A stretch of DNA of 64,000 nt from Bacteroidales bacterium. Lineage in GTDB: Bacteria; Bacteroidota; Bacteroidia; Bacteroidales; Paludibacteraceae. Both the position numbers and the translations under genes were made by a program. Below the pieces are notes generated by a model that saw only the letters and a program-made list of their open reading frames with translations, ran no database searches and had not been told where the DNA came from. The first letter of the stretch is position 1. The number at the start of each line of letters is the position of its first letter. The DNA is taken from assembly GCA_015061165.1 (NCBI GenBank), contig SUXC01000005.1, positions 62,001 to 126,000 of the forward strand. The letters run 5' to 3'. Below are positions 1-64,000 of this stretch, one piece after another.

Positions 1-98
1 AAGCTAAATATGTCAATAGTGCTTAGTTGCACAAATAATAACTATTGGGCATCGTTCATTGAGTTGAACCTTGCTCACAAATAAGAGCCACAGAGGTG

Positions 99-120
99 CT
101 ATAGATGTCCTATAGATGTC
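99..120. repeat. Tandem 11-mer x2 (ctatagatgtc)
   Basis: Read directly. Confidence 0.8.
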
Positions 121-200
121 TTATGGTGGTCGCGAAACAAATAGCAAACCCCGCCCTCGGGCGACCAACATAAAATTTGAGCGTTAGCGATGAAGCCATT

Positions 201-232
201 ACCTATAGCCAATCACCTATAGCCAATTGCCC
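201..232. repeat. CCTATAGCCAAT-family repeat
   Basis: acctatagccaatc acctatagccaattgccc. Confidence 0.75.
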
Positions 233-310
233 AAAGCAACACTCTACGCTATACACCAAAACGCGGCTTCGCTGCCTAACAAAGAATATTAACAAAAAAA
301 ACAAAATAAT

Positions 311-3300
311 ATGAAAAGTATTTTTTCTCAAATTTCTAAATCTTCATTGTTCAATCACGCAAAACGATTGGCAATAGTTTTGGTTTTCCTCTCCTATGCT
401 GCTGCTGCTGCTGCTAATCACGGCACGCACTATTCTAAGGCAACGGTTAGTGCAAATCCTACTGGTGGTGGTACCGTGTATGTTGCCACGAGTAACTCCA
501 AACCGCAAAATGCAACACCATCAGCAACACAAAATTGTAGTGGAAGTAGTAGTAAAGATAATCAGAAATACTATTTTTGGGCTGAGGCAAATTCTAATTA
601 TACTTTCCTTAATTTTACGAGTGGGAATGATTCTTATACTACAGTCAGTGGACAAGAGATATCTGTAACAGCAAAAAGCACGAATCAAAGTGCGCCAACC
701 GAATTAAATGTGGTTGCTAATTTTAGTCCTATTATAGCAGGTGAGAATGAGATCGTTATGTATAAAATGCCTGATGGCTCTTTGAGTCCAGGTACTGCTG
801 ATGTTACGCTTAATAAAACCACCAGTTTAGATATTGAATGTAGTCGTTCAGACTTGTTTGATGTGACATCCAGTGCACCTCCTACTGGTGAAACAAACGA
901 AATAATAACTATTTCAGTAAAAAAGAAAGCAACTGCGGGAGATATTCCATTAGGACAGGCTGCTACGCTTACGCTTACGCCCGCGAATGCCAGTTTGTCG
1001 CAATTGTCGCCAGAAGCGTATAATCCAGTTGCGAGAACAATAAAGATTACAATTAAGGAACCTTTAACGGTGACCTTCAATCCTGCTGTTAAGGGTGGTT
1101 ATTACACATTCCAACAAACATCTGTAGAAGGATCCGCTGTGGAGGTAAATACTCAAAAATCAATTGGAATTGTGAGTCCTCAGGAGGGTGTTGTGGAGTT
1201 AAAAGCCTATCCAACTACAGGTTATCGTTTTAGAAGATGGGTAATTGAGCGCGAAGCTGCAGAACCTGAGTATTTATACGAAGCCGTTGTCACTCCTAAT
1301 CGATTTAACTCTGATGCCACAGTTACCGCGGAGTTCGTGGATACCAAATACGCTCAGTTTATCATTTTAGGAACAGACACCGCCAAGTACAAGTATGCGC
1401 ACTTAGATGATGCTATTGCGGTAGCACAAAGAGATGGTAAAAACGTGGTTGCTGTGTATGTGCCAGGGCGTCTGAAAATAACATCTAAAACCACAAGAGG
1501 TACGGGAATACATATTTTTGAATATAACTTAACTATTAGTTCTATTGTATCAGAAGGAAAGACAGACTGGATTCTTCCTAAACCATCATCGGGAACCTAT
1601 ACCATTCCATCTGGTATTACATTTTTAGTTCCTGGACTAGATAAGGCTGCAATACAAAACTTAATTGATAATAGGGAGGTAAGAGAAGGTTATGTATCGT
1701 ATCATACCATTAATTATAGATACAATACAGGTGCTGGTGTGAATGATGATTTTTTAGAGTTGGCTCCTACTCCCAAATGTATATGTAAGTTATCTGTAGA
1801 GGATGGAACAAAGATTGAGGTGAATGGTGCTATCTCTGTATTTTCTTCTCCGTCAGCGAGCACGGGTTATACAGGACGTCCCACTGGGTACGGACAACTC
1901 CATTTGGGGGAGAATAGTACCATCGAAGTGAATGATGGTGGTATCTTACATGTGCTTGGATATGTTACTGGCAAAAATCTCAATTCCACTGTAACTGCAA
2001 AAAAAGGTGCTACTGTTTATGAAGTATTCCAATTTACAGACTGGCGTGGAGGTACAGCAACAACGACTGGGTTTAATGGCTTTATAAGCAACGAAGTGTT
2101 CCCTGTTAGTCAATATTATATGCAGAGTATAGAAACTAAACTCATCATGGAATATGGCTCTAAGGAAGTGTTGATAGCCGCAGTAGATGTGTCATCGCCG
2201 TTTCCCGTAAGTCCTGGATTGACTGATACTATAAAAGAGACGATTACATCTTCTGGCGCAATTAAGGAGAATAGCTTGGGTCTTTTCTTGCTGGGAGAAG
2301 GCACACGATTAGAGAAATACTACGATTTTACAAATGACTCTTTATACGTAAAGATTGTAGGTACATCGAATACCTCCCGTGCTAAATTGAATTATATGTT
2401 TTTGGATCTCTCTGACTCAGGTGTTGGTTCATATTCGTTGGATTCGAGGAAATATATACTTCCCCTGAATCATAATTTCGCAGTTACACTTGATAATGTG
2501 CAATTAGAGTGCCCATATAAATTTGCTTTTATGCCAGGTTCGCGCTTAGAGGTTAGTCCTACTGCACATCTAAAGATTCAAAATAAGGTCTATGTCTATG
2601 ATGCTGAGTTAAACGTGCGTCCTTCTGACCCAGCTAAGGGCTATTGTGGTTCCACTAATGAACCGATCAAGCCTATTACATATACCTCCAAAGGAGCACC
2701 AACTGCACGAAGTAAAGAGTATGTTCGTTATCCTGCTAAAATGAAAGATGCTACATTTATCATAGATGGTACACTCACGATGGAAGATGCTAAGATTGTA
2801 GTGGATGACAAGGAAGTGAATATTCAAGGTATGCTCCACACAACCACAGATGATGCAAGTGTTCAAGGGATAGTGGGGGATTCTGTGAAAATAAAACAAG
2901 ATTTTGGCGCCAATATCACATCGAATGCCAACGGTGTGATAAATTTCAACAGATTAGGTACCACAACTGCAGTTAAACAAATAAAGCAAAATGACAGAAG
3001 CATAGAAGGCTATGAGCAAATCCCAGTTTGCAATGCATGGCTGCGCAATAGTGATACAACGCGCACTGCTGGTACAACTGCTGCACAAGGAGATACATAC
3101 ATGTATATCGATGGATTCTGGCAAAAACCTACAGCAACATTGAGTAATCCTCAAGGAACAAACTTCGTTGTTACTTTGCCAAATGACACTCTTCAATATG
3201 TTGAATGCGATGAGGTGGGAAATAATGCTACGATCACTAATGTCCAGAAAACATCGGTAGAGGGTAGTCTCTTTGTCGTTGGAGATGTTAAACGAGAAAA

Positions 3301-6300
3301 CGGAAAAGTAAAAATCCCTGTTACCTATAAACCTAACGGAGTGCACAATGCAGGTGGTACACCAAATCAAGGGAAGATTCACTTGCAGTTGACTTATGAA
3401 GATGTTTTAGGTAAATCCCACACAACGCCTGTTGAAGTAAATTTAACAGGTACAGAGAATTATAAACCAGCCTTTTCCGTTGCTATCAATGGAACTCCAA
3501 TGCAGAATGGTGAAACTTATCCAACTATCCAAGGTACTGGGGTGGGCGAAACGGATTCATTATCAGTAGTTATCACACCAAATCCAAATAATATTACTTC
3601 AACGAATTTGGTAAGTTGGATTGATGCCGCAAGTGCTACCGCCGCACCATTCGCATTCGCTTATGGAGAAGCAGATGCTTTCTTGTCGGAGGCAACTTTA
3701 TCCTATACGCCAACTGCAGTTTCTGACAATGATCCTGGAACATTAACTATTAAGGCTTCTTATCCTAATGGAGGAACGCCAGTAGATTCAACTATTGTAA
3801 TACATTTGTCGGCTAAAGTTGGTTACAAACCAAATAAATTGGAGTTTGCTCAATTTCCAACGCCCGTTTATACGACTACTGAGCCATTCTTGTTGTTGAA
3901 TGATGCAACTAATAATGCTGGCACAGCGATAACTTGTTCAACATCACCAGAGGGCATTGTTCAGATTATTGGTGATGGTACGGCTGGTAATCCTTATAAA
4001 GTTAAACCAATAGCAGAAGGATTGACCACAATCACCGTTGGACAAATTGCAAGCTCAAGCGTAGAGGGTAAAGAAATATCGGCTCAAATAAATGTAACAA
4101 GGGATGACTACACCTTGCAGTCTGTTACTTTCTGTATTGACAATAATACAGTATTCAATACGCACTTATATAATACCGCAGGCGTAACTTACAATGCAGA
4201 GAATAGTCCATATACGATTGACTTTAATTCAACATCTGCCGTTTCTACATGGCAATTCCAATTTTTAGGTATGCCAGACAAACTCACATTTACACCTTCT
4301 GGCGTAAATGCATGGAGAATTAGAGAAGGTAAACCTGTGACAGCAGGAGTTGAATCAACCATTGATTGGAGCGTTGTTACAGAGTGGACAAGCCTTACAT
4401 CAGGTACACCAGTGTCATATACTTTGCAACCCACCACTCGATATGTGGAAATTAGTTATGGAGCTACAACTCCTGATATAGGTAAAATAGTGGGTGATGT
4501 GTGTGTGACAGCATTGACTATCCGAACACAAACGGATAAACTCTATATGCCTATTTATTACACTACAGATGTGGTGACTCAAGATAGCGTCGTGTTTACA
4601 CACACGAGCGTTTCTACTCCTACTATATCTGTCGATGGCATCAATGCTTCTCCCAAAGCGCCTAAGAAATTTGGTACTGATGAAGAACCATACTACGAGA
4701 CAGTAGTTCTTCTACAAGCACCAGCAACGACAGCAGAGGGCACCTATGCACTTACAGCTACGCAAAATCCCAATTCTGCAACAGTGAATGTTACAACCTA
4801 TAAGTTCCCACAAGAACTACCTATCAAGTTGGCAACAGATAAGCCAGATAATGGTGACAGATACTACTTTGTGACAGCAGGTTCACGTTATGCACAATGG
4901 GATGCTACTAAGCGTCAAATTGTGTTCCAAAATCCAGGTTCTCAAGTAGCGCGTTCTGTTACTTTTGCTTTCAATGGTGCACCAAGTATTATTACCTTTG
5001 ATGTTTCTTCGGCAGACGGAGCACAAACTATCAATAATGCAGATTGGACCATATACGAAAGTAAAGATGGCAAAGACTTCCAACCTGCAAGTTTGGCTAA
5101 GCGTGATTCGATAGAGGATAATACTCTTATACAAGAACTTAATTACACAACCCGATATGTGCGTGTGGAATACAATGCACAATCCACTCGAGAAGTATAT
5201 TTGTCAAATCTTGTTATAGAAGGTTATCCACAAGCAATTGTTCATCCAGACAATCTGTTCTTTACGAGTGAAGAAACGAAGCACTTATTATATATGATTG
5301 CAATTAATTTGCAAAAAGTAGATTTTGAAATCGATAATGCAACAGCATTCCAAATGACCACGGATACTACATCTACTGCAACAGATTGGAAATCAATAAT
5401 TAATGCTACCGAACAAACCCATAGTACAGCTTTAGGAAAAAATAAAGTAGATACGATTTTCTTGGCAGTACGATGGTCACAGCAGACTGCTTTGGATGAA
5501 GGCAAAATTACCATTAAGAGCAAAACAAATGATAGTATCCTAACGATTATACCGCTTGTAGGATCAGATAACTACTTGACAATTGATAAAGCGGAAAATA
5601 CAGGTCTGTCAACAGGTATTCCAAATGAATACACATATCATGGCAAGAAATATACCGACTATGACTATCATGAAGTTACTTTAACGAATGCTTTTGCGAA
5701 AGATGGCACAGCATTGTTTGATTATCTATTTATTTATGGCGAAACTACCCCTCCAGAAGGTAAGACAAATATCACTCCTCCAGGTACAGATGGTTCGTTA
5801 GTCGGATCGAATGCTGTCACTCCATATTTTGTTTACAGAAAAGCCCAGAATTCGGAGCAACAATACAAAGGATACCGATTTGTTGGTAAGGTGGATAATG
5901 CAAACATTTCAGATAAGGCTATTGTTGTTGATCAAGTGACTAATGATACAATCATTACTAAGGATACAGCAAGTGTAGTGTATATAAACGTACAAGACAC
6001 CACACTTAGTATTTATATGACTGGTTTCTGCCCGTATGCAACAACGGGTCATACCAAGAACCAAGAAGGTGTATTCCTCTTCCGTGGTTCACATGGAGCA
6101 AAGTTAGATGTATATCTCGAGGACTTCTATGTTTCAAGTCGCAATAAAACAAGAAATGGTAATGCTTTCTATGGCAATAAAGATGGAGGTGAGACTTATT
6201 CCGAAAGTTATTCTCGTGGTTCAGGAGGTGTGCTTGTGTTTGAAAATGTGGATGCACAAGAGCAATTACAGAACTTTACTCCATTTGAGGTTTCTATTCA

Positions 6301-8707
6301 CACAATAGGCGATAATATGCTTAATAGTAACCATGGATGTTTCTTCGCTCTTAAGATAGGTGAAGCAACTGCAATGAAGGCATACCAAGTTTCATCGCCT
6401 CTGCAGGTACATATGTTAACAAAAGATTATGTTAATAAAACAAAAACAACTATCAATATTGATGATATTTGGCCTACTGCAGTTGATGCAAATAACGTAA
6501 TTGTCGATTCGTGTCGTACCAATGGATTCCTTGCACTTAAGAAACAGGCAAATAATGCACCTTCTATTGATTTGGGTAATGCAAATACGATTGTCAATTT
6601 CAAAGGAGGTAGAGTCCAACTGCAAAATTCGCAAATTGGTAGTGATACCTATAAAACAACTCTCGCTATTTCTTATCGTGCAGGATTTTTTGGTTCGGAA
6701 GAAGCTGGTATCAAACTCTGTCATGGTATCGGTACTGATGCTGTGGATGGTATCGTAAACTTCCTTGATGGTACAGTGACTGTAGAACGCATGAAGGTTG
6801 ACAATGCATATCGTCAATACTATCTGATGGATACGTTACCAGACGGTACAGAGTCGGAATATACCACTTGCTTGCGTACGCCTAAAAATACATTTATCAA
6901 GGGTGGTTCTATTTGTCGTGTACGTGCATGTCAGCATGTTACATCTAAAGGTGGCGCACCTAAAGATACCAATACAGGTAGCCTGTTAGGACAATACGTC
7001 TATACGATGCAAAGTGCAGATCAACTTAATGCAAATGGTTCTGTGAAATCAATTGCTTTTCCAGATAATCTTGCTGGTCTAAAAGAATATCAAACGTCAC
7101 GTAATTATACGTATGGATTGAAGAGTGTGACACCAGATGCAAATAACAATCTGTACTTTTGGGTACCAGAAGGTTATGGTAATGTAACGATAGAGAAAGA
7201 TGTCTTTATGGCGACATGGAAAGCATGTATGACCAAGATAGGTGCAGGTATCGCTAATGTGGCGGAGGGAGAGATAGGTGGCGATATTGAGATTAATTCC
7301 GATGAAGAAGTGCAGAACTTCCTCTATTGTCAATTAGATGATAATATATACAATGTGATTAATGCAGGACCTGTAGTTGACGGAAAGAAATCATATACCT
7401 ATCAGGCTCCTATTGAAGTACCTGCTGCAGCAAAAGAGTTCTTCAAAGGAAATTATACTCGTTGGGCACCTAACCTCGTAGGTTCTGCTAAACAACATGA
7501 AGTGACAAGTACTAATTCTTATACTATCGCCAATCGTGTATATTATATTACAACCGCTACTGCCGACATTTGGCAAACCTTCACTGCTCCATTCAATGTA
7601 GAAAACATCTATGTGGTAGAGACGTACTCAGAAAAAGCATTAGAGGATATAGGAAAAACCGCAGAACTGTCATCAGCTCGTGACACAATCTTAAAAGTTC
7701 AGGCTGTGCACAATGCAGACTTTGCAGCTTTCTTTGGTGTAGCTATGGCTATGGGTTCAATGAAAGACTTCGACGGAATTTATGATTCATATATCAAATG
7801 GGCAAAGATTGAGGATGATAGTCTTGAGTTGTCTTGGGATAATGGACCACTACGTGGCAAACAAGAATTGGTGCCATATATTGGTAAGAACTGGCGTGAA
7901 GCGAATTTCTATCTTAACGAAAACAAAGGCAATTGGGGGTTGACCCAAGAAAAAGACTCATTTGCTGTACAGTGGGAGATGCTAACTGTAGCAGACACAT
8001 TAGATGGAATATTGCTCCACAAAGGAAGAACTTATTCAATGCTATTCCCTTATTGTGTTGGATGTGAGGACGCCTTTGGTGATAGAGACTATTGGGATTA
8101 TTGGTCTGGCAAGTTCCTAATTTTTGAAAGTGAGGCTGCACCACAAATAATCAATGGCCGCGACTTCCTTGATCCGAACAAATCGGGTAGTATTTTTGTT
8201 GATAAACCTAATGTTGGTGAGGTAATAGTAAAAGGCAATAGTACTTTTGCTAATATGAATGCAATAGACAAAGATATTTATGTATACGACAATTATTATC
8301 CAGCGATGAATGAAGAATGCTTTGAACCAGTAAGTCAATCGGAAAATAAGGTTGTTTATCCAACTACAGCCTTCCTTTATGGTAATGTACCAACGAATGC
8401 TCAAGGTATGCCAGCGCGTAGTATTGGTCGTACAGGTAAGATTAACTACGGTAAAGATAACACCGCTACCGATGTGAACCCAGGTGGCAATATCCCAACC
8501 GTAGGTGGTGGTAATGACCTCTTTATTACTTCGACAGTGGAGGGTATCAACATTGCCGTGGCAGAGTCACAACATGTACGTGTACTCTCATCCACAGGAG
8601 CAGTCCTCTACAGCGGTATGGTACAAACCGCAGTGGATGTCGCACTCCCAACCACAGGTGTATATGTCATCACTGGTGAAAACGAAGTACACAAGATATT
8701 GCATTAG
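311..8707 (+). CDS. Giant secreted/cell-surface protein (2798 aa) with N-terminal signal peptide, InlB-like repeat region and T9SS-type-A-like C-terminal sorting tail
   Basis: Single uninterrupted ORF; hydrophobic leader ending SYAAAAAANHG; C-terminus ...VRVLSSTGAVLYSG...VDVALPTTGVYVITGENEVHKILH resembles Por secretion tails. Confidence 0.85.
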   Translation: MKSIFSQISKSSLFNHAKRLAIVLVFLSYAAAAAANHGTHYSKATVSANPTGGGTVYVATSNSKPQNATPSATQNCSGSSSKDNQKYYFWAEANSNYTFLNFTSGNDSYTTVSGQEISVTAKSTNQSAPTELNVVANFSPIIAGENEIVMYKMPDGSLSPGTADVTLNKTTSLDIECSRSDLFDVTSSAPPTGETNEIITISVKKKATAGDIPLGQAATLTLTPANASLSQLSPEAYNPVARTIKITIKEPLTVTFNPAVKGGYYTFQQTSVEGSAVEVNTQKSIGIVSPQEGVVELKAYPTTGYRFRRWVIEREAAEPEYLYEAVVTPNRFNSDATVTAEFVDTKYAQFIILGTDTAKYKYAHLDDAIAVAQRDGKNVVAVYVPGRLKITSKTTRGTGIHIFEYNLTISSIVSEGKTDWILPKPSSGTYTIPSGITFLVPGLDKAAIQNLIDNREVREGYVSYHTINYRYNTGAGVNDDFLELAPTPKCICKLSVEDGTKIEVNGAISVFSSPSASTGYTGRPTGYGQLHLGENSTIEVNDGGILHVLGYVTGKNLNSTVTAKKGATVYEVFQFTDWRGGTATTTGFNGFISNEVFPVSQYYMQSIETKLIMEYGSKEVLIAAVDVSSPFPVSPGLTDTIKETITSSGAIKENSLGLFLLGEGTRLEKYYDFTNDSLYVKIVGTSNTSRAKLNYMFLDLSDSGVGSYSLDSRKYILPLNHNFAVTLDNVQLECPYKFAFMPGSRLEVSPTAHLKIQNKVYVYDAELNVRPSDPAKGYCGSTNEPIKPITYTSKGAPTARSKEYVRYPAKMKDATFIIDGTLTMEDAKIVVDDKEVNIQGMLHTTTDDASVQGIVGDSVKIKQDFGANITSNANGVINFNRLGTTTAVKQIKQNDRSIEGYEQIPVCNAWLRNSDTTRTAGTTAAQGDTYMYIDGFWQKPTATLSNPQGTNFVVTLPNDTLQYVECDEVGNNATITNVQKTSVEGSLFVVGDVKRENGKVKIPVTYKPNGVHNAGGTPNQGKIHLQLTYEDVLGKSHTTPVEVNLTGTENYKPAFSVAINGTPMQNGETYPTIQGTGVGETDSLSVVITPNPNNITSTNLVSWIDAASATAAPFAFAYGEADAFLSEATLSYTPTAVSDNDPGTLTIKASYPNGGTPVDSTIVIHLSAKVGYKPNKLEFAQFPTPVYTTTEPFLLLNDATNNAGTAITCSTSPEGIVQIIGDGTAGNPYKVKPIAEGLTTITVGQIASSSVEGKEISAQINVTRDDYTLQSVTFCIDNNTVFNTHLYNTAGVTYNAENSPYTIDFNSTSAVSTWQFQFLGMPDKLTFTPSGVNAWRIREGKPVTAGVESTIDWSVVTEWTSLTSGTPVSYTLQPTTRYVEISYGATTPDIGKIVGDVCVTALTIRTQTDKLYMPIYYTTDVVTQDSVVFTHTSVSTPTISVDGINASPKAPKKFGTDEEPYYETVVLLQAPATTAEGTYALTATQNPNSATVNVTTYKFPQELPIKLATDKPDNGDRYYFVTAGSRYAQWDATKRQIVFQNPGSQVARSVTFAFNGAPSIITFDVSSADGAQTINNADWTIYESKDGKDFQPASLAKRDSIEDNTLIQELNYTTRYVRVEYNAQSTREVYLSNLVIEGYPQAIVHPDNLFFTSEETKHLLYMIAINLQKVDFEIDNATAFQMTTDTTSTATDWKSIINATEQTHSTALGKNKVDTIFLAVRWSQQTALDEGKITIKSKTNDSILTIIPLVGSDNYLTIDKAENTGLSTGIPNEYTYHGKKYTDYDYHEVTLTNAFAKDGTALFDYLFIYGETTPPEGKTNITPPGTDGSLVGSNAVTPYFVYRKAQNSEQQYKGYRFVGKVDNANISDKAIVVDQVTNDTIITKDTASVVYINVQDTTLSIYMTGFCPYATTGHTKNQEGVFLFRGSHGAKLDVYLEDFYVSSRNKTRNGNAFYGNKDGGETYSESYSRGSGGVLVFENVDAQEQLQNFTPFEVSIHTIGDNMLNSNHGCFFALKIGEATAMKAYQVSSPLQVHMLTKDYVNKTKTTINIDDIWPTAVDANNVIVDSCRTNGFLALKKQANNAPSIDLGNANTIVNFKGGRVQLQNSQIGSDTYKTTLAISYRAGFFGSEEAGIKLCHGIGTDAVDGIVNFLDGTVTVERMKVDNAYRQYYLMDTLPDGTESEYTTCLRTPKNTFIKGGSICRVRACQHVTSKGGAPKDTNTGSLLGQYVYTMQSADQLNANGSVKSIAFPDNLAGLKEYQTSRNYTYGLKSVTPDANNNLYFWVPEGYGNVTIEKDVFMATWKACMTKIGAGIANVAEGEIGGDIEINSDEEVQNFLYCQLDDNIYNVINAGPVVDGKKSYTYQAPIEVPAAAKEFFKGNYTRWAPNLVGSAKQHEVTSTNSYTIANRVYYITTATADIWQTFTAPFNVENIYVVETYSEKALEDIGKTAELSSARDTILKVQAVHNADFAAFFGVAMAMGSMKDFDGIYDSYIKWAKIEDDSLELSWDNGPLRGKQELVPYIGKNWREANFYLNENKGNWGLTQEKDSFAVQWEMLTVADTLDGILLHKGRTYSMLFPYCVGCEDAFGDRDYWDYWSGKFLIFESEAAPQIINGRDFLDPNKSGSIFVDKPNVGEVIVKGNSTFANMNAIDKDIYVYDNYYPAMNEECFEPVSQSENKVVYPTTAFLYGNVPTNAQGMPARSIGRTGKINYGKDNTATDVNPGGNIPTVGGGNDLFITSTVEGINIAVAESQHVRVLSSTGAVLYSGMVQTAVDVALPTTGVYVITGENEVHKILH

Positions 8708-8735
8708 TTGTCAGTTATCAGTTGTCAGTTTTCGG
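8708..8735. repeat. TTGTCAGT/ACTGACAA-family degenerate tandem repeat
   Basis: ttgtcagttatcagttgtcagttttcgg. Confidence 0.85.
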
Positions 8736-8744
8736 TAATTAGTT

Positions 8745-9104
8745 ATGAAGGATTTTAAGAAGCAAATTATATGGCAACGAAGTCATACACTAACATTAAC
8801 AATTTATAAGGCTACAAAAACTTTTCCGAAAGAGGAACTTTATGGTTTAACCTCTCAAATACGACGCGCCATTGTTTCTATCCCTACTAATATAGCAGAG
8901 GGATGTGGACGGCGTACCAATGCAGAGTTGGCTAATTTCTTGAATATAGCATCAGGTTCTGCTTCGGAAGTAGAGTATGAATTGTTAATAGCGAAGGAGT
9001 TAGAATATATAACTGCAGAACAATACGACGGGTGGATTCACGAGATTTCCGAAATACGTAGTATGTTAGCCGCCTATATGAAAAAACTGAGAACTACCCT
9101 TTAA
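8745..9104 (+). CDS. Four-helix bundle protein (23S rRNA intervening-sequence protein family)
   Basis: WQRSHTLTLTIYKATKTFPKEELYGLTSQIRRAIVSIPTNIAEGCGR is the hallmark of this family. Confidence 0.9.
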   Translation: MKDFKKQIIWQRSHTLTLTIYKATKTFPKEELYGLTSQIRRAIVSIPTNIAEGCGRRTNAELANFLNIASGSASEVEYELLIAKELEYITAEQYDGWIHEISEIRSMLAAYMKKLRTTL

Positions 9105-9182
9105 CCACTGACAACTGATAACTAACCACCGAACACTGACAACTGAAAACTAACCACTGACAACTGACCACTGACAACTAAT
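9102..9182. repeat. ACTGACAA-family degenerate tandem repeat, opposite orientation to 8708..8735
   Basis: accactgacaactgataactaaccaccgaacactgacaactgaaaactaaccactgacaactgaccactgacaacta. Confidence 0.9.
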
Positions 9183-9184
9183 TT

Positions 9185-10387
9185 ATGAAACGAGCAATAC
9201 TGAATATCCTATTTCTTGCTTTTGCCCTAACAACGGTGGGGCAAAAGCAAGAATTGTCCGTAGCCGAACGCAATGCGCAGATGGGTTTCAATGATACCAT
9301 CGACCGCCTCGCGGATGATTTCGTGTTCGTGAGCCTAATGGTAGCCGACCCTACGGATTGGCGTGATGATGTGTTAGGTACGCAAGGGCATGCTTTCCTG
9401 CGTTTGCAATGTCCTGTATTTGATTTGGATTATTGCTTCAGTTACGAGAGCGAGAGTGTAAACACGCAAGTAGCTAAGTATGCCAAGGGGCAACTCAAAA
9501 TGGGTATGTTTGCCATTCCTACCGACGAATATCTGCAAGATTATCGGCATTGGAATCGTGCGGTACACGAATATCGCCTGAACCTTCCCCCAGAAGTGGA
9601 GACGCGCCTTTGGGAGATTATGGATAACAAATTGAGTAGGGGACTGAGTATGAAGTTAGACCTTAGTCGTCGCGGTTGTGCCATTTCTGTAGTGCATTTC
9701 ATCAAAGCGGCATTGCAGGATATTCCGATTGTATATCCTCAAGGTACACGCTATGAGACACTATCTCGGCGTGAGATTATGTACCAAGATTTGGAGGCAC
9801 ATCCATGGTTAAGACTTCTGTATGGCATATTGATACCCAATGACTATGATAAAGATTGCCCGATAGATGAGAAACTGATTGTACCTGCTGATTTGGCAGA
9901 GATATGGCAAGCCTCCACGCTGAATGGCAAGGTATTTGCCGAATATATAGGAGATGTTGTTCAGTCGGATTATGTGGAAGATACGAAATTCCCTCTTCTC
10001 ACTCCTCAATTGTTTGCATGGATCTTATTACTGATTACTATATTGCTGATGACTTTGGGGGTAATTGGCTGGAAATGGATGCTATTGGGCTTACAGTGCT
10101 TTGTAGGAGTATTCTTGTTGTATATGGCACTGTTCACACAACTATTTACGAGTGCAGGTTGGTTGATGATGGTATTGTTCAATCCACTTCCTCTTATCCT
10201 GTGGAAATGGCATAAATACTGGCAACTGCCTTATGCCGTGCTGCTGTTGATAGAGGTACTGGTGCTTGTGTGCTGGCCCCACATGTTGGTGGACCCTGCT
10301 TATATTGTTTTGTTGTTCTCCTATAGTGTGTTGTTTGCTTCTGAGTCAATCAAACATGCTTATGTGTTGTACAAAAAGAAGAAATAA
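9185..10387 (+). CDS. DUF4105/Lnb N-terminal periplasmic-like membrane protein
   Basis: Signal peptide; GHAFLRLQCPVFDLDYCFSYES...RRGCAISVVHFIKAAL; C-terminal TM segments. Confidence 0.7.
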   Translation: MKRAILNILFLAFALTTVGQKQELSVAERNAQMGFNDTIDRLADDFVFVSLMVADPTDWRDDVLGTQGHAFLRLQCPVFDLDYCFSYESESVNTQVAKYAKGQLKMGMFAIPTDEYLQDYRHWNRAVHEYRLNLPPEVETRLWEIMDNKLSRGLSMKLDLSRRGCAISVVHFIKAALQDIPIVYPQGTRYETLSRREIMYQDLEAHPWLRLLYGILIPNDYDKDCPIDEKLIVPADLAEIWQASTLNGKVFAEYIGDVVQSDYVEDTKFPLLTPQLFAWILLLITILLMTLGVIGWKWMLLGLQCFVGVFLLYMALFTQLFTSAGWLMMVLFNPLPLILWKWHKYWQLPYAVLLLIEVLVLVCWPHMLVDPAYIVLLFSYSVLFASESIKHAYVLYKKKK

Positions 10388-11531
10388 AACGTATCCACTA
10401 CTGCCCTTCTCGCAATTGGTATTCCACATGATTCGTTGGGCACCGTGGGTGTATATGTTTGATATTCGTTGGTGTTGGCATGGTCAGAAAAAGGAACTGC
10501 AACGCATTGAGTCTGCCATTCTGCAGGTGCTGAATCACCATCCCGTTTTCAATATGTATGTGGACGCGCATGGCTACCAGAGCTATCAGTCCTCGCCTGC
10601 CACTATGAAAGGGCAGTATTATGCCATTCGATTATGGACCAAGGGAGAAGATGTGTATTGTCGATTCCGATGGAGTAGAATCTTAGGCGATGGCAAAAGC
10701 ATATATATCTTCTTTGAGAATGTTATTCGAGCATACAGAGGAGAAGTATTGCCCTCAGATGAGTATCTAACCTATTTGGAAGAGCAATCACAAATACAAT
10801 GTTCTGCTCGTTATGCAAATAGTAAAACATGGTTAGAAACTACTTTTGCAGATACGAACGTGCCTGTGCGCCCATTGATAGATAGAAAGCGTCTGCATAC
10901 CATTTTCCCTCCACGCGTGGGGATATTGAACGAAGATTACCGTGCTTTTAGTGCAGATATCAATCGGTTCTCGCAAGACAATATGCTTACGTTGGATGGC
11001 TTCTTCTCTTTGTGCGTAGCATTGGCAATTGCAGAATACTGCGGTACAGAGAGCGCAGCACTCACTTGGGCATATGAGGGTAGGGAAACACCTATGGAGC
11101 AACATATCTTTGGTAGCCTGCATCGGGATATTCCTTTCCAGATTAGGCGTATGAACCCTGCTACCAATCAACCCTATACGCGTGATGAGTTGGTGCATCA
11201 GGCGCGTCATCAGATTCGCTCGGGTATTGCGCATAGTGATTATCCTTATACGCTGACTGAGCCCCATAATGCCCGTTGGGATTATGCAGTGAATATTATA
11301 CGAAATCAGAATCCAAATGAGTTGCTATCTGCTTCACCTATTCCCACCACGCTACTGCCTATGCCCAAGCAGAGAATAGCCTACGCTATGCTGGATATTG
11401 AGATATGCGAGGTGCAGGGTGGAATAGAGGAGTTGCTATTCCGATATAGTGCCACGCATTATAAGAAAGAGAGCATGCAGCGTTTCGCTGCTATGATAAA
11501 ACAATATGCCCTATGGTTGTTGAGCAAATAA
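10356..11531 (+). CDS. Condensation-domain/alcohol-acyltransferase-like protein
   Basis: NHHPVFNMYVDAHG and SRILGDGKSIYIFFENVIRAYRGE align by eye with C-domain core motifs; start chosen inside longer ORF 10266..11531. Confidence 0.6.
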   Translation: MLMCCTKRRNKTYPLLPFSQLVFHMIRWAPWVYMFDIRWCWHGQKKELQRIESAILQVLNHHPVFNMYVDAHGYQSYQSSPATMKGQYYAIRLWTKGEDVYCRFRWSRILGDGKSIYIFFENVIRAYRGEVLPSDEYLTYLEEQSQIQCSARYANSKTWLETTFADTNVPVRPLIDRKRLHTIFPPRVGILNEDYRAFSADINRFSQDNMLTLDGFFSLCVALAIAEYCGTESAALTWAYEGRETPMEQHIFGSLHRDIPFQIRRMNPATNQPYTRDELVHQARHQIRSGIAHSDYPYTLTEPHNARWDYAVNIIRNQNPNELLSASPIPTTLLPMPKQRIAYAMLDIEICEVQGGIEELLFRYSATHYKKESMQRFAAMIKQYALWLLSK

Positions 11532-12595
11532 AACAAATACTATCATCCAATCAGGAGTTGCGTGCTATGGTGGAGCAGTCGCTTCTTATGGCGCAGCGTG
11601 CCAATCCCGACCGTGGCACCAATCCTGTGCACTCCTTGGAGGAATGGTATGTGTATTTAGACGCTTTCCGATATCGTATGCCTTGGGAGAGTCTTCAGTT
11701 GGGTGAGGATGCCTCGTTCTTCCATCGTATAGACCAGTGTATCGGCTATTTCTATTTCCTGTTGGATCAACCTCTGGAAGCGTTGAAGGATAGAGGGTAT
11801 TGGTATCCTTCGCTGCAATACGAACCCACTATTGCCCATTGGTTGGCTGCGTATAATACGGCATGGGGAGAATGGTTGAGCAGTAGCGATAGTTGGCAAG
11901 AGGCGTATTATCAATTAGCGCGCACCGATAGTCGATTCGAATTAGATACTGCGCGCTATGAGTCGCCCGAACATTGGCATAGTTGGAATGATTTCTTTGC
12001 GCGCCGATTGCGCACACCGCTTATAGTGCCCCATTGTGGGTTTGTTAGTCCGTGTGACGGTGTGCTGATGGATATGCCTGTAAAAACGACTTCTATGGAT
12101 GAACTATCTGATTTATTAGCAGGTAGCACTTACCAAGATGTTTTCGTGGGCGGAAAAGCCATTCATTGGGTATTGGATGTATTTGACTACCACCGTTTTC
12201 ATGCCCCTTGTGCTGGCGAGGTGGTAGAATGTCGTACTATAGGCGGTATCCACGCAGGCGGTGGAGTCATTATCTGGGATGAGGAGCAGCATCGCTATCG
12301 TTATGCACAATTAGCCTCCACGGGTTTTCATTCTTTAGAGACACGAGGTGTATTGGTTATGGATACGCCCGAATATGGTCGTATCGCATTGGTGGCGGTA
12401 GGCATTCAGCAGGTGAGTTCGGTGGTGTGGAACGATTCCATACAGATTGGCACGAAAATTGAGCAGGGTCAAGAGTTAGGGCTTTTCCAATTCGGAGGCA
12501 GCGATATCCTCTTACTTTTTGAATCGGGTAGAGGATTTACGACAGAGAACAACAAACCTATGAAAGTGGGCGAGAAACTGACCACTGACCACTGA
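11513..12595 (+). CDS. Phosphatidylserine decarboxylase-family protein with PSDC-like N-terminal domain (PsiD-like architecture)
   Basis: DVFDYHRFHAPCAGEVVE and autocleavage-like QFGGSDILLLFE motif near C-terminus; N-terminal NPVHSLEEWYVYLDAFRYRMPWE. Confidence 0.75.
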   Translation: MVVEQIKQILSSNQELRAMVEQSLLMAQRANPDRGTNPVHSLEEWYVYLDAFRYRMPWESLQLGEDASFFHRIDQCIGYFYFLLDQPLEALKDRGYWYPSLQYEPTIAHWLAAYNTAWGEWLSSSDSWQEAYYQLARTDSRFELDTARYESPEHWHSWNDFFARRLRTPLIVPHCGFVSPCDGVLMDMPVKTTSMDELSDLLAGSTYQDVFVGGKAIHWVLDVFDYHRFHAPCAGEVVECRTIGGIHAGGGVIIWDEEQHRYRYAQLASTGFHSLETRGVLVMDTPEYGRIALVAVGIQQVSSVVWNDSIQIGTKIEQGQELGLFQFGGSDILLLFESGRGFTTENNKPMKVGEKLTTDH

Positions 12596-12665
12596 AAACT
12601 GACAACTAACAACTGACTACTGACCACTGACTACTGATAACTGATAACTGACAACTGACAACTGA
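12577..12665. repeat. ACTGACAA-family degenerate tandem repeat
   Basis: ctgaccactgaccactgaaaactgacaactaacaactgactactgaccactgactactgataactgataactgacaactgacaactga. Confidence 0.9.
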
Positions 12666-12667
12666 AT

Positions 12668-12910
12668 ATGACACAACAAGAAATACAATCACAGGTAAAT
12701 GCCTTTTTGGTAGATCGTTTAGGCTATGAACTCAGTATGCTAACTCCAGAAGCAGAGTTGAAACGCGATTTAGGTATGACCTCCTTAGATGCTGTAGAAA
12801 CGACTATCTTTATCAAATATAGTTTTGGCTTTCTACCCGAACGCAATGCCATCAAGATGCTCGTAACGCTTCAAGACTTATATGATTATATAGGTAAAAA
12901 TATTTGTTAA
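12668..12910 (+). CDS. Acyl carrier protein
   Basis: 80 aa; LKRDLGMTSLDAVETTIFIKYSFG with 4'-phosphopantetheine serine in the TSLDA motif. Confidence 0.85.
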   Translation: MTQQEIQSQVNAFLVDRLGYELSMLTPEAELKRDLGMTSLDAVETTIFIKYSFGFLPERNAIKMLVTLQDLYDYIGKNIC

Positions 12911-12930
12911 TCTTTAATTCACAACGAACT

Positions 12931-14505
12931 ATGACTGAACATTATTTAGATAGATTAGCCCGAACAATCAATGCGAATTGGGATGCGCCTGCGCTCACGG
13001 ACTTCTATCTCACCGAGGACGGCACCTCCCAAGATACCACCCGTGGCAATCATTATACCTATGGTGAAATGTATATGGAGATGCTACGTCTTGGCGAACT
13101 CTTTAAGCAACTTGGATTGCAAAAAGGCGACCACATCGCAATTTGTGGGGCCAACTCAGCCCACTGGGCAATTGCGTACCTCACCATCGCTGCTTATCAA
13201 GGTGTGGTGGTCACAGTTTTGCATAGTCAGTCGCCCGAAGATATTGCCCGACAGATAGACTTCTCCGATGCCAAAGCACTCTTTACTGATGAGGTGATTT
13301 GGGAAGAAATCAGTGCCTCATTTTCGGATGAAGGGAATCAACTTGCTTTTACTATCTCTTTAGCAGATTGGTCATTGATACATTCAGTCCCTTGTGTTTC
13401 CCGACAGTTAGCCGACGGTCAACCGAAGGTTAACGCTACCTTTACCGAAGCTTCTTTGAGAGGACAATGTCACTTCAGCCACGGAGAACCTGATGATTTA
13501 GCGATGATTTGTTTTACGTCAGGGTCAACTGGTTTATCGAAAGGAGTGATGCTGAATCATAAATGTATGAGTAATAGCGTAAAGCATGTAAAATTCAAAT
13601 GCCCCGAAGATAGTAATAGAAATTTCATAGCCTTTCATCCGTTTGCACATATGCTATCTTTCTTTGGAGAATTGTTGGGGCAATTGTGTATAGATAAACA
13701 TGTTTATGTCTTTATGAATTCTATAACTTTACAAACTTACTATAACTCATTGTGTATTATTAAACCATATTCAAGTATTGCAGTACCATTATTATTAAGA
13801 GGCCTATTGGGGTTATATGGCGAAGAATCATTATCAAAATTAAAATCATTTCTTAAAGTCATAGGCACAGGTGGTGCAGATTTGTCCATAGATTTAGAAA
13901 AAACGTATAGCAAAATAGGTTTGCCTCTATCAAATGGTTATGGGATGACAGAGGTTGGTATAGCTATTAGTGGTGTAAAAATCAATGAAATAAAGATATC
14001 TTCTTGTGGCAAGATAGTTGAAGGAATGACTGCTCGTATAGCTGAAAATGGTGAAATACTTGTCAAAGGCGAGAATGTGATGCTTGGCTATTACAAGAAT
14101 CCAGAAGCAACCGCACAGAAGATTGATGCCGATGGTTGGTTGCATACCGGCGACCGAGGTTATTTAGATGAGGATGGCTATCTGTATGTGGAGGGACGTT
14201 TGGAGCAAGATATGATTGTATTGCCCAATGGTGAGAATATACACTCCGATAATATAGAAAGCAAGATAAATGCCCTGCCCGACGTGGCAGAGTCCATTGT
14301 TATTGCTCGTGAAGGCAAACTCGTGGCAATTGTAGTAGTCAGTGGTGAGTTATCAGCGGACAGCAGGAAGGCTCTCAGATTGTCCATCCTTCGCTCGGTT
14401 AATGCGCAATTGCCTATGTACGCACAGATTTACGACATCGAGTGGAGCGAAGAACCCCTTGCTCGCACCGCCAAACAAACCCTAAAACGATATTTGTATA
14501 AGTGA
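12931..14505 (+). CDS. AMP-binding acyl-CoA/acyl-ACP synthetase
   Basis: FTSGSTGLSKGVMLNHK, NGYGMTE, LHTGDRGYLDEDGYLYVEGR, terminal RTAKQTLKRYLYK; start chosen at ATG 12931. Confidence 0.9.
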   Translation: MTEHYLDRLARTINANWDAPALTDFYLTEDGTSQDTTRGNHYTYGEMYMEMLRLGELFKQLGLQKGDHIAICGANSAHWAIAYLTIAAYQGVVVTVLHSQSPEDIARQIDFSDAKALFTDEVIWEEISASFSDEGNQLAFTISLADWSLIHSVPCVSRQLADGQPKVNATFTEASLRGQCHFSHGEPDDLAMICFTSGSTGLSKGVMLNHKCMSNSVKHVKFKCPEDSNRNFIAFHPFAHMLSFFGELLGQLCIDKHVYVFMNSITLQTYYNSLCIIKPYSSIAVPLLLRGLLGLYGEESLSKLKSFLKVIGTGGADLSIDLEKTYSKIGLPLSNGYGMTEVGIAISGVKINEIKISSCGKIVEGMTARIAENGEILVKGENVMLGYYKNPEATAQKIDADGWLHTGDRGYLDEDGYLYVEGRLEQDMIVLPNGENIHSDNIESKINALPDVAESIVIAREGKLVAIVVVSGELSADSRKALRLSILRSVNAQLPMYAQIYDIEWSEEPLARTAKQTLKRYLYK

Positions 14506-15353
14506 TTATTCAGGATAAAATATTATCAGGCGAACGCCCGTTGTATGGCAGTAGAGACCTGCGACTGGAGCGAGTTACTATTGGCGAAGGCGAGTCAGCC
14601 CTCAAAGAATGTAGCCATATAGAGGCGCATGAGTGCGTGTTTGAGGGATGCTATATATTTTGGGAATGTGAGGACGTGGAATGTCATAATTGCCATTTTA
14701 CTCCCGATGACCGTGCTCCACTATGGTATGGCAAAAATATCCGTATGCACGATTGTATTGTAGATGCTCCGAAAGTATTCCGAGAATTAGATGGATTGAT
14801 ACTCGAAAATATCCAAATGTCCGATGGCGCAGAGGCTTTTTGGTATTGCAAGAATGGTCATTTGTCTGACCTAAAAATGCAACGAGCAGAATATGCGTTT
14901 ATGCAATCCAATAAATTGCAAATCAACAATTTAATACTACAAGGCAAATACACTTTTCAGTATGCGCGCAATATAGAGATTCATAATGCGGTATTAGACA
15001 CCAAAGATGCTTTCTGGAATAGTGAAGATTGTACTATCTATGATTCCGATGTCAAGGGAGAATATCTGGGTTGGTATGCACGAAATCTGCGATTAGTCAG
15101 ATGCCGCATATCGGGCACACAACCGCTCTGCTATTGCGAAAATCTAATCATTGAGGATTGTGTCTTTGCACCCGATGCCGACCTCGCTTTTGAACATTCG
15201 TCCGTGCAAGCTACTATTCTTTCTGCTGTTACTTCTATCATTAATCCTAAATCAGGTAGGATCCAATGTCAAAGTATAGGTGAGTTTATACACAATGCAG
15301 ATGCCAAAACTCCAGACGATTGTCAGCTAATAAGCTTCGCCGAGAGAAGTTAG
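14502..15353 (+). CDS. DUF3737-like right-handed parallel beta-helix protein
   Basis: Repeating short C/H-rich rungs (ECEDVECHNCHFTPDDRAPLWYGKNIRMHDCIVDAPKVFRELDG); GTGA overlap with upstream ligase. Confidence 0.75.
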   Translation: MIIQDKILSGERPLYGSRDLRLERVTIGEGESALKECSHIEAHECVFEGCYIFWECEDVECHNCHFTPDDRAPLWYGKNIRMHDCIVDAPKVFRELDGLILENIQMSDGAEAFWYCKNGHLSDLKMQRAEYAFMQSNKLQINNLILQGKYTFQYARNIEIHNAVLDTKDAFWNSEDCTIYDSDVKGEYLGWYARNLRLVRCRISGTQPLCYCENLIIEDCVFAPDADLAFEHSSVQATILSAVTSIINPKSGRIQCQSIGEFIHNADAKTPDDCQLISFAERS

Positions 15354-15382
15354 ACGCTCTGATGAGAGCAGTTAGATAATAG

Positions 15383-15417
15383 AAAAATCGCAGAAAAGAT
15401 AACTTTCTGCGATTTTT
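15383..15417. terminator. Bidirectional-looking terminator hairpin
   Basis: AAAAATCGCAGAAA...TTTCTGCGATTTTT. Confidence 0.85.
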
Positions 15418-15442
15418 TCTTGCAAGTGTCAGAAAAATATAG

Positions 15443-15450
15443 TACCTTTG
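15443..15450 (+). promoter_or_regulatory. -7 box TACCTTTG upstream of AAA ATPase
   Basis: Bacteroidetes TAnnTTTG consensus. Confidence 0.75.
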
Positions 15451-15591
15451 CAGCGAAAAATTCATTGTTAAGTCCAGAAAAGTGATGAAAATGACATAAA
15501 ATCGCACTTAATAATGTATATTGTCGTGTTGGTTATCAATTAATTCTTGAGGGTGCTCCTATAAGTTGCCCTTAAAATAAGTTTCGGAATT

Positions 15592-16926
15592 ATGCAAATT
15601 AATAGAGAGATTTTAAATCAATTTCTTGCATGGAAAAATGCTGAGCATCGAAAGCCTCTTTTACTAAAGGGGGCGCGACAAATAGGCAAGTCTTGGGCAA
15701 TGGAAGAATTTGGTAAACGCCATTTTTTACATTATGCAGTATTTAATTTTGACCGCCAACCAGAATTAGCAAGTGCTTTTCAAGATAGCAAGTCGCCAGA
15801 CCGCATATTAAAAGAGTTAGCTCTATATACCAACGTGCCTTTGATTGCTGGTAAGACGTTGCTAATTTTTGATGAGATACAGGAGTGTGAAAGCGCACTC
15901 AATGCCTTAAAGTATTTTTATGAAGATGCTCCAGAATGGCACATTATTGCCGCAGGATCGCTATTAGGAGTAGCCGTGAAACAACGCAAGATGACTGTGC
16001 CCGTTGGCAAAGTACAGATTATGCGAATGTATCCTCTCTCGTTTCGTGAGTTTCTTTATGCAGCAGATAATGCCACATACCAATATATAGAAGATGTAAA
16101 TGAAATTAAACATTTACCAACTATTATCCTAAATAAACTGCGATTGGAATATCAACGATACTTGGTTTGTGGTGGCATGCCCGAAGTAGTCAATGCGTTG
16201 TTAGAAGGCAAAGGCATGCAGACCGTAGAGCAAGCGTTGCAAGATATATTAGACCTGTATGAGCTGGATTTCGCTAAATATGCGCAGGCACGTGACATAC
16301 CACGTATCCGTGCGGTGTGGCATAGTTTACCATCGCAATTGAGTAAAGAGAATAGAAAATTTGTATATAAACTACTTAAGAAAGGAGCACGTAGCAAAGA
16401 TTATGAGGATGCCTTGCTGTGGTTGGAAGATGCGGGGATAGTCTATCGTGTGAATAATTGCACACGACCTGATATGCCTCTATCTGCTTATGAGGATTTG
16501 GGAGCCTTCAAACTATATGCTTGTGATACAGGTCTGTTGCGCCGTTTAGCAAAACTACCTGTAGATGCTATATTGGGAGAAGTATCTGGCTATAAGGAAT
16601 TTAAGGGGGCAATGGCAGAGAATGCTGTGCTACAATCTTTGGTGTCTATGTCTGCTGATCTCTTCCCTTATTATTGGACATCAGAAAACCAAGCGGAGGT
16701 AGAATATATTATTCAATGGGGGACTGAAATTATACCGATCGAAGTAAAAGCAGAGAATAATATCAGTGGGCGTAGCCTAAGTGTATATACTGAAAAGTAT
16801 CATCCTAAGTATCGTATGCGTTTCTCTATGCTTAACTTGCAGTTTAATGATGGACTCTTGAGCTGTCCAGCTGCGTTGGTGAGTTGGTTCCCAAAATGGT
16901 TAAATCTAAGCCAACAAGTCCTATAG
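15592..16926 (+). CDS. AAA ATP-binding protein, DUF4143 type
   Basis: LLLKGARQIGKSWAMEEFG Walker A, LLIFDEIQECESALNALKYF; C-terminal VEYIIQWGTEIIPIEVKAENN. Confidence 0.9.
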   Translation: MQINREILNQFLAWKNAEHRKPLLLKGARQIGKSWAMEEFGKRHFLHYAVFNFDRQPELASAFQDSKSPDRILKELALYTNVPLIAGKTLLIFDEIQECESALNALKYFYEDAPEWHIIAAGSLLGVAVKQRKMTVPVGKVQIMRMYPLSFREFLYAADNATYQYIEDVNEIKHLPTIILNKLRLEYQRYLVCGGMPEVVNALLEGKGMQTVEQALQDILDLYELDFAKYAQARDIPRIRAVWHSLPSQLSKENRKFVYKLLKKGARSKDYEDALLWLEDAGIVYRVNNCTRPDMPLSAYEDLGAFKLYACDTGLLRRLAKLPVDAILGEVSGYKEFKGAMAENAVLQSLVSMSADLFPYYWTSENQAEVEYIIQWGTEIIPIEVKAENNISGRSLSVYTEKYHPKYRMRFSMLNLQFNDGLLSCPAALVSWFPKWLNLSQQVL

Positions 16927-17081
16927 AGTGATGCGCATCATCGGGGGGACGATGTGGCATCGGTACATCTAAGAAATTTTGCAAAACGTTTTATGCCACC
17001 CTACGCAGCCCATACACAAGTGTTTTTTAGCTTGAAAATAAATTTTCGCTCAAAACACTTGTGTATGTGCATATTTTTTTG

Positions 17082-17089
17082 TACCTTTG
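17082..17089 (+). promoter_or_regulatory. -7 box TACCTTTG upstream of secA
   Basis: TAnnTTTG. Confidence 0.8.
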
Positions 17090-17190
17090 CGCGCTAATTT
17101 GGAGTGGAATGCTCCATTTGCAACAAATTGAAAGCCCAATCCGTTGGGAAAACAAATAGTAAATAGTAAATCGTCAAATTGTAAATAAAT

Positions 17191-20100
17191 ATGGGTTTAG
17201 TAGAATTTATTACTAAGTTATTCGGCAACAAATCGCAGAAAGATATGCGCGAAATTATGCCGTATGTAGAGAAAATCAAAGTAGTCTATGAGGAAATAGA
17301 TGCGCTCAGCAATGATGCTCTTCGCGCTCGCAGCGCTGTGCTCATGTCGCGTATCCAGGAGCGCGTGGCTGACAAGAAAGCTCGCATCGCCGAACTAAAA
17401 GCCAATATCGAAGATCTCGAAATAGACAAGCGTGAGAAAGTTTACAACGAAATAGACCATATCGAAAAAGATATCAAGTCCACCTACGAGGACGTGCTGC
17501 GTGAGATTCTTCCTGAGGTGTTCGCCATTGTCAAGAGTACCGCTCGCCGCTTTGCTCAGAACGAGGAAATAGAGGTAACAGCGACACAGATGGACCGCGA
17601 CTTGGCTGCCGATAGCCGATTCGACTTTGTGGAGATAGACGGCGACAAAGCCATTTACTTTAACAAATGGACCGCAGGTGGCAACGAGCACGTGTGGGAT
17701 ATGGTGCATTATGATGTGCAGCTCATAGGTGGTGTGGTTCTTCACGAAGGCAAGATTGCCGAGATGGCTACGGGTGAGGGTAAAACCCTTGTGGCTACAC
17801 TGCCTGTGTTCCTCAATGCTTTGACCCACGAAGGTGTACACGTGGTAACCGTCAATGACTACCTCGCCAAACGTGACTCCGAGTGGATGGGCCCTCTATA
17901 TATGTTCCATGGTTTGACCGTGGATTGTATCGACAAACACAAACCTAACTCCGATGAACGCCGTCGTGCATACGCATGCGATATTACATTTGGTACCAAT
18001 AATGAGTTCGGCTTTGACTACCTGCGCGACAATATGGCTACCAGCCCAATGGATCTCGTGCAACGTGGTCACAACTACGCTATTGTGGATGAGGTGGACT
18101 CTGTATTGATTGACGATGCGCGTACGCCATTGATTATCAGCGGTCCTGTGCCAAAAGGCGAAGACCAGATGTATGATGAATACAAGCACCGCGTAGAACT
18201 ACTTGTTCGCACCCAAAACACCTTGACCACCAAACTTCTCACCGAAGCCAAAGCTAAGATGCAGAGTGCCGATGAGAAAGAGCGCGAGGCAGGCGAGTTG
18301 GCACTCTTCCGCTGTTTCAAGGGTATGCCTAAGAGCAAAGCACTCATCAAGTACCTTAGCGAACCGGGTGTAAAAGTGCGCTTGCAGAAGACCGAAGAGT
18401 ACTATATGCAAGAGAATGAGAAACATATGCATGTGGCTACCGATGAGCTCTACTTTGTGATTGATGAGAAGCACAAGACCATCGAACTCACCGACAAAGG
18501 TATTGATACCCTGACGGGTAATATGGAAGATACACAGTTCTTCGTGTTGCCTGACGTAGGTAGCGAGGTGGCAGAGATAGAGAAAGCAGGCCTGAGCGAT
18601 GAGGAGAAACGCCAAAAGAAAGATGAGATTTTGGCTAACTATAGCGTGAAATCCGAACGCGTACATACCGTACACCAACTGCTGAAAGCATATACCCTCT
18701 TCGAGAAAGATGTGGACTATATCATCGATGATAACCAAGTCAAAATCGTAGATGAGCAGACGGGTCGTGTGATGGAAGGTCGCCGTTGGTCAGACGGTTT
18801 GCACCAAGCGGTAGAGGCCAAAGAGAATGTGAAAGTGGAAGCAGCCACACAGACCTTTGCTACCATCACCTTGCAAAACTACTTCCGTATGTACAACAAA
18901 CTCTCGGGTATGACGGGTACTGCGGAAACAGAGGCAGGCGAGTTCTGGAATATCTACAAACTGGATGTGGTGGTTATTCCTACCAATCGCCCTATCGCTC
19001 GCGAAGATATGAACGACCGTATCTATCGCACCAAGCGCGAGAAATACAACGCCGTGATTGATGAGATTACGGAGTTGGTTAAAGCAGGTCGCCCAGTGCT
19101 GGTTGGTACGACATCCGTGGAAATCAGTGAATTGCTGAGCCGAATGTTGAACCTGCGCAAAATCTCGCACAACGTATTGAATGCCAAGTTGCACCAACGC
19201 GAGGCGGACATCGTGGCCGAGGCAGGTCGCAAGGGCATGGTAACTATTGCTACGAACATGGCGGGTCGTGGTACGGATATTAAACTTACACCAGAAGTGA
19301 AAGAGGCAGGCGGTTTGGCTATTCTTGGTACCGAGCGCCACGAGAGTCGCCGTGTGGACCGTCAGTTGCGTGGTCGTGCAGGACGTCAAGGTGACCCAGG
19401 TAGCAGTGTGTTCTTCGTGAGTATGGAGGATGACCTGATGCGTATGTTCGGTTCTGACCGATTGGCAGGCTTGATGGATAAGATGGGCTTCCAAGAGGGC
19501 GAGATGATCGAGCATAAGATGATTTCCGACTCCATCGAGCGCGCACAGAAGAAGGTAGAGGAGAATAACTTTGGTATCCGTAAACGCCTCATCGAGTACG
19601 ATGATGTGATGAACCAACAGCGCAATGTCATCTACGCTAAACGCCACCATGCTCTCATGGGCGAACGCATTGGCGTGGACATCACCAATATGATTTACGA
19701 CACTGCTGCATCCGTAGTGGCAGATGCCCGCGATGTGATGGACTACGAGGGCTTGCAGATGGATGTTATGCAGGTTTTTGCTATGGAGGTGCCATTCACC
19801 GAGGAGGAGTTCCGTTCTTCGCGCGAGAATGTCTTAGCCGATAAACTGGCAGAAGAAGCGTTAGATACCTTCAAACGTCGTATGGAGACCTTGCAGAAGG
19901 TAGCATACCCTGTCATTAAGAAGGTGTATGAGGAGCGCGGTGCAATGTATGAGAATATCTTAATCCCAATCTCCGATGGCAAACGTGCATACAACGTGGC
20001 AGTTAATCTGAAATCAGCCTACGAGACCGAGTGCCGCGAGGTGGTGCGCGAGTTTGAGAAACGTATGCTCCTCTTCGTGATTGATGACGAGTGGAAAGAG

Positions 20101-20517
20101 CATTTGCGCCAATTGGATGAACTCAAGCAATCTGTTCAGAACGCAAGCTACGAGCAGAAAGACCCATTGCTCATTTACAAACTGGAGTCGTTCAATATCT
20201 TCAAGCAGATGCTGGATCGCTTCAATCGTCGAGCTATAGCCATCTTGCTGCGCGGTCAGATTCCAACCCGCGACCCACAAGAAGTGCGCCAAGCGCATGC
20301 GCAACAACGCCACGATTACTCGCGTTATCGTACGCAGAAAGATGCTGTGGCTCGTGCCGCTGCTGCCAGTGGTCAAGCTGCTGCGGCTAACCGCGACACA
20401 CGCGAGATGCAGCGCCCTGAGCCACTCCGCGTAGAGAAGAAACCTCGTCCAAACGACCCTTGTCCATGCGGTTCGGGCAAGAAATATAAACAATGCCACG
20501 GTAAAATGGAAGCATAA
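17191..20517 (+). CDS. secA: Preprotein translocase subunit SecA
   Basis: [34 protein letters not shown]-terminal [14 protein letters not shown]. Confidence 0.98.
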
Positions 20518-20524
20518 ATATATA

Positions 20525-21490
20525 ATGAATATGAAACGATTTAATTTGTTAATACTACTTTTAGTATCGGCCATGACGTCTGTAGTGGCAGAGCAAACTC
20601 CTACTGCACCAGACCAAGTCAGTAGCATGTGTGAATGGTTGCGCAAATTGTCAGGATGGCCTGCACACTACTGCTACTGCTCAGAAGAAAGCCACACGTT
20701 TGGATTCCCATTGGATACGAAAATAACGGAAACAGTCTGGTATAATGCCACGCTGGGAGATGTTAAACAGGGTATCACGGCATATCTTTATGCTGATTGC
20801 GAGGTGAAACTGGATATATATTCCCTATGTTCATCTGCCAATGCAATGTATTCATATACCCTTTCACCCAATCAAACCCGCGATATTAACAGCGATGCAA
20901 TCGAGAACAAATTAGCCAGTCTTGGCGTACAGGACATCAGTGATTATACTCCTGTGCATATTAAGATATATCCTGTTGGTGGCACTGGAGGTCGTGTGAT
21001 ATGTATGCCGTATAATCAGGGCTATCATTCTACTTGTTCTGATTGTTTGGCGATTTTCCCTGAGATGACTATTGTTAGTTCACATGCGGACGATGTCTTT
21101 TATTTAGACCCTACCTATATCCCACAAGGCAAAGGATTGGCTGTTTCATGGAACGAGCCTAATGCTGTTCCATGCCATCTTAAGATTACTCGCGCGACAT
21201 GCGATGGCGAACTGCTCGCAGAGGCGGATATTGCAACAGAGGAGCAATCCTACCATATAGATATTAACCTATTAGAGAACGCGCGCGTAGCAGGCGAACG
21301 ATTGTATCTTCACTTTACGCACGATGCATCGGCTGTAGGGCGTATCCTATTGCAGGAATATGAGAATACTCCTACATCCCTTATTGATGTTATCACTGAA
21401 TCAGAGGCGCAAATCATAATTGACCGCAATGGTATGATGTATATCCGTCGCGGTAATGAACGATATACGGTATTGGGAAATAAATTGTAA
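20525..21490 (+). CDS. Hypothetical secreted protein
   Basis: Signal peptide; no family recognised. Confidence 0.6.
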   Translation: MNMKRFNLLILLLVSAMTSVVAEQTPTAPDQVSSMCEWLRKLSGWPAHYCYCSEESHTFGFPLDTKITETVWYNATLGDVKQGITAYLYADCEVKLDIYSLCSSANAMYSYTLSPNQTRDINSDAIENKLASLGVQDISDYTPVHIKIYPVGGTGGRVICMPYNQGYHSTCSDCLAIFPEMTIVSSHADDVFYLDPTYIPQGKGLAVSWNEPNAVPCHLKITRATCDGELLAEADIATEEQSYHIDINLLENARVAGERLYLHFTHDASAVGRILLQEYENTPTSLIDVITESEAQIIIDRNGMMYIRRGNERYTVLGNKL

Positions 21491-21494
21491 TAAA

Positions 21495-22412
21495 ATGATT
21501 AGTAGTTTATTATCCGTAGTTTGGGACGTAGATCCTATTCTCATTCATATCGGCAATGGAGGCATTCGTTGGTATGGCCTATTGTGGGCGATAGGTATTT
21601 ATCTATGCTATCTCATTCAGGTTAAACTATACAAGAATGAGAACTGCCCTGCCGATTGGACGGACAAGCTCTTCATGTGGATGGTCATAGGCTTGATTAT
21701 CGGTGCCCGCGTAGGACACTGTTGGTTCTATGAGTGGCACGATGTCACTTTGCCGGGCATGAAGGCTTATTGTCAGTATATGGGTATCTCCACCGAACCC
21801 GTACAAATCTTCGGTTGGACAATCAACTATCGCAACCCTTATATTGAGCATCCATTCAAGTTGCTCAAGATTTGGGAAGGTGGTTTATCCAGTCATGGTG
21901 GCGCTATTGGTCTGCTGACGGCAGCATGGCTGCTCAATAAAAAGGTGTTCTCCAAAGAGCCTAAGTTCCATACCTCCCTCCTGTGGATTATGGATCGTCT
22001 TGTAGTGGGTGTTTGTGTAACTGCCACACTGATTCGCCTTGGCAACCTCATGAACTCCGAGATTTATGGTACGCCTACCGACCTGCCATGGGGTTTTATC
22101 TTCGTGCGTGACGGACAAACAGTGCCATGCCATCCTACACAAATCTACGAGATGCTTTATTGCATTGTTGCATTCATGGTAACATGGCTCATGTATTGGA
22201 AGGGCAAGGCATACAAGCGCGAAGGACTACTCTTGGGTGTGTTCTTAGAGATAATCTTCTTTACGCGCTTCATGTTGGAGTTCATCAAGAACGACCAAGA
22301 ACTCTTTGAGGCTAATCATCTGCTTAATATGGGACAATGGCTATCCTTGCCATTCATCATTTGGGGTATATGCCTTATTATACGCGCGTGTAGATTAAAG
22401 GTAAAAGAGTGA
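21495..22412 (+). CDS. lgt: Prolipoprotein diacylglyceryl transferase
   Basis: IRWYGLLWAIGIYL, IGARVGHCWFYEW, WEGGLSSHGGAIG, LGNLMNSEIYG, HPTQIYE. Confidence 0.96.
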   Translation: MISSLLSVVWDVDPILIHIGNGGIRWYGLLWAIGIYLCYLIQVKLYKNENCPADWTDKLFMWMVIGLIIGARVGHCWFYEWHDVTLPGMKAYCQYMGISTEPVQIFGWTINYRNPYIEHPFKLLKIWEGGLSSHGGAIGLLTAAWLLNKKVFSKEPKFHTSLLWIMDRLVVGVCVTATLIRLGNLMNSEIYGTPTDLPWGFIFVRDGQTVPCHPTQIYEMLYCIVAFMVTWLMYWKGKAYKREGLLLGVFLEIIFFTRFMLEFIKNDQELFEANHLLNMGQWLSLPFIIWGICLIIRACRLKVKE

Positions 22413-23812
22413 AACCACTGATTAACATAGGGATTCTGTTGTGTTGCATCTCGTTGTCCACATGGGCGCAGGATGTGATGGATATTAGTTTGCTTCACAC
22501 TATTGTCAATGATACGAGCCGTATCGACACCACTTCTGTGGTTCCATCTATGACCGCAGACACAACATCCGTGCTTCTTCCCGACACCGTAACAATGACT
22601 ATAGATAAACAGGATACGGTCATTGTGATACACGGGCTGTTGGATAGCCTGAATGCACCTGCCACGTTGGACGAAGATGCTATCCTATTGGAACTGGTGG
22701 CGCGCCAAAGCCAACTCTTGCATGCCAATGACACCATTTGGGACCAGTATCCTCATCCTTTGTGTATGCAACTGATGTATATACCTGCCACTTTCCCCTC
22801 GCTCACAGATACTACCAAACCTAACGAATACACCATTCCTGCTATTCGCGCCAAGGCCAGAAGGTATATCACTACGCACCATGCGCATTTCTATACGGCT
22901 ATCAGTGATTCGAACCGACTCAAAACCATGGTCTTGGACAATATAGATGTCAAACGTGCTATTGTGAAAGACTTGGAGGAAGACCGTATGGATATTGAGC
23001 GTGCGATACGCTATCAGAACTCGCCGTGGCGAAAGGAGCTCAACCTCTCTTTGCAAATCACCCAGAACTATGCCACCGAAAACTGGTATCAGGGTGCTGC
23101 TAATTCGTTTGCTATGTTGGCAAGTGCGAAAGGAAAGCTAACCTATAATCAGGATAACCTTTCGTGGGAGAGTACGGGTGAATGGCGTGCGGGTGTCAGC
23201 ACCGTCAGTGGAGACTCGCTGCGCATTATCAATACAACGGATGATGTCTTCCGTATCAATAGTAAGTTTGGCTATCAACTCCACAAGATGTGGTATGTTT
23301 CCACGAACGTTGAGTTCCGAACCAACCTGATGAATAACTGGCGCAAGAACACCACGGAGTTAGCCTCGGCTTTCCTAACGCCTATACGATTCATGTGGGG
23401 ACTTGGTATTGATTGCAAACCAATTAAGGGACTGGATATCAATATCTCTCCTGCCACATACAAGATGGTGTATGCGTTGAATGCTGACCCTGATAAGGTC
23501 AATGTTACCGAGTATGGTATAGAGGCTGGAAAAAACAGTTTGAACGAGTTGGGTAGTTCGGTGCGCATTGATTGGAAGTGGCGACCTGTGCGAGAGATTA
23601 TTGTAGAAACTAATTTCTATTTCTTTACCAACTACAAGCGTATTGAGACCGAATTGGAGGTAGATGTGGACTTCATTATCAACCGTTATTTGTCTGCGAA
23701 GGTGATGTTGCATCCTCGCTATGATAGTGCGGTGGAGGTCAATCCTAATATGAAAACAAAGATGCAGTTCAAGGAGTTTATCAGCATCGGTTTCTCACAT
23801 ACATTTAGATAG
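22409..23812 (+). CDS. DUF3078 domain-containing protein
   Basis: WYQGAANSFAMLASAKGKLTYNQDNLSWESTGEWRAGV; similar to 29792..30880. Confidence 0.8.
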   Translation: MKPLINIGILLCCISLSTWAQDVMDISLLHTIVNDTSRIDTTSVVPSMTADTTSVLLPDTVTMTIDKQDTVIVIHGLLDSLNAPATLDEDAILLELVARQSQLLHANDTIWDQYPHPLCMQLMYIPATFPSLTDTTKPNEYTIPAIRAKARRYITTHHAHFYTAISDSNRLKTMVLDNIDVKRAIVKDLEEDRMDIERAIRYQNSPWRKELNLSLQITQNYATENWYQGAANSFAMLASAKGKLTYNQDNLSWESTGEWRAGVSTVSGDSLRIINTTDDVFRINSKFGYQLHKMWYVSTNVEFRTNLMNNWRKNTTELASAFLTPIRFMWGLGIDCKPIKGLDINISPATYKMVYALNADPDKVNVTEYGIEAGKNSLNELGSSVRIDWKWRPVREIIVETNFYFFTNYKRIETELEVDVDFIINRYLSAKVMLHPRYDSAVEVNPNMKTKMQFKEFISIGFSHTFR

Positions 23813-23842
23813 GATGTAAAGTGTAGAGTGTAAAGTGTAAAG
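23813..23842. repeat. GTGTAAAG-family degenerate tandem repeat
   Basis: ggatgtaaagtgtagagtgtaaagtgtaaa. Confidence 0.85.
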
Positions 23843-23852
23843 GCAAGGATTT

Positions 23853-24794
23853 ATGGATAAAAAGGATATAAGAATAGTATACATGGGTACTCCCGACTTT
23901 GCGGTCGAGAGTCTTCGCGCGTTAGTGGAGGGCGGATATAATGTGGTGGCAGTAGTCACTATGCCCGACAAGCCCGCTGGGCGCGGACACCAGTTGCAGT
24001 TCTCTGCCGTAAAGCAATATGCTCTGTCGGTGGGTTTGCCTATATTGCAACCTCAGCGTCTAAAGGATGAAAACTTTCTTACGGAACTTAAGTCCTACAA
24101 TGCTGATTTGCAGATTGTTGTGGCATTCCGTATGTTGCCCGAGGTGGTGTGGAGTATGCCTCGTTTGGGTACGTTTAATCTCCATGCCTCTCTCTTGCCT
24201 CAGTATCGTGGTGCTGCGCCTATCAACTGGGCTGTTATGAACGGCGACCGCGAGACGGGTGCTACCACCTTTATGCTCCAACACGAGATTGATACGGGCA
24301 ATATCATTCTGCAAGAGCGTATTGCTATTGCAGATGATGAGAATGTCGGCTCCGTTCACGACCGACTCATGATGATGGGGGCGGACTTGGTTACTCGCAC
24401 TGTGGATGCTATCATCGAGGCGGACAATCAGGGATTGCCTGTAACTACCATTCCGCAAGACAATTCGATAGAACTGCGCCCCGCACCCAAAATCTTTAAG
24501 GATACGTGTATGATTGACTTTTCTCGGACAGCCGAACAGATACGCAATCATGTGCGTGGACTCAGTCCATATCCTGCGGCATGGATTGGCGAGATGCCTG
24601 CCAACCATCCTTTGTCCGAGGTACTTCGTGGGGCTAAAGTCTATAGGGCGGCTATCACGCAAATACCTGAGCAAAAGGGACATATCATTGTGCCTTGTGC
24701 GGACGGGTATATTGATTTGCTCGAACTCCAACTGCCGGGCAAGAAGCGTATGGACGCTGCTGCCTTGCTCAATGGTATCCGCGTGAATAATTAA
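23853..24794 (+). CDS. fmt: Methionyl-tRNA formyltransferase
   Basis: RIVYMGTPDFAVESLRAL, FNLHASLLPQYRGAAPINWAVMNGDRETGATTF. Confidence 0.97.
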   Translation: MDKKDIRIVYMGTPDFAVESLRALVEGGYNVVAVVTMPDKPAGRGHQLQFSAVKQYALSVGLPILQPQRLKDENFLTELKSYNADLQIVVAFRMLPEVVWSMPRLGTFNLHASLLPQYRGAAPINWAVMNGDRETGATTFMLQHEIDTGNIILQERIAIADDENVGSVHDRLMMMGADLVTRTVDAIIEADNQGLPVTTIPQDNSIELRPAPKIFKDTCMIDFSRTAEQIRNHVRGLSPYPAAWIGEMPANHPLSEVLRGAKVYRAAITQIPEQKGHIIVPCADGYIDLLELQLPGKKRMDAAALLNGIRVNN

Positions 24795-24796
24795 TG

Positions 24797-24878
24797 TTGG
24801 AATCCCGACTCCCGATTCCTAAATTTGGACTCCCGACTCTGGACTCCCGAATTTGGAATCCCGACTCCCGACTCCTGA
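24797..24878. repeat. TCCCGACTC-family degenerate tandem repeat
   Basis: gaatcccgactcccgattcctaaatttggactcccgactctggactcccgaatttggaatcccgactcccgactcctg. Confidence 0.9.
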
Positions 24879-24892
24879 AAGAACAAAATACT

Positions 24893-25747
24893 ATGGTAAT
24901 CGCAATTTTCGGAAATACCCTTCGCTCTGATACGGTTCGCGAGGTGAAGCATGTCGTTGAGTTTTTGCAACAGCGCAGTGTGGATATTGTCATGTCGCAA
25001 GAACTGCGCCATGAAACATCTTATCGTGAGTTCCCATCTGTAGATGATTATGTGTCGCATACGGGCAATACGATTGATTTTGCGCTTTCGTTGGGTGGCG
25101 ATGGCACGTTTTTGACCACTGCTTCGTTGATTGGGCACCTTGATATTCCGATATTGGGTATCAATTGTGGGCACTTGGGGTATTTGGCGGAGATACATAC
25201 CGAAAATGTGGATGCTGTATTGGAGCAACTGATTAGCAATAACTACACCATTGAGCAACGCCGAATGTTGGAGGTTACTTGCCAGCATGATGGCAAGATT
25301 GCTTCGCCCTATGCGCTCAACGAGGTGGCTATTCTTAAGTCGGGTCTGAGTAGTATGATTACGGTGGATGTTACGCTCAATGGCGAGTACTTGCACAACT
25401 ATAAGGCGGATGGTTTGCTTGTTGCAACTCCCACTGGCTCAACGGCATACAATCTCAGTGTAGGTGGTCCTTTGCTTGACCCGCATGTCAATGCTATTAT
25501 CCTCTCTCCTGTGGCTACGCATAGCCTTAATATCCGCCCTTTGGTGGTGTTAGACGATAGCAAAATAGATATTAAAATCTCCAGCCGTAATGGTAATTAC
25601 CTGCTCAGTGTGGACGGCAGGAGTCAGGTGCTGAATCAGGATATCCAACTGCATATTGAACGTTCGCAACGTACCATCAAACTGGTGCGAATCAGCGGAC
25701 AAACGTTTATGCAATCACTCAAGGAAAAATTATATTGGGGTAAATGA
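24893..25747 (+). CDS. nadK: NAD kinase
   Basis: LGGDGTFLTTA, GINCGHLGYLAE, LLVATPTGSTAYNLSVGGP; longer ORF start at 24794 lies in repeat and is rejected. Confidence 0.95.
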   Translation: MVIAIFGNTLRSDTVREVKHVVEFLQQRSVDIVMSQELRHETSYREFPSVDDYVSHTGNTIDFALSLGGDGTFLTTASLIGHLDIPILGINCGHLGYLAEIHTENVDAVLEQLISNNYTIEQRRMLEVTCQHDGKIASPYALNEVAILKSGLSSMITVDVTLNGEYLHNYKADGLLVATPTGSTAYNLSVGGPLLDPHVNAIILSPVATHSLNIRPLVVLDDSKIDIKISSRNGNYLLSVDGRSQVLNQDIQLHIERSQRTIKLVRISGQTFMQSLKEKLYWGK

Positions 25748-26304
25748 TTGACTACGAGGCATTAATCGCAAAATACTGTGCGGATAACACGGCACTTCAG
25801 CATATTATTTTGACCCATTCGCGGCAGGTGGCTGACCGTGCTTTAGCGATTGTTCAGGCACATCCCGAGTGGGTAGCGCGGGGTGAAGTGGACCCTGTGT
25901 TTGTGGAGGAGGCTGCTATGTTGCACGACATTGGTGTGGTGCTATGCGATGCGCCTAAGATTCATTGTTTGGGCAAGCATACCTATATTGAGCATGGCTA
26001 TTTGGGTGCAGAGATTCTGCGTCAGGAGGGTCTTCCTAAGCATGCTGCGGTGGCAGAGCGACATACGGGTACGGGCATTACGATTGAGCAGATTATCCGC
26101 GAGCAATTGCCTGTTCCGTTGCAAGATTATATGCCTCGTACACTGGAGGAACGCTTGATTTGTTATGCCGACAAGTTTTATTCCAAAACGAAGTTAGGTC
26201 AAGACAAGCCTATGTCTAAAGTCCGCCACCATCTATGGAGATATGGTTCCGATTCAGTCCGTCGTTTTGATGAACTGCAACAGTTCTTCGAACCCACTAC
26301 CTAA
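25744..26304 (+). CDS. HD domain phosphohydrolase
   Basis: HSRQVADRALAI...EEAAMLHDIGVV; ATGA overlap with nadK. Confidence 0.85.
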   Translation: MIDYEALIAKYCADNTALQHIILTHSRQVADRALAIVQAHPEWVARGEVDPVFVEEAAMLHDIGVVLCDAPKIHCLGKHTYIEHGYLGAEILRQEGLPKHAAVAERHTGTGITIEQIIREQLPVPLQDYMPRTLEERLICYADKFYSKTKLGQDKPMSKVRHHLWRYGSDSVRRFDELQQFFEPTT

Positions 26305-26359
26305 TCTCCGCTCCCCGACTCCCGATACACCTCCTGCCCTCTATCTGCCCGCCACTTCC

Positions 26360-26403
26360 ATTGGAACCTCATTGGAACCTGATTGGAACCTGATTGGAAT
26401 CTC
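26360..26403. repeat. 11-mer tandem repeat x4 (attggaacctg)
   Basis: attggaacctc attggaacctg attggaacctg attggaatctc. Confidence 0.9.
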
Positions 26404-26506
26404 ACAGACACTTAAGGCAGGGATAAACCTGCCTTCGTTAAGGGACTACTAATGTTTTTTTTGTATGTTTTTTGGTTCACATCTTGCGTATGTGCAATTT
26501 TTTTTG

Positions 26507-26514
26507 TACCTTTG
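26507..26514 (+). promoter_or_regulatory. -7 box TACCTTTG immediately upstream of pdxJ
   Basis: TAnnTTTG, 8 nt before ATG. Confidence 0.8.
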
Positions 26515-26522
26515 CAGCGATT

Positions 26523-27245
26523 ATGACCCGATTGAGTGTAAATATCAACAAAGTGGCTACGTTGCGCAACGCGCGCGGGGGTAATCTGCCCGACGTGGAG
26601 CAGTTTGCTGTGGACTGTGAAGGCTTTGGTGCAGAGGGGATTACGGTGCATCCTCGCCCTGATGAGCGTCATATCACCCGAGCAGATGTTCGTGCGCTGA
26701 AGGAGATTGTAACAACGGAGTTTAATATCGAAGGCAATCCCGAACCTGCGTTTATGGATTTGGTGTTGGAGGTCAAGCCTACCCAAGTAACCCTTGTGCC
26801 TGATGCGCATGACCAATTAACGAGCAATCATGGTTGGGATACGAAGGCGCATTTTGCCAAACTGACAACCATTATTCAGCGTTTCAAGAATGTGGGTATC
26901 CGTGTCTCTGTGTTTGTGGATGCTGATGCTGAGATGGTGGAATACGCTGCCAAAGCAGGGGCGGATAGGGTAGAACTCTATACGGGTCCATATGCTGAGG
27001 TGTATGATAAAGACCCAGAGACTGCGATAAACATGTACCGTGCTGCGGCAGAGAAAGCGCGTGATTTGGGATTAGGGCTGAATGCGGGGCATGACCTCAA
27101 CCTGCGCAACTTAAAGGCATTTGTAACGGCCTTCCCATGGGTAGATGAGGTGAGTATCGGACACGCGCTCATCGCGGATGCATTATATTTAGGAATACAA
27201 GAAACTATTAAACAATACAGATATGCTCTTTCAAATTCAAACTAA
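26523..27245 (+). CDS. pdxJ: Pyridoxine 5'-phosphate synthase
   Basis: [46 protein letters not shown]. Confidence 0.96.
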
Positions 27246-27930
27246 CATGGATACAGCCATGACTGCTGTACAAGACTCGTTGGCAACGATGGAACAACCA
27301 ATGCAAGAATCAATCAACCTCTTTACGATGGCTCAGTATGGTGGGTGGATTATGATTGTGTTGGCATTGATGTTGGCGTTTGCGCTTTATTTATTCATTG
27401 AACGTATGGTGGTGCTGACTAAGGCTACCAAGGAGGATAAGACCTTTATGAACCGTATCCGCGACTATATCAAGGAGGGTAAGATTGACTCTGCGGTCAA
27501 ACTTTGCCAACGCACCGATACACCTTCTGCACGCATGGTAGAGAAGGGTATTTCGCGTATTGGTCGCCCCATGCAAGATGTGCAAGTGGCTATTGAGAAT
27601 GTGGGTAACTTAGAGGTTAGCACTTTGGAGAAAGGATTGGTGCTGATGGCTACTATTGCTGCGGGTGCGCCTATGCTTGGCTTCTTGGGTACGGTGCTGG
27701 GTATGGTGCAGACCTTCTTTAATATGGCGCAAAACGCAAGTGGTGTGATTGAGATTTCCACCTTGTCTGAGGGTATGTACCAAGCCATGGTGACTACGGT
27801 TGGTGGTTTGATTGTGGGTATCTTGGCTATGTTCGCATACAATTTCTTGGTATCGCGTATTGACCGTGTGGTTCGCCAATTGGAGTCGCGCACGATGGAG
27901 TTTATGGACTTGCTCAACGAGCCTGTATAA
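27223..27930 (+). CDS. MotA/TolQ/ExbB proton channel protein
   Basis: [45 protein letters not shown]. Confidence 0.9.
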
Positions 27931-27938
27931 CCCATGCC

Positions 27939-27970
27939 TTTAAACTTTCAACTATAAACTTTCAACTGAA
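27939..27970. repeat. Tandem repeat aaactttcaact x2
   Basis: tttaaactttcaactataaactttcaactgaa. Confidence 0.8.
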
Positions 27971-27972
27971 GT

Positions 27973-28380
27973 ATGGCACTTAAAAGACGAAACAAAGTGG
28001 AGGCTACATTCGCCATGTCCTCCATGACTGACTTGATATTCTTGCTATTGCTATTCTTTGTGATGGTAAGTACCATGTCTTCGCCCAATGATATTAAGAT
28101 CAACTTGCCCCAAGCGCGTGCTAAATCTACTACCAAGCAGGTGGTGGCTAAAGTGAGTATCGACAACTTGGGTAACTACTATGTGGCTCTTGGTCGTCAG
28201 AAACCTATGCCTATCATGGCGGAAGACTTAGAGGCATATCTCTGCACGATTCAGCAGCAAGATAGTGCTATGTATATTGCTTTGCATGCGGACCAAGATA
28301 TTGCTTATCGCGAGGTAGTGAATGTCTTGGATATTGCTAATGAGCATAAGATGAAGATTGTTTTGGCTACGAAGAAGTGA
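27973..28380 (+). CDS. ExbD/TolR biopolymer transport protein
   Basis: SSMTDLIFLLLLFFVMVSTM near N-terminus; follows ExbB-like gene. Confidence 0.9.
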   Translation: MALKRRNKVEATFAMSSMTDLIFLLLLFFVMVSTMSSPNDIKINLPQARAKSTTKQVVAKVSIDNLGNYYVALGRQKPMPIMAEDLEAYLCTIQQQDSAMYIALHADQDIAYREVVNVLDIANEHKMKIVLATKK

Positions 28381-29213
28381 AAGAGTATCAATCACATATC
28401 ATAGCAGCAGGTGGAACGATTGTTCTGCTGTTGCTGTTGTTCTTGTTGCTTTTCAAACTGACGATGGTGGCTCCCATACAGTTGGAGGACGAAGGTATTA
28501 TTATCACCTTTGGCGATGCTGATGAGGGTGGTGGTACCCCCGATGTATTGCCTATGCCTGACCCTATTACGCAGGTAGAACAGCAGCCTGCTGCTCCCAT
28601 GCCTACACCTGCTCAGCCTTCCGAAAACGACCTGATGGTACAGGAGGATGAGGAGTCATTGGCATTGGCGCAACAAAACGAGGATGACCTCAAACGTCAG
28701 GCTGAAGAGGAGGAGATGATTCGCAAGCAAAAGGAGGAAGAAGCGCGGCTGGAGGCCGAACGTATAGCCCGTGAGAAGGCTCTTGCCGAACAAAAAGCGC
28801 GCGAGGAAGAGGCTATCAAGAAAGCCCAAGCCATGGGAGCCTTGTTCGGACAAGCGGGTTCTACAGAGGGTGCGAATGCCGAGAATGCTACGGCTACACC
28901 TGCTGCCACCAGCAAGGGCAATCCTGTCGGCAAGAACTTCGGCTCGGTAAACGGCAACATGTGGTCTTTGCAAGGGCGTAGTATGAAGAGTATGCCCAAA
29001 CCTTCTAATGATTTTAAGGAAGAGGGTAGAGTGGTCGTTTCTATCCGTGTGGATAAAGCGGGTAACGTAATCAAAGTATCGCTGGCTGGTGGTACGACCA
29101 TTAGTGATCAGTACACGATACAATTGGCTTTGGATGCTGCGCGCAAGGCTAAATTTACAGAAGGAGATAAAGAACAAATAGGTTCTATTACATATAATTT
29201 CAAACTCAACTAA
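28377..29213 (+). CDS. TonB/TolA-like energy transducer
   Basis: N-terminal TM, Glu/Ala/Lys-rich coil, C-terminal GRVVVSIRVDKAGNVIKVSLAGGTTISD; GTGA overlap. Confidence 0.85.
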   Translation: MKEYQSHIIAAGGTIVLLLLLFLLLFKLTMVAPIQLEDEGIIITFGDADEGGGTPDVLPMPDPITQVEQQPAAPMPTPAQPSENDLMVQEDEESLALAQQNEDDLKRQAEEEEMIRKQKEEEARLEAERIAREKALAEQKAREEEAIKKAQAMGALFGQAGSTEGANAENATATPAATSKGNPVGKNFGSVNGNMWSLQGRSMKSMPKPSNDFKEEGRVVVSIRVDKAGNVIKVSLAGGTTISDQYTIQLALDAARKAKFTEGDKEQIGSITYNFKLN

Positions 29214-29229
29214 AAAATTAACAATTATC

Positions 29230-29757
29230 ATGAACTACATTTTTTTAGACAATGGCTTTGAAGAAATAGAGGCTATCACCACGATAGATCTATTGCGTCG
29301 TGCTAATATCGCATTGACCACTGTTTCTGTGACTGGACAAGAAATGGTGATGGGTGCTCACAATATCCCTGTGAAGGCAGATACACTGATTGCCAATGCA
29401 GATTTTGCGGATGCTGAAATGTTGATTTTGCCAGGCGGTGCTACCAAACTGCATGAGTGTGAGGCTTTGTGCCAATTATTGCTGAAGCACAACGAGCAAG
29501 ACAAGTTGATTGCTGCTATCTGTGCGGCACCATCTGTGTTAGGCAGATTGGGTATCCTTGAGGGCAAGCAAGCCACTTGCTATCCTGGTTTTGAGGAGTA
29601 TCTGGGCGAAAGTTATGTGGACGGATTGGTCGTTGAATCCAAGAACGTCATTACTGCTAAAGGTCCTGGACTCAGTAGTGATTTTGCTTTCTGCTTGATT
29701 GAAAAGTTAGTTGGCAGCGAAATAGCAGACCAAGTATATGACGCTGCTCAATATTAA
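29230..29757 (+). CDS. DJ-1/PfpI family protein
   Basis: FLDNGFEEIEAITTIDLLRRA, AAICAAPSVLGRLGIL. Confidence 0.92.
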   Translation: MNYIFLDNGFEEIEAITTIDLLRRANIALTTVSVTGQEMVMGAHNIPVKADTLIANADFADAEMLILPGGATKLHECEALCQLLLKHNEQDKLIAAICAAPSVLGRLGILEGKQATCYPGFEEYLGESYVDGLVVESKNVITAKGPGLSSDFAFCLIEKLVGSEIADQVYDAAQY

Positions 29758-29791
29758 TATTGAATTAAGAATTTTGAATTAAAAATTAAGA

Positions 29792-30880
29792 ATGAAAAAG
29801 TATTTACTCTCTTTATTTGCAGTAGCAGTTGCTGCTACGATATTTGCACAAGAGGCTGAAAAAGAGCCCAGTGCATGGAAATGTACAGGTGTATTGGGTT
29901 TGAATGCCAGTGCCACAGGATTGGTGAATTGGGCTGCTGGTGGTAACAACAATGTTACGGGAGTTGCTTTTGGCAAGGTACGTCTGTTGTACGCAGAGAA
30001 TAGTATGTCGTGGGAAACCAATCTTGATTTGGAATACGGACTGTCGTATATTGACCAAGAGTTTGACCCATTCCAGAAGTCAAGCGACAAGATTAACTTC
30101 ACCACCAAGTTCGGTTGGGAGATGGCTAAAACGTGGTATTTGACTGCTTCCGCAGGATTCCAGAGCCAGTTTGCCCCTGGTCGCAAATATGGCGTTTCGG
30201 AGGCATACGACCCTATTATCTCTAAGTTCCTTGCGCCTTCATATACGGATATTTCTGTCGGTATTGACTGGAAGCCCAATGATATTTTCTCGGTGTATAT
30301 CTCTCCAATTGCAGGTCGTTTGCGCACTGTGTATGTCAGCGATATGTTGGCTGAGAAATATGCTACAGACCAAGCCGAACTCGAAAAGGACTTAAAGGAG
30401 AAATACGCTGTATGGAAATACGAGGTGAATGATCAAACGGGTATGGTAGTGAAGAGTTACGACTGCAACATGCGTGCAGAGTTGGGTCTTTCTATCAAAG
30501 GTGCAATCAACTATACCTACAAGGATCTAAAGATTATCACCTCTGTGGGACTTTATACGCCATACGCTTGGAACAAAACGAAGATTTATAAGGATGCTGC
30601 TGGACAATACTATGCTGACTTAGGTGACTTAGGTCTTGGTAATCAGTCATACGACGGTATGGAATTTATTGGTTACCAAGATAATAACCAACGATTTGGT
30701 AATTTCGATGTGGACTGGGATGCTGCTATCTCGTACCAATTCCTCAAGTGTCTTAATGTGACCCTCTCTACTTCGCTCAAATACTACAATGGTGTGAAGA
30801 TAGCCGATGCCGATGGCGTAATGGCTGAGCGTGTACAATTCAAGGGAACACTTGGATTGGGTGTTGGATATAGTTTCTAA
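29792..30880 (+). CDS. DUF3078 domain-containing protein
   Basis: GLVNWAAGGNNNVTGVAFGKVRLLYAENSMSWETNLDLEYGL. Confidence 0.85.
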   Translation: MKKYLLSLFAVAVAATIFAQEAEKEPSAWKCTGVLGLNASATGLVNWAAGGNNNVTGVAFGKVRLLYAENSMSWETNLDLEYGLSYIDQEFDPFQKSSDKINFTTKFGWEMAKTWYLTASAGFQSQFAPGRKYGVSEAYDPIISKFLAPSYTDISVGIDWKPNDIFSVYISPIAGRLRTVYVSDMLAEKYATDQAELEKDLKEKYAVWKYEVNDQTGMVVKSYDCNMRAELGLSIKGAINYTYKDLKIITSVGLYTPYAWNKTKIYKDAAGQYYADLGDLGLGNQSYDGMEFIGYQDNNQRFGNFDVDWDAAISYQFLKCLNVTLSTSLKYYNGVKIADADGVMAERVQFKGTLGLGVGYSF

Positions 30881-30900
30881 TCACTATCATTGGCATTACC

Positions 30901-31188
30901 GTGAAAGCATTATCAACGCTCGAAACGAATCTGCAATTGTTGATTCAGCAGTATCGTGATTTGCAGAAGCAACTGGCTGATTTGCAGAATGAGAACGAGC
31001 GTCAGCACAAGGAGATTGTGCGTACACACGCAGAACTTTTGCAGTTGCAAACGGATTACAAACACTTGGAAACGGCTCATGCACTCTTGGCGGAGAATAC
31101 CGATACAGAGCAGCGTGACCGTGTCAGACAACGACTTTCTAATCTCATTGCTCAGGTGGATAGAGCAATCGAGGCTCTGAAAGCCTAA
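30901..31188 (+). CDS. Small coiled-coil protein, ZapB-like candidate
   Basis: 95 aa heptad-rich coil immediately 5' of zapA. Confidence 0.65.
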   Translation: MKALSTLETNLQLLIQQYRDLQKQLADLQNENERQHKEIVRTHAELLQLQTDYKHLETAHALLAENTDTEQRDRVRQRLSNLIAQVDRAIEALKA

Positions 31189-31191
31189 ATT

Positions 31192-31500
31192 ATGGAACAG
31201 ACAAGAAAACAACATATCACCCTCCAATTGGATGCGCACCATATATCGCTGAATGTGGTGGCGGACAAAGAGGTGCTCTACCGCAATGCCGCAGAGCAAA
31301 TCAATGAGCGTTATCGCCATTATCGCAAAATGTTACCCACCCATTCAGCGGAACAAATATGGGTGTTTGTCGCATTGGAGATGGCAGTCAATCTGCAAGC
31401 AGACGCGCATGCGCACCGCTTGCAACCTATTGATGAGAAAATACAAGAACTAAATCAATTGATACTAAATACATTACAAAATAATAAATTGTTAGATTAA
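31192..31500 (+). CDS. zapA: Cell division protein ZapA
   Basis: [16 protein letters not shown]...[19 protein letters not shown]. Confidence 0.8.
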
Positions 31501-31502
31501 TT

Positions 31503-33029
31503 ATGAATACTCTTTCAGTAATAGTCGCAATAGTAGCGTTATTTTTAGGAGCAGGTGTTTGCTTCCTCATCTTCCGCTACCATGCGTCAGGCATTCTCCG
31601 CAAGGCGGAGGAACAAGCCGAAGTAATCAAGAAAAACAAAATTGTTGAGGCAAAAGAGAAGTTTATTGCGCTCAAGTTGGAACACGAAAATCAGGTGCGT
31701 CAAGCCGAGCAGAAACTTCATCAACAGGAGCAACGCGTACAACAACGTGACCAGCAACTCAACCAGAAACAAAGTGAGGTGCAACGTGCTCAAAATGAGT
31801 TGAATAATCAACGCCAAAACATTGAGAACCAACAAAAAGCCATTGAGCGTAAGGCACAAGAAATCGACCGCCTGCACAGGGCTGCTGAGCAACAATTGGA
31901 GCAAATCTCAGGTCTCTCTGCGGAAGAGGCAAAGAAGCAACTTGTGGATGCCCTCAAAGATGAGGCCAAGACGGCTGCCATGGCATACATCAATGACACC
32001 ATGGATGAGGCGCGCCTCACTGCCAATAAAGAGGCTAAGAAGATTATTATCCAATCTATCCAGCGTATTGCCTCTGAGGCTACGGTGGAGAATGCGGTTA
32101 CCGTATTCCATATTGATAATGATGAAGTTAAGGGTCGTATTATTGGTCGTGAGGGACGTAATATCCGTGCCTTGGAGGCTGCCACAGGTGTAGAAATTGT
32201 GGTAGATGATACACCAGAGGCGATTACGCTTTCTGCATTTGACCCTGTTCGCCGTGAGATTGCGCGCTTGGCGCTTCACCAATTGGTGCAGGACGGACGT
32301 ATCCACCCTGCACGTATTGAGGAGGTTGTGGCTAAAGTGACCAAACAGGTAGAGGAAGAGATTATCGAAACAGGTAAACGCACTACGATTGACCTTGGTA
32401 TCCACGGTATGCACCCCGAGTTGGTTCGTTTGATTGGTAAGATGAAGTATCGCTCCAGTTATGGTCAGAACTTGCTCATGCACGCCCGCGAGACGGCTAA
32501 CCTCTGTGCTGCTATGGCTGCGGAGTTGGGCTTGAATGTTAAGAAAGCCCGTCGTGCAGGTCTGTTACACGATATTGGTAAGGTCAGCGATGAGGATATG
32601 GAGATGCCACACGCACAGTTGGGTATGAAACTCTGCGAGAAGTATGGCGAGAAACCTGATATTTGTAATGCGGTCGGTGCTCACCACGAGGAGTGTGAGA
32701 TGGAGTCAATTATTGCTCCTATTGTATTGGCTTGTGATGCTATCTCGGGTGCCCGTCCTGGTGCGCGTCGTGAGATCGTAGAGGCATATGTGAAACGTCT
32801 CAACGACTTGGAGAATATAGCCATGTCATATCCGGGTGTTACCAAGACCTATGCTTTGCAGGCAGGTCGCGAACTGCGTGTGATTGTAGGTGCGGATAAA
32901 CTCAGTGACAAAGATACGGAGTTGCTCTCATTTGATATTGCTAAGCGTATCCAAGACGAGATGACTTATCCAGGGCAGATCCGCATCACTGTCATCCGCG
33001 AGACCCGCGCAGTCAGCTACGCGAAGTAA
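31503..33029 (+). CDS. rny: Ribonuclease Y
   Basis: N-terminal TM + coiled coil, [32 protein letters not shown] (KH), HDIGKV HD motif. Confidence 0.97.
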
Positions 33030-33047
33030 TTTGGTAAAGATATAACC

Positions 33048-33085
33048 AAAGAAATAGACTGCCCATATAGGCAGTCTATTTCTTT
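33048..33085. terminator. Terminator after rny
   Basis: 16-bp perfect stem AAAGAAATAGACTGCC / GGCAGTCTATTTCTTT, 6-nt loop. Confidence 0.92.
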
Positions 33086-33089
33086 TCTT

Positions 33090-33140
33090 TACACTTTACA
33101 CTTTACACTCTACACTTTACACTCTACACTTTACACTTTA
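33090..33140. repeat. TTTACACT-family degenerate tandem repeat
   Basis: tacactttacactttacactctacactttacactctacactttacacttta. Confidence 0.9.
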
Positions 33141-34747
33141 GATACTAAACACTCTTTAATCCACTTATCTAACGACTCTTTTTCACCCAATCCAACTCGA
33201 TCTTTGATACGCATTCTTCGGCTCCATATTGTACGTTGGGTTAAACCTAATAACAAACATATGTCAGCGTTGTCCAATCCCAATATATACAATGCAAGTG
33301 CTTGTATATCAGTGTTTGTCAATCGTGGATAATCCTTTTGTAAACGGCTCAATAGATTGTCATAACATCCGTTAAACTCAGCAAAGAAGTTTTGCCATTG
33401 TTCTTCTGTAGAGAATATATTGGAGTCAATAAACTGTTGTGCCCAATCTGGAATGGCTTCTTCTTTCTTTTTTGTTAGCAATGCTTCTTGTAGGTTCTTG
33501 TTTAGTTCCAAACGTTGATTTAGTATTCGTTTTAGTGCATCGCGACGCAATTGCAATTCGTTTTGTAAGTCGCTGATTTGCTGTTGTGTGCGTGCTTGCT
33601 CTGTTAGCCTTTCGGTACGACGTTTCGCACTATATAAAATCAGCAATATACCCACGCACAAAATAATAATCACTACTGTACCTAATACGATATACAACTG
33701 CTGTTTCTCCAATTGCAATTGCAAGTTCTTTGCTTTTTCCATCTCATTATCAAAGTATTGTGCTGCTACAAACGCACTGGCTCTTCCGTCCTCTTCCAAT
33801 TTTCTATAGTAGGCATTATACAAGTCATATAGTGATTCGTATGCCTCTTTATAATAGCCTTTTAGATGTAGATATTGGCTTTCCCAAAGTGCATGTTGTT
33901 GCTCGCTCCATATTTGTGCTGTGGTGTCTGCTGCTAAAATATCGAGATATATCTTTGCCGAATCGGCTTTGTGTGTGCGGATATAGTATTTTACTAAATC
34001 GTATGCGTAACGCTTTCTGCCAACCTCGTGACACATGTATTGACAAATGTTGGCTATCTCTGGCGAATTGGGCTGACTGATAGATAGTTGTGCATATCGA
34101 ATGTCCATGTACAATATGCTATCCTTCATGAATCTTGCAGCATTTAGGGCTTTGTCAAAGTACATATCTCTGCCCTCACTATTGCTATTTCTGCCCAGTT
34201 CTCTATATACTGATGCTAAATAGAGTGGCAATCCTGCTTCTTCCAAATAGGGTAGTGCTTTCTGGTAGTATTCCAATGCAATATCATATAGTTGTTCACT
34301 TTCGCTAATACGTCCCATTTTGTAGTAGGTCATACCTTGAATGATAGAAGGTGCAGGGTTGTTTTCTGCCTTTTTCAAGTATTGCATAGCTTCTGTATTC
34401 TTGCCAAGCCAATTGAGATACGCACCTTGTATATAGTACGCTTCTGAGGTACTGGCTACGTCGCCATAATTGCCAAAGTAACTTGCCAATGCCTCCATAT
34501 CCGTTTCGGCAGGCAACCGCAATTCGCGCTTGAGCATCAAATGTGCTTCTGCTAAATGGTAGCGATGTTTCTCATATTCGTTCAGGTTGTTGATGTCTAT
34601 CCTCTCCAATATTTCTTGTGCCGAATCAGGCTCCAACCACACTCGTGATATAGCTTCTTGCAGTTCGTTGTTCTCAACAATTGTCCTATTGGTACATGCT
34701 ACACATACAGCTAATAGGATGAATAATATCTTTGTTTTTGCTTTCAT
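33131..34747 (-). CDS. TPR-containing membrane-anchored regulator with C-terminal HTH
   Basis: Lipoprotein-like leader, TPRs, TM (VLGTVVIIILCVGILLIL), C-terminal YPRLTNTDIQALALYILGLDNADICLLLGLTQRTIWSRRMRIKDRVGL. Confidence 0.8.
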   Translation of the reverse strand: MKAKTKILFILLAVCVACTNRTIVENNELQEAISRVWLEPDSAQEILERIDINNLNEYEKHRYHLAEAHLMLKRELRLPAETDMEALASYFGNYGDVASTSEAYYIQGAYLNWLGKNTEAMQYLKKAENNPAPSIIQGMTYYKMGRISESEQLYDIALEYYQKALPYLEEAGLPLYLASVYRELGRNSNSEGRDMYFDKALNAARFMKDSILYMDIRYAQLSISQPNSPEIANICQYMCHEVGRKRYAYDLVKYYIRTHKADSAKIYLDILAADTTAQIWSEQQHALWESQYLHLKGYYKEAYESLYDLYNAYYRKLEEDGRASAFVAAQYFDNEMEKAKNLQLQLEKQQLYIVLGTVVIIILCVGILLILYSAKRRTERLTEQARTQQQISDLQNELQLRRDALKRILNQRLELNKNLQEALLTKKKEEAIPDWAQQFIDSNIFSTEEQWQNFFAEFNGCYDNLLSRLQKDYPRLTNTDIQALALYILGLDNADICLLLGLTQRTIWSRRMRIKDRVGLGEKESLDKWIKECLVSKV

Positions 34748-34774
34748 GATCTTTGTAAATTGCCGAATGCGATG

Positions 34775-34782
34775 CAAAATTA
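34775..34782 (-). promoter_or_regulatory. -7 box TAATTTTG for TPR/HTH regulator
   Basis: CAAAATTA on + strand. Confidence 0.6.
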
Positions 34783-34816
34783 CTACTTTTTTTCCACTCT
34801 TGCAAGTGCTTTTGAG

Positions 34817-34838
34817 TGCCTGCATCAGTTTTTATTTT
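34817..34838 (+). repeat. 22-bp direct repeat copy 1
   Basis: tgcctgcatcagtttttatttt, identical copy at 34892. Confidence 0.9.
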
Positions 34839-34891
34839 TGATAAAAATACAATACTCACTAAATCAGTGTGTTATATTGTGCCTGTTTGGC

Positions 34892-34913
34892 TGCCTGCAT
34901 CAGTTTTTATTTT
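34892..34913 (+). repeat. 22-bp direct repeat copy 2
   Basis: tgcctgcatcagtttttatttt. Confidence 0.9.
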
Positions 34914-34934
34914 GGTCATATCAAAAAAAAGCAG

Positions 34935-34942
34935 TACCTTTG
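34935..34942 (+). promoter_or_regulatory. -7 box TACCTTTG for lipoprotein gene
   Basis: TACCTTTGCAGCGG. Confidence 0.8.
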
Positions 34943-34968
34943 CAGCGGATTTCAAAAGTAGAAATGTT

Positions 34969-35436
34969 ATGTGTAGAAGAATTAGACAATTGTTAGTATG
35001 CTTCATTATTATCTCCCTATTTGCCGCATGTTCGGATGGAGGAGGGTATGTGCAATCAATACCTAATGGTTCAGATATTTCATTATCTGCTGGTGCACTA
35101 ACTAACAAGGAAAAGGACAAGGTGTTTAAGGATACAATCACTCCGCCCAATAATCCAATGAATGAAGTACCATATGTTCCAGGGGCGTTTACTTTTAAGG
35201 GTGTATTGCAATTGGAGTATTATGGAACTGAGTTGTATTGTGTTGTGCGTGGAGTCAATAATGATTATTTCTTAATGGATAACGGAGTAAACTACCTTTT
35301 CCGTTTGGATCACCCCTTGCTGTCAGATTGTTGTGTGGGTGATACGATAGTAGTGACAGCAGAGCCGATGAAGGTGCAGACTTATTTTTCATTAGCAACT
35401 TATTATGTCATGTTGAACAATATTTCTAAAGACTAA
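34969..35436 (+). CDS. Putative lipoprotein
   Basis: MCRRIRQLLVCFIIISLFAACSDGG lipobox; start picked downstream of -7 box at 34935. Confidence 0.7.
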   Translation: MCRRIRQLLVCFIIISLFAACSDGGGYVQSIPNGSDISLSAGALTNKEKDKVFKDTITPPNNPMNEVPYVPGAFTFKGVLQLEYYGTELYCVVRGVNNDYFLMDNGVNYLFRLDHPLLSDCCVGDTIVVTAEPMKVQTYFSLATYYVMLNNISKD

Positions 35437-35449
35437 AAAAAGATTGACA

Positions 35450-36226
35450 ATGAATAGACCTTATTATTATATAGTATTATTGCTACTCTTGTTTGCATTA
35501 CCATTGTTGGCGGAGCAGCCTGCTTCTGCCTTTGAACATGGTCGCCATTCTATTCGCATTGGTTGGGGAGATGCTTGGCTATCCAATGTGAAAGAACATT
35601 TAGGGGGAATAAACTGCGTGCCTCTTGAGAATACCGATTATTTGCAGCATATCCAAGGCATGCCTGCTTCACAGGCGCATGAGTATCTAACTGATTACCG
35701 TATGGCGCTTGATGATTCGCATAAGATTAGTTCGACAGGTCATTTCTTTGTGGGTTATCGCTATCAACTCACCTCGCTCATTGGAGTGGGCATGGAGGCT
35801 GATTTGCTTACTGCTACCGATTGTTTCCATATGGTTGATGGCTATCGTACCACTATTGATAAGCAGGCAAGGAACCAACTCTTCTACCTTACCCTAATGC
35901 CTACGGTTCGTTTCACTTACTACTGCCAACGGATTATAGAACTGTATTCGGCATTAGGTGTAGGGTACAATTGTATCGCATATACTTCTAATGTTTCTAA
36001 TGTTGTACCTACTTCGGTGTTGTTTGAGTGCCCCTTTTATAATTCACCAGTCCATGGTATGTCGTTGAATGCCACTTTGTTTGGTGTGAATGTGGGCAAC
36101 GAACATTGGTATGCTGAAGCTGAATTAGGGGGCATGTGTTCGTGGTTGTTCCTGTGGCCACAATCCACATGGGGACCTCTCTACGGTTCCCGCCTCTTCT
36201 CCCTCGCTGTCGGATATAGATTTTAA
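35450..36226 (+). CDS. Outer-membrane beta-barrel-like protein (paralog 1)
   Basis: Signal peptide; IRIGWGDAW..., ends SLAVGYRF; paralogous to 36370..37008. Confidence 0.7.
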   Translation: MNRPYYYIVLLLLLFALPLLAEQPASAFEHGRHSIRIGWGDAWLSNVKEHLGGINCVPLENTDYLQHIQGMPASQAHEYLTDYRMALDDSHKISSTGHFFVGYRYQLTSLIGVGMEADLLTATDCFHMVDGYRTTIDKQARNQLFYLTLMPTVRFTYYCQRIIELYSALGVGYNCIAYTSNVSNVVPTSVLFECPFYNSPVHGMSLNATLFGVNVGNEHWYAEAELGGMCSWLFLWPQSTWGPLYGSRLFSLAVGYRF

Positions 36227-36251
36227 ATTTCGCTATCTCTCCGCTATCAAT

Positions 36252-36310
36252 TACGATAGATATACGATAGATACACGTTAGATATACGATAGATACACGA
36301 TAGATTATCG
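36252..36310. repeat. Degenerate 12-mer tandem repeat (ayacgatagata)
   Basis: tacgatagatatacgatagatacacgttagatatacgatagatacacgatagattatcg. Confidence 0.9.
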
Positions 36311-36369
36311 TATAAACACCATATTTTTAGAACCCTTAAAACTTTTAAAATCCATAAACTTCCATTCGT

Positions 36370-37008
36370 ATGAAACGACTAATCCTAACATTGACTATTC
36401 TCATCGCTGGTGTTGCGTGGAATAGTACGCAGGCAGAAACCAAAGAAAATCGTGCCGAAACCCCTCATGAATTGCGTATCGGTGTTGGAGATTGCTCTAT
36501 CTATTATGCACAAAGATATACGAATCCACTTCACCCACCTGTAGTCTCTGGTATGGAAGGAATAGAGAAAAGCAGACACTTTGACATGATATTGCCCAAT
36601 ATTTTTATTGATTATCAATATCGAGTAAATAGTTGGTTTGCAGCAGGTGTACAAGTTAATACAATCTGGGACAAGGGAACAGATTGCACTATCAATATTG
36701 CCGAGATGGAAGCCCAGTTGATTGACTTCTCCGAAGGATGGATTCATCTAATCCCTACTGCTACATTCACTTATTTTCATAGGGAGTGGGTCAATCTGTA
36801 TTCAGGAATAGGAGTTGGCTACGCTATGCAAATTGAAGCTAAACATAAAGCTCGCAACGTATGGCATACTTTTGCTGCGCAAGCCACTTTGTTAGGCATT
36901 TCTGTTGGCAAAGGCCATTGGTTTGGTAGTTTTGAAGCGGGAGCATTATTTACAGGACGCAGTTTCCCAGATAGATGTTTCACCTTTTCTTTAGGATTTC
37001 GCTTCTAA
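36370..37008 (+). CDS. Outer-membrane beta-barrel-like protein (paralog 2)
   Basis: LRIGVGDCSIYY..., YSGIGVGYAM, ends FSLGFRF. Confidence 0.7.
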   Translation: MKRLILTLTILIAGVAWNSTQAETKENRAETPHELRIGVGDCSIYYAQRYTNPLHPPVVSGMEGIEKSRHFDMILPNIFIDYQYRVNSWFAAGVQVNTIWDKGTDCTINIAEMEAQLIDFSEGWIHLIPTATFTYFHREWVNLYSGIGVGYAMQIEAKHKARNVWHTFAAQATLLGISVGKGHWFGSFEAGALFTGRSFPDRCFTFSLGFRF

Positions 37009-37046
37009 ATTTACTGTTACCTATTGCACAATTCAAAAAAATATAT

Positions 37047-37054
37047 TACCTTTG
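37047..37054 (+). promoter_or_regulatory. -7 box TACCTTTG upstream of rSAM-associated operon
   Basis: TACCTTTGCAACCT. Confidence 0.75.
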
Positions 37055-37076
37055 CAACCTCTTAAATAGTACAGCC

Positions 37077-37634
37077 ATGAAACGAATCGCATTATTTAGC
37101 TTGTTACTAATCTTTTCGGTTAATAGCACTCTGGCACAAGAGGTACAATTGCCTTATCCTTCCACTACCGCTTTGTCTTACGAAAAGAATAAAATCTATT
37201 ACGAAGGCCATCAAATCAGCAAAAGAGGCTGCCAGACAATCCTCAAATTAAATGCGGAACAAGACCTCTACAAACAGTACCGCAGCGGTTTGCGCATGTA
37301 CACCGCAGGCTGGAGTTTGATGGGTATAGGATTGGCTGTAGATGCTGCGTTTCTAACGTACTCTGCGGTTGGAATTTACTATTGGGCTAAAACTTATGAT
37401 CCAAAGCGCCCAACTATGGGACCTGCTGTACTTGTGTTTTTAGGTGCTGCAACAGTATTACCCGCATTGATTTTATTTGAAATTCCTGCTATTCCTTTGA
37501 TCTGTGTCGGTAAAAAACGCATGCAACAAAGCATTGATGCCTATAATATTTCGCTGTCAGAGCCACAAACAGCCAAAAACTATTGGAGCATACAACCTTC
37601 CAGCAATGGCATAGGTTTAGCATATCATTTTTAA
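37077..37634 (+). CDS. Membrane protein A of duplicated rSAM-associated module (copy 1)
   Basis: Paralog of 38109..38654: RSGLRMYTAGWSLMGIGLAVDA ... PTMGPA ... IPLICVGKKRMQQSIDAYNISL. Confidence 0.75.
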   Translation: MKRIALFSLLLIFSVNSTLAQEVQLPYPSTTALSYEKNKIYYEGHQISKRGCQTILKLNAEQDLYKQYRSGLRMYTAGWSLMGIGLAVDAAFLTYSAVGIYYWAKTYDPKRPTMGPAVLVFLGAATVLPALILFEIPAIPLICVGKKRMQQSIDAYNISLSEPQTAKNYWSIQPSSNGIGLAYHF

Positions 37635-37660
37635 TACCATCCCATAAAACCCTCACACAT

Positions 37661-38095
37661 ATGAAAACAAACTTTCGCCAAAAATATAATAGTCTATTGC
37701 AGCGTTTCATCCGTCTGTTCTCACTTACCAGTGTTGCCTTTGTGGTAACTGCTTGTTATGGTTCGCCGTATGCCGAGTATGATGTAGAAGGATATGTCTA
37801 TGACGAAAATGGTAATATGCTGGAGAATATGCAAGTGGTAGTCCGCACGTTTGATGCGCAATGGGATTACCCCGATACAGTCTATACCAATCAGGATGGT
37901 CATTATCATGCGGTACATAGCCTCACTTCCACGGGTGGAGATTGTATGGAGGTAATTGTGCATGATACTACAGGCGTATATGCTTCCGACTCCACGCATA
38001 TCTCCTCTGGCAAGATGAAAGTAGAAGACCAAGACTCTTGGTCCACATTCTACTCCATGCGAAACGATTTCAAACTCAAAAAGAAAGAAAACTAA
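37661..38095 (+). CDS. rSAM-associated putative lipoprotein (copy 1)
   Basis: FVVTACYGSPYAEYDVEGYVYDENGNMLENMQVVVR; ends KLKKKEN; upstream of radical SAM gene. Confidence 0.75.
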   Translation: MKTNFRQKYNSLLQRFIRLFSLTSVAFVVTACYGSPYAEYDVEGYVYDENGNMLENMQVVVRTFDAQWDYPDTVYTNQDGHYHAVHSLTSTGGDCMEVIVHDTTGVYASDSTHISSGKMKVEDQDSWSTFYSMRNDFKLKKKEN

Positions 38096-38108
38096 AAATG
38101 CAGTCGTT

Positions 38109-38654
38109 ATGAAGAAGTTTTTTGGAATATTTATGCTCATGTTGCTAACATGCAATGTGTTGGCGGAGGATGTGATTTATCCTAGTGTGACCGCGTCACC
38201 CCTATCACGCAAAGGTAATAAGTACTACTACAATGGCGAGAAGATCAGCCAAAGGGATTGTCAAGCATATCTTTTGTTCAATGCTGATGAAGATATCTAT
38301 AATCAATTCCGTAAGGGACGTCAGATGTATAGTACAGGTTGGGGATTGCTCGGAACAGGTTTAGCATTGGATGCTTTCGCTTTAGGGTTTACTCTTGGCA
38401 TTTGTTTACCATTTGAGCAAGACCCCGAACGCCCAACAATGGGTCCTATGCTTGGCGTAATGCTGATAAGCCTCCCCATAGCTGCGGGGGGATTAGCTTT
38501 TACTATTACGGGTATTCCGTTGGTATGCGTTGGTCAAAAAAAGATGAAGAATAGTTTTGATGCATACAATGTTTCACTGTTATCAACCCATATCCAACCC
38601 GAATTGCGCCTACAAGCCAACATCAATGGCATAGGATTGGTATGTAGTTTTTAA
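38109..38654 (+). CDS. Membrane protein A of duplicated rSAM-associated module (copy 2)
   Basis: RKGRQMYSTGWGLLGTGLALDA ... ERPTMGPM ... IPLVCVGQKKMKNSFDAYNVSL. Confidence 0.75.
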   Translation: MKKFFGIFMLMLLTCNVLAEDVIYPSVTASPLSRKGNKYYYNGEKISQRDCQAYLLFNADEDIYNQFRKGRQMYSTGWGLLGTGLALDAFALGFTLGICLPFEQDPERPTMGPMLGVMLISLPIAAGGLAFTITGIPLVCVGQKKMKNSFDAYNVSLLSTHIQPELRLQANINGIGLVCSF

Positions 38655-38666
38655 AATAGTTTTTTT

Positions 38667-39110
38667 ATGAAAAAGATTAAAAACAAATACCATTTATTGG
38701 TAAGCAGTCTGCTGACTACATTATTGGGATTCTTTGGTGTGTCATGTGATAGGGGAGGTGGTATGGTTTGTCTGTATGGTCCAATGCCTGTTGATGATAT
38801 GGCTGCATACAAAGTGACTGGACAGATAACTGATGAGCAAAACCAACCATTGGATTCTATGCGGGTACATTTCTATTTGGATCAATTTGTCCGTACGGAC
38901 GATTTCCATAGCGATAGTATTGGTGGATATCAAGTAGAGTTGTGGACATGGAAAGGAGCGGATACCTTGCATTTAGTTGTGTACGACCCAAAGAAAGAGT
39001 ACGATTCTTACACGACTAAAGTGGCTATATCAGACATGGATGCTCAACCGCATGAAGAGTTAAGTTGTTCCTATTCGGTAGAATTAGATATCCAACTCAA
39101 AAAGAAATAA
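38667..39110 (+). CDS. rSAM-associated putative lipoprotein (copy 2)
   Basis: GFFGVSCDRGGGMVCLYGPMPVDDMAAYKVTGQITDEQNQPLDSMRVHF; ends IQLKKK. Confidence 0.75.
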   Translation: MKKIKNKYHLLVSSLLTTLLGFFGVSCDRGGGMVCLYGPMPVDDMAAYKVTGQITDEQNQPLDSMRVHFYLDQFVRTDDFHSDSIGGYQVELWTWKGADTLHLVVYDPKKEYDSYTTKVAISDMDAQPHEELSCSYSVELDIQLKKK

Positions 39111-39120
39111 CATTTCCTAG

Positions 39121-39208
39121 CCGCTCGAGGAAGTTGATTCGAGCGGAAATAATCGTTCGAACGAATGTGAGATAAGAATGTTGTTTAAGTTGTCGTTAAT
39201 TAAAAAAT
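39121..39208 (+). promoter_or_regulatory. Hairpin + palindrome + TTGTTTAAGTTGT leader before radical SAM gene
   Basis: CCGCTCGA/TCGAGCGG stem, TCGTTCGAACGA palindrome, ttgtttaagttgtcgttaattaaaaaat. Confidence 0.65.
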
Positions 39209-39212
39209 CCTT

Positions 39213-40328
39213 ATGAACCTCCGCAAACGCATCATCTTCGAGCTTGAGCGGCTACGCCGCAAGAACCTTCAGCAGTTGCACCCGCTGCAACAACTCTTTT
39301 GGGAGTCTACCCTCCGTTGCAATGTCCATTGTCTGCACTGTGGTAGCGACTGCTCCAGCAGCGAAATCACACCCGATATGCCAGCCGAGGATTTCCTCCG
39401 TGTGATTGACCAGTCCGTTACCCCTCATGTGGATCCACATAAGGTACTAATCATCATCTCTGGAGGCGAACCACTTATGCGCACCGACCTCGCTCAGGTG
39501 GGCAAGGCACTCAAACAGCGTGGTTATCCTTGGGGTATGGTGACCAATGGTCTGGCGCTTACCGAAAAACGCTTCAAGGAACTCCTGCAAAGTGGTCTTC
39601 GCTCTATGGCGATTAGCTTTGATGGCATGGAACTTGACCATAACTGGCTTCGCCAACACCCCCTCGCTTTTGAGGGTGCCACTCGCGCTATCAAACTCGC
39701 AGCGGCACTACAGCGCAGCGATCTACCATCTACAGGCGCAGCCGTTCTACAGCGTAGCGCTCTCACTTGGGATGTGGTAACATGCGTGAACCAACGCTCT
39801 ATCCGTCATTTGGATGAGATGCAGCAGTATCTATGGTCTATTGGTGTGCGCAACTGGCGATTGATCACCATTGACCCTATGGGGCGCGCAGCAGAAAATC
39901 CCGAACTGTTGCTCACGCCCGAGCAGCACCGTTACGTATTGGATTATATCCGCGAGAAACGCAAAGAGGGTTTGCATATCTCCTACTCCTGCGAGGGCTT
40001 TATGCCTGATTATGAGGGCGAAATCCGTGATCACCTCTTTCATTGTGCAGCAGGCGTGAGTGTGGCAAGTATTTTGATTGACGGCAGTATTTCGGCATGC
40101 ACGAGTATCCGAGGTAAGTACTATCAGGGCAATATCTACCACGATGATTTTTGGGATGTCTGGGAAAATCGCTTCGAACCCTACCGCAATCGTGAGTGGA
40201 TGAAGCAGTTGGAGCCATGCAAAGACTGCAAGCTCTTCTGCTACTGCGAGGGTGGGGGCATGCACCTCCGCCGAGAAGACGGCTCGCTCATGCTCTGTCA
40301 TTATAATAAATTATTAGCACAAGCATAA
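39213..40328 (+). CDS. Radical SAM/SPASM protein of the rSAM/lipoprotein system
   Basis: CNVHCLHC (CxxxCxxC), GGEPLMR, C-terminal Cys-rich CKDCKLFCYCEGG. Confidence 0.9.
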   Translation: MNLRKRIIFELERLRRKNLQQLHPLQQLFWESTLRCNVHCLHCGSDCSSSEITPDMPAEDFLRVIDQSVTPHVDPHKVLIIISGGEPLMRTDLAQVGKALKQRGYPWGMVTNGLALTEKRFKELLQSGLRSMAISFDGMELDHNWLRQHPLAFEGATRAIKLAAALQRSDLPSTGAAVLQRSALTWDVVTCVNQRSIRHLDEMQQYLWSIGVRNWRLITIDPMGRAAENPELLLTPEQHRYVLDYIREKRKEGLHISYSCEGFMPDYEGEIRDHLFHCAAGVSVASILIDGSISACTSIRGKYYQGNIYHDDFWDVWENRFEPYRNREWMKQLEPCKDCKLFCYCEGGGMHLRREDGSLMLCHYNKLLAQA

Positions 40329-40360
40329 TTAAAATGAAATTTGATAGATTACTAAATGAT

Positions 40361-41524
40361 ATGAAGAAGATTTTGCTATTTGTATGCGTTTGCATGGGAG
40401 TAATGTTAGTAAGTTGTGAACTTAATGGTCCTTCTCTAAAGAAGGTGGTTACAGGAGACGCTACAAACATCACAGATTATTCCGCTCAATTGCATGGAAC
40501 GTTGAATGTAGATCCCGAAGGCTATGGACATTTGTATTATGGCATAATAATAGCCAAATCACAAGAGGAAATTAAAAACCATGAGGGCAAATACTACGAA
40601 TCCATTACCTTGGAGGGTCGGGATTTCTTAGTAAACGTATATGGCTTATCGCCTAATACAAAATACTACTATTGTACTTGGGTGGCAATCAATCAGATTG
40701 ATAATAAATCTTTCGGAAAGATGAAAGCATTTACAACATTGGACGGCACTGGTGTGCCTGAAGGAGAGGAACACCCTAACACCAATTATGTGGCTAAGCC
40801 CTTCTCTGTGGGGTCGAAACGTCAAGTATATTTCTCTCCCGGTAACTTGCAGTATCAGCCCAATGCCACCATCTGGCGTTTTGCTATCCAACAGGTGGAT
40901 TATCTGGGGGCAGCCAATCGAAACACAGCATTGACCTACGACGGATGGATTGATCTGTTCGGTTGGAGTACCGAAGAAGGATTCTCCTATTTTGGTGTGA
41001 GCACCGATACGGCAGCCAACTACTATAGTGGCAATTTCAAGGATTGGGGCTGCAAGCGCATAGGTAAAGACGAAGCCAATACGTGGCGCACATTGAGCTT
41101 GGATGAGTGGTCGTATCTGACATCCAAGCGAAATAACTGCCGTGAACTCATTGGCTGTGCGATGGTGATGGACGTTAAAGGATTGATCCTATTGCCTGAT
41201 GATTGGCAATGTCCTGAAGGAGTTACTTTCAAACCAGGCTTCTATCCATCGGAAGACAAAGCTGGCTATGGCGCGCATCAGAACATAGATGAAAATGAGT
41301 GGCAAGCCCTTGAGCATGCAGGCGCAATTTTCTTGCCAGCAGCTGGCTATCGTGCAGGATTAGATATAGGCAATGTGCAAATAGATGCCTTCTACTGGTC
41401 TTCCACCGCCAATGAGAAGAATAAGTCCTATTATATGTTCTTCTCAGCGGGTGGGGCAGAGATGCGTACCCGAGAGCGCTATCACGCACATAGTGTACGA
41501 TTGGTGAGAGACGTCAATAAATAG
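40361..41524 (+). CDS. Lipoprotein with FN3-like and FISUMP-like domain
   Basis: LFVCVCMGVMLVSCELNG lipobox; YYYCTWVAIN...; VYFSPGNLQYQP; FYWSSTANEKNKSYYMFFSAGG...HSVRLVRDV. Confidence 0.75.
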   Translation: MKKILLFVCVCMGVMLVSCELNGPSLKKVVTGDATNITDYSAQLHGTLNVDPEGYGHLYYGIIIAKSQEEIKNHEGKYYESITLEGRDFLVNVYGLSPNTKYYYCTWVAINQIDNKSFGKMKAFTTLDGTGVPEGEEHPNTNYVAKPFSVGSKRQVYFSPGNLQYQPNATIWRFAIQQVDYLGAANRNTALTYDGWIDLFGWSTEEGFSYFGVSTDTAANYYSGNFKDWGCKRIGKDEANTWRTLSLDEWSYLTSKRNNCRELIGCAMVMDVKGLILLPDDWQCPEGVTFKPGFYPSEDKAGYGAHQNIDENEWQALEHAGAIFLPAAGYRAGLDIGNVQIDAFYWSSTANEKNKSYYMFFSAGGAEMRTRERYHAHSVRLVRDVNK

Positions 41525-41540
41525 TTTCTATAAATAATCA

Positions 41541-41577
41541 AAAGAAAGAGCCGAAGTTATACCTCGGCTCTTTCTTT
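41541..41577. terminator. Bidirectional terminator between convergent lipoprotein gene and argS
   Basis: AAAGAAAGAGCCGA / TCGGCTCTTTCTTT. Confidence 0.92.
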
Positions 41578-41608
41578 TAGCTATAGGATATGTATTACCT
41601 TGTATTTA

Positions 41609-43420
41609 TTACATGCGATTTGGCACCTCAATGCCCAGCAATGCCATGGCACTCTTGATCACCTTGGCTACGATTTGAGCTAAGACAAGGCGCAAAGCGC
41701 GTTTGTCGGCATCAGCCTCGTTGAGGATACTATGATCGTGGTAGAAACTATTGAAGTCGCATGCCAACGCATACGCATAGTTGGCAATCACCGCAGGCGA
41801 GAACTCATCGCCCGCTTGGCGCACCGCCACAGGATAATCTACGAGGCGTTGGATGAGGGAGAGTTCTTTGTCAGAAAGAGTAACTGATTCAGAAATCGAG
41901 AGTCGGCAATCAATAGGGGTGTTGGCCTTGCGCAGCACGCTTTGGATACGGGCGTAGGTGTATTGGATGAACGGACCTGTATTACCATTGAAATCGATAC
42001 TCTCCTCAGGGTTGAAGAGCATGTTCTTGCGGGGATCGACTTTCAGAATGAAGTATTTGAGCGCACCCAAACCTACCACGCGAGCAATCTCGTTGGCCTC
42101 TGCCTCAGTGATGTCGGGCAGGGTGTTCACTTTGTCTTTGGAGATCTCTTTGGCGTCGGCAATCATCTGTGCCATAAGGTCGTCGGCATCTACCACCGTT
42201 CCCTCGCGGCTCTTCATTTTGCCGTTAGGGAGTTCCACCATACCATAGGAGAAGTGCACCAATTCCTTGCCAAATGGGAAACCAAGGCGATCGAGGAGGA
42301 TGCTCAGCACCTTGAAGTGGTATTCCTGCTCGTTGCCAACCACATACACCATCTTGTCGATAGGGTAGTCCTCGAAACGAAGTTTGGCTGTACCTATGTC
42401 TTGGGTCATATATACGGATGTGCCGTCTGCACGGAGAAGGAGTTTCTCGTCCAATCCGTTTTGTGCGAGGTCAGCCCATACACTACCATCTTCGCGGCGG
42501 TAGAAGTCGCCTTTGGCGAGACCGCGTTCTACTTCGCCTTTGCCTACGAGATAGGTGTCGCTTTCGTAGTAAATTTTATCGAAGCCCACGCCCATTTGCT
42601 TGTAGGTCTCATCAAAGCCCGCATACACCCATTCGTTCATCTTTTGCCACAGCGCACGTACCTCTGGGTCGTTTTGTTCCCATTTCACGAGCATAGCTTG
42701 TGCCTCCTTGATGAGTGGGGCCTCTTTCTTGGCTGTCTCCTCGTCCATGCCTTGTGCCATAAGCTCTTTGATTTGAGCCTTGTACTCCTTGTCAAAACGG
42801 ACATAGTAGTCGCCGATGAGGTGGTCGCCTTTCTTGCCACTATTCTCAGGTGTCTCGCCATTGCCGAACTTCTGCCATGCGAGCATAGATTTGCAGATAT
42901 GAATACCGCGATCGTTCACGATATTGGTCTTGACAACATTCCAACCATTTGCCTCTTGGATCTTAGCGATGGAGTAGCCCAGCAGGTTATTGCGTACGTG
43001 TCCGAGGTGCAAAGGCTTGTTGGTATTGGGTGATGAATACTCCACCATCATCAATGGTTTCTCGCCTTCACCGCGAGTCAGTTGTCCGTAGTTTTCTGTA
43101 TCCGCGATAGATTGCAGTTGCTCTACCCAATAACTTTGTGCGATGCTGAGATTTAAGAAACCTTGTACTGCGTTGAAGGAGGAGATGAGGCGATTGGCTA
43201 TTGGCGAAGGGCTATTGGTGAGCGTTTCGCCTACTTCTTGTGCCACTTGTGCAGGTGCTTTGCGTGCTGCTTTCACGAATGGGAAAACAACGAGGGTGAT
43301 GTCGCCTTCAAACTCTGCGCGAGTCTTTTGGAACTGCACTTGTGCGGGAGTGATGTCCACACTATATAGTTGTTTTACAACTTCTTGTACCTTGGGAATA
43401 AGTATTTCTTCTAATTTCAT
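41609..43420 (-). CDS. argS: Arginine-tRNA ligase
   Basis: EYSSPNTNKPLHLGHVRNNLLG, GNEQEYHFKVL, KMKSREGTVVDADDL. Confidence 0.97.
   Translation of the reverse strand: MKLEEILIPKVQEVVKQLYSVDITPAQVQFQKTRAEFEGDITLVVFPFVKAARKAPAQVAQEVGETLTNSPSPIANRLISSFNAVQGFLNLSIAQSYWVEQLQSIADTENYGQLTRGEGEKPLMMVEYSSPNTNKPLHLGHVRNNLLGYSIAKIQEANGWNVVKTNIVNDRGIHICKSMLAWQKFGNGETPENSGKKGDHLIGDYYVRFDKEYKAQIKELMAQGMDEETAKKEAPLIKEAQAMLVKWEQNDPEVRALWQKMNEWVYAGFDETYKQMGVGFDKIYYESDTYLVGKGEVERGLAKGDFYRREDGSVWADLAQNGLDEKLLLRADGTSVYMTQDIGTAKLRFEDYPIDKMVYVVGNEQEYHFKVLSILLDRLGFPFGKELVHFSYGMVELPNGKMKSREGTVVDADDLMAQMIADAKEISKDKVNTLPDITEAEANEIARVVGLGALKYFILKVDPRKNMLFNPEESIDFNGNTGPFIQYTYARIQSVLRKANTPIDCRLSISESVTLSDKELSLIQRLVDYPVAVRQAGDEFSPAVIANYAYALACDFNSFYHDHSILNEADADKRALRLVLAQIVAKVIKSAMALLGIEVPNRM
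43187..43224. repeat. ATTGGCTATTGGCGA-family repeat inside argS
   Basis: gaggcgattggctattggcgaagggctattggtgagcg. Confidence 0.8.
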
Positions 43421-43453
43421 ATATTCTTGTCTTTAAACTTTAAACTCTAAACA

Positions 43454-45286
43454 TTAAACTGCCAACGGCATGCATTTTTCCTTCAAGAAATCGGCTTCTT
43501 CCGCAGAAAGCAGTGGTGCAATCTCGCTATATACCCAAGCGTGGTAGTCATTGATCCACTGAATCTCCTCAGCAGTCATACGAGCGAGGTCAATCATACG
43601 CGTATCGTAATAGCACAGCGTAAGTGTCTCAAACTCAAGGAAAGTCTCGCCTGTAGTATGTGCTCCCAAATTGTTGCTCTCGCGCACAGCGATAAGGTTC
43701 TCAATACGGATACCATATTCGTTGGTGCGGTAGATACCTGGCTCATCGGAGCAGATATTACCTACTTGCATTGGATTAGGATTGTTGTCGGTACGGATAT
43801 TTTGTGGTCCTTCGTGGCAACCCATGAAGTGTCCTACCCCGTGTCCTGTACCATGACCGTATGTCATACCTTCTGCCCATAAGAATTGGCGAGCCAAAAT
43901 ATCCAATTGATTGCCACGTGTACCCTTAGGGAAACGTGCGCGAGCCAATGCGATATGTCCTTTCAGCACAAGCGTATAATCGCGTTTGACAGCATCAGGA
44001 ATCAATGCGGGATCGCCCACCCATACGGTGCGGGTGATGTCGGTAGTACCGTCAAGGTACTGTCCACCCGAGTCAAGCAACAATACTCCGCTACCATCAA
44101 TCGTAGCACACTGCTCGGGGGTAGCGTGGTAGTGCACAATAGCACCATTGCCCTTCCAACCCGCAATCGTACAGAAACTATCATCGGTGTAGTTCTCACC
44201 CATAGCGCGGAACTCACCCAATTTGGCTGCGAGGCTGATTTCATTGTGTCGGGATTCGAGATTCGGGATGCCATTGTCGGGATTCGTGAGTCGGGATTCC
44301 GATTCTAACCAATAGAAGAAACGGGTCAGTGCCACTGCATCCTTGCGCATAGCGATGCGTTCGCCTGCGAGTTCAACGGCGTTCTTCACACTCTGCATCT
44401 TCAGCACTGGACTGGGACTCACATTCACACGGCGAGCCACTGCGGGATTAATGGCTTCATAAAGTGCTTCATTAACCTTGTTGCCATCGTACATGATGCT
44501 GTCTGCCTTAATATGTTGCAGGTAATCAAACACCTGTTCGTACTCGCGTACGCACACGTTAATCCTATTTAAGTATGTGCGCGCAGCATCGTCCAACTTG
44601 TTGGGGGCGACAAAGATAGTACATTGGTTCATCTCCACTACCACATAACTGATAAGGCATGGTGTATAGTCCACATCTTTGCCACGGATATTGAGTAGCC
44701 AACCTATCTCATCAAGTGCAGAGATTACGAGTGCCTGACAATGGCGTTCTTGCAAGGCTTGGCGCACACGTGCTAACTTACTTGCTACACTTTCGCCTGT
44801 GTATTTCTCCTCGTACTCATAGAGCAAGGAAGTAGGGATAGCAGGACGGTTTTCTGTCCAAAGTGGGGAAATTAAATCAATAGATACGAGTGACAAACCA
44901 CCTTCTTCTAAGCTAACTTGTAAATCGCGGTAGCCATTGACACTATACATTTCGGGATTAACTGCCACTGCACCTTGAATGTTTTTACATAGCCATTCGG
45001 GTATGGTGGGGCAGTCGATGTCGCTCTCGCGCATGAGTTCGACAGTAGTGCCTTGCAGTTCGGCTTCTGCTTGGAGGTAATAGCGGCTATCTGTCCAAAG
45101 CAGTGCTTTGTCCATGGTAATCACTGCGGTGCCTGTCTCGCCGAGAAATCCTGTAATCCAAGACATCTCGGTCCAGTGCTCTGCCATATATTCACTTGCA
45201 TGTGGGTCGGTACCTGGTACGATACATGCACAAACGCCATGCTCTTGCATGAGCGCGCGTAGTGCGGAAAGACGGGAAGGAATCAT
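43454..45286 (-). CDS. Aminopeptidase P family (Xaa-Pro aminopeptidase)
   Basis: GVLLLDSGGQYLDGTTDITRTVWVG, GHGTGHGVGHFMGCHEGP. Confidence 0.95.
   Translation of the reverse strand: MIPSRLSALRALMQEHGVCACIVPGTDPHASEYMAEHWTEMSWITGFLGETGTAVITMDKALLWTDSRYYLQAEAELQGTTVELMRESDIDCPTIPEWLCKNIQGAVAVNPEMYSVNGYRDLQVSLEEGGLSLVSIDLISPLWTENRPAIPTSLLYEYEEKYTGESVASKLARVRQALQERHCQALVISALDEIGWLLNIRGKDVDYTPCLISYVVVEMNQCTIFVAPNKLDDAARTYLNRINVCVREYEQVFDYLQHIKADSIMYDGNKVNEALYEAINPAVARRVNVSPSPVLKMQSVKNAVELAGERIAMRKDAVALTRFFYWLESESRLTNPDNGIPNLESRHNEISLAAKLGEFRAMGENYTDDSFCTIAGWKGNGAIVHYHATPEQCATIDGSGVLLLDSGGQYLDGTTDITRTVWVGDPALIPDAVKRDYTLVLKGHIALARARFPKGTRGNQLDILARQFLWAEGMTYGHGTGHGVGHFMGCHEGPQNIRTDNNPNPMQVGNICSDEPGIYRTNEYGIRIENLIAVRESNNLGAHTTGETFLEFETLTLCYYDTRMIDLARMTAEEIQWINDYHAWVYSEIAPLLSAEEADFLKEKCMPLAV
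44244..44309. repeat. TCCCGACTC-family repeat (reverse orientation) inside aminopeptidase P gene
   Basis: gtgtcgggattcgagattcgggatgccattgtcgggattcgtgagtcgggattccgattc. Confidence 0.85.
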
Positions 45287-45337
45287 GATGAGTTTTAAGT
45301 TTAAAGTTGATAGTTGAAAGGCTGGGCAGCAGAGCTG

Positions 45338-46204
45338 CTATTTTACGGCTTTAAAGGACATGTCAAGGCTCTTGATAGAATGGGTGAGAGCACCTACGCT
45401 GACAAAATCCACACCCGTGATAGCATAGTCGTGGATAGTGTCAATGGTGATACCACCACTAGACTCAATCTCAATATGTTTGCCATTCTCCTTCTCCCAT
45501 GCACGGATAATCTCCACTGCACCCTTGGTGCGCTCAGGAGAGAAGTTATCCAACATGATACGGTCGGGGATATTGGTGGTAAGTGCTTCGTGAATTTCAT
45601 CCTCGTTGCGTGTCTCAATCTCAATACGCAAGTCTTTGCCCTTCTCCTCGCAATATTTCTTAGCACGTGTGAGGGCAGCTGTAATACCACCCGCGAAATC
45701 CACATGGTTATCCTTCAGAAGAATCATATCGAATAGACCAATACGGTGGTTCATACCGCCACCAATGAGGACTGCTTCCTTCTCCAAGTAGCGCAGACCT
45801 GGGGTCGTCTTGCGGGTATCAAGTACGTGGCAATCGGTATCTGCAATCAAACTTTGATATCGGTGTGCCGTGGTGGCTACACCAGACATACGCTGCATGA
45901 CATTGAGCATCGTGCGCTCAATCTGCAATAGACTGAGTTCCTTGCCATATACGCGGAAAGCAATATCGCCAGGCTTGACGTGTGTACCATCTTCGATAAA
46001 CTGCTCCATACGACACTCAGGGTCGAAGTAAGCAATGATTTGTTTGGCTACTTCAATACCAGCAATAATGCCTTCTTCCTTCACAATCAACTGTTGGCAA
46101 CCCATTTCGGTATCAGGGATGCAACTGAGAGAGGTATGGTCGCCATCGCGAATATCTTCTTCAAACCAGATGGCAATGAGTTTTTGTAATTCTTTTGTAT
46201 CCAT
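45338..46204 (-). CDS. nadC: Nicotinate-nucleotide diphosphorylase (carboxylating)
   Basis: ERTMLNVMQRMSGVATTAHRY, DTRKTTPGLRYLEKEAV, ESSGGITIDTIHDYA. Confidence 0.96.
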   Translation of the reverse strand: MDTKELQKLIAIWFEEDIRDGDHTSLSCIPDTEMGCQQLIVKEEGIIAGIEVAKQIIAYFDPECRMEQFIEDGTHVKPGDIAFRVYGKELSLLQIERTMLNVMQRMSGVATTAHRYQSLIADTDCHVLDTRKTTPGLRYLEKEAVLIGGGMNHRIGLFDMILLKDNHVDFAGGITAALTRAKKYCEEKGKDLRIEIETRNEDEIHEALTTNIPDRIMLDNFSPERTKGAVEIIRAWEKENGKHIEIESSGGITIDTIHDYAITGVDFVSVGALTHSIKSLDMSFKAVK

Positions 46205-46242
46205 ATTTTTGGTGTAAAGTGTAAATACTCGAAATATGGCGA

Positions 46243-46250
46243 CAAAGGTA
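46243..46250 (-). promoter_or_regulatory. -7 box TACCTTTG for nadC
   Basis: CAAAGGTA on + strand. Confidence 0.75.
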
Positions 46251-46386
46251 CAAAAAAAAATGCAAATATACAATCTTTTTCAAAAATAGGGGGTGTTTTG
46301 CTACTTGGACTTTGCAAAATATAGAAATAAGCAGTAAAAATAGTATTTTTTTAGTACTTTGTATTGCATAGTATTATAAAAAGTAG

Positions 46387-46394
46387 TACCTTTG
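46387..46394 (+). promoter_or_regulatory. -7 box for PepSY/PspC/PadR module
   Basis: TACCTTTGCAGCGA. Confidence 0.8.
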
Positions 46395-46499
46395 CAGCGA
46401 AATTCAAATTTTTGGCACACTTTTTGAGTAGGATGAGGTATAGTAGTAAATAGAGACTACTGGTTAATGAATAGTAAAAACTTTTAATTTGAATGACCT

Positions 46500-46934
46500 A
46501 TGAAAAAGATTTTAGCCATTATGGCAACCCTTGTAATTTCTCTGACCGCATGTGCGGATCGCCACCATGTAGTGGAGTATAAAGAACTTCCTATTCAAGC
46601 ACAGACATTTGTGCAAAAGTATTTTAACGTTTCGGATATTGCCTATATCGAACGTGAACGCGAAGGAGTGCATCATGAATACAAAGTGTATCTAAAGAAT
46701 GCCGTTGAAATTGAATTTGATTATCAAGGTAATTTCAAGTCAATAGATTGCCAGATAACTTCAGTACCAGAAGGCATTGTGCCAGAGTTGATTCGGAGTT
46801 TTGTGCAAACGCATTATCCAGATCATCTTATCGTAGAATATGCGGTTGGGTATCGCTATTTGACCGTAGAATTGGGTAATGGTATGGAGTTGATATTTGA
46901 CCTTGAAGGACACTTTGTGCGTGTAGATGACTAA
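46500..46934 (+). CDS. PepSY-like (DUF2874) secreted protein
   Basis: YKVYLKNAVEIEFDYQGNFKSIDC repeated pattern after signal peptide. Confidence 0.75.
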   Translation: MKKILAIMATLVISLTACADRHHVVEYKELPIQAQTFVQKYFNVSDIAYIEREREGVHHEYKVYLKNAVEIEFDYQGNFKSIDCQITSVPEGIVPELIRSFVQTHYPDHLIVEYAVGYRYLTVELGNGMELIFDLEGHFVRVDD

Positions 46935-46971
46935 CAAACCAATAGTTAAACTATAAAAAAACAACAAAGAA

Positions 46972-47169
46972 ATGAAAAAATTGTATCGTTCTTCTAATCG
47001 CATTTTGGCAGGCGTATGTGGTGGTATTGCAGCGTATTTTGATGTAGATCCCACATTGATAAGAGTAGTGTATGCCGCATTGAGTTTGTTTACCGCAGGC
47101 TTCCCAGGTGTGTTGTTGTACATTATTTTGATGATTCTGATGCCTAATTACGACCAAGTAAATTCGTAA
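46972..47169 (+). CDS. PspC domain protein
   Basis: KKLYRSSNRILAGVCGGIAAYFDVDPTLIRVVYAALSL. Confidence 0.93.
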   Translation: MKKLYRSSNRILAGVCGGIAAYFDVDPTLIRVVYAALSLFTAGFPGVLLYIILMILMPNYDQVNS

Positions 47170-47177
47170 GTAGCGTT

Positions 47178-47498
47178 ATGATTTCCAATCTCAAAAGCCA
47201 GATGCGCAAGGGGTTACTGGAATACTGTATCCTCTCTATTATCAGTCGCGATGAGGCGTACGCTTCGGATATCCTTGATATACTCAAGGAGGCGCAATTG
47301 GTAGTGGTGGAGGGTACGGTATATCCGTTGCTCACGCGTATGAAGAACGAGGGATTGTTATCTTATCGCTGGCAAGAATCCACAGGCGGACCGCCGCGTA
47401 AGTATTATGCATTGACGGATGAGGGCAGGGAATTGCTCTCGCAATTGGACAGTGAATGGCAATCTATTTGCCAAGCTATTAATAAAGTGACTCAATAA
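47178..47498 (+). CDS. PadR family transcriptional regulator
   Basis: KGLLEYCILSIISRDEAYASDILDILKEAQLVVVEGTVYPLLTRMKNEGLL. Confidence 0.93.
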   Translation: MISNLKSQMRKGLLEYCILSIISRDEAYASDILDILKEAQLVVVEGTVYPLLTRMKNEGLLSYRWQESTGGPPRKYYALTDEGRELLSQLDSEWQSICQAINKVTQ

Positions 47499-47501
47499 AT
47501 T

Positions 47502-48896
47502 ATGAACGAAACTCGTACTATAAACCTCAACGGTTTGGTGTATCACATAGACTATGATGCCTATCAATTATTGCGTGAATATCTTCAAGATATAGAGCAA
47601 CGCCTTCCACAAGAGGATCGCCAAGAAGTGATGGCGGATATTGAAGCGCGCATAGCAGAACTACTGCAAAAGGCTTTGTTTGCAAAGAATGTACAAGTGG
47701 TTAATTCTCCGATGGTTCAATCGGTCAAAACGCAGATTGGTGATCCCAAAGAGTTTGGCCCTAATCGCCGTCCAAAGGTGAAAGTGGATAAATCGGAGAA
47801 TGCGGGTTGTGGGCGTGTGGTGAGCATAACGATGAAAGTTATTCTGGTATTGTTGGCTTTGCCAACTATATTCGTGGTAGGTATTATTTTCTTCTCACTG
47901 GTAGTTACCCTGTTTGCACTGAATACTGCTTTGGGAGCATCTTTTACGGCTCTTCTTGGCGGGCTCGGTATGGGGTTGATGGAGGGCGAAATGTATATGG
48001 TTCCTCTTGCTATACTATCGGCAGTGGCATTGGTAATCATTCCCATTGTGATGATTGTACATTCTATCATAATCTATATGCGTACACGTCGTGGACCCAA
48101 GGCGCGTTTTTGGTGGATAACAATCATTCTATGGTTGCTTTCGTTAGTTTCATTAACGACTTTAGGCATTCGTATCTTCCACCATATAGACCATTCCTCT
48201 TCAATGCTTCATGCTATGGTTGTTGATGATATGGATATAGATGAGGCTAGTGCAACTACTACTATGTTGCAGTTGGATGCCTATCATAGTGTGGAACTCC
48301 GAGGAGCGGCAGAGTTGCATTTGAGCCAAGCGGATGTAGCTTCGACCACATTGACTACCAATATGTTGCACTCTCTCGTAACGGGCGAGGATAACTGGCA
48401 AACTGTAGTGCGTGATAGCGTACTCTATATTGATGTTACTACGCAAATGCCGCTGGATGAAGTGATGCTGGATTTCGCAATTGCTTCGCCCTATTTGCGC
48501 AAGGTGACTGTGTATGGCGCAAGCAAGATTGAGACAGCAGACGGGCAGGCACTTACACAACCCACCCTCACGCTTGACCTTAATGGTGCAGCCCAAGCAG
48601 ATTTGGTGCTACATGTTCAAACATTGACAATTGATGCCAAAGGTGCCAGCCAGTTGGAATTGGAGGGAACAGCAGATGATTTGCATGTAACAATCGCGGG
48701 TGCAGGAGAATTGGAGGCAGAGGATTTAGTGGCGCAAACGGTGCATATCAATTGTGCAGGAGCCAGCAAAGCCGAGGTAAATGTGGCGCGCGAACTATGG
48801 GCGCAGGCGGCAGGTGCCAGCAAGATTACTTACAAAGGCACACCACATATCCAACAAAACATAGCCGTGGGTGGCAGTGTGATTCGTAGGGATTAG
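47502..48896 (+). CDS. DUF2807 (GIN domain) membrane protein in PspC/PadR module
   Basis: Membrane N-terminal half, C-terminal repetitive VELRGAAELHL...GASKIETADG...GAAQADLVLHV. Confidence 0.85.
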   Translation: MNETRTINLNGLVYHIDYDAYQLLREYLQDIEQRLPQEDRQEVMADIEARIAELLQKALFAKNVQVVNSPMVQSVKTQIGDPKEFGPNRRPKVKVDKSENAGCGRVVSITMKVILVLLALPTIFVVGIIFFSLVVTLFALNTALGASFTALLGGLGMGLMEGEMYMVPLAILSAVALVIIPIVMIVHSIIIYMRTRRGPKARFWWITIILWLLSLVSLTTLGIRIFHHIDHSSSMLHAMVVDDMDIDEASATTTMLQLDAYHSVELRGAAELHLSQADVASTTLTTNMLHSLVTGEDNWQTVVRDSVLYIDVTTQMPLDEVMLDFAIASPYLRKVTVYGASKIETADGQALTQPTLTLDLNGAAQADLVLHVQTLTIDAKGASQLELEGTADDLHVTIAGAGELEAEDLVAQTVHINCAGASKAEVNVARELWAQAAGASKITYKGTPHIQQNIAVGGSVIRRD

Positions 48897-49703
48897 TTAC
48901 AAGTAGAAATCGCGGGTTAATTCCTGATATTCTGGGCTGCGGGGAGCACATTCCGATTCGATGTAGAATGTATTGGTTTGTGGCTCCCTGCTGCTGTTTC
49001 GTTCGAATGTTATTAGTATTCGTTTGGCAGGTTTATTGGGTTTGGAGTGTATATATGTGATACGGGTGGGATATAGGTTGTGGCTATTGGCTATGGATAG
49101 TATGGTACTTTCTGCTTCGATGGGCAGAATTAGAGCTAATATGCCATTGTCCTTCAGCAGTCGTGCCGCATGCGTGATAAGGTCTGCATAGCTGAGGGTG
49201 TCCGTATGGCGAGCCGTAGCGCGTTGATTATCGGGGTTCTTAAGGCTGTCTTGGAAATAGGGCGGATTGCTCACTATCACATCGTAAACCATATTTGCAG
49301 CATCTTGCTCTTTGCTTGTTGTTTGCCAATCTTGTAGGGTAGAGTGGTGTACATGCAGTATCTGCTGCCAAGGCGACTGAGCGAAATTATCTGCTGCCTG
49401 CGCTACGGCATCGGCATCAATGTCTATAGCATCAATATGGGCGATTGGCGATGGGCTATTGGCTATTGGCGATGGGGAGGAGAGGCGTTGGGCAAGCATA
49501 AGGGCTATCAGCCCGCTACCCGTGCCGATGTCCAGAAGGCGGATATTGGATATGGGATATTGGAGGCCCTGAAGGGCTATTGGATATTGGGGATTGGGCA
49601 GAGGACACCATGCACCGAGCAGGACACCGTCGGTACCCACTTTCATGGCGCAGCGGTCGTGCCATACGGTGAAATGCTTGAAGCGAAAATTAGGTGAGCT
49701 CAT
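48897..49703 (-). CDS. tRNA1(Val) (adenine37-N6)-methyltransferase-like, containing repeat-derived insertions
   Basis: FKHFTVWHDRCAMKVGTDGVLLGAWC, LLDIGTGSGLIALMLAQR, YDVIVSNPPYFQDSLKNPDNQRATARHTDTLSY. Confidence 0.92.
   Translation of the reverse strand: MSSPNFRFKHFTVWHDRCAMKVGTDGVLLGAWCPLPNPQYPIALQGLQYPISNIRLLDIGTGSGLIALMLAQRLSSPSPIANSPSPIAHIDAIDIDADAVAQAADNFAQSPWQQILHVHHSTLQDWQTTSKEQDAANMVYDVIVSNPPYFQDSLKNPDNQRATARHTDTLSYADLITHAARLLKDNGILALILPIEAESTILSIANSHNLYPTRITYIHSKPNKPAKRILITFERNSSREPQTNTFYIESECAPRSPEYQELTRDFYL
49441..49479. repeat. ATTGGCTATTGGCGA-family repeat inside trmN6-like gene
   Basis: gcgattggcgatgggctattggctattggcgatggggag. Confidence 0.85.
49541..49600. repeat. GGATATTGG-family repeat inside trmN6-like gene
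   Basis: ggatattggatatgggatattggaggccctgaagggctattggatattggggattgggca. Confidence 0.85.
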
Positions 49704-49707
49704 TATA

Positions 49708-49738
49708 GGCGATTAGGCTATAGGCGAGAGGTTAGAGA
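49708..49738. repeat. CTATAGGCGAT-family repeat at 3' end of permease gene
   Basis: gcgattaggctataggcgagaggttagaga. Confidence 0.7.
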
Positions 49739-50468
49739 CTGGGCATTCGCAATGTTCGTGTGGGCAATCGTCGTGTCCACAGTCATGGTGATGTCCGTGG
49801 GAGAAGATATGCACGCACAAGTAAATGCCAAAACCAATGAACAACGCTGCCGACACATAACGTACCCATTTCTCCACGGCATGCAGTTTGCTGGTGAGCG
49901 TGTTGATGGACACCGCACTATACGAAATCAGCCATGCGATAATCATAATGGGTAATCCCGTTCCCAAGCCAAAGACAATAGGCAAAATCCAATTCCATGA
50001 GAAGGGTAGGGTAATGGCTATGTCAATCATCGTGAAGAAATATACCAAACGATGAGGACAAAAAGCTATAGCAAAAAAGATTCCCAACATGAATGACCAA
50101 AAGCCACTACTTTGGCTATCCACGTTCTTGAGCCACTTGCTGACTCCGTGGTCATGTTCATGGTGGTGATGTCCCGTGAAGAGCAATAGCACTCCGCAAA
50201 TGAGCATGAATGCTGCCAATAGCGGTTCACCCCAATGATGGAGAAAATGTTTGATACCATCGGTCTTGGCACCCATAATAAAAGGTATTGCCAATAGTGT
50301 GTAGGTCGCCAATTTGCCCAACACGAACATTAGTCCGTTCATTAGCACCTTGCGGCGGTTATTGATTTCCTTATCAATATACCCAATAGCAGCAATACTG
50401 GTGAAGAGGGTGCAGGGATCCAAAATCATCAAGAAACCCAAAAGCAATGATGTGAATATATGTACCAT
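49713..50468 (-). CDS. TauE/SafE/UreH-like metal exporter permease with His-rich segments
   Basis: Multiple TM helices; HHHHEHDHG and HGHHHDCGHDDCPHEHCEC; start placed downstream of reverse -7 box. Confidence 0.65.
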   Translation of the reverse strand: MVHIFTSLLLGFLMILDPCTLFTSIAAIGYIDKEINNRRKVLMNGLMFVLGKLATYTLLAIPFIMGAKTDGIKHFLHHWGEPLLAAFMLICGVLLLFTGHHHHEHDHGVSKWLKNVDSQSSGFWSFMLGIFFAIAFCPHRLVYFFTMIDIAITLPFSWNWILPIVFGLGTGLPIMIIAWLISYSAVSINTLTSKLHAVEKWVRYVSAALFIGFGIYLCVHIFSHGHHHDCGHDDCPHEHCECPVSNLSPIA

Positions 50469-50518
50469 AATACTTTCGTTTAATCGTAATCTATAACCTA
50501 TATCGTAAAAATCGACCG

Positions 50519-50526
50519 CAAAAGTA
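50519..50526 (-). promoter_or_regulatory. -7 box TACTTTTG for permease gene
   Basis: CAAAAGTA on + strand. Confidence 0.65.
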
Positions 50527-50558
50527 GTAAAAAATTTGCAAATATGCAAAAAAAGTAT

Positions 50559-50566
50559 TATTTTTG
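50559..50566 (+). promoter_or_regulatory. -7 box TATTTTTG for histidine kinase
   Basis: TATTTTTGCAGCG then GTG start. Confidence 0.7.
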
Positions 50567-50570
50567 CAGC

Positions 50571-52781
50571 GTGAAACGAAAAATAAACATATTGTTTATC
50601 TTTTTGAGTTTGCTGTTGGGTGTTTGTTCGTGTCAGTCTGTGACATGGAAAAGCAAATGCGTGCAACGCACCTTGCACAAACAGCAGCACCGCGCCAATG
50701 AGTTATTAGCGCACTTAACGGAGGCCATTGAGAAGAATGACTTTGATTCCATTTGGTATTATACACAGATGGACAAAAGTATTTTGTTCTATATATACAA
50801 AGGTAATCAATTAGTTTATTGGTCGAATGCATGGCTTAGTTCCTCCGAGCGAATCAAATGGGATGTATATGACCAATGGTATTTTACGCAGTGGGACAAT
50901 GCGCAGGGTATTTGCTGTCGAAAGAGGGTAAGGGATTACAAGGTCGTAGTGGCAATACCTATCAAGTATAACTATTCTGTAACAACGAGCATACTCTACA
51001 ATCATTTTATCCCGCCCTTCCGCGGAGATGAGAATTGGTATTTGAATCTTCATCAGACTAATGAGGCTTGTGTGCCTATCTATTCGTATGATGGTTTATA
51101 TCTGTTTTCGATAGCCCATGAGGAGCATTTGAGACGCGAGGATATACACACCGATACCATCGAAAACTTTTCTTATCAAGCTATTTTTGCAGAAGATCAG
51201 CAAGAGCAAACAACGGCTAAATCCAAACTGCAAATGTACTACATTATGACGGGCATACTGATTGGGGTGCTACTGTTTGTTGTCGTTTTCAGTTTGGTCA
51301 AGTATCGTGGTTTTCGCAGGATGAGGCTTAGTGGTAAATTCCAAATCATCCTCACGCCTTTGGTGCTTGTTATTCTGTTGTCTATATTTATGCTATCTAC
51401 CGAGTATATCGGACGGATTTTTATAGAAACACAGCAACTTAGATTATCGAAAAAGGCCAAGTATGTCCAGATGGCACTGCAAAACATGTACTTTTGGGAT
51501 TTGTCGTTATCGCCCGTTAATACACAAGCATTGAATATAGATCTTCGAGATATGAGTTTCGTTTTCGAAACCGATATACATGTCTATGATTTGAATGGTA
51601 GGCTGGTAGGTTCATCTACTCCGCAACTCTTTGAGATGGGATTGCTGCCCACTCATTTGGCTCCAGAGCCTTTCTTTACGGACAACTCCACTCTCGTGCA
51701 ATACGAGCAAATCGGAGATACCAAGTATCTATCAGCATATACCGAATTTGTGAATGGTAATTATGCTAAGATTGGTTATATTGCTCTGCCGAGTTTTATT
51801 TCGCAGAGCGAAATGAATACCCATGTGGAGAATTTCGTGTTGCGACTTCTTCCTTTGTATATTTTGTTGCTGCTGATATCTATTCTTATTGTTTGGGGTA
51901 TATCCCACGCTATTACATCATCATTGAGCGTGGTGAGCAATCAGCTCAAGCAGCACCAATTGGGTCATAGCGAAAAACATATTGACTATGTGTTCTCAGA
52001 TGAGGTGGGTGAGATTATTACGCAGTATAACCGCATGGTAGATGTGCTGGCTGAATCCTCGGAGAAACTGGCGCGCACGGAGCGAGAAATGGCATGGCGC
52101 ACTATGGCACGACAAGTAGCGCATGAGATTAACAATCCTCTCACTCCTATGAAACTCACGCTGCAACAACTCCAACGCACCAAGGGAACCGAACGCTTTG
52201 AGGAGTATTTTAATCGCTCTACGCAGTTGCTGATAGACCAAATAGACAACCTTAGCCATATTGCCAAGTCTTTCTCCTCGTTTGCCAAGATGCCCGAGGT
52301 CAATCCTACCAAGGTGGATGTGGCGGATAAGTTGCACAAGTTCATTCTGCTCATGCGCAATAATCCTGACCAAGTGCCTATTCGCTATGTAGGACCCGAG
52401 AGTGGCATCATGGCGATGGCTGATGCCGACCAAATCACGCAGGTCTTTAATAATATTCTCCGTAATGCATTGCAGGCTATGGAGGGAAGACCTAATAGCG
52501 ATGTGATTATTATTTTGAAAACAGCTAACGAGCAAACCATAGAGGATGAGCAACTTAATCCTAACAAGGATTGGATTAAGATTTCTTTCTCTGACAACGG
52601 ACCGGGTATTCCTGAAGAATTGCAGAAGAAAGTTTTTGTGCCTAATTTTACGACCAAAAACACAGGTGCGGGACTTGGAATGCCTATTTCGAAGAACATT
52701 GTGGAAGGAAGTGGTGGAAAAATATGTTTCCAAACATCTGAAAAAGGTACAACTTTCTTTGTATATTTGCAAAAAATGTAG
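50571..52781 (+). CDS. NtrY-like membrane sensor histidine kinase
   Basis: HAMP-like region, RQVAHEINNPLTPMKLTLQQL H-box, NILRNALQAMEGR, SDNGPGIPEELQKKVFVPNFTTKNTGAGLGMPISKNIVEG. Confidence 0.92.
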   Translation: MKRKINILFIFLSLLLGVCSCQSVTWKSKCVQRTLHKQQHRANELLAHLTEAIEKNDFDSIWYYTQMDKSILFYIYKGNQLVYWSNAWLSSSERIKWDVYDQWYFTQWDNAQGICCRKRVRDYKVVVAIPIKYNYSVTTSILYNHFIPPFRGDENWYLNLHQTNEACVPIYSYDGLYLFSIAHEEHLRREDIHTDTIENFSYQAIFAEDQQEQTTAKSKLQMYYIMTGILIGVLLFVVVFSLVKYRGFRRMRLSGKFQIILTPLVLVILLSIFMLSTEYIGRIFIETQQLRLSKKAKYVQMALQNMYFWDLSLSPVNTQALNIDLRDMSFVFETDIHVYDLNGRLVGSSTPQLFEMGLLPTHLAPEPFFTDNSTLVQYEQIGDTKYLSAYTEFVNGNYAKIGYIALPSFISQSEMNTHVENFVLRLLPLYILLLLISILIVWGISHAITSSLSVVSNQLKQHQLGHSEKHIDYVFSDEVGEIITQYNRMVDVLAESSEKLARTEREMAWRTMARQVAHEINNPLTPMKLTLQQLQRTKGTERFEEYFNRSTQLLIDQIDNLSHIAKSFSSFAKMPEVNPTKVDVADKLHKFILLMRNNPDQVPIRYVGPESGIMAMADADQITQVFNNILRNALQAMEGRPNSDVIIILKTANEQTIEDEQLNPNKDWIKISFSDNGPGIPEELQKKVFVPNFTTKNTGAGLGMPISKNIVEGSGGKICFQTSEKGTTFFVYLQKM

Positions 52782-52789
52782 TACCTTTG
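52782..52789 (+). promoter_or_regulatory. -7 box for gdhA
   Basis: TACCTTTGCACCCG. Confidence 0.75.
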
Positions 52790-52804
52790 CACCCGAATTT
52801 GAAA

Positions 52805-52862
52805 TACTGAACTACTGAACTCCTGAACTCCATACCTTGGACTCCCGACTCGCGAATCCCGA
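52805..52862. repeat. CTGAACT / TCCCGACTC composite degenerate repeat upstream of gdhA
   Basis: tactgaactactgaactcctgaactccataccttggactcccgactcgcgaatcccg. Confidence 0.85.
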
Positions 52863-52893
52863 AACAAAACAAACCCTTAAAAATATTACTACA

Positions 52894-54237
52894 ATGAAAG
52901 TAACCGACATTATGCAGCAACTTGCTGCAAAGCACCCAGGCGAAGCAGAGTATTTGCAAGCCGTGCAAGAAGTTTTAGAATCAATTGAGGAAGTGTACAA
53001 CCAACATCCTGAGTACGAGAAAGCCAAGATTGTGGAGCGTATGGTCGAACCAGACCGTATCTTCACTTTCCGCGTAACATGGGTAGATGACCAAGGTCAG
53101 GTACAAACCAACCTCGGTTATCGTGTGCAATTTAACTCCGCTATCGGTCCCTACAAAGGCGGATTGCGTTTCCATAAGGCCGTTAACCCCAGTATGCTCA
53201 AGTTCTTGGGCTTTGAGCAAACATTCAAGAACGCGCTGACCACCCTGCCTATGGGTGGCGCAAAGGGTGGTTCTGACTTCGACCCAGTGGGCAAGTCTGA
53301 TGCCGAGATTATGCGCTTCTGCCAAGCGTTCATGCTCGAACTATGGCACAATATTGGCGTGGATACCGACGTTCCTGCAGGTGACGTAGGCGTAGGCGGT
53401 CGCGAGATTGGTTTCCTCAATGGTATGTACCAGAAGTTGGCTCGCCAATACCACACTGGCGTGCTCACTGGCAAGGGTATGACATGGGGTGGCTCTATCC
53501 TCCGTCCTGAGGCTACGGGTTATGGTGCACTCTATTTCACCGAGCACCTCCTCCACGAGGCAGGCAAGTCTATCGAGGGTAAGACTGTGGCTATCTCTGG
53601 CTTCGGCAACGTGGCTTGGGGTGCTGCACAGAAGGCAACCGAATTGGGTGCTAAGGTGGTGGCTATCTCTGGTCCTGACGGCGTATGCGCTATCCCAGAA
53701 GGTATCACAGCGGAGATGATTGATTATATGCTTGTTATGCGTTCAAGCAACCGCAATAAGGTACAAGACATGGCGGATAAGTTCCCAGAGAAGGCTCACT
53801 TCACTGCAGGCAAGAAGGCATGGTCTGTTCCTTGCGATATTGCTCTCCCATGTGCTTTCCAAAACGAGCTCAGCGAGGACGATGCTAAGGAACTCAAAGC
53901 CAACGGCTGCTGGTGCTGCTGCGAGGTTAGTAACATGGGTTGCCAACCGGGCGCTATCCACTACTTCCAACACAATGGCGTGCTCTTTGCTCCGGGCAAA
54001 GCGGTCAATGCTGGTGGCGTAGCTACTTCTGGCCTCGAGATGACACAAAACTGCGAACACCTCAGCTGGACTGCACAAGAGGTGGATACCCGTTTGCACC
54101 AAATCATGCAATCTATCCACGAGCAATGTGTGAAGTTCGGTCGCCAAGCCGATGGCTCTATTGACTATGTGAAGGGTGCGAACATCGCTGGCTTCATGAA
54201 GGTTGCCCAAGCCATGCTTGAACAAGGAATTGTATAA
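52894..54237 (+). CDS. gdhA: NADP-specific glutamate dehydrogenase
   Basis: GPYKGGLRFHKAVNPSMLKFLGFEQTFKNALTTLPMGGAKGGSDFDP. Confidence 0.97.
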   Translation: MKVTDIMQQLAAKHPGEAEYLQAVQEVLESIEEVYNQHPEYEKAKIVERMVEPDRIFTFRVTWVDDQGQVQTNLGYRVQFNSAIGPYKGGLRFHKAVNPSMLKFLGFEQTFKNALTTLPMGGAKGGSDFDPVGKSDAEIMRFCQAFMLELWHNIGVDTDVPAGDVGVGGREIGFLNGMYQKLARQYHTGVLTGKGMTWGGSILRPEATGYGALYFTEHLLHEAGKSIEGKTVAISGFGNVAWGAAQKATELGAKVVAISGPDGVCAIPEGITAEMIDYMLVMRSSNRNKVQDMADKFPEKAHFTAGKKAWSVPCDIALPCAFQNELSEDDAKELKANGCWCCCEVSNMGCQPGAIHYFQHNGVLFAPGKAVNAGGVATSGLEMTQNCEHLSWTAQEVDTRLHQIMQSIHEQCVKFGRQADGSIDYVKGANIAGFMKVAQAMLEQGIV

Positions 54238-54304
54238 GCAAATAAAGACAACATTAACAACATCTGTGCGCGCCGTATGCAACGCGATTGTACATAGCGC
54301 TTGC

Positions 54305-54403
54305 TAAGGTAAACTCCTTACCGCGGGGGTGTGTTGTTCCCCCGCGGAATGTTGTTGAATAAAGTTGTTTAAGTTGTTGCTAATAAAAATATTTCGTTGT
54401 ATT
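54305..54403 (+). repeat. 99-bp tandem repeat unit 1 with GC hairpin
   Basis: taaggtaaactccttaCCGCGGGGGtgtgttgttCCCCCGCGGaatg...gttgtttaagttgttgctaataaaaatatttcgttgtatt. Confidence 0.95.
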
Positions 54404-54502
54404 TAAGGTAAACTCCTTACCGCGGGGGTGTGTTGTTCCCCCGTGGAATGTTGTTGAATAAAGTTGTTTAAGTTGTTGTTAATAAAAATATTTTGTTGTA
54501 TT
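54404..54502 (+). repeat. 99-bp tandem repeat unit 2 with GC hairpin
   Basis: Near-identical to unit 1 (three C-to-T differences seen). Confidence 0.95.
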
Positions 54503-54503
54503 T

Positions 54504-55697
54504 ATGTACACTGATTTCCAAAAACACCTGCAAACTATTCTCAACGATATTCGTGAGGCAGGATTGTATAAAAACGAGCGCGTGATTATCACGCCTCAAT
54601 CCTCGGCCATTCAAGTAGAGGGTGGCAAGGACGTCATCAACTTCTGCGCCAACAACTACCTTGGTCTCGCAGATAACCCCGAACTTATCCAAGCTGCCAA
54701 AGACCGCATGGACGCGCGTGGCTATGGTATGGCATCGGTGCGCTTTATCTGCGGTACGCAGGACACCCACAAGCAACTCGAACAAGCCATCTCCGACTTC
54801 TTCGGTACCGAGGATACTATCCTCTATGCAGCTTGTTTCGATGCCAATGGTGGTTTGTTTGAGCCACTCCTCACCGACCAAGATGCCATCATCTCCGATG
54901 CGCTCAACCACGCCTCTATCATCGACGGCGTGCGCCTTTGCAAGGCAGTGCGTTATCGCTATGCCAATGGCGACATGGCGGACCTCGAGGATCAACTGAA
55001 GAAAGCGCAAGCACAACGCTTCCGTATCATCGCTACCGATGGCGTATTCTCCATGGACGGTAATGTCTGCCCACTCGATAAGATCTACGAACTCGCACAG
55101 AAATACGATGCCCTCGTGATGGTAGATGAGAGCCACTCCGCAGGTGTAGTTGGCAAGACAGGTCATGGTGTCACCGAGCGTTATGATCTACGCGGTAAGA
55201 TTGAGATTATCACTGGTACATTGGGCAAGGCCTTTGGCGGTTCAGTAGGTGGTTTCACCACAGGTAAGAAAGAGATTATCGACCTGCTTCGCCAACGTAG
55301 CCGTCCATATCTCTTCTCCAACTCTATTCCTCCATTGATTGCAGCAGCAGGCCTCAAGACCTTCGAGATTCTTACTCGCAGCAACGAACTCCAAGACCGC
55401 TTGCACGCGAATACCGAGTACTTTATCAGTAAGATGAAAGCGGCATGCTTTGATATCAAACCAACTGAATCGGCTATTTGCGCGGTAATGTTGTACGACG
55501 CTCGTTTGAGCCAAGAGTTCGCTGCGGCATTGCAAGAGGAGGGTATCTATGTAACGGGCTTCTACTACCCAGTAGTGCCACAGGGTCAAGCGCGCATCCG
55601 CGTCCAACTCTCCGCAGCCCACACCACCGAGCAACTCGACCGCGGTATCGAGGCCTTTATCAAAGTAGGAAAGAACCTTGGTGTTCTCAATTCATAA
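54504..55697 (+). CDS. kbl: Glycine C-acetyltransferase (2-amino-3-ketobutyrate CoA ligase)
   Basis: VINFCANNYLGLADNPELI, DESHSAGVVGKTGHGVTE, GTLGKAFGGSVGGFTTG; followed by tdh. Confidence 0.95.
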   Translation: MYTDFQKHLQTILNDIREAGLYKNERVIITPQSSAIQVEGGKDVINFCANNYLGLADNPELIQAAKDRMDARGYGMASVRFICGTQDTHKQLEQAISDFFGTEDTILYAACFDANGGLFEPLLTDQDAIISDALNHASIIDGVRLCKAVRYRYANGDMADLEDQLKKAQAQRFRIIATDGVFSMDGNVCPLDKIYELAQKYDALVMVDESHSAGVVGKTGHGVTERYDLRGKIEIITGTLGKAFGGSVGGFTTGKKEIIDLLRQRSRPYLFSNSIPPLIAAAGLKTFEILTRSNELQDRLHANTEYFISKMKAACFDIKPTESAICAVMLYDARLSQEFAAALQEEGIYVTGFYYPVVPQGQARIRVQLSAAHTTEQLDRGIEAFIKVGKNLGVLNS

Positions 55698-55722
55698 TTC
55701 AAAATTCATAATTCATCATTAT
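55691..55722. repeat. Degenerate ATTCATAATTCAAA repeat
   Basis: attcataattcaaaattcataattcatcatt. Confidence 0.8.
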
Positions 55723-55723
55723 T

Positions 55724-56749
55724 ATGAAAGCCTTAGTAAAACGTTATGCCGAGCCAGGGCTCTGGATGGAAGAGGTGCCAATGCCTCAAGTAGGCGTGAA
55801 TGATGTGCTTATCAAGGTCACCAAAGCTGCTATTTGCGGTACGGACCTGCACATGTATAAATGGGACGAATGGTCGCAAACTCACTGCACACCGCCCTAT
55901 ATCATGGGGCACGAGTTCGTGGGCGTGGCTGTTGAGGTCGGCCCGGGTGTTCGTGGTGTGAAGGTGGGCGACCGCGTGACGGCTGAGGGACATATCGTCT
56001 GCGGCACATGCCGTAACTGCCGTCGTGGCATGGGACACGTGTGCGAGAATACTATCTCTGTCGGTATTATGGGCAAGGACGGTGCTTTTGCTGAGTATGT
56101 AACTATCCCTGAGAGCAATATCGTGCATATCCGTCCTGAGATTCCAGACGACTTCGCCGCTATCATGGACCCCTTCGGCAATGCTACACATACCGCATTG
56201 GCTTTCCCTCTCTTGGGCGAAGATGTGCTTATCACAGGTGCGGGCTTGATTGGTACGATGGCTGCGGGTATCTGCCGCTATGCAGGTGCGAAGAATATCG
56301 TCGTGACTGACCTCAACGAGCACCGCCTCGAGATTGCCAAGAAGATGGGTGCTACTATCACGGTCAATGGCTCGAAGGGCGAGACTGTAGAGGGCGCAAT
56401 GAAGCAATTGGGTATCCGTGGCTTTGATATTGGTTTGGAGATGTCGGGCGCACCCGCAGCGTTTAATGATATGATCGCGCACATGTATAAGGGTGCTAAT
56501 ATCGCGCAGTTGGGTATCTTGCCAAGCAACACGCAAGTCAATTGGTCGGATATCATCTTCAATGCTTTGACTATCAAGGGCATCACTGGCCGCCGCATGT
56601 GGGAGACATGGTACCAGATGGAGCAGATGTTGTTGGGTGGTTTGGATTTGAGTCCAGTGATTACTCACCGCTTCCACTTCAACGACTTCCAAAAGGGCTT
56701 CGACGTCATGGTTAGTGGCCAATGTGGCAAAGTACTGCTTGAGTGGTAA
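55724..56749 (+). CDS. tdh: L-threonine 3-dehydrogenase
   Basis: AICGTDLHMYKWDEWSQTH, GHEFVGVAVEVGPGV, CRNCRRGMGHVC. Confidence 0.95.
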   Translation: MKALVKRYAEPGLWMEEVPMPQVGVNDVLIKVTKAAICGTDLHMYKWDEWSQTHCTPPYIMGHEFVGVAVEVGPGVRGVKVGDRVTAEGHIVCGTCRNCRRGMGHVCENTISVGIMGKDGAFAEYVTIPESNIVHIRPEIPDDFAAIMDPFGNATHTALAFPLLGEDVLITGAGLIGTMAAGICRYAGAKNIVVTDLNEHRLEIAKKMGATITVNGSKGETVEGAMKQLGIRGFDIGLEMSGAPAAFNDMIAHMYKGANIAQLGILPSNTQVNWSDIIFNALTIKGITGRRMWETWYQMEQMLLGGLDLSPVITHRFHFNDFQKGFDVMVSGQCGKVLLEW

Positions 56750-56806
56750 ACACACACCACACAACGCTACACCACGCTCCACAACTGCTAAACAATACTA
56801 CACATG

Positions 56807-56834
56807 CTCACCCAGTCTCATCGGACTGGGTGAG
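56807..56834 (+). terminator. Hairpin downstream of tdh
   Basis: CTCACCCAGTC-tcatcg-GACTGGGTGAG; lacks strong U tract. Confidence 0.7.
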
Positions 56835-57045
56835 TGGTTGTGAAAAAGTGCGTTTTGTTAAGATTCTTTCTCTTTTCGTTTCTTTATCCGTTCCTCAATT
56901 TCACCGAGAGACGACCCTGAGAACACCGAGAGAACTCCCTGAGATCGCCAACTTGAAAAAAGTGCTGTTTGTTAAGATTGTCCCCCTAAAAGAGTTGCCT
57001 GCTTTCCTAAAAAGGTTGACTCATTTCCTTAAAAATAATCCCTGC

Positions 57046-57103
57046 CTTTACACTTTACACCTTACACTTTACACTTTACACCTTACACTTTACACTCTAC
57101 ACC
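57046..57103. repeat. TTTACACT/CTTACACT-family degenerate tandem repeat
   Basis: cctttacactttacaccttacactttacactttacaccttacactttacactctacacc. Confidence 0.9.
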
Positions 57104-57104
57104 A

Positions 57105-57132
57105 GAAAAATCGTCCTAAAAGGCGATTTTTC
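57105..57132. terminator. Terminator hairpin
   Basis: GAAAAATCG...CGATTTTTC. Confidence 0.8.
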
Positions 57133-57257
57133 TTTTTGCGTAAATATGTATGCGCACACGCGTACCTTAACTATTGTAGCACGAGAGTATATTTTATATT
57201 CGGCGTGGGCTTCGCGTTGTTGTTCTAAACTGATAGGCAATGCGAAGGCCTCATAAC

Positions 57258-57293
57258 GTGGAACGACAGCAGTCGGAATCCACGTTTTTTTGT
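57258..57293 (+). terminator. Intrinsic terminator-like hairpin
   Basis: CGTGG...CCACG followed by TTTTTTT. Confidence 0.65.
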
Positions 57294-57305
57294 ATGCCTA
57301 CCGTT

Positions 57306-57381
57306 ATCCATGAGTAACTTCTCCTTTCGTGGGCAAGGTATTCTCAGGACCTCAAGGTATGGGGAGAAGTTATTTATGGAT
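57306..57381. other. Candidate structured RNA hairpin
   Basis: ATCCAT-gag-TAACTTCTCC ... GGAGAAGTTA-ttt-ATGGAT; 10+6 bp with symmetric 3x3 internal loop. Confidence 0.7.
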
Positions 57382-57448
57382 TTAATAGCAGATTGCAAAA
57401 GAACCAACAAGAACCAATATGTATCTTGCTCATCCTATAGAAAAGCAG

Positions 57449-57456
57449 TACCTTTG
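57449..57456 (+). promoter_or_regulatory. -7 box for WG-repeat lipoprotein operon
   Basis: TACCTTTGCAAACT. Confidence 0.75.
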
Positions 57457-57538
57457 CAAACTCGAATAAAATGAATAAGGAGAAAACCGAAAAGCCTTGA
57501 TAAAAGTGAGTAGGTATCATTAAAAAAAAACAAAAAAA

Positions 57539-58468
57539 ATGAAACGAAAAAAAAATGTTATTGGAACACTTGTGTTCCTGAGTTTGTTACTATTGTCAGC
57601 TTGTAGTAACAATGGAAATGGTCCAGCGGAAGATGTACTTTCAAAAAAAGTCTATTCTCGTGTAGTTAGTACATATGACGGTGTAGGTGATTTTTACAAT
57701 GGTGTGTCAGTCGTAAGAATTACAGATGAGAAATATGATTCAAAATATGGTGCAATCAACACCAAAGGAGAAGTTGTTATTCCAATTGAATACGATGAAG
57801 TCAATAATTGCCATGAAGGAAGGTGTATCGTACGAGTTGGAGGCTCGTTCTCAGGAAAATATGGCGTAGTAGATGCTACGGGAAAAGTAATAGTAGCTCC
57901 AACTTCCAACTATAGTAAAATTGAGGATTTTGAAAATGGTTTGGCTGTTGTTAAGGACGCTAAATCAGATTTGTATGGTTATATTAATCTCCATGGAGAA
58001 GTGTCTATTCCTTTGACCTATAAGTATGCATATTCTTTTTCGGAGGATCTTGCATGTGTAAAAGTGAAAGCCAACAAATATGGTTACATCAATGAAAAAG
58101 GCGATGTCATTATTCCAATGGGATTTGATGATGCTGAATCATTCTCAGAGGGGTTAGCTGTCGTTGAAAAAGCAAACAAAGAAATGGTGATAGATAAAAA
58201 CGGTGAGATTATATATACTCTACCTAAAAATCAAGAATTCTATAGTACTGGGTATCATAATGGACTGATTTGTGTTGTAAAAGACCGAGATGGTGATTGG
58301 TGGAGTGATGAAGATCAAAGATGTGGCTATCTTGATACTAAGGGAGAGGTAGTGATTGATTTTATATATGATGATGCAGACGACTTTGAAGATGGAATCG
58401 CGTATGTAGAAAAAAATAACAGGGACTTCTGCATTAATACCAAAGGCGAAGAAGTGGAATGTGAATAA
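57539..58468 (+). CDS. WG-repeat lipoprotein
   Basis: Lipobox LLLLSACSNN; repeats KYGAINTKGEVVIPIEYDEV, KYGVVDATGKVIVAP. Confidence 0.88.
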   Translation: MKRKKNVIGTLVFLSLLLLSACSNNGNGPAEDVLSKKVYSRVVSTYDGVGDFYNGVSVVRITDEKYDSKYGAINTKGEVVIPIEYDEVNNCHEGRCIVRVGGSFSGKYGVVDATGKVIVAPTSNYSKIEDFENGLAVVKDAKSDLYGYINLHGEVSIPLTYKYAYSFSEDLACVKVKANKYGYINEKGDVIIPMGFDDAESFSEGLAVVEKANKEMVIDKNGEIIYTLPKNQEFYSTGYHNGLICVVKDRDGDWWSDEDQRCGYLDTKGEVVIDFIYDDADDFEDGIAYVEKNNRDFCINTKGEEVECE

Positions 58469-58507
58469 TAATCGGATAAAATGTTTAACAATTTAATTAA
58501 CAAAACA

Positions 58508-59128
58508 ATGAAAAAGTTTTTATTAATGATTGCATGTGCTGCTCTTATGTGTGCATGTGGAGGTAAAACCTCGTCTTCCAAACAGCCTACTGATGAGGCG
58601 AAATCTTTAGAAGCATCGACTCTTACGCTTCGTGGTAAGCATGCTAATTTGTTCAAAGTATCGGCGGACACTTATAAAGTCATGCTGGTGCAAGCAAATG
58701 ATGGTTGGCAAGTACGCATTAAAGTTCCTATAACTTTAAAAACAGAGTTTAAGCAACTTAAAGATTACAAAAAATACGAACGCGAATTGTCATCAGTTTA
58801 TGGTAATTTATTAAATGTTAGTGAAGTAGAACTAGAATCTTTGGATTTAGATGAGAGCGAATGGGATGTCCTTTTGCAAGAAGGTGCAGAAACAGAAACC
58901 TCTATTACAGGCAAAACATGGAGTTACAAGAGTTATTCTTACGAAGATGCTAAAAGCATATACGATAGAGTAGCTGCGGTTGAACTTACAGGTATTGAGT
59001 TGGAAGAGGCTGAAGAAACGACTTCATCTAGTTTGTTTGATGAAGAAACAAAGCAATCTATGGATGATGCTATGGAGTTATTAGAAGCCGAAGCAGAATT
59101 ACTTAATGCTCTTGGTGGGTGGTTATAA
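58508..59128 (+). CDS. Putative lipoprotein
   Basis: MKKFLLMIACAALMCACGGK lipobox. Confidence 0.75.
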   Translation: MKKFLLMIACAALMCACGGKTSSSKQPTDEAKSLEASTLTLRGKHANLFKVSADTYKVMLVQANDGWQVRIKVPITLKTEFKQLKDYKKYERELSSVYGNLLNVSEVELESLDLDESEWDVLLQEGAETETSITGKTWSYKSYSYEDAKSIYDRVAAVELTGIELEEAEETTSSSLFDEETKQSMDDAMELLEAEAELLNALGGWL

Positions 59129-59199
59129 TTAAAAATAATGAGTAATCTTATAGGCTTACTCTCAAAAAAATATTTATTAACTTTCAAAATTTAAATTTT

Positions 59200-59511
59200 A
59201 TGGAAAATCAAAAACAAAATGCACCATATGCAGTCGCTGCATTGGTACTTGGAATTTGTTCTTTATTGTTCGGCTGTTTCTTTGTCGGACTTGTTTGTGG
59301 AATTGTTGGTCTTGTGTTAGCTAACAAAGGACTTACTGTTTATAATACCAATCCCAATGTTTACAATGGATACGGCATGTTGAAAGCAGGTAAGGTGACT
59401 TCAATCCTGGGTGTCATCTTTGGATCAGTTTATGTATTGTATTATATCATCGCAGTAGCGTTCCTCGGCTCTGTTGGCTTTGCATGGCTTGAGTGGTTGG
59501 ATTTGTTTTAA
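59200..59511 (+). CDS. DUF4190-like small membrane protein
   Basis: APYAVAALVLGICSLLFGCFFVGLVCGIVGLVLANKGL...GMLKAGKVTSILGVIFG. Confidence 0.8.
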   Translation: MENQKQNAPYAVAALVLGICSLLFGCFFVGLVCGIVGLVLANKGLTVYNTNPNVYNGYGMLKAGKVTSILGVIFGSVYVLYYIIAVAFLGSVGFAWLEWLDLF

Positions 59512-59516
59512 ATTCA

Positions 59517-59798
59517 ATGGATACTATTTCCCTTTTGCCATGTGCATATAAGCAATTATTTGGAATCAGTTGTCCACTATGCGGTTTCCAAAGGTCAATG
59601 CTCTTGTTGTACAAAGGAGAAGTATGGGAAAGCATCTGTCAATTTCCTATTTGGCTTATCATGCTTTTATGGGTAATTTGTTTCATAGCATTTGTTCTTG
59701 CTGGTAAGAGGAAATTATTTTTGTCAAATAGCTGGTCATGGACGATACTATTAATTTCATTATTTGCCAATGCTATCTATCAAAATTTATTTTGGTAA
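59517..59798 (+). CDS. DUF2752-like membrane protein
   Basis: LFGISCPLCGFQRSMLLLYKGEVWES motif. Confidence 0.75.
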   Translation: MDTISLLPCAYKQLFGISCPLCGFQRSMLLLYKGEVWESICQFPIWLIMLLWVICFIAFVLAGKRKLFLSNSWSWTILLISLFANAIYQNLFW

Positions 59799-59844
59799 TG
59801 ATGTTTTACCCCTTAATAAAATAACGATTTAAAACTACTTTATT

Positions 59845-60123
59845 ATGAAACTAAAATCAATTATTGTTGTAGCAATGGTAGCCTTTTTGGCTTCATGCAC
59901 TAACCCTGAATCCCTTCTTAAAAGTTATGAAAAAGCTTGTGAAGCTGGTAATGCAGTAAAAGCAGCACAAGTTTTGGAGGATATGGAAAAGAAATATCCA
60001 GAAGATACTGATTGGACTGAAGACCAAATGGAGCGTATTATTGAAGCAAGTGCCACTCTTGCGGAAAAGCAAACAGAAGATGCTTTGAAGGCTCTGGAAT
60101 CTTTGGGTGGGTTAGAATTATAA
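59845..60123 (+). CDS. Small putative lipoprotein
   Basis: MKLKSIIVVAMVAFLASCTN lipobox; helical remainder. Confidence 0.7.
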   Translation: MKLKSIIVVAMVAFLASCTNPESLLKSYEKACEAGNAVKAAQVLEDMEKKYPEDTDWTEDQMERIIEASATLAEKQTEDALKALESLGGLEL

Positions 60124-60144
60124 TTCCCCACATAAAAATAAAAT

Positions 60145-60180
60145 AAGAGGGTGTATCCATTGTTGATACCCCTCTTGTTT
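60145..60180 (+). terminator. Terminator after small lipoprotein
   Basis: aagagggtgtatc...gataccCCTCTT then GTTTTTT. Confidence 0.8.
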
Positions 60181-60366
60181 TTTGCGAATGCTAACTCATA
60201 TCTTCGCGAACAGACAAGAAAAATTAATGCCACGCTCGGAGTGCGTTCCGTCGCACTCCTTCAGGTCGCCTAATCCGCAGGTAATTTTATCTGTCTTGCC
60301 AAACACAAAAATCGGGGATTTCTGACAAAAATACAAAAAACATTTGTACAATCCAAAATAATTCAC

Positions 60367-60374
60367 TACCTTTG
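60367..60374 (+). promoter_or_regulatory. -7 box for DUF3791/DUF3990 module
   Basis: TACCTTTGCAGCGC. Confidence 0.8.
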
Positions 60375-60401
60375 CAGCGCAATTGTACAATAAACTACCT
60401 T

Positions 60402-60623
60402 ATGTCACAAAAAACATTTTGGAAAATACAATACATCAACCTTTGTATTGATGAGTTCGCTCGCAAGTATCGCCTTGCGCCGAAGGTAGCATATAACTAC
60501 TTGAACAAATACAAAGGTCTTGAATTTCTCAACGAGCATTATGAGTACGAACATACACAAGCTCTTTGGGAGACTCAAGAATCGTTACGAATAGTTTGTC
60601 AGCGTAATGGAGGAACAATCTAA
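60402..60623 (+). CDS. DUF3791-like small protein
   Basis: WKIQYINLCIDEFARKYRLAPKVAYNYLNKYKGLEFLNEHYEYEHTQ; start placed downstream of -7 box at 60367. Confidence 0.75.
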   Translation: MSQKTFWKIQYINLCIDEFARKYRLAPKVAYNYLNKYKGLEFLNEHYEYEHTQALWETQESLRIVCQRNGGTI

Positions 60624-61090
60624 TGATCAAACTTTATCACGGAACAAATACAACATTCGATAAAGTCGAATTAGATAAGTGCCTGCCCTACAAAGATTTT
60701 GGCAGGGGATTTTATCTTACCACTATTCGGACGCAAGCATTGGCTCGTGCAAAAAACAAATGCAATTTTGAGGGCGGAGCGCCTACTATTCTCGCATATC
60801 AATTTGACGAAAAAGAGTTTGCGAATCTGAATGTTAAGTGTTTTGAAAAACCTACAGAAGAATGGGCTAACTTCATTTTTGCTAATCGCGATAAACGCAA
60901 TAAGAAGATGCATAACTACGATATCGTCATCGGACCAGTAGCAGACGATGGAGTGATTGCGTCCATACGACTATACGAAACAAAGGTTATTGACCTTGCT
61001 GAATTTGTTAAAAGACTTGAGTACGCTCACCCAAACGTACAATACGCATTTTGCACAGAACGAGCAATAGCATTGTTACAAAAGATATGA
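60623..61090 (+). CDS. DUF3990-like, ADP-ribosyltransferase-fold protein (putative toxin)
   Basis: LYHGTNTTFDKV, GRGFYLTTIRTQALARA, AFCTERAIALL; overlaps upstream stop. Confidence 0.75.
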   Translation: MIKLYHGTNTTFDKVELDKCLPYKDFGRGFYLTTIRTQALARAKNKCNFEGGAPTILAYQFDEKEFANLNVKCFEKPTEEWANFIFANRDKRNKKMHNYDIVIGPVADDGVIASIRLYETKVIDLAEFVKRLEYAHPNVQYAFCTERAIALLQKI

Positions 61091-61293
61091 AAAAAGCAGA
61101 ATATGATTTTGTAGTACGCTCTATCGTGGAGGAGTTGGTTAGTTTTCTAATGGAAGACTACAAGATGCCTATGCTCGAAGCGTTTGATAAGATATACAAC
61201 TCCCACATTTTTGAGAAACTACAGGATAAAAGTACAGGACTTTATCTTCGTAGCTCAGCGTATGTGTATGAATATTTGAAAAAGGAATTGTAA
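61087..61293 (+). CDS. Second DUF3791-like small protein
   Basis: AEYDFVVRSIVEELVSFLMEDYKMPMLEAFDKIYNSHIFEKLQDKSTGLYLRSSAYVYEYLKKEL; start overlaps the DUF3990 stop. Confidence 0.65.
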   Translation: MKKAEYDFVVRSIVEELVSFLMEDYKMPMLEAFDKIYNSHIFEKLQDKSTGLYLRSSAYVYEYLKKEL

Positions 61294-61459
61294 GAAATGA
61301 GTTAACTACAAATTGTAGCCAACTGAAAACTAACCAAATTACCACCCCCCTAAATTATAAATAACCCAATAAATAGTACATTGTAAATCAGTAAATTGTA
61401 AATAATTTGCAGCGCACCGCGTTGCCCGACATATGTAATATAGCGTTATAAGCCCAGAC

Positions 61460-61597
61460 TTGATTTTCTGAAAACTCGACACTTTCAAGAAATCATTTGT
61501 TAACTCAAGTACGGTTTATGCACGCTCATGCTTTTGGCGTGAGTTTTCCGTGCATAGATTTGAGTTAACAAGGTAGTCGAGAACCTCAGAAAATCAA
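61460..61597. other. Long nested inverted repeat (candidate structured RNA or mobile hairpin element)
   Basis: Paired arms 61460-61471/61586-61597 (12 bp), 61475-61480/61576-61581 (6), 61497-61508/61560-61571 (12), 61517-61524/61549-61556 (8), 61525-61531/61537-61543 (7 with one G-U). Confidence 0.9.
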
Positions 61598-61720
61598 ATC
61601 CAAGCGAACGAAAGCGCACGCTTTTTGTGTATATATCACTCTCGCAACTCCTATGGGACTAAAAAACAACAAAACAACAAAATAAACCACAATATTTAAC
61701 CAATTAAAAACAACAAAACA

Positions 61721-62830
61721 ATGAAAAAGTTATTTTCTATTCTCGTTTTGGCATTGTCATGCAGTGCCTTATTTGCGCAACAGACTGCTGTTGCATTGTT
61801 AAATCACGAAGGTACTATCTCTACCTTCTATGGTGCAGACGCTCTCACTCAAGCACACAAAGCAGCGGTGCATGGCGATGTGATTACGCTCTCAGGTGGT
61901 GCATTCACAGCCCCATCATCTTGGACAAAGGCAGTTACGCTTCGTGGTGCAGGTTGCTACGAAGGTGCAGACAATAGCCGAGAAGTAACATCTATTGGTA
62001 ACTACTTCAAATTCGCAATACCTGTCGAAATCGAAACAACAATGACAATTGAAGGCATTAATTTCAAATCTGAATTTTCATTTTCAACGAAGGTTAAAAA
62101 TACCACATTCCTCAAATGTTATTTCGCACGTTATATAAGTAACGTTTGTTGTAACACCAACTTTTACAATTGTATATTGAATGGGCTTACGTTCAGTGCT
62201 TCTGAAACAAATTTAGCAGATGTTAATTTGTTTAATTGCTATGTGAATGATCCGAATAACAATAGTGGCGATGTATCTGTAAAACTTACTAATTGCATTG
62301 TAAGATATTCATGCACCAACCAAAGTCATGCAGGCAGTAAGATTTGGGATCTAAAATATGCAAAATATAACAATTGTATTTTCTTAGGAAATATAAAAGT
62401 AGGCAGCACCGCTCCAAGTGGTTTTAACATTCCAACAACATGTACCGCAACCAATTGTCTTTCTTGTTATTGCGCTTATCAAAACGCATCAGACACTCAA
62501 GATGCTATCTACGACTATAATATATTTGAAGATATGAACAACAACACCAACAAATATTTAGAAGAAGGAAAACCACTTCATGAAACAATACCTTCTGTCT
62601 TCAAAACATGTCCTGGTATATATGATTTTACATTCAATGAAACATACGAATTAACCGATGATGCAAAAGCCACTTATCTCGGCTCTGACGGTACACAAGT
62701 GGGACTCTATGGCGGTATGGGCTTTGACCTCATTCCTTCTACGCTCCAAATCACCAAATGCGAAGTATCTCCTCGCTCCACTTCTGATGGAAAACTCTCT
62801 GTAAGTATCGAAGTAGGTATTCCTGAATAA
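61721..62830 (+). CDS. Secreted beta-helix-like surface protein
   Basis: Signal peptide; repeated 'TNFYNCILNG...LFNCYVND...LTNCIVRYS' rungs. Confidence 0.7.
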   Translation: MKKLFSILVLALSCSALFAQQTAVALLNHEGTISTFYGADALTQAHKAAVHGDVITLSGGAFTAPSSWTKAVTLRGAGCYEGADNSREVTSIGNYFKFAIPVEIETTMTIEGINFKSEFSFSTKVKNTTFLKCYFARYISNVCCNTNFYNCILNGLTFSASETNLADVNLFNCYVNDPNNNSGDVSVKLTNCIVRYSCTNQSHAGSKIWDLKYAKYNNCIFLGNIKVGSTAPSGFNIPTTCTATNCLSCYCAYQNASDTQDAIYDYNIFEDMNNNTNKYLEEGKPLHETIPSVFKTCPGIYDFTFNETYELTDDAKATYLGSDGTQVGLYGGMGFDLIPSTLQITKCEVSPRSTSDGKLSVSIEVGIPE

Positions 62831-62855
62831 TTAACCCAAAAAGAAAACACAAATT

Positions 62856-64000
62856 ATGCGAAAATATGTATTACTAATAGTAGCGTTTGTGTTCCACTCT
62901 TTTGCTCTCTCAGCGGATAATTACACGTTTTGTTACTGGCTTGATGACAACCACACAGCAGCCCAAACCATAACACAAACAACCAACAAACTGGACGCTA
63001 CGGTGAATGTGGCTTCACTATCACCAGGCATGCACACCCTTTTTGTTAGAGCAAAAAAGAATACTGGCGGTTGGGGTGTACCTAAAGCAACGCATTTCTT
63101 TAAGGTACTCAATCCAACGACTGTAAAAACCTACTATTGGTTCGATGATAACGAAGACAACCGTTTCAACGTTGATAAAGTCAATGGCGAAACGTTTGCG
63201 ATAGACGTATCGCATCTGTCGGATGGAACGCATACCCTCCACGTGCGTATGGAGGGCGAAGGTGCGACGTCGGCTACTGTGTCCAACCAATTCCTCAAAA
63301 TCTCTACTAATTTTGATGCCTACTATTGGTTCGACAACGAAACAGAGCGACGCACATTTACCAATGCGGGCGGAAGTGCCATGCTGATTGACGTATCGCA
63401 TTTGAAAGAAGGATTACACTGCTTCAATGCTATGCTAACGGATAATCTTGGCTCTCCTTCTGTGCCTGTATCGCGTACATTTATCAAAATGCCACAACCT
63501 CTTGCCAACGACTCCACTACACTCTCGTTCTGGATTGATGGCACGCTACATTCTGAGCAAAAACTGGCATATGGCAATGAGATTGTTGATTTGGAACTCG
63601 ATGTAGCAGACTTGACTACAGGTATGCACTTCTTGCAAGTGCAAGCAGTAACGAATAGTGGTTCTGCTTCCAATATCGTTAGTGGCTACTTTATGCGTAT
63701 GCCGGGTCAAAACAACAATAGCATTCTCGCTTATCGCTATTGGGTAAATGACAACAATGCCGATTTACCTTTCACGGCAGTAGATGATCCTACTATTCCT
63801 TACACCCTCATCGGCGATTTGGATGTCGCACCTCAACCATTGCGCTGTGCACGTTTCCATTTCGAAGTGAACAACGATATGCCTATGCTATATGCCGAGA
63901 ATGATATTCACGTGCAGTTTATGGCTGCGGATGGACACTTGATTACAACAACCAATGCGTATGTAGAGTCAGTCGCTGCCGATACATTGACCACCGAGGA
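62856..64000 (+). CDS. Secreted repeat protein, truncated by window edge
   Basis: ATG at 62856, open to window end; roughly 80-aa repeats 'YYWFDDNEDNRF..IDVSHLSDGTHTLHVRM'; absent from supplied ORF track because no stop. Confidence 0.8.
   Translation, partial: MRKYVLLIVAFVFHSFALSADNYTFCYWLDDNHTAAQTITQTTNKLDATVNVASLSPGMHTLFVRAKKNTGGWGVPKATHFFKVLNPTTVKTYYWFDDNEDNRFNVDKVNGETFAIDVSHLSDGTHTLHVRMEGEGATSATVSNQFLKISTNFDAYYWFDNETERRTFTNAGGSAMLIDVSHLKEGLHCFNAMLTDNLGSPSVPVSRTFIKMPQPLANDSTTLSFWIDGTLHSEQKLAYGNEIVDLELDVADLTTGMHFLQVQAVTNSGSASNIVSGYFMRMPGQNNNSILAYRYWVNDNNADLPFTAVDDPTIPYTLIGDLDVAPQPLRCARFHFEVNNDMPMLYAENDIHVQFMAADGHLITTTNAYVESVAADTLTTE

Follow-up and report, generated by a model that had tools for sequence, protein, structure and literature searches.

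Proteins of the DUF4105 family are permuted NlpC/P60 enzymes, one of which, Lnb, is a lipoprotein N-acyltransferase of Bacteroides; in the related Tox-Act1, the His and Cys residues are needed for activity (PMC12994826). The X-domains of glycopeptide NRPSs carry the motif HRxxxDD and recruit P450s to a carrier-bound peptide (PMC11546977), and PsiD carries a GGSS motif (PMC6121855). A gene set with likenesses to all three lies in the 64,000-nt stretch of DNA analyzed here (the window), which belongs to a genome of 2.5 Mb in 32 contigs that is 98% complete. Its features, all on the + strand and given in window coordinates, are as follows:

9185..10387, + strand: gene A, Lnb-like protein (DUF4105, permuted NlpC/P60), with a signal peptide and C-terminal TM helices, recognized by Pfam/NCBIfam; predicted acyltransferase
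10356..11531, + strand: gene B, stand-alone protein of condensation fold in which [N/S]RILGDG replaces HHxxxDG, from Pfam, AF2, Foldseek, and the motif in 45 homologs
11513..12595, + strand: gene C, PSD-family pyruvoyl decarboxylase with an N-terminal extension of ~155 aa and a GGSD self-cleavage motif
12576..12665, + strand: AACTGAC heptanucleotide array across the end of C and the C-D gap, encoding the last residues of C
12668..12910, + strand: gene D, stand-alone acyl carrier protein (ACP), with Ser39 in GMTSLD
12931..14505, + strand: gene E, AMP-dependent acyl ligase (acyl-CoA ligase/4-coumarate ligase-like), predicted to load D
14502..15353, + strand: gene F, DUF3737 beta-helix protein (Pfam) with a GTG start, a constant companion of the operon

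The six codirectional genes of the initial annotation are all present, and the tight packing that it described is borne out by the ORF coordinates, with overlaps of ~32 bp between A and B, 19 bp between B and C, and 4 bp between E and F, and a gap of 20 bp between D and E. The C-D gap of 72 bp, the sole wide one, is filled by the heptamer array. Two starts were corrected: that of B from a mechanical TTG at 10266 to ATG 10356 (or 10362), and that of E from TTG 12904 to ATG 12931, where homologs of E begin. Profile searches, which had been proposed for each protein, returned matches to Lnb_N/DUF4105, Condensation, PS_Dcarbxylase, ACP-like, AMP-binding, and DUF3737, respectively.

The array in the C-D gap, which supplies the C terminus of C, is the third of its kind here. 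The other two flank an S23/IVP four-helix gene (8745-9104; region 8706-9182) in opposite orientation, with TTGTCAG upstream and CTGACAA downstream, an arrangement that resembles a small mobile unit. Upstream of A, positions 311-8707 encode a secreted, repeat-rich protein of 2798 aa, which we did not count as part of the operon; giant ORFs akin to it sit upstream of A in many loci, possibly marking a shared genomic hotspot. Elsewhere in the window (54305-54504), there are two tandem 99-bp copies, 97% identical, each with a strong GC-rich inverted repeat (CCGCGGGGG...CCCCCGCGG).

The initial annotation would have been undermined if these genes did not co-occur elsewhere. They do: the order A-B-C recurs in ~40 other MAG loci of Paludibacteraceae, the genes usually overlapping by a few bases, and most loci continue downstream of C with codirectional genes for KR, KS, ACP, AMP-ligase, and DUF3737. 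In three loci (L104, L105, and L102, the last from horse faeces), B and C form one protein of ~705 aa, with F directly before A. That unrelated genes came to lie side by side by chance is barely conceivable: although mobile cargo (HipA, AbiEii, AAA/DUF4143, and S23) interrupts the operon in relatives, the conserved order, the B-C fusion, and the phyletic co-occurrence all speak against such a reading, and on this neighborhood survey we reject it. It is near certain that the six genes form a real, conserved operon. The cargo, comprising HipA with HTH, AbiEii, AAA_14/DUF4143, and S23 genes, lies between or beside the biosynthetic genes and in the same direction in L033, L039, L070, L074, L089, and other loci.

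When GTDB contigs were scanned with the B alignment as query, 45 loci were obtained, nearly all in Paludibacteraceae or Bacteroidales MAGs; a single-sequence scan of genome contigs with C gave no match. Where an animal source is stated for the 45 loci, it is the rumen, reticulum, abomasum, or faeces of herbivores. Strong full-length matches to the B profile were obtained in 24 of 250 genomes of the family, 23 of which belong to the same genus. Across 295 genomes of the order, no full-strength match was found besides the window's own genome, and two matches were weak and partial, one lying within a very long open frame, as an ordinary NRPS would give. Among 120 relatives, 24 other genomes of the genus encode C-like proteins, a few of them of the stand-alone type, and plasmid records contained no relative of B. 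The operon was thus found only in uncultured gut Paludibacteraceae, mostly herbivore-derived, that is, in one genus-level group with rare neighbors. Hence, of the co-conservation across Bacteroidales for which a survey had been suggested, the co-conservation stands and the breadth does not.

The first gene product, A, combines a signal peptide, a soluble domain, and C-terminal TM helices, and its His69 and Cys165 are invariant in 37 sequences, as in a permuted NlpC/P60 enzyme. It matches Lnb_N/DUF4105 (PF13387) at 19.5 bits, below cut-off, and the NCBIfam Lnb model NF051878 at 63.9 bits against an equivalog cut-off of 550, which marks it as a homolog and not as Lnb itself; 20 of 21 A members match the NCBIfam model. 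Foldseek returned no significant match for A, the best being the permuted NlpC/P60 protein TseH (E 0.1). The DUF4105-like membrane protein of the initial annotation is thus upheld and refined to a homolog of the Lnb-family acyltransferases with conserved His and Cys. One reading of the whole locus starts from this homology: A, as an Lnb paralog, would take a special acyl group from an aminolipid that C produces and attach it to lipoprotein N termini, the remaining genes making the donor lipid. The Lnb match, the signal peptide, and the membrane helices are consistent with such lipoprotein or surface acylation, as is the lipoprotein N-acyltransferase activity of the characterized DUF4105 protein (PMC12994826). 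However, the score of A is far under the Lnb cut-off, stronger Lnb_N matches exist elsewhere in the window genome (C19, 84.9 bits), and short versions of A in relatives lack most of the TM helices, which together make this reading unlikely.

The condensation fold of B is well supported by profile (Pfam Condensation, 1.1e-14) and by structure prediction (AF2 model with pLDDT 94.6; Foldseek matches to NRPS C domains and X-domain with TM ~0.8 and E 1e-22). The HHxxxDG motif is absent: HH is found in 0 of 45 B proteins, the second position being Arg in 44 and Val in one, and only one of the 45 has His at the first position. Acyl transfer by B, as initially annotated, is doubtful, as the catalytic histidines are missing; B may be a scaffold instead of a catalyst, by analogy with the X-domain. 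The same likeness, taken together with the B-C fusion, suggests that B could bring C to its substrate. Judged by conserved residues, A is more likely than B to be the acyl transfer enzyme.

A more conventional NRPS-like conjugation, in which E would adenylate amino acids and B would be an active condensation catalyst, accords with the C-domain fold of B and with a weak match of E to the amino-acid adenylation model (114.5 bits). The loss of HH in all 45 B proteins argues against it, as does the higher score of E as an acyl-CoA/4-coumarate ligase (192 bits), and the chemistry is also unfavorable: once bound as a thioester, an amino acid can offer C no free carboxylate. We consider this alternative very improbable. 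For the same chemical reason, E more likely loads the chain than the substrate of C. E matches Pfam AMP-binding (1e-57), and it is predicted to load D with an acyl group, though E need not act on D. Protein D scores 42.7 bits as ACP-like, below cut-offs; its pantetheine Ser, S39, is invariant in 23 ACPs, as expected of an acyl carrier protein.

Phospholipids, too, can serve as substrates in the PSD family, to which C belongs (PF02666, PS_Dcarbxylase, 1.8e-34). It retains the features of the pyruvoyl superfamily, namely, the catalytic Asp and His and the GS cleavage site: H227 (in DYHRFH) and G329-S330-D331 are invariant, the Asp of SPCDG is present in nearly all alignment rows, and GSD is found in 41 of 41 sequences. 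Whether C might simply be the sole housekeeping Psd had been raised at the outset as a threat to the annotation. Another PF02666 gene, with the motif FGSR, is present in the window genome (G000:C28), and C as the sole or orthologous housekeeping Psd is rejected. The C copies of the operon form one clade (99/99 support), the sister of which consists of stand-alone long proteins that also carry GGSD. Two same-genus members of the sister clade, among its five loci, lie directly downstream of amino-acid transporter genes, one (L053) behind a Na+:dicarboxylate symporter and an amino-acid ABC system and the other (L052) behind a fusion of an SNF transporter with arginine deiminase. By score, C is closer to PsiD L-tryptophan decarboxylases (63 bits) than to E. 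coli Psd (44 bits), and its nearest solved structures are of the PsiD kind, a comparison that stands without a control in that the housekeeping Psd of the same genome gave no solved-structure match.

These observations bear on whether C could be a genuine PS decarboxylase serving a variant phospholipid, with the acyl genes remodeling its chains. Membership in PF02666 and the conserved catalytic His and GS cleavage site would fit such a head-group pathway, but the separate Psd, the patchy distribution, GGSD in place of GGST, the closer relation to PsiD than to Psd, and the amino-acid transporter context of the sister clade render it distinctly unlikely. From its sequence relationships, we infer that the substrate of C is an amino acid or a conjugate of one, and the GGSD PSD subfamily is probably not a phospholipid enzyme.

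Two further features of C and its relatives were seen in passing. A variable loop of C (alignment A1, PSD columns ~740-790) carries short repeat-like peptides in many species (NHKSEIINHK), which looks like an in-frame entry of intergenic repeats into the gene, and another repeat-like peptide, NKEQRTK, occurs elsewhere in L055. At L052:7305-11141, the sodium:neurotransmitter symporter–arginine deiminase fusion followed by the stand-alone GGSD PSD-like protein could be a system for amino-acid uptake and decarboxylation.

The last gene, F (Pfam DUF3737, 6.9e-107), is a constant companion of B: taking the two 250-genome family samples to be the same genomes, as their handles suggest, all 24 genomes with B also have F, as do 15 of the 226 others (p~1e-23). 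It is linked within ~10 kb in 18 of the 24 and lies on other contigs in six. Our literature search found no paper on DUF3737.

What varies among loci is the supply of the chain. The six-gene set as first listed is confirmed, but it is only the smallest variant of a larger modular pathway: the window has the minimal E+D form, to which relatives add KS, KR, AT, a dehydratase, or a CrtI-like oxidoreductase. We scored module classes in the 32 loci with enough sequence. Thirteen, including the window, have E without KS (class 1); 10 have E with KS2, mostly also with KR (class 2); eight have KR, KS1, and an FAD oxidoreductase, in most cases accompanied by another type of ACP (class 3); and one has no chain-supply module. 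E and the FAD enzyme are mutually exclusive (23 versus 8 of 32 loci, p ~ 9e-7), and KS1 and the FAD enzyme always occur together (p ~ 1e-7, same loci). No D was detected nearby in 7 of the 23 E variants, and most KS1/FAD variants have neither gene, so that E need not act on D. On the B+C tree, the E/FAD label changes eight times, with at least seven changes forced by well-supported branches, and hence the chain-supply part has been exchanged while the core was kept.

The added genes have recognizable relatives. The closest relative of the KR is flexirubin FlxB (324.7 bits; cut-off, 340), that of the FAD protein the CrtI family, and that of AT FabD; a FabA/ApeI-like dehydratase adjoins KS1 in three loci, and the ketosynthase Cys and His are kept in nearly all copies. 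The window genome has a single ketosynthase, on another contig; the version in the window must therefore start from a preformed acid or draw its chain from fatty-acid synthesis.

Drawing on the observed gene set, its conservation and linkage, the fusion, the motif losses, and the exchange of modules, we propose the following predicted steps, substrates, and product. E would use ATP to activate a fatty or aromatic carboxylic acid and load it onto D; in relatives, KS, KR, dehydratase, and the CrtI-like FAD enzyme would instead assemble the chain on an ACP. C would decarboxylate an amino acid or amino-acid conjugate to an amine, with B guiding both C and its substrate to the carrier protein in the way that the X-domain recruits P450s. 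The acylated amine or amino-lipid would then be exported, and A, as an Lnb-type His/Cys acyltransferase on the periplasmic side, would carry out a final acylation or transfer, F being a required accessory. That the operon encodes a modular, carrier-dependent acyl/aryl-amine or amino-lipid pathway with an Lnb-type acyltransferase as its last enzyme is the reading that we tentatively favor, giving it, from sequence evidence, a little short of an even chance. Its more specific form, a new class of carrier-protein pathway in which a condensation fold that has lost its catalytic activity serves to recruit a pyruvoyl amino-acid decarboxylase to the carrier-bound chain, and a family of gut acyl/aryl-amine lipids is diversified by module swaps and completed by a dedicated Lnb-type finisher, is possible but on balance doubtful. 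The original suggestion of a small acylated amine or a lipid modification stays the best guess, apart from the acyl-transfer role once given to the condensation protein.

If this proposal is right, the operon would make an undescribed family of specialized metabolites or lipids, carried only by uncultured rumen and hindgut Bacteroidales, a host group known almost only from MAGs. It would link three testable oddities: a GGSD PSD subfamily that matches a phospholipid-enzyme family yet is probably not a phospholipid enzyme, a condensation fold without catalytic histidines, and an Lnb paralog in a biosynthetic operon. Repeated swaps of the chain supply offer a natural series for working out the role of the conserved core. 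The initial remark that no described pathway is known with this exact set agrees with the literature that we searched, in which no paper joined PSD, condensation domain, ACP, and biosynthetic gene cluster.

The operon is apparently undescribed, its parts being of known kinds and their combination and module exchange new. With Lnb of Bacteroides, A shares the domain, the permuted NlpC/P60 His...Cys order, the signal peptide, and a membrane part, and differs in its low Lnb score and in being outscored as Lnb_N within its own genome. B shares with the X-domain of glycopeptide NRPSs the C fold and an Arg for the catalytic His (Foldseek 4tx3, TM 0.80); unlike that domain, it is stand-alone or fused to the decarboxylase and not inside an NRPS, and the second Asp of the motif is not conserved. 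C resembles PsiD and PSD-family amino-acid decarboxylases in the PSD fold, the N-terminal extension, the GGS motif, and the best solved-structure match; the similarity is modest, and C is prokaryotic, has GGSD and not GGSS, and is tied to an ACP operon and to B. The larger variants share with the type II FAS/PKS-like aryl polyene and flexirubin clusters of Bacteroidota a FabB-like KS, a KR close to FlxB, stand-alone ACPs, an AMP-ligase, and a FabA/ApeI-like dehydratase, whereas the window form lacks the elongation set of KS, KR, and dehydratase. The conserved core here is instead Lnb-like, condensation-fold, PSD-like, and DUF3737 proteins, a combination that we know from no aryl polyene or flexirubin cluster.

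Follow-up and report, generated by a model that had tools for sequence, protein, structure and literature searches.

A radical SAM/lipoprotein locus of a rumen bacterium and an XYG(x)P motif as its probable site of modification

Radical SAM enzymes encoded beside lipoproteins recur in gut and rumen Bacteroidales, and the locus described here, from a rumen bacterium, raises the question of what such an enzyme does to its partners. The analysed stretch of 64,000 nucleotides (the window) contains five ORFs at positions 37077-40328, all on the + strand and separated by gaps of 12-102 bp. ORF reading gives the order A1, B1, A2, B2 and a radical SAM enzyme (rSAM), at the positions and in the order that an earlier note on this DNA had reported. 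That note had named a pairing of the families TIGR04133 and TIGR04134, and profile searches bear this out: the enzyme scores 513.6 bits on TIGR04133 (cut-off 425), B1 scores 71.9 bits on TIGR04134 (cut-off 39.8), and B2, at 37.5 bits, falls just under the latter cut-off. NCBIfam holds the two families as hypothetical equivalogs (rSAM_w_lipo and lipo_with_rSAM), named without a substrate site or chemistry, and the window enzyme and B1 are that pair. A literature search returned no mention of TIGR04133 or TIGR04134. The enzyme has the CNVHCLHC motif read earlier, its SPASM domain is confirmed by Pfam (30 bits, cut-off 21.5), and its nearest named relatives, 81-90% identical, come from gut MAGs of cattle, buffalo, deer and yak; the genome is of Paludibacteraceae-like Bacteroidales type. 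The features of the locus are as follows.

37077-37634, + strand: A1, 185 aa, N-terminal signal, predicted two-helix membrane hairpin; local passenger
37661-38095, + strand: B1, TIGR04134 lipoprotein and proposed substrate, type-2 signal peptide; its CarboxypepD_reg-like domain lies below the Pfam cut-off
37661-37753, + strand: signal peptide of B1 and proposed leader, residues 1-31, ending in FSLTSVAFVVTA directly before Cys
37754-37768, + strand: XYGxP site of B1, C32-Y33-G34-S35-P36, with the predicted lipidated Cys as X
38109-38654, + strand: A2, 181 aa, paralogue of A1
38667-39110, + strand: B2, TIGR04134-like lipoprotein and proposed second substrate, type-1-like signal peptide
38667-38744, + strand: signal peptide of B2 and proposed leader, residues 1-26
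38772-38789, + strand: XYGxxP site of B2, L36-Y37-G38-P39-M40-P41, read from the sequence
39213-40328, + strand: rSAM, a TIGR04133 radical SAM/SPASM enzyme by profile score, proposed XYG maturase
39219-39278, + strand: N-terminal helix of rSAM, residues 3-22, candidate leader-binding element; kept in TIGR04133, absent in the Nostoc PlpX relative
39318-39347, + strand: CNVHCLHC plus GS of rSAM (C36-S45), the SAM cluster motif including the HCGS signature, which the splicease clade also has

Directly 3' of the enzyme lies a FISUMP-type lipoprotein (window 40361-41524), as is also the case at loci L036 and L039, and in the window's own genome another protein of this type adjoins the A-like genes of contig C3 (L194). 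The VYGLSP of the downstream lipoprotein is far from the lipobox and was left out of the motif counts. On the 5' side of A1 are two adjacent, apparently paralogous beta-barrel-like outer-membrane proteins (window 35444-36226 and 36370-37008) and, on the - strand, a membrane protein with TPR and a C-terminal helix-turn-helix (33131-34825), which resembles the BT3442 family weakly (43 bits, cut-off 940). An Rfam search gave no match, and a promoter scan, which found fewer sites than in shuffled sequences, was uninformative.

The composition of the system has to be settled before its function. The earlier note had proposed that A is an obligate third component, which could be a partner or a substrate. 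A1 and A2 have no match in Pfam or NCBIfam, and their likeness, already remarked upon, extends over the full length (41% identical, E 4e-47), with MYTAGW/MYSTGW, RPTMGP and IPL(I/V)CVGxKxM...DAYN in common. A genes stand near the enzyme in the window and at seven other loci (L031, L035, L036, L039, L043, L057 and L081), and directly 5' of it in L031, L057 and L081, as an obligate role would lead one to expect. However, A lies within 4 kb of the enzyme in 6 of 80 long loci, and a co-occurrence survey in the window's genus found no association between A and TIGR04133 (18 genomes with both, 8 with the enzyme only, 9 with A only, 2 with neither; p = 0.69). The 27 of 61 genomes that have A all belong to this genus, whereas TIGR04133 occurs in other families and phyla; A was found in 0 of 24 sampled genomes from other families of the order, five of which have TIGR04133 over cut-off. 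Four further A matches lie on another contig of the window's own genome. Three tandem proteins of 321-373 aa (L194, G000:C3:180500-185500) have C-termini matching the A family, which suggests a larger membrane protein family of which A1 and A2 are the short forms. The AlphaFold2 model of A1, of moderate confidence (pLDDT 70), consists of a two-helix hairpin and a terminal beta hairpin. Because A does not co-occur with the enzyme, is restricted to one genus and adjoins the enzyme in few loci, we take it as a genus-restricted two-helix membrane protein, a local passenger and no obligate part of the system; the proposal fails by the refuting condition that the note itself had set, and an obligate role is hardly credible.

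B1 and B2 are real but old paralogues, as their identity of 30% (E 7e-10) indicates. The terminal LKKK ascribed to both closes B2, and in B1 it is followed by EN. The proposed duplication of an A-B module holds for the paralogy within each pair, A1 with A2 and B1 with B2, but not as recent copying of an A-B unit, which was rejected on the low identity of B1 and B2, their different signal-peptide classes and the B1/B2-like pairs lacking A at L042 and L041. The CYGSP/LYGPMP segment is also common to B1 and B2; it had been ranked as one resemblance among several, and here it is the informative feature.

Partners of TIGR04133 enzymes were surveyed at 111 related loci, where the partner gene usually lies directly upstream of the enzyme, often with a 4-base overlap. 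The partners are very diverse, some with a CarboxypepD_reg-like domain and many domain-free and only 60-110 aa long; many of these short proteins have two to five copies of the motif, and the TIGR04134 profile scores them weakly or misses them. What they have in common is a lipobox, a signal peptide of distinctive type and the XYG(x)P motif, present one to five times. An alignment of 17 assorted lipoproteins has four invariant columns, M1, Y, G and P, and two that are nearly so, a signal-peptide Asn and a Gly; judged by alignment, XYG(x)P is the sole invariant feature of the partners besides the start Met. Of 152 lipoprotein sites, 145 have Gly and 7 have Ala after the Tyr, Pro stands at +3 in 128, and X is Lys in 70, Leu in 26, Met in 24, Glu in 16 and Cys in 6. 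YG is not absolute, given the seven Ala sites and the LYA or MYA of GDL-family peptides. The motif stands 0 to 67 residues past the lipobox Cys, and X is the lipid Cys itself in 26 unclustered proteins.

The signal peptides fall into two classes. Class 1, which B2 resembles, reads MKxKfLtRxNALIgxLLgxLGfgsC; class 2, which B1 resembles, reads MRKLIDxFLxxGIKLCxLTGVAFTFAAC and is followed at once by YGPAP, with the lipid Cys as X. A rare exception is a 474-aa protein at L081 (2355-3779), which has a type-1 signal peptide and no YGxP near its N-terminus. The XYG(x)P motif and the signal-peptide classes appear to be a new description for TIGR04133/TIGR04134.

The distribution of the lipoproteins follows that of the enzyme. 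TIGR04133 exceeds its cut-off in 31 of 61 genomes (5 of these in other families) and TIGR04134 in 20. Of these 20 genomes, 19 also have TIGR04133 over cut-off, and the remaining one, G027, has a divergent homologue (285.7 bits). A profile built on signal peptide and motif matched in 26 genomes. Within the genus, lipoproteins found by this profile occur in 24 of 26 enzyme-positive genomes and in 1 of 11 others (p 2e-6; owing to shared ancestry among the genomes, p-values here overstate independence). The lone exception among the 11 is G027, where the divergent rSAM lies beside a VYGPPP lipoprotein, and of the two enzyme-positive genomes without a profile match, one (G029) has LYGVPP. The motif is also carried by lipoproteins that are not linked to the enzyme, as found with two different profiles; one, of 74 aa with LYGPPA, is in the window's own genome (L180). 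XYG(x)P lipoproteins are thus essentially confined to enzyme-bearing genomes.

Outside the genus the motif appears as CYGMP in Treponema and EYGSP in Parabacteroides. On plasmid pTS1 of Treponema saccharophilum (L123) a TIGR04133/TIGR04134 pair adjoins a serine recombinase gene, which, on a spirochaete plasmid, suggests horizontal transfer. One MAG (RUG14367) has two TIGR04133 loci on different contigs (L048 and L067). A distant genome of the phylum (L171, G222, ORF near 980) has TIGR04133 with an upstream partner that keeps EYGV and has no clear lipobox Cys.

The motif of a lipoprotein family could serve sorting, folding or protein binding, and the target of the enzyme could then lie elsewhere: the lipid Cys, a different region of the protein or, as with AhbD and NirJ, a small molecule. 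Relatives of these two enzymes are close by profile score, and the proteins in which X is the lipid Cys would suit a role linked to lipidation. Lipoproteins picked solely by the signal-peptide Asn, with near-duplicates removed, have 85 YGxP in 4733 residues, compared with 74 in 455443 background residues, an enrichment of about 110 times; Asn and motif are associated (56/14 vs 13/149, p 8e-28, near-duplicates removed and kinship ignored). A generic lipoprotein sorting motif is disfavoured because the lipoproteins track the enzyme, being essentially missing from enzyme-less genomes. Its variable distance from the Cys and its varying copy number also speak against it, as does its presence beside PlpX relatives in partners that are not lipoproteins, those with a Nif11 leader among them. 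This reading is improbable, and there are good grounds in the sequence comparisons to regard XYG as the modified site.

The same tripeptide is the target of a known reaction. Tyramine is cut out at XYG by PlpXY, whose natural sites are MYG and LYG (PMC10533398; PMC11002830; see also PMC10373908), and the resulting spliceotides inhibit proteases (PMC11117315). PlpX-type spliceases belong to TIGR04103, nif11-class maturase 3. The two systems are alike in having an XYG site in the partner (CYG in B1, LYG in B2, LYGLPP in Nostoc), and TIGR04103 and TIGR04133 enzymes share HCGS, W215, G262 and E268. The Nostoc enzyme scores 853 bits on TIGR04103 (cut-off 725), and its adjoining precursor ends in IALYGLPPELF, close to ICLYGIPPEVYQ of L077 and RVLYGVPPEVYQ of L034. 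Two further PlpX relatives in Bacteroidota have neighbours with LYGTPP (L117) and with six copies of KYGYP (L119). The L117 neighbour is a 165-aa ORF on the - strand that ends in LYGTPPVPLYQAPSK, with LYGTPP near the C-terminus, beside a TIGR04103-like enzyme; its homologue at L116 is without LYGTPP. In L119 (G300) a TIGR04103-like rSAM with a long C-terminal extension (1468-2919) stands next to a protein of 214 aa (2955-3599) that repeats KYGYP(C/G) six times and matches nothing in Pfam or NCBIfam, a candidate multi-site splicease substrate in Bacteroidales. A chagasin-like assignment of this cargo was dropped for want of Pfam support.

With 93.8 bits on TIGR04103, far under the cut-off and level with AhbD (94.9), the window enzyme places TIGR04133 as a probable sister family and not a member. 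A tree unites TIGR04133 with TIGR04103/GDL against NirJ, TIGR04053, TIGR04347, AhbD-like enzymes and PqqE (support 96/87). An earlier tree without AhbD gave 89/77 and kept the alternative of TIGR04133 with NirJ/TIGR04053 (p 0.17); AU tests on the AhbD-like set are unreliable, row L170 grouping apart from the other AhbD-like rows. HCGS after the SAM-cluster motif is common to the TIGR04133 and TIGR04103/GDL groups and occurs in 0 of 13 others; across the two HCGS groups G44 is found in 15/15 and 92%, and S45 in all. TIGR04133 is probably the sister group of the TIGR04103/GDL clade. The same clade includes TIGR03913, the GDL-motif peptide maturase, whose DUF1843 peptides have LYGVG, PYGPA or LYA near the N-terminus; unlike the TIGR04133 partners, these are small non-lipoproteins, and most lack YGxP.

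TIGR04133 also differs from the spliceases. Its enzymes have an extra N-terminal helix, and B1 and B2 carry a lipoprotein signal peptide in place of the Nif11 leader of TIGR04103 precursors; Pfam gave no match to a Nif11 or nitrile-hydratase-type leader in either. Unlike PlpXY, TIGR04133 loci have no PlpY-like partner: no third conserved family was found within 4 kb near most of 80 loci, and a PlpY or RRE partner was rejected on this ground. This absence would fit an enzyme that acts at XYG(x)P with other chemistry, such as crosslinking at the Tyr (cyclophane or ether), epimerisation, or loss of the Tyr side chain without backbone splicing. SPASM enzymes perform many chemistries, and the nearest solved folds to TIGR04133 (anSME, SuiB, SkfB and PqqE) include no splicease. 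The closest, anSME, belongs to the SPASM enzymes and targets a short motif in export-destined proteins; it differs in motif and in reaction (Cys/Ser to formylglycine). The conserved Pro at +3 and the variable residue after Gly are, moreover, unexplained by splicing alone. Set against these points are the probable sister position to the TIGR04103/GDL clade, the common HCGS and the occurrence of XYGxP next to an enzyme scoring over the TIGR04103 cut-off. We consider other chemistry rather unlikely, and the analogy with PlpXY tips the balance slightly towards splicing at XYG by TIGR04133.

The locus would then encode a RiPP-type, lipoprotein-directed modification system in which TIGR04133 acts at XYG, with tyramine excision as the modestly favoured reaction. 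In the cytoplasm, before export, the enzyme would use the unusual signal peptide of the lipoproteins as its leader; since no PlpY-like gene is conserved nearby, the extra N-terminal helix of the enzyme may be the element that reads it. The enzyme would modify the XYG(x)P site or sites following the signal peptide, with Cys32-Tyr33-Gly34 of B1 and Leu36-Tyr37-Gly38 of B2 as the predicted sites in the window. Tyramine excision would bring a predicted loss of C8H9NO, about 135.07 Da. Export and lipidation of the lipoprotein would follow, and signal peptidase II, given the lipobox, would cut off the leader. The expected product is a membrane-anchored ketoamide lipoprotein (alpha-keto-beta-amino-acid), with A1 and A2 as passengers. 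Since the motif matches that of known tyrosine-excising enzymes, a reactive amino acid that may block proteases is probably built into these lipoproteins. A role in anchored protease inhibition, with the P1 preference set by X (Lys, Met/Leu or Glu), is speculative.

A wider proposal, put forward tentatively and short of an even chance, is that TIGR04133/TIGR04134 forms a lipoprotein splicease system, with the signal peptide serving also as the RiPP leader and signal peptidase II taking the part of leader peptidase. Each anchored lipoprotein would bear one or more alpha-keto-beta-amino-acid warheads, and in one class the lipidated cysteine itself would be turned into a beta residue. Gut and rumen Bacteroidales would thereby display a self-encoded set of protease inhibitors whose P1 residue is varied from gene to gene.

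Scott et al. 2022 (Chem 8:2659) are said to have reported spliceases widely across bacteria, and if that work covers TIGR04133, the part concerning splicing chemistry would already be known. For TIGR04133, a family without assigned function that is found repeatedly in gut and rumen Bacteroidales and also in Treponema, the present analysis offers a candidate substrate site and predicts a specific change in mass. If the proposal is true, gut bacteria equip their lipoproteins with backbone beta-amino acids and ketoamide electrophiles, and a signal for export can at the same time be a RiPP leader. It would bear on protease resistance, on how microbes interact with the host and with one another at the cell surface, and on compact splicing tools that may need no partner.

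Follow-up and report, generated by a model that had tools for sequence, protein, structure and literature searches.

The window analysed here is a stretch of 64,000 nt from the genome of a Bacteroidales bacterium (contig SUXC01000005.1, positions 62,001 to 126,000). It harbors a structured element followed on the same strand by a gene for a predicted exported protein without Pfam match (Table 1). The next gene, from 62856 onward, has a Por secretion tail match below the cut-off. On the other side of the element, the "ART-like module" of an earlier note on this DNA corresponds to a DUF3791 and DUF3990 gene pair at 60372-61090. The five nested helices of 12, 6, 12, 8 and 7 bp that the same note had described between 61460 and 61597 are present exactly as claimed, including the perfect outer arms and the TTTTG apical loop. 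The RNA from 61440 to 61620 has a minimum free energy of -66.8 kcal/mol compared with -36.5 +/- 3.9 kcal/mol for dinucleotide shuffles, of which 0 out of 200 were as stable (z = -7.8). The reverse strand of the element folds too (z = -6.4). The core is correctly delimited by these helices, but the element itself is longer: the covariance-model match, which is the sole convincing one in the window, extends from 61440 to 61628 and takes in a conserved outer pairing, P0, between AGCGT and ACGCT. Similarly, the absence of a U tract holds within the core, but a T5 run is found at 61622-61626, 25 nt beyond it, preceded by a local AAGCG/CGCTT hairpin. P0 is mostly invariant in 57 copies of the window genus and therefore shows little covariation; a counterpart, AAAGCG/CGCTTT, is found in most other families. 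A small hairpin, GGCGCAAGNGNGCGCC, is located just 5' of the element at loci L127, L128, L265 and L266 and before many genus copies, and is absent from the window copy.

Table 1. Position of the element, its strands and the adjoining features in the window.
Feature	Position	Strand	Evidence
Putative Bacteroidetes-type promoter: -33 TTG (61381-61383), -7 box TAatTTG (61403-61409)	61381..61409	+	
Whole structured element, apparently a leader	61440..61628	+	model R1 match, 197 bits
P0 5' strand AGCGT, partner 61618-61622	61442..61446	+	pairing kept by almost all of the 57 genus copies
P1 5' strand TTGATTTTCTGA (S1), partners 61586-61597 (12 bp, perfect) or proximal 61483-61495	61460..61471	+	covariation; permutation
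P2 5' strand, partner 61576-61581 (6 bp), inside loop of possible mini-hairpin TGAAA/TTTCA	61475..61480	+	
S2, proximal strand able to capture S1 (alternative hairpin)	61483..61495	+	permutation
P3 5' strand TTGTTAACTCAA, partner 61560-61571 (12 bp, perfect)	61497..61508	+	covariation
P4 5' strand (61517-61524, 8 bp), P5 hairpin (61525-61531/61537-61543, 7 bp) and apical loop (61532-61536); conserved apex ACGCTCACG...GCGTGAG	61517..61543	+	
P4 3' strand	61549..61556	+	covariation
P3 3' strand	61560..61571	+	covariation
GGTA-GTCGAG-AACC: P2 3' strand between GGU/ACC, possible mini-hairpin	61572..61585	+	
P1 3' strand TCAGAAAATCAA (S3)	61586..61597	+	covariation
AAGCG...CGCTT local hairpin and T5, terminator-like in window genus; ACGCT is also the P0 3' strand	61602..61626	+	
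Downstream gene, 369 aa, N-terminal signal peptide (MKKLFSILVLALSCSALFAQ...), no Pfam match	61721..62830	+	

TAnnTTTG is the -7 box of Bacteroidetes promoters. The corresponding box of the putative promoter upstream of the element is one T short of this consensus, and transcription in the window would start near 61416. A paralogous copy (L002) carries an exact box, TAATTTTG, at nearly the same relative position. Over 208 copies, TAnnTTTG peaks 60-120 nt upstream of the element, with 52 matches in the 80-100 nt bin compared with 2.0 expected. Exact boxes at -160 to -40 were observed for 92 of 127 copies from other families and 31 of 81 from the genus, versus 15 of 130 and 10 of 82, respectively, downstream, and individual copies also show a -33 TTTG. 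This promoter placement suggests that the element is transcribed.

The genome that contains the window harbors six strong copies of the element, with 75-100% identity, plus a few weaker ones. By DNA search, 29 of 61 relatives were found to carry the element, and almost all of these belong to the same genus. Using the covariance model, the element was found in 166 of 178 genomes of the window genus, in 69 of 395 genomes (44 of 207 genera) of an order sample, and in 13 of 396 genomes of a class sample, 8 of these 13 being outside the order. In a phylum sample of 300 genomes, no element was detected except in the own genome, and false positives of the model are thus rare. In named genomes, at least 118 stretches fitted a search pattern, and the informative names among them are Bacteroidales or Bacteroidetes, save one record labelled Synergistales. 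Named carriers include Paludibacteraceae, Prevotellaceae, Muribaculaceae, Alistipes, Dysgonomonas, Bacteroides, Barnesiella and Tannerellaceae, among others. Carriers span gut and environmental Bacteroidales and extend to a small number of further orders in the class. By the earlier note, its reading would fall if copies elsewhere, a transcript and conservation in relatives were all lacking; copies and conservation are both clearly present.

Within the genus, copies are only 67-88% identical and retain their pairing. The genus alignment of 57 copies, which was built from sequence and from which the structure itself was read, comprises 53 pairs that are 95.3% paired, with 290 double-change cells versus 83 in shuffles. 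Sliding the partner by 1-3 columns leaves at most 33 such cells. P1 shows double changes at 8 of its 12 pairs in the genus, as does P3, for which the proportion reaches 11/11 across families. P2 is 99.7% paired and 6 of its 7 pairs covary across families. For 88 distinct copies from other families, 909 double-change cells were counted compared with 273 after shuffling and at most 149 after sliding, in an alignment that was fitted to the model and leans towards it. Because diverged copies keep their pairing through hundreds of compensatory changes, selection acts on the RNA structure. The element is a conserved RNA structure and no chance palindrome.

We performed a search for known RNA families using Rfam 15, which gave no match at E<=1 between 61000 and 62000 of the window. 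At seven loci from other families, nothing overlapped the element except a Thr_leader match below threshold in L110 (22.2 of 55 bits). At L106, a sub-threshold DUF805 match (27.7 of 51 bits, E 0.4) starts in the 3' end of the element. The element is thus not explained by any Rfam family, and a literature search covering open-licence papers revealed no description of it. The Bacteroidales-1 RNA (RF01693) has been listed from Bacteroidales with an unsure cis-regulatory role (PMC2864571). It is similar to the element in length (about 180 positions) and order, but its matches in the own genome are located at C19, C4 and C23, and none at copies of the element. One of them is over threshold (G000:C19:63952-64154, L299) and unrelated to the element. 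The element shares with riboswitches and other 5'-leader regulatory RNAs the 5' UTR position, a covarying multi-helix fold, conserved junction nucleotides, and multiple copies within one genome that precede different genes; the helices that may compete in the window genus would be a further likeness. It is a conserved structured RNA by its fold and lies in a 5' UTR by its position, transcription being deduced from the promoter. Unlike riboswitches, it has no Rfam model, and ligand binding is here putative. The element appears to be a structured leader RNA as a kind, and new as a family.

Of 199 copies, 193 (97%) share their strand with the downstream gene, which begins at a median distance of 74 nt, whereas the upstream gene may be on either strand (144 same, 55 opposite). 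With simple heuristics for both gene and signal-peptide calls, a signal peptide was predicted for 72% of downstream genes, compared with 15% of upstream genes and 25% of other genes. No Pfam family dominates downstream, where BspA-type LRR, PEGA, lipocalin-like and OmpA matches are found along with many genes without match; names assigned from NCBIfam include lipoprotein and gliding or T9SS ones. These functions are too varied to point to one ligand. The upstream neighbours of other copies include DUF2442, KilA-N, HEPN, AbiEii and ParE genes, and also housekeeping genes. A structured non-coding RNA was among the options of the earlier note, and this is the one borne out by covariation in 57 genus and 88 other-family copies, by the position of the promoter and by the fixed downstream orientation. 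The element is probably a structured 5' leader RNA that is co-transcribed from its own promoter with the next gene and controls that gene in cis. It would most likely switch exported-protein genes on or off.

The own promoter and the U tract, which follows a simple AAGCG/CGCTT motif in 69 of 82 genus copies and 39 of 131 copies elsewhere, would also suit an independent, trans-acting small RNA with its 3' end at the U tract, the position before exported-protein genes being incidental or reflecting base-pairing targets. Such an RNA is improbable: the downstream gene is close and on the same strand, a second promoter often has no room and shows no sign, a DUF805b motif (see below) can lie further along the same leader, and the U tract is missing in a class member (L294). 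A leader peptide was also considered and rejected, as the frame of the apical ATG is not conserved and is shifted by the length of the loop.

The earlier note had also proposed a MITE-like element or a recombination/integration hairpin. MITEs are expected as dispersed and nearly identical copies whose orientation relative to genes is not fixed, and this is not the pattern observed. Several dispersed copies are indeed present per genome, and two pairs of loci have the element and a gene in common within unrelated flanks. However, the copies are old and diverged yet preserve their pairing, they are tied in fixed orientation to the 5' side of one gene, and none was detected in IMG/VR viral contigs at the scanned pattern. 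In addition, the element region of L265 and L266 (genomes G003 and G004) is 58-90% identical versus 91-100% for the gene body. As the element has diverged more than the gene, this pair points to recombination at the leader and not to transposition of the RNA. A MITE-like or other mobile hairpin is thus very unlikely.

The two locus pairs deserve description in their own right. L265:5155-9819 and L266:6786-11446, from two species, have in common a large exported-protein gene (91-100% identity, sampled body) preceded by clearly different element versions, as if the leaders were recombination anchors. L127:5055-7351 and L128:4891-7188, likewise from two species, have a segment of 2.3 kb in common (98% identity). 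This segment comprises the element, a gene starting MDFKDSIKQL, a second gene and a secretion-tail coding-end remnant (EKVYTLQGQEV), so that a non-secreted gene pair is localized between the leader and a T9SS-type gene-end remnant. A mobile cassette was considered for these loci, and homologous recombination between leaders and gene ends fits both pairs better.

An integron attC-like recombination site between cassettes is also a long imperfect hairpin near accessory genes, and toxin-antitoxin-like genes are often found upstream of the element. Neither the orientation of the element nor its promoter or pattern of conservation suits such a site; the downstream gene is fixed while the upstream gene lies on either strand. 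In the part of the genome that the draft covers, no integron integrase scored over the cut-off, the best match reaching 87 of the 265 bits needed, the level of an ordinary tyrosine recombinase. An attC-like site is therefore the least probable of the readings that we considered, close to negligible.

The P1 5' strand, S1, is complementary to two sites, the nearby S2 and the far-end S3. In the genus, the cognate S1:S2 duplex has an energy of -9.0 kcal/mol versus -6.1 kcal/mol when permuted, with 0 of 5000 permutations as good, in statistics that ignore the relatedness of copies. The signal persists after deletion of the common TGAAA/TTTCA core (z = -8.6; reversed control, z = -0.8). Outside the genus, S1:S2 is weaker and the reversed control also deviates (z = -5.0); the alternative fold is therefore claimed for the genus only. 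On either side of the P2 strands, GAA can pair with UUC and GGU with ACC, and these short stretches hardly vary. Double changes in GGU/ACC occur in two rows, which is no more than suggestive of a loop-loop contact of two mini-hairpins; P2 may equally be simply nested, as the earlier note described. In other families, an outermost extra helix (z = -7.4) and a pseudoknot that reaches about 30 nt beyond the U tract (z = -10.0) covary, and both are without support in the window genus. A consensus terminator scan made no call at the 61602-61626 hairpin. This terminator-like hairpin is not conserved outside the genus, and the U tracts found there may instead pair with a run of A at the 5' end, which is the likelier arrangement. 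No expression platform is conserved across families, and the control mechanism may differ between them.

In the cis-regulatory leader that we favor, the own promoter would give one transcript containing the element and the gene behind it. The RNA would form a long stem (P1, P2 and P3-P5) closed by the short outer helix, with conserved nucleotides at the junctions and apex. S1 would toggle between S2 and S3 and, in the genus, the closing strand ACGCU would be competed for by the RNA 5' end and the local hairpin before the U tract. One of the folds would be stabilised by a signal, which might be a metabolite, an ion, a protein or temperature, and transcription or translation of the exported protein would be set in this way. 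We infer this switching between folds from the competing complementarities.

A second motif before some start codons was first thought to be new and turned out to be the known DUF805b. For 24 of 213 copies, and for none of the shuffles, a pseudoknot of the form CGGA-N4-GCC-GAAAA-UCCG-N-GAGUA-GGC follows the element and precedes the start codon, and Rfam assigns this small pseudoknot to DUF805b. An Rfam search of 9 loci other than the seven mentioned above revealed DUF805b behind the element. The own genome contains eight DUF805b copies, two of them directly behind the element. DUF805 and DUF805b (RF03081 and RF02914, clan CL00115) are cis-regulatory motifs located just before the start codon, and in the 24 leaders counted above such a motif stands in tandem with the element. 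They differ from it in being 35-68 nt motifs downstream of, and separate from, its fold. Together, covariation, promoter placement, position and orientation, exported-gene enrichment and the DUF805b tandem argue for a new cis-regulatory leader of an exported-protein regulon.

This leader might represent a new riboswitch class or direct sensor RNA (about 190-250 nt) in which P2 is a loop-loop contact or a pseudoknot and which links one common signal to a large and variable set of exported proteins in the class Bacteroidia, sometimes with DUF805b as a two-input leader; we put this forward tentatively, at somewhat below even chances. A sub-case of the cis leader, in which a protein such as a NusG-like antiterminator or another RNA-binding regulator binds instead of a ligand, is a possibility to which we would give about one chance in three. 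The conserved apex sequence, ACGCTCACG..GCGTGGG, and a diverse regulon not tied to one metabolite are consistent with protein binding, whereas no partner gene for an RNA-binding regulator was seen adjoining the element.

Bacteroidales dominate animal guts and, to our knowledge, the way in which they select surface and secreted proteins for production is understood only in part. The near-ubiquity of the element in one ruminant-gut genus, with several copies per genome, and its presence in many families point to a common, unrecognised signal that controls exported proteins. Such a signal can be tested with the model, the list of copies and the DUF805b tandem. Elsewhere in the window, a DUF805b-like motif at 57477-57516 (30.6 bits, under the gathering score of 35.6) is positioned 23 nt upstream of a lipoprotein-like gene at 57539.
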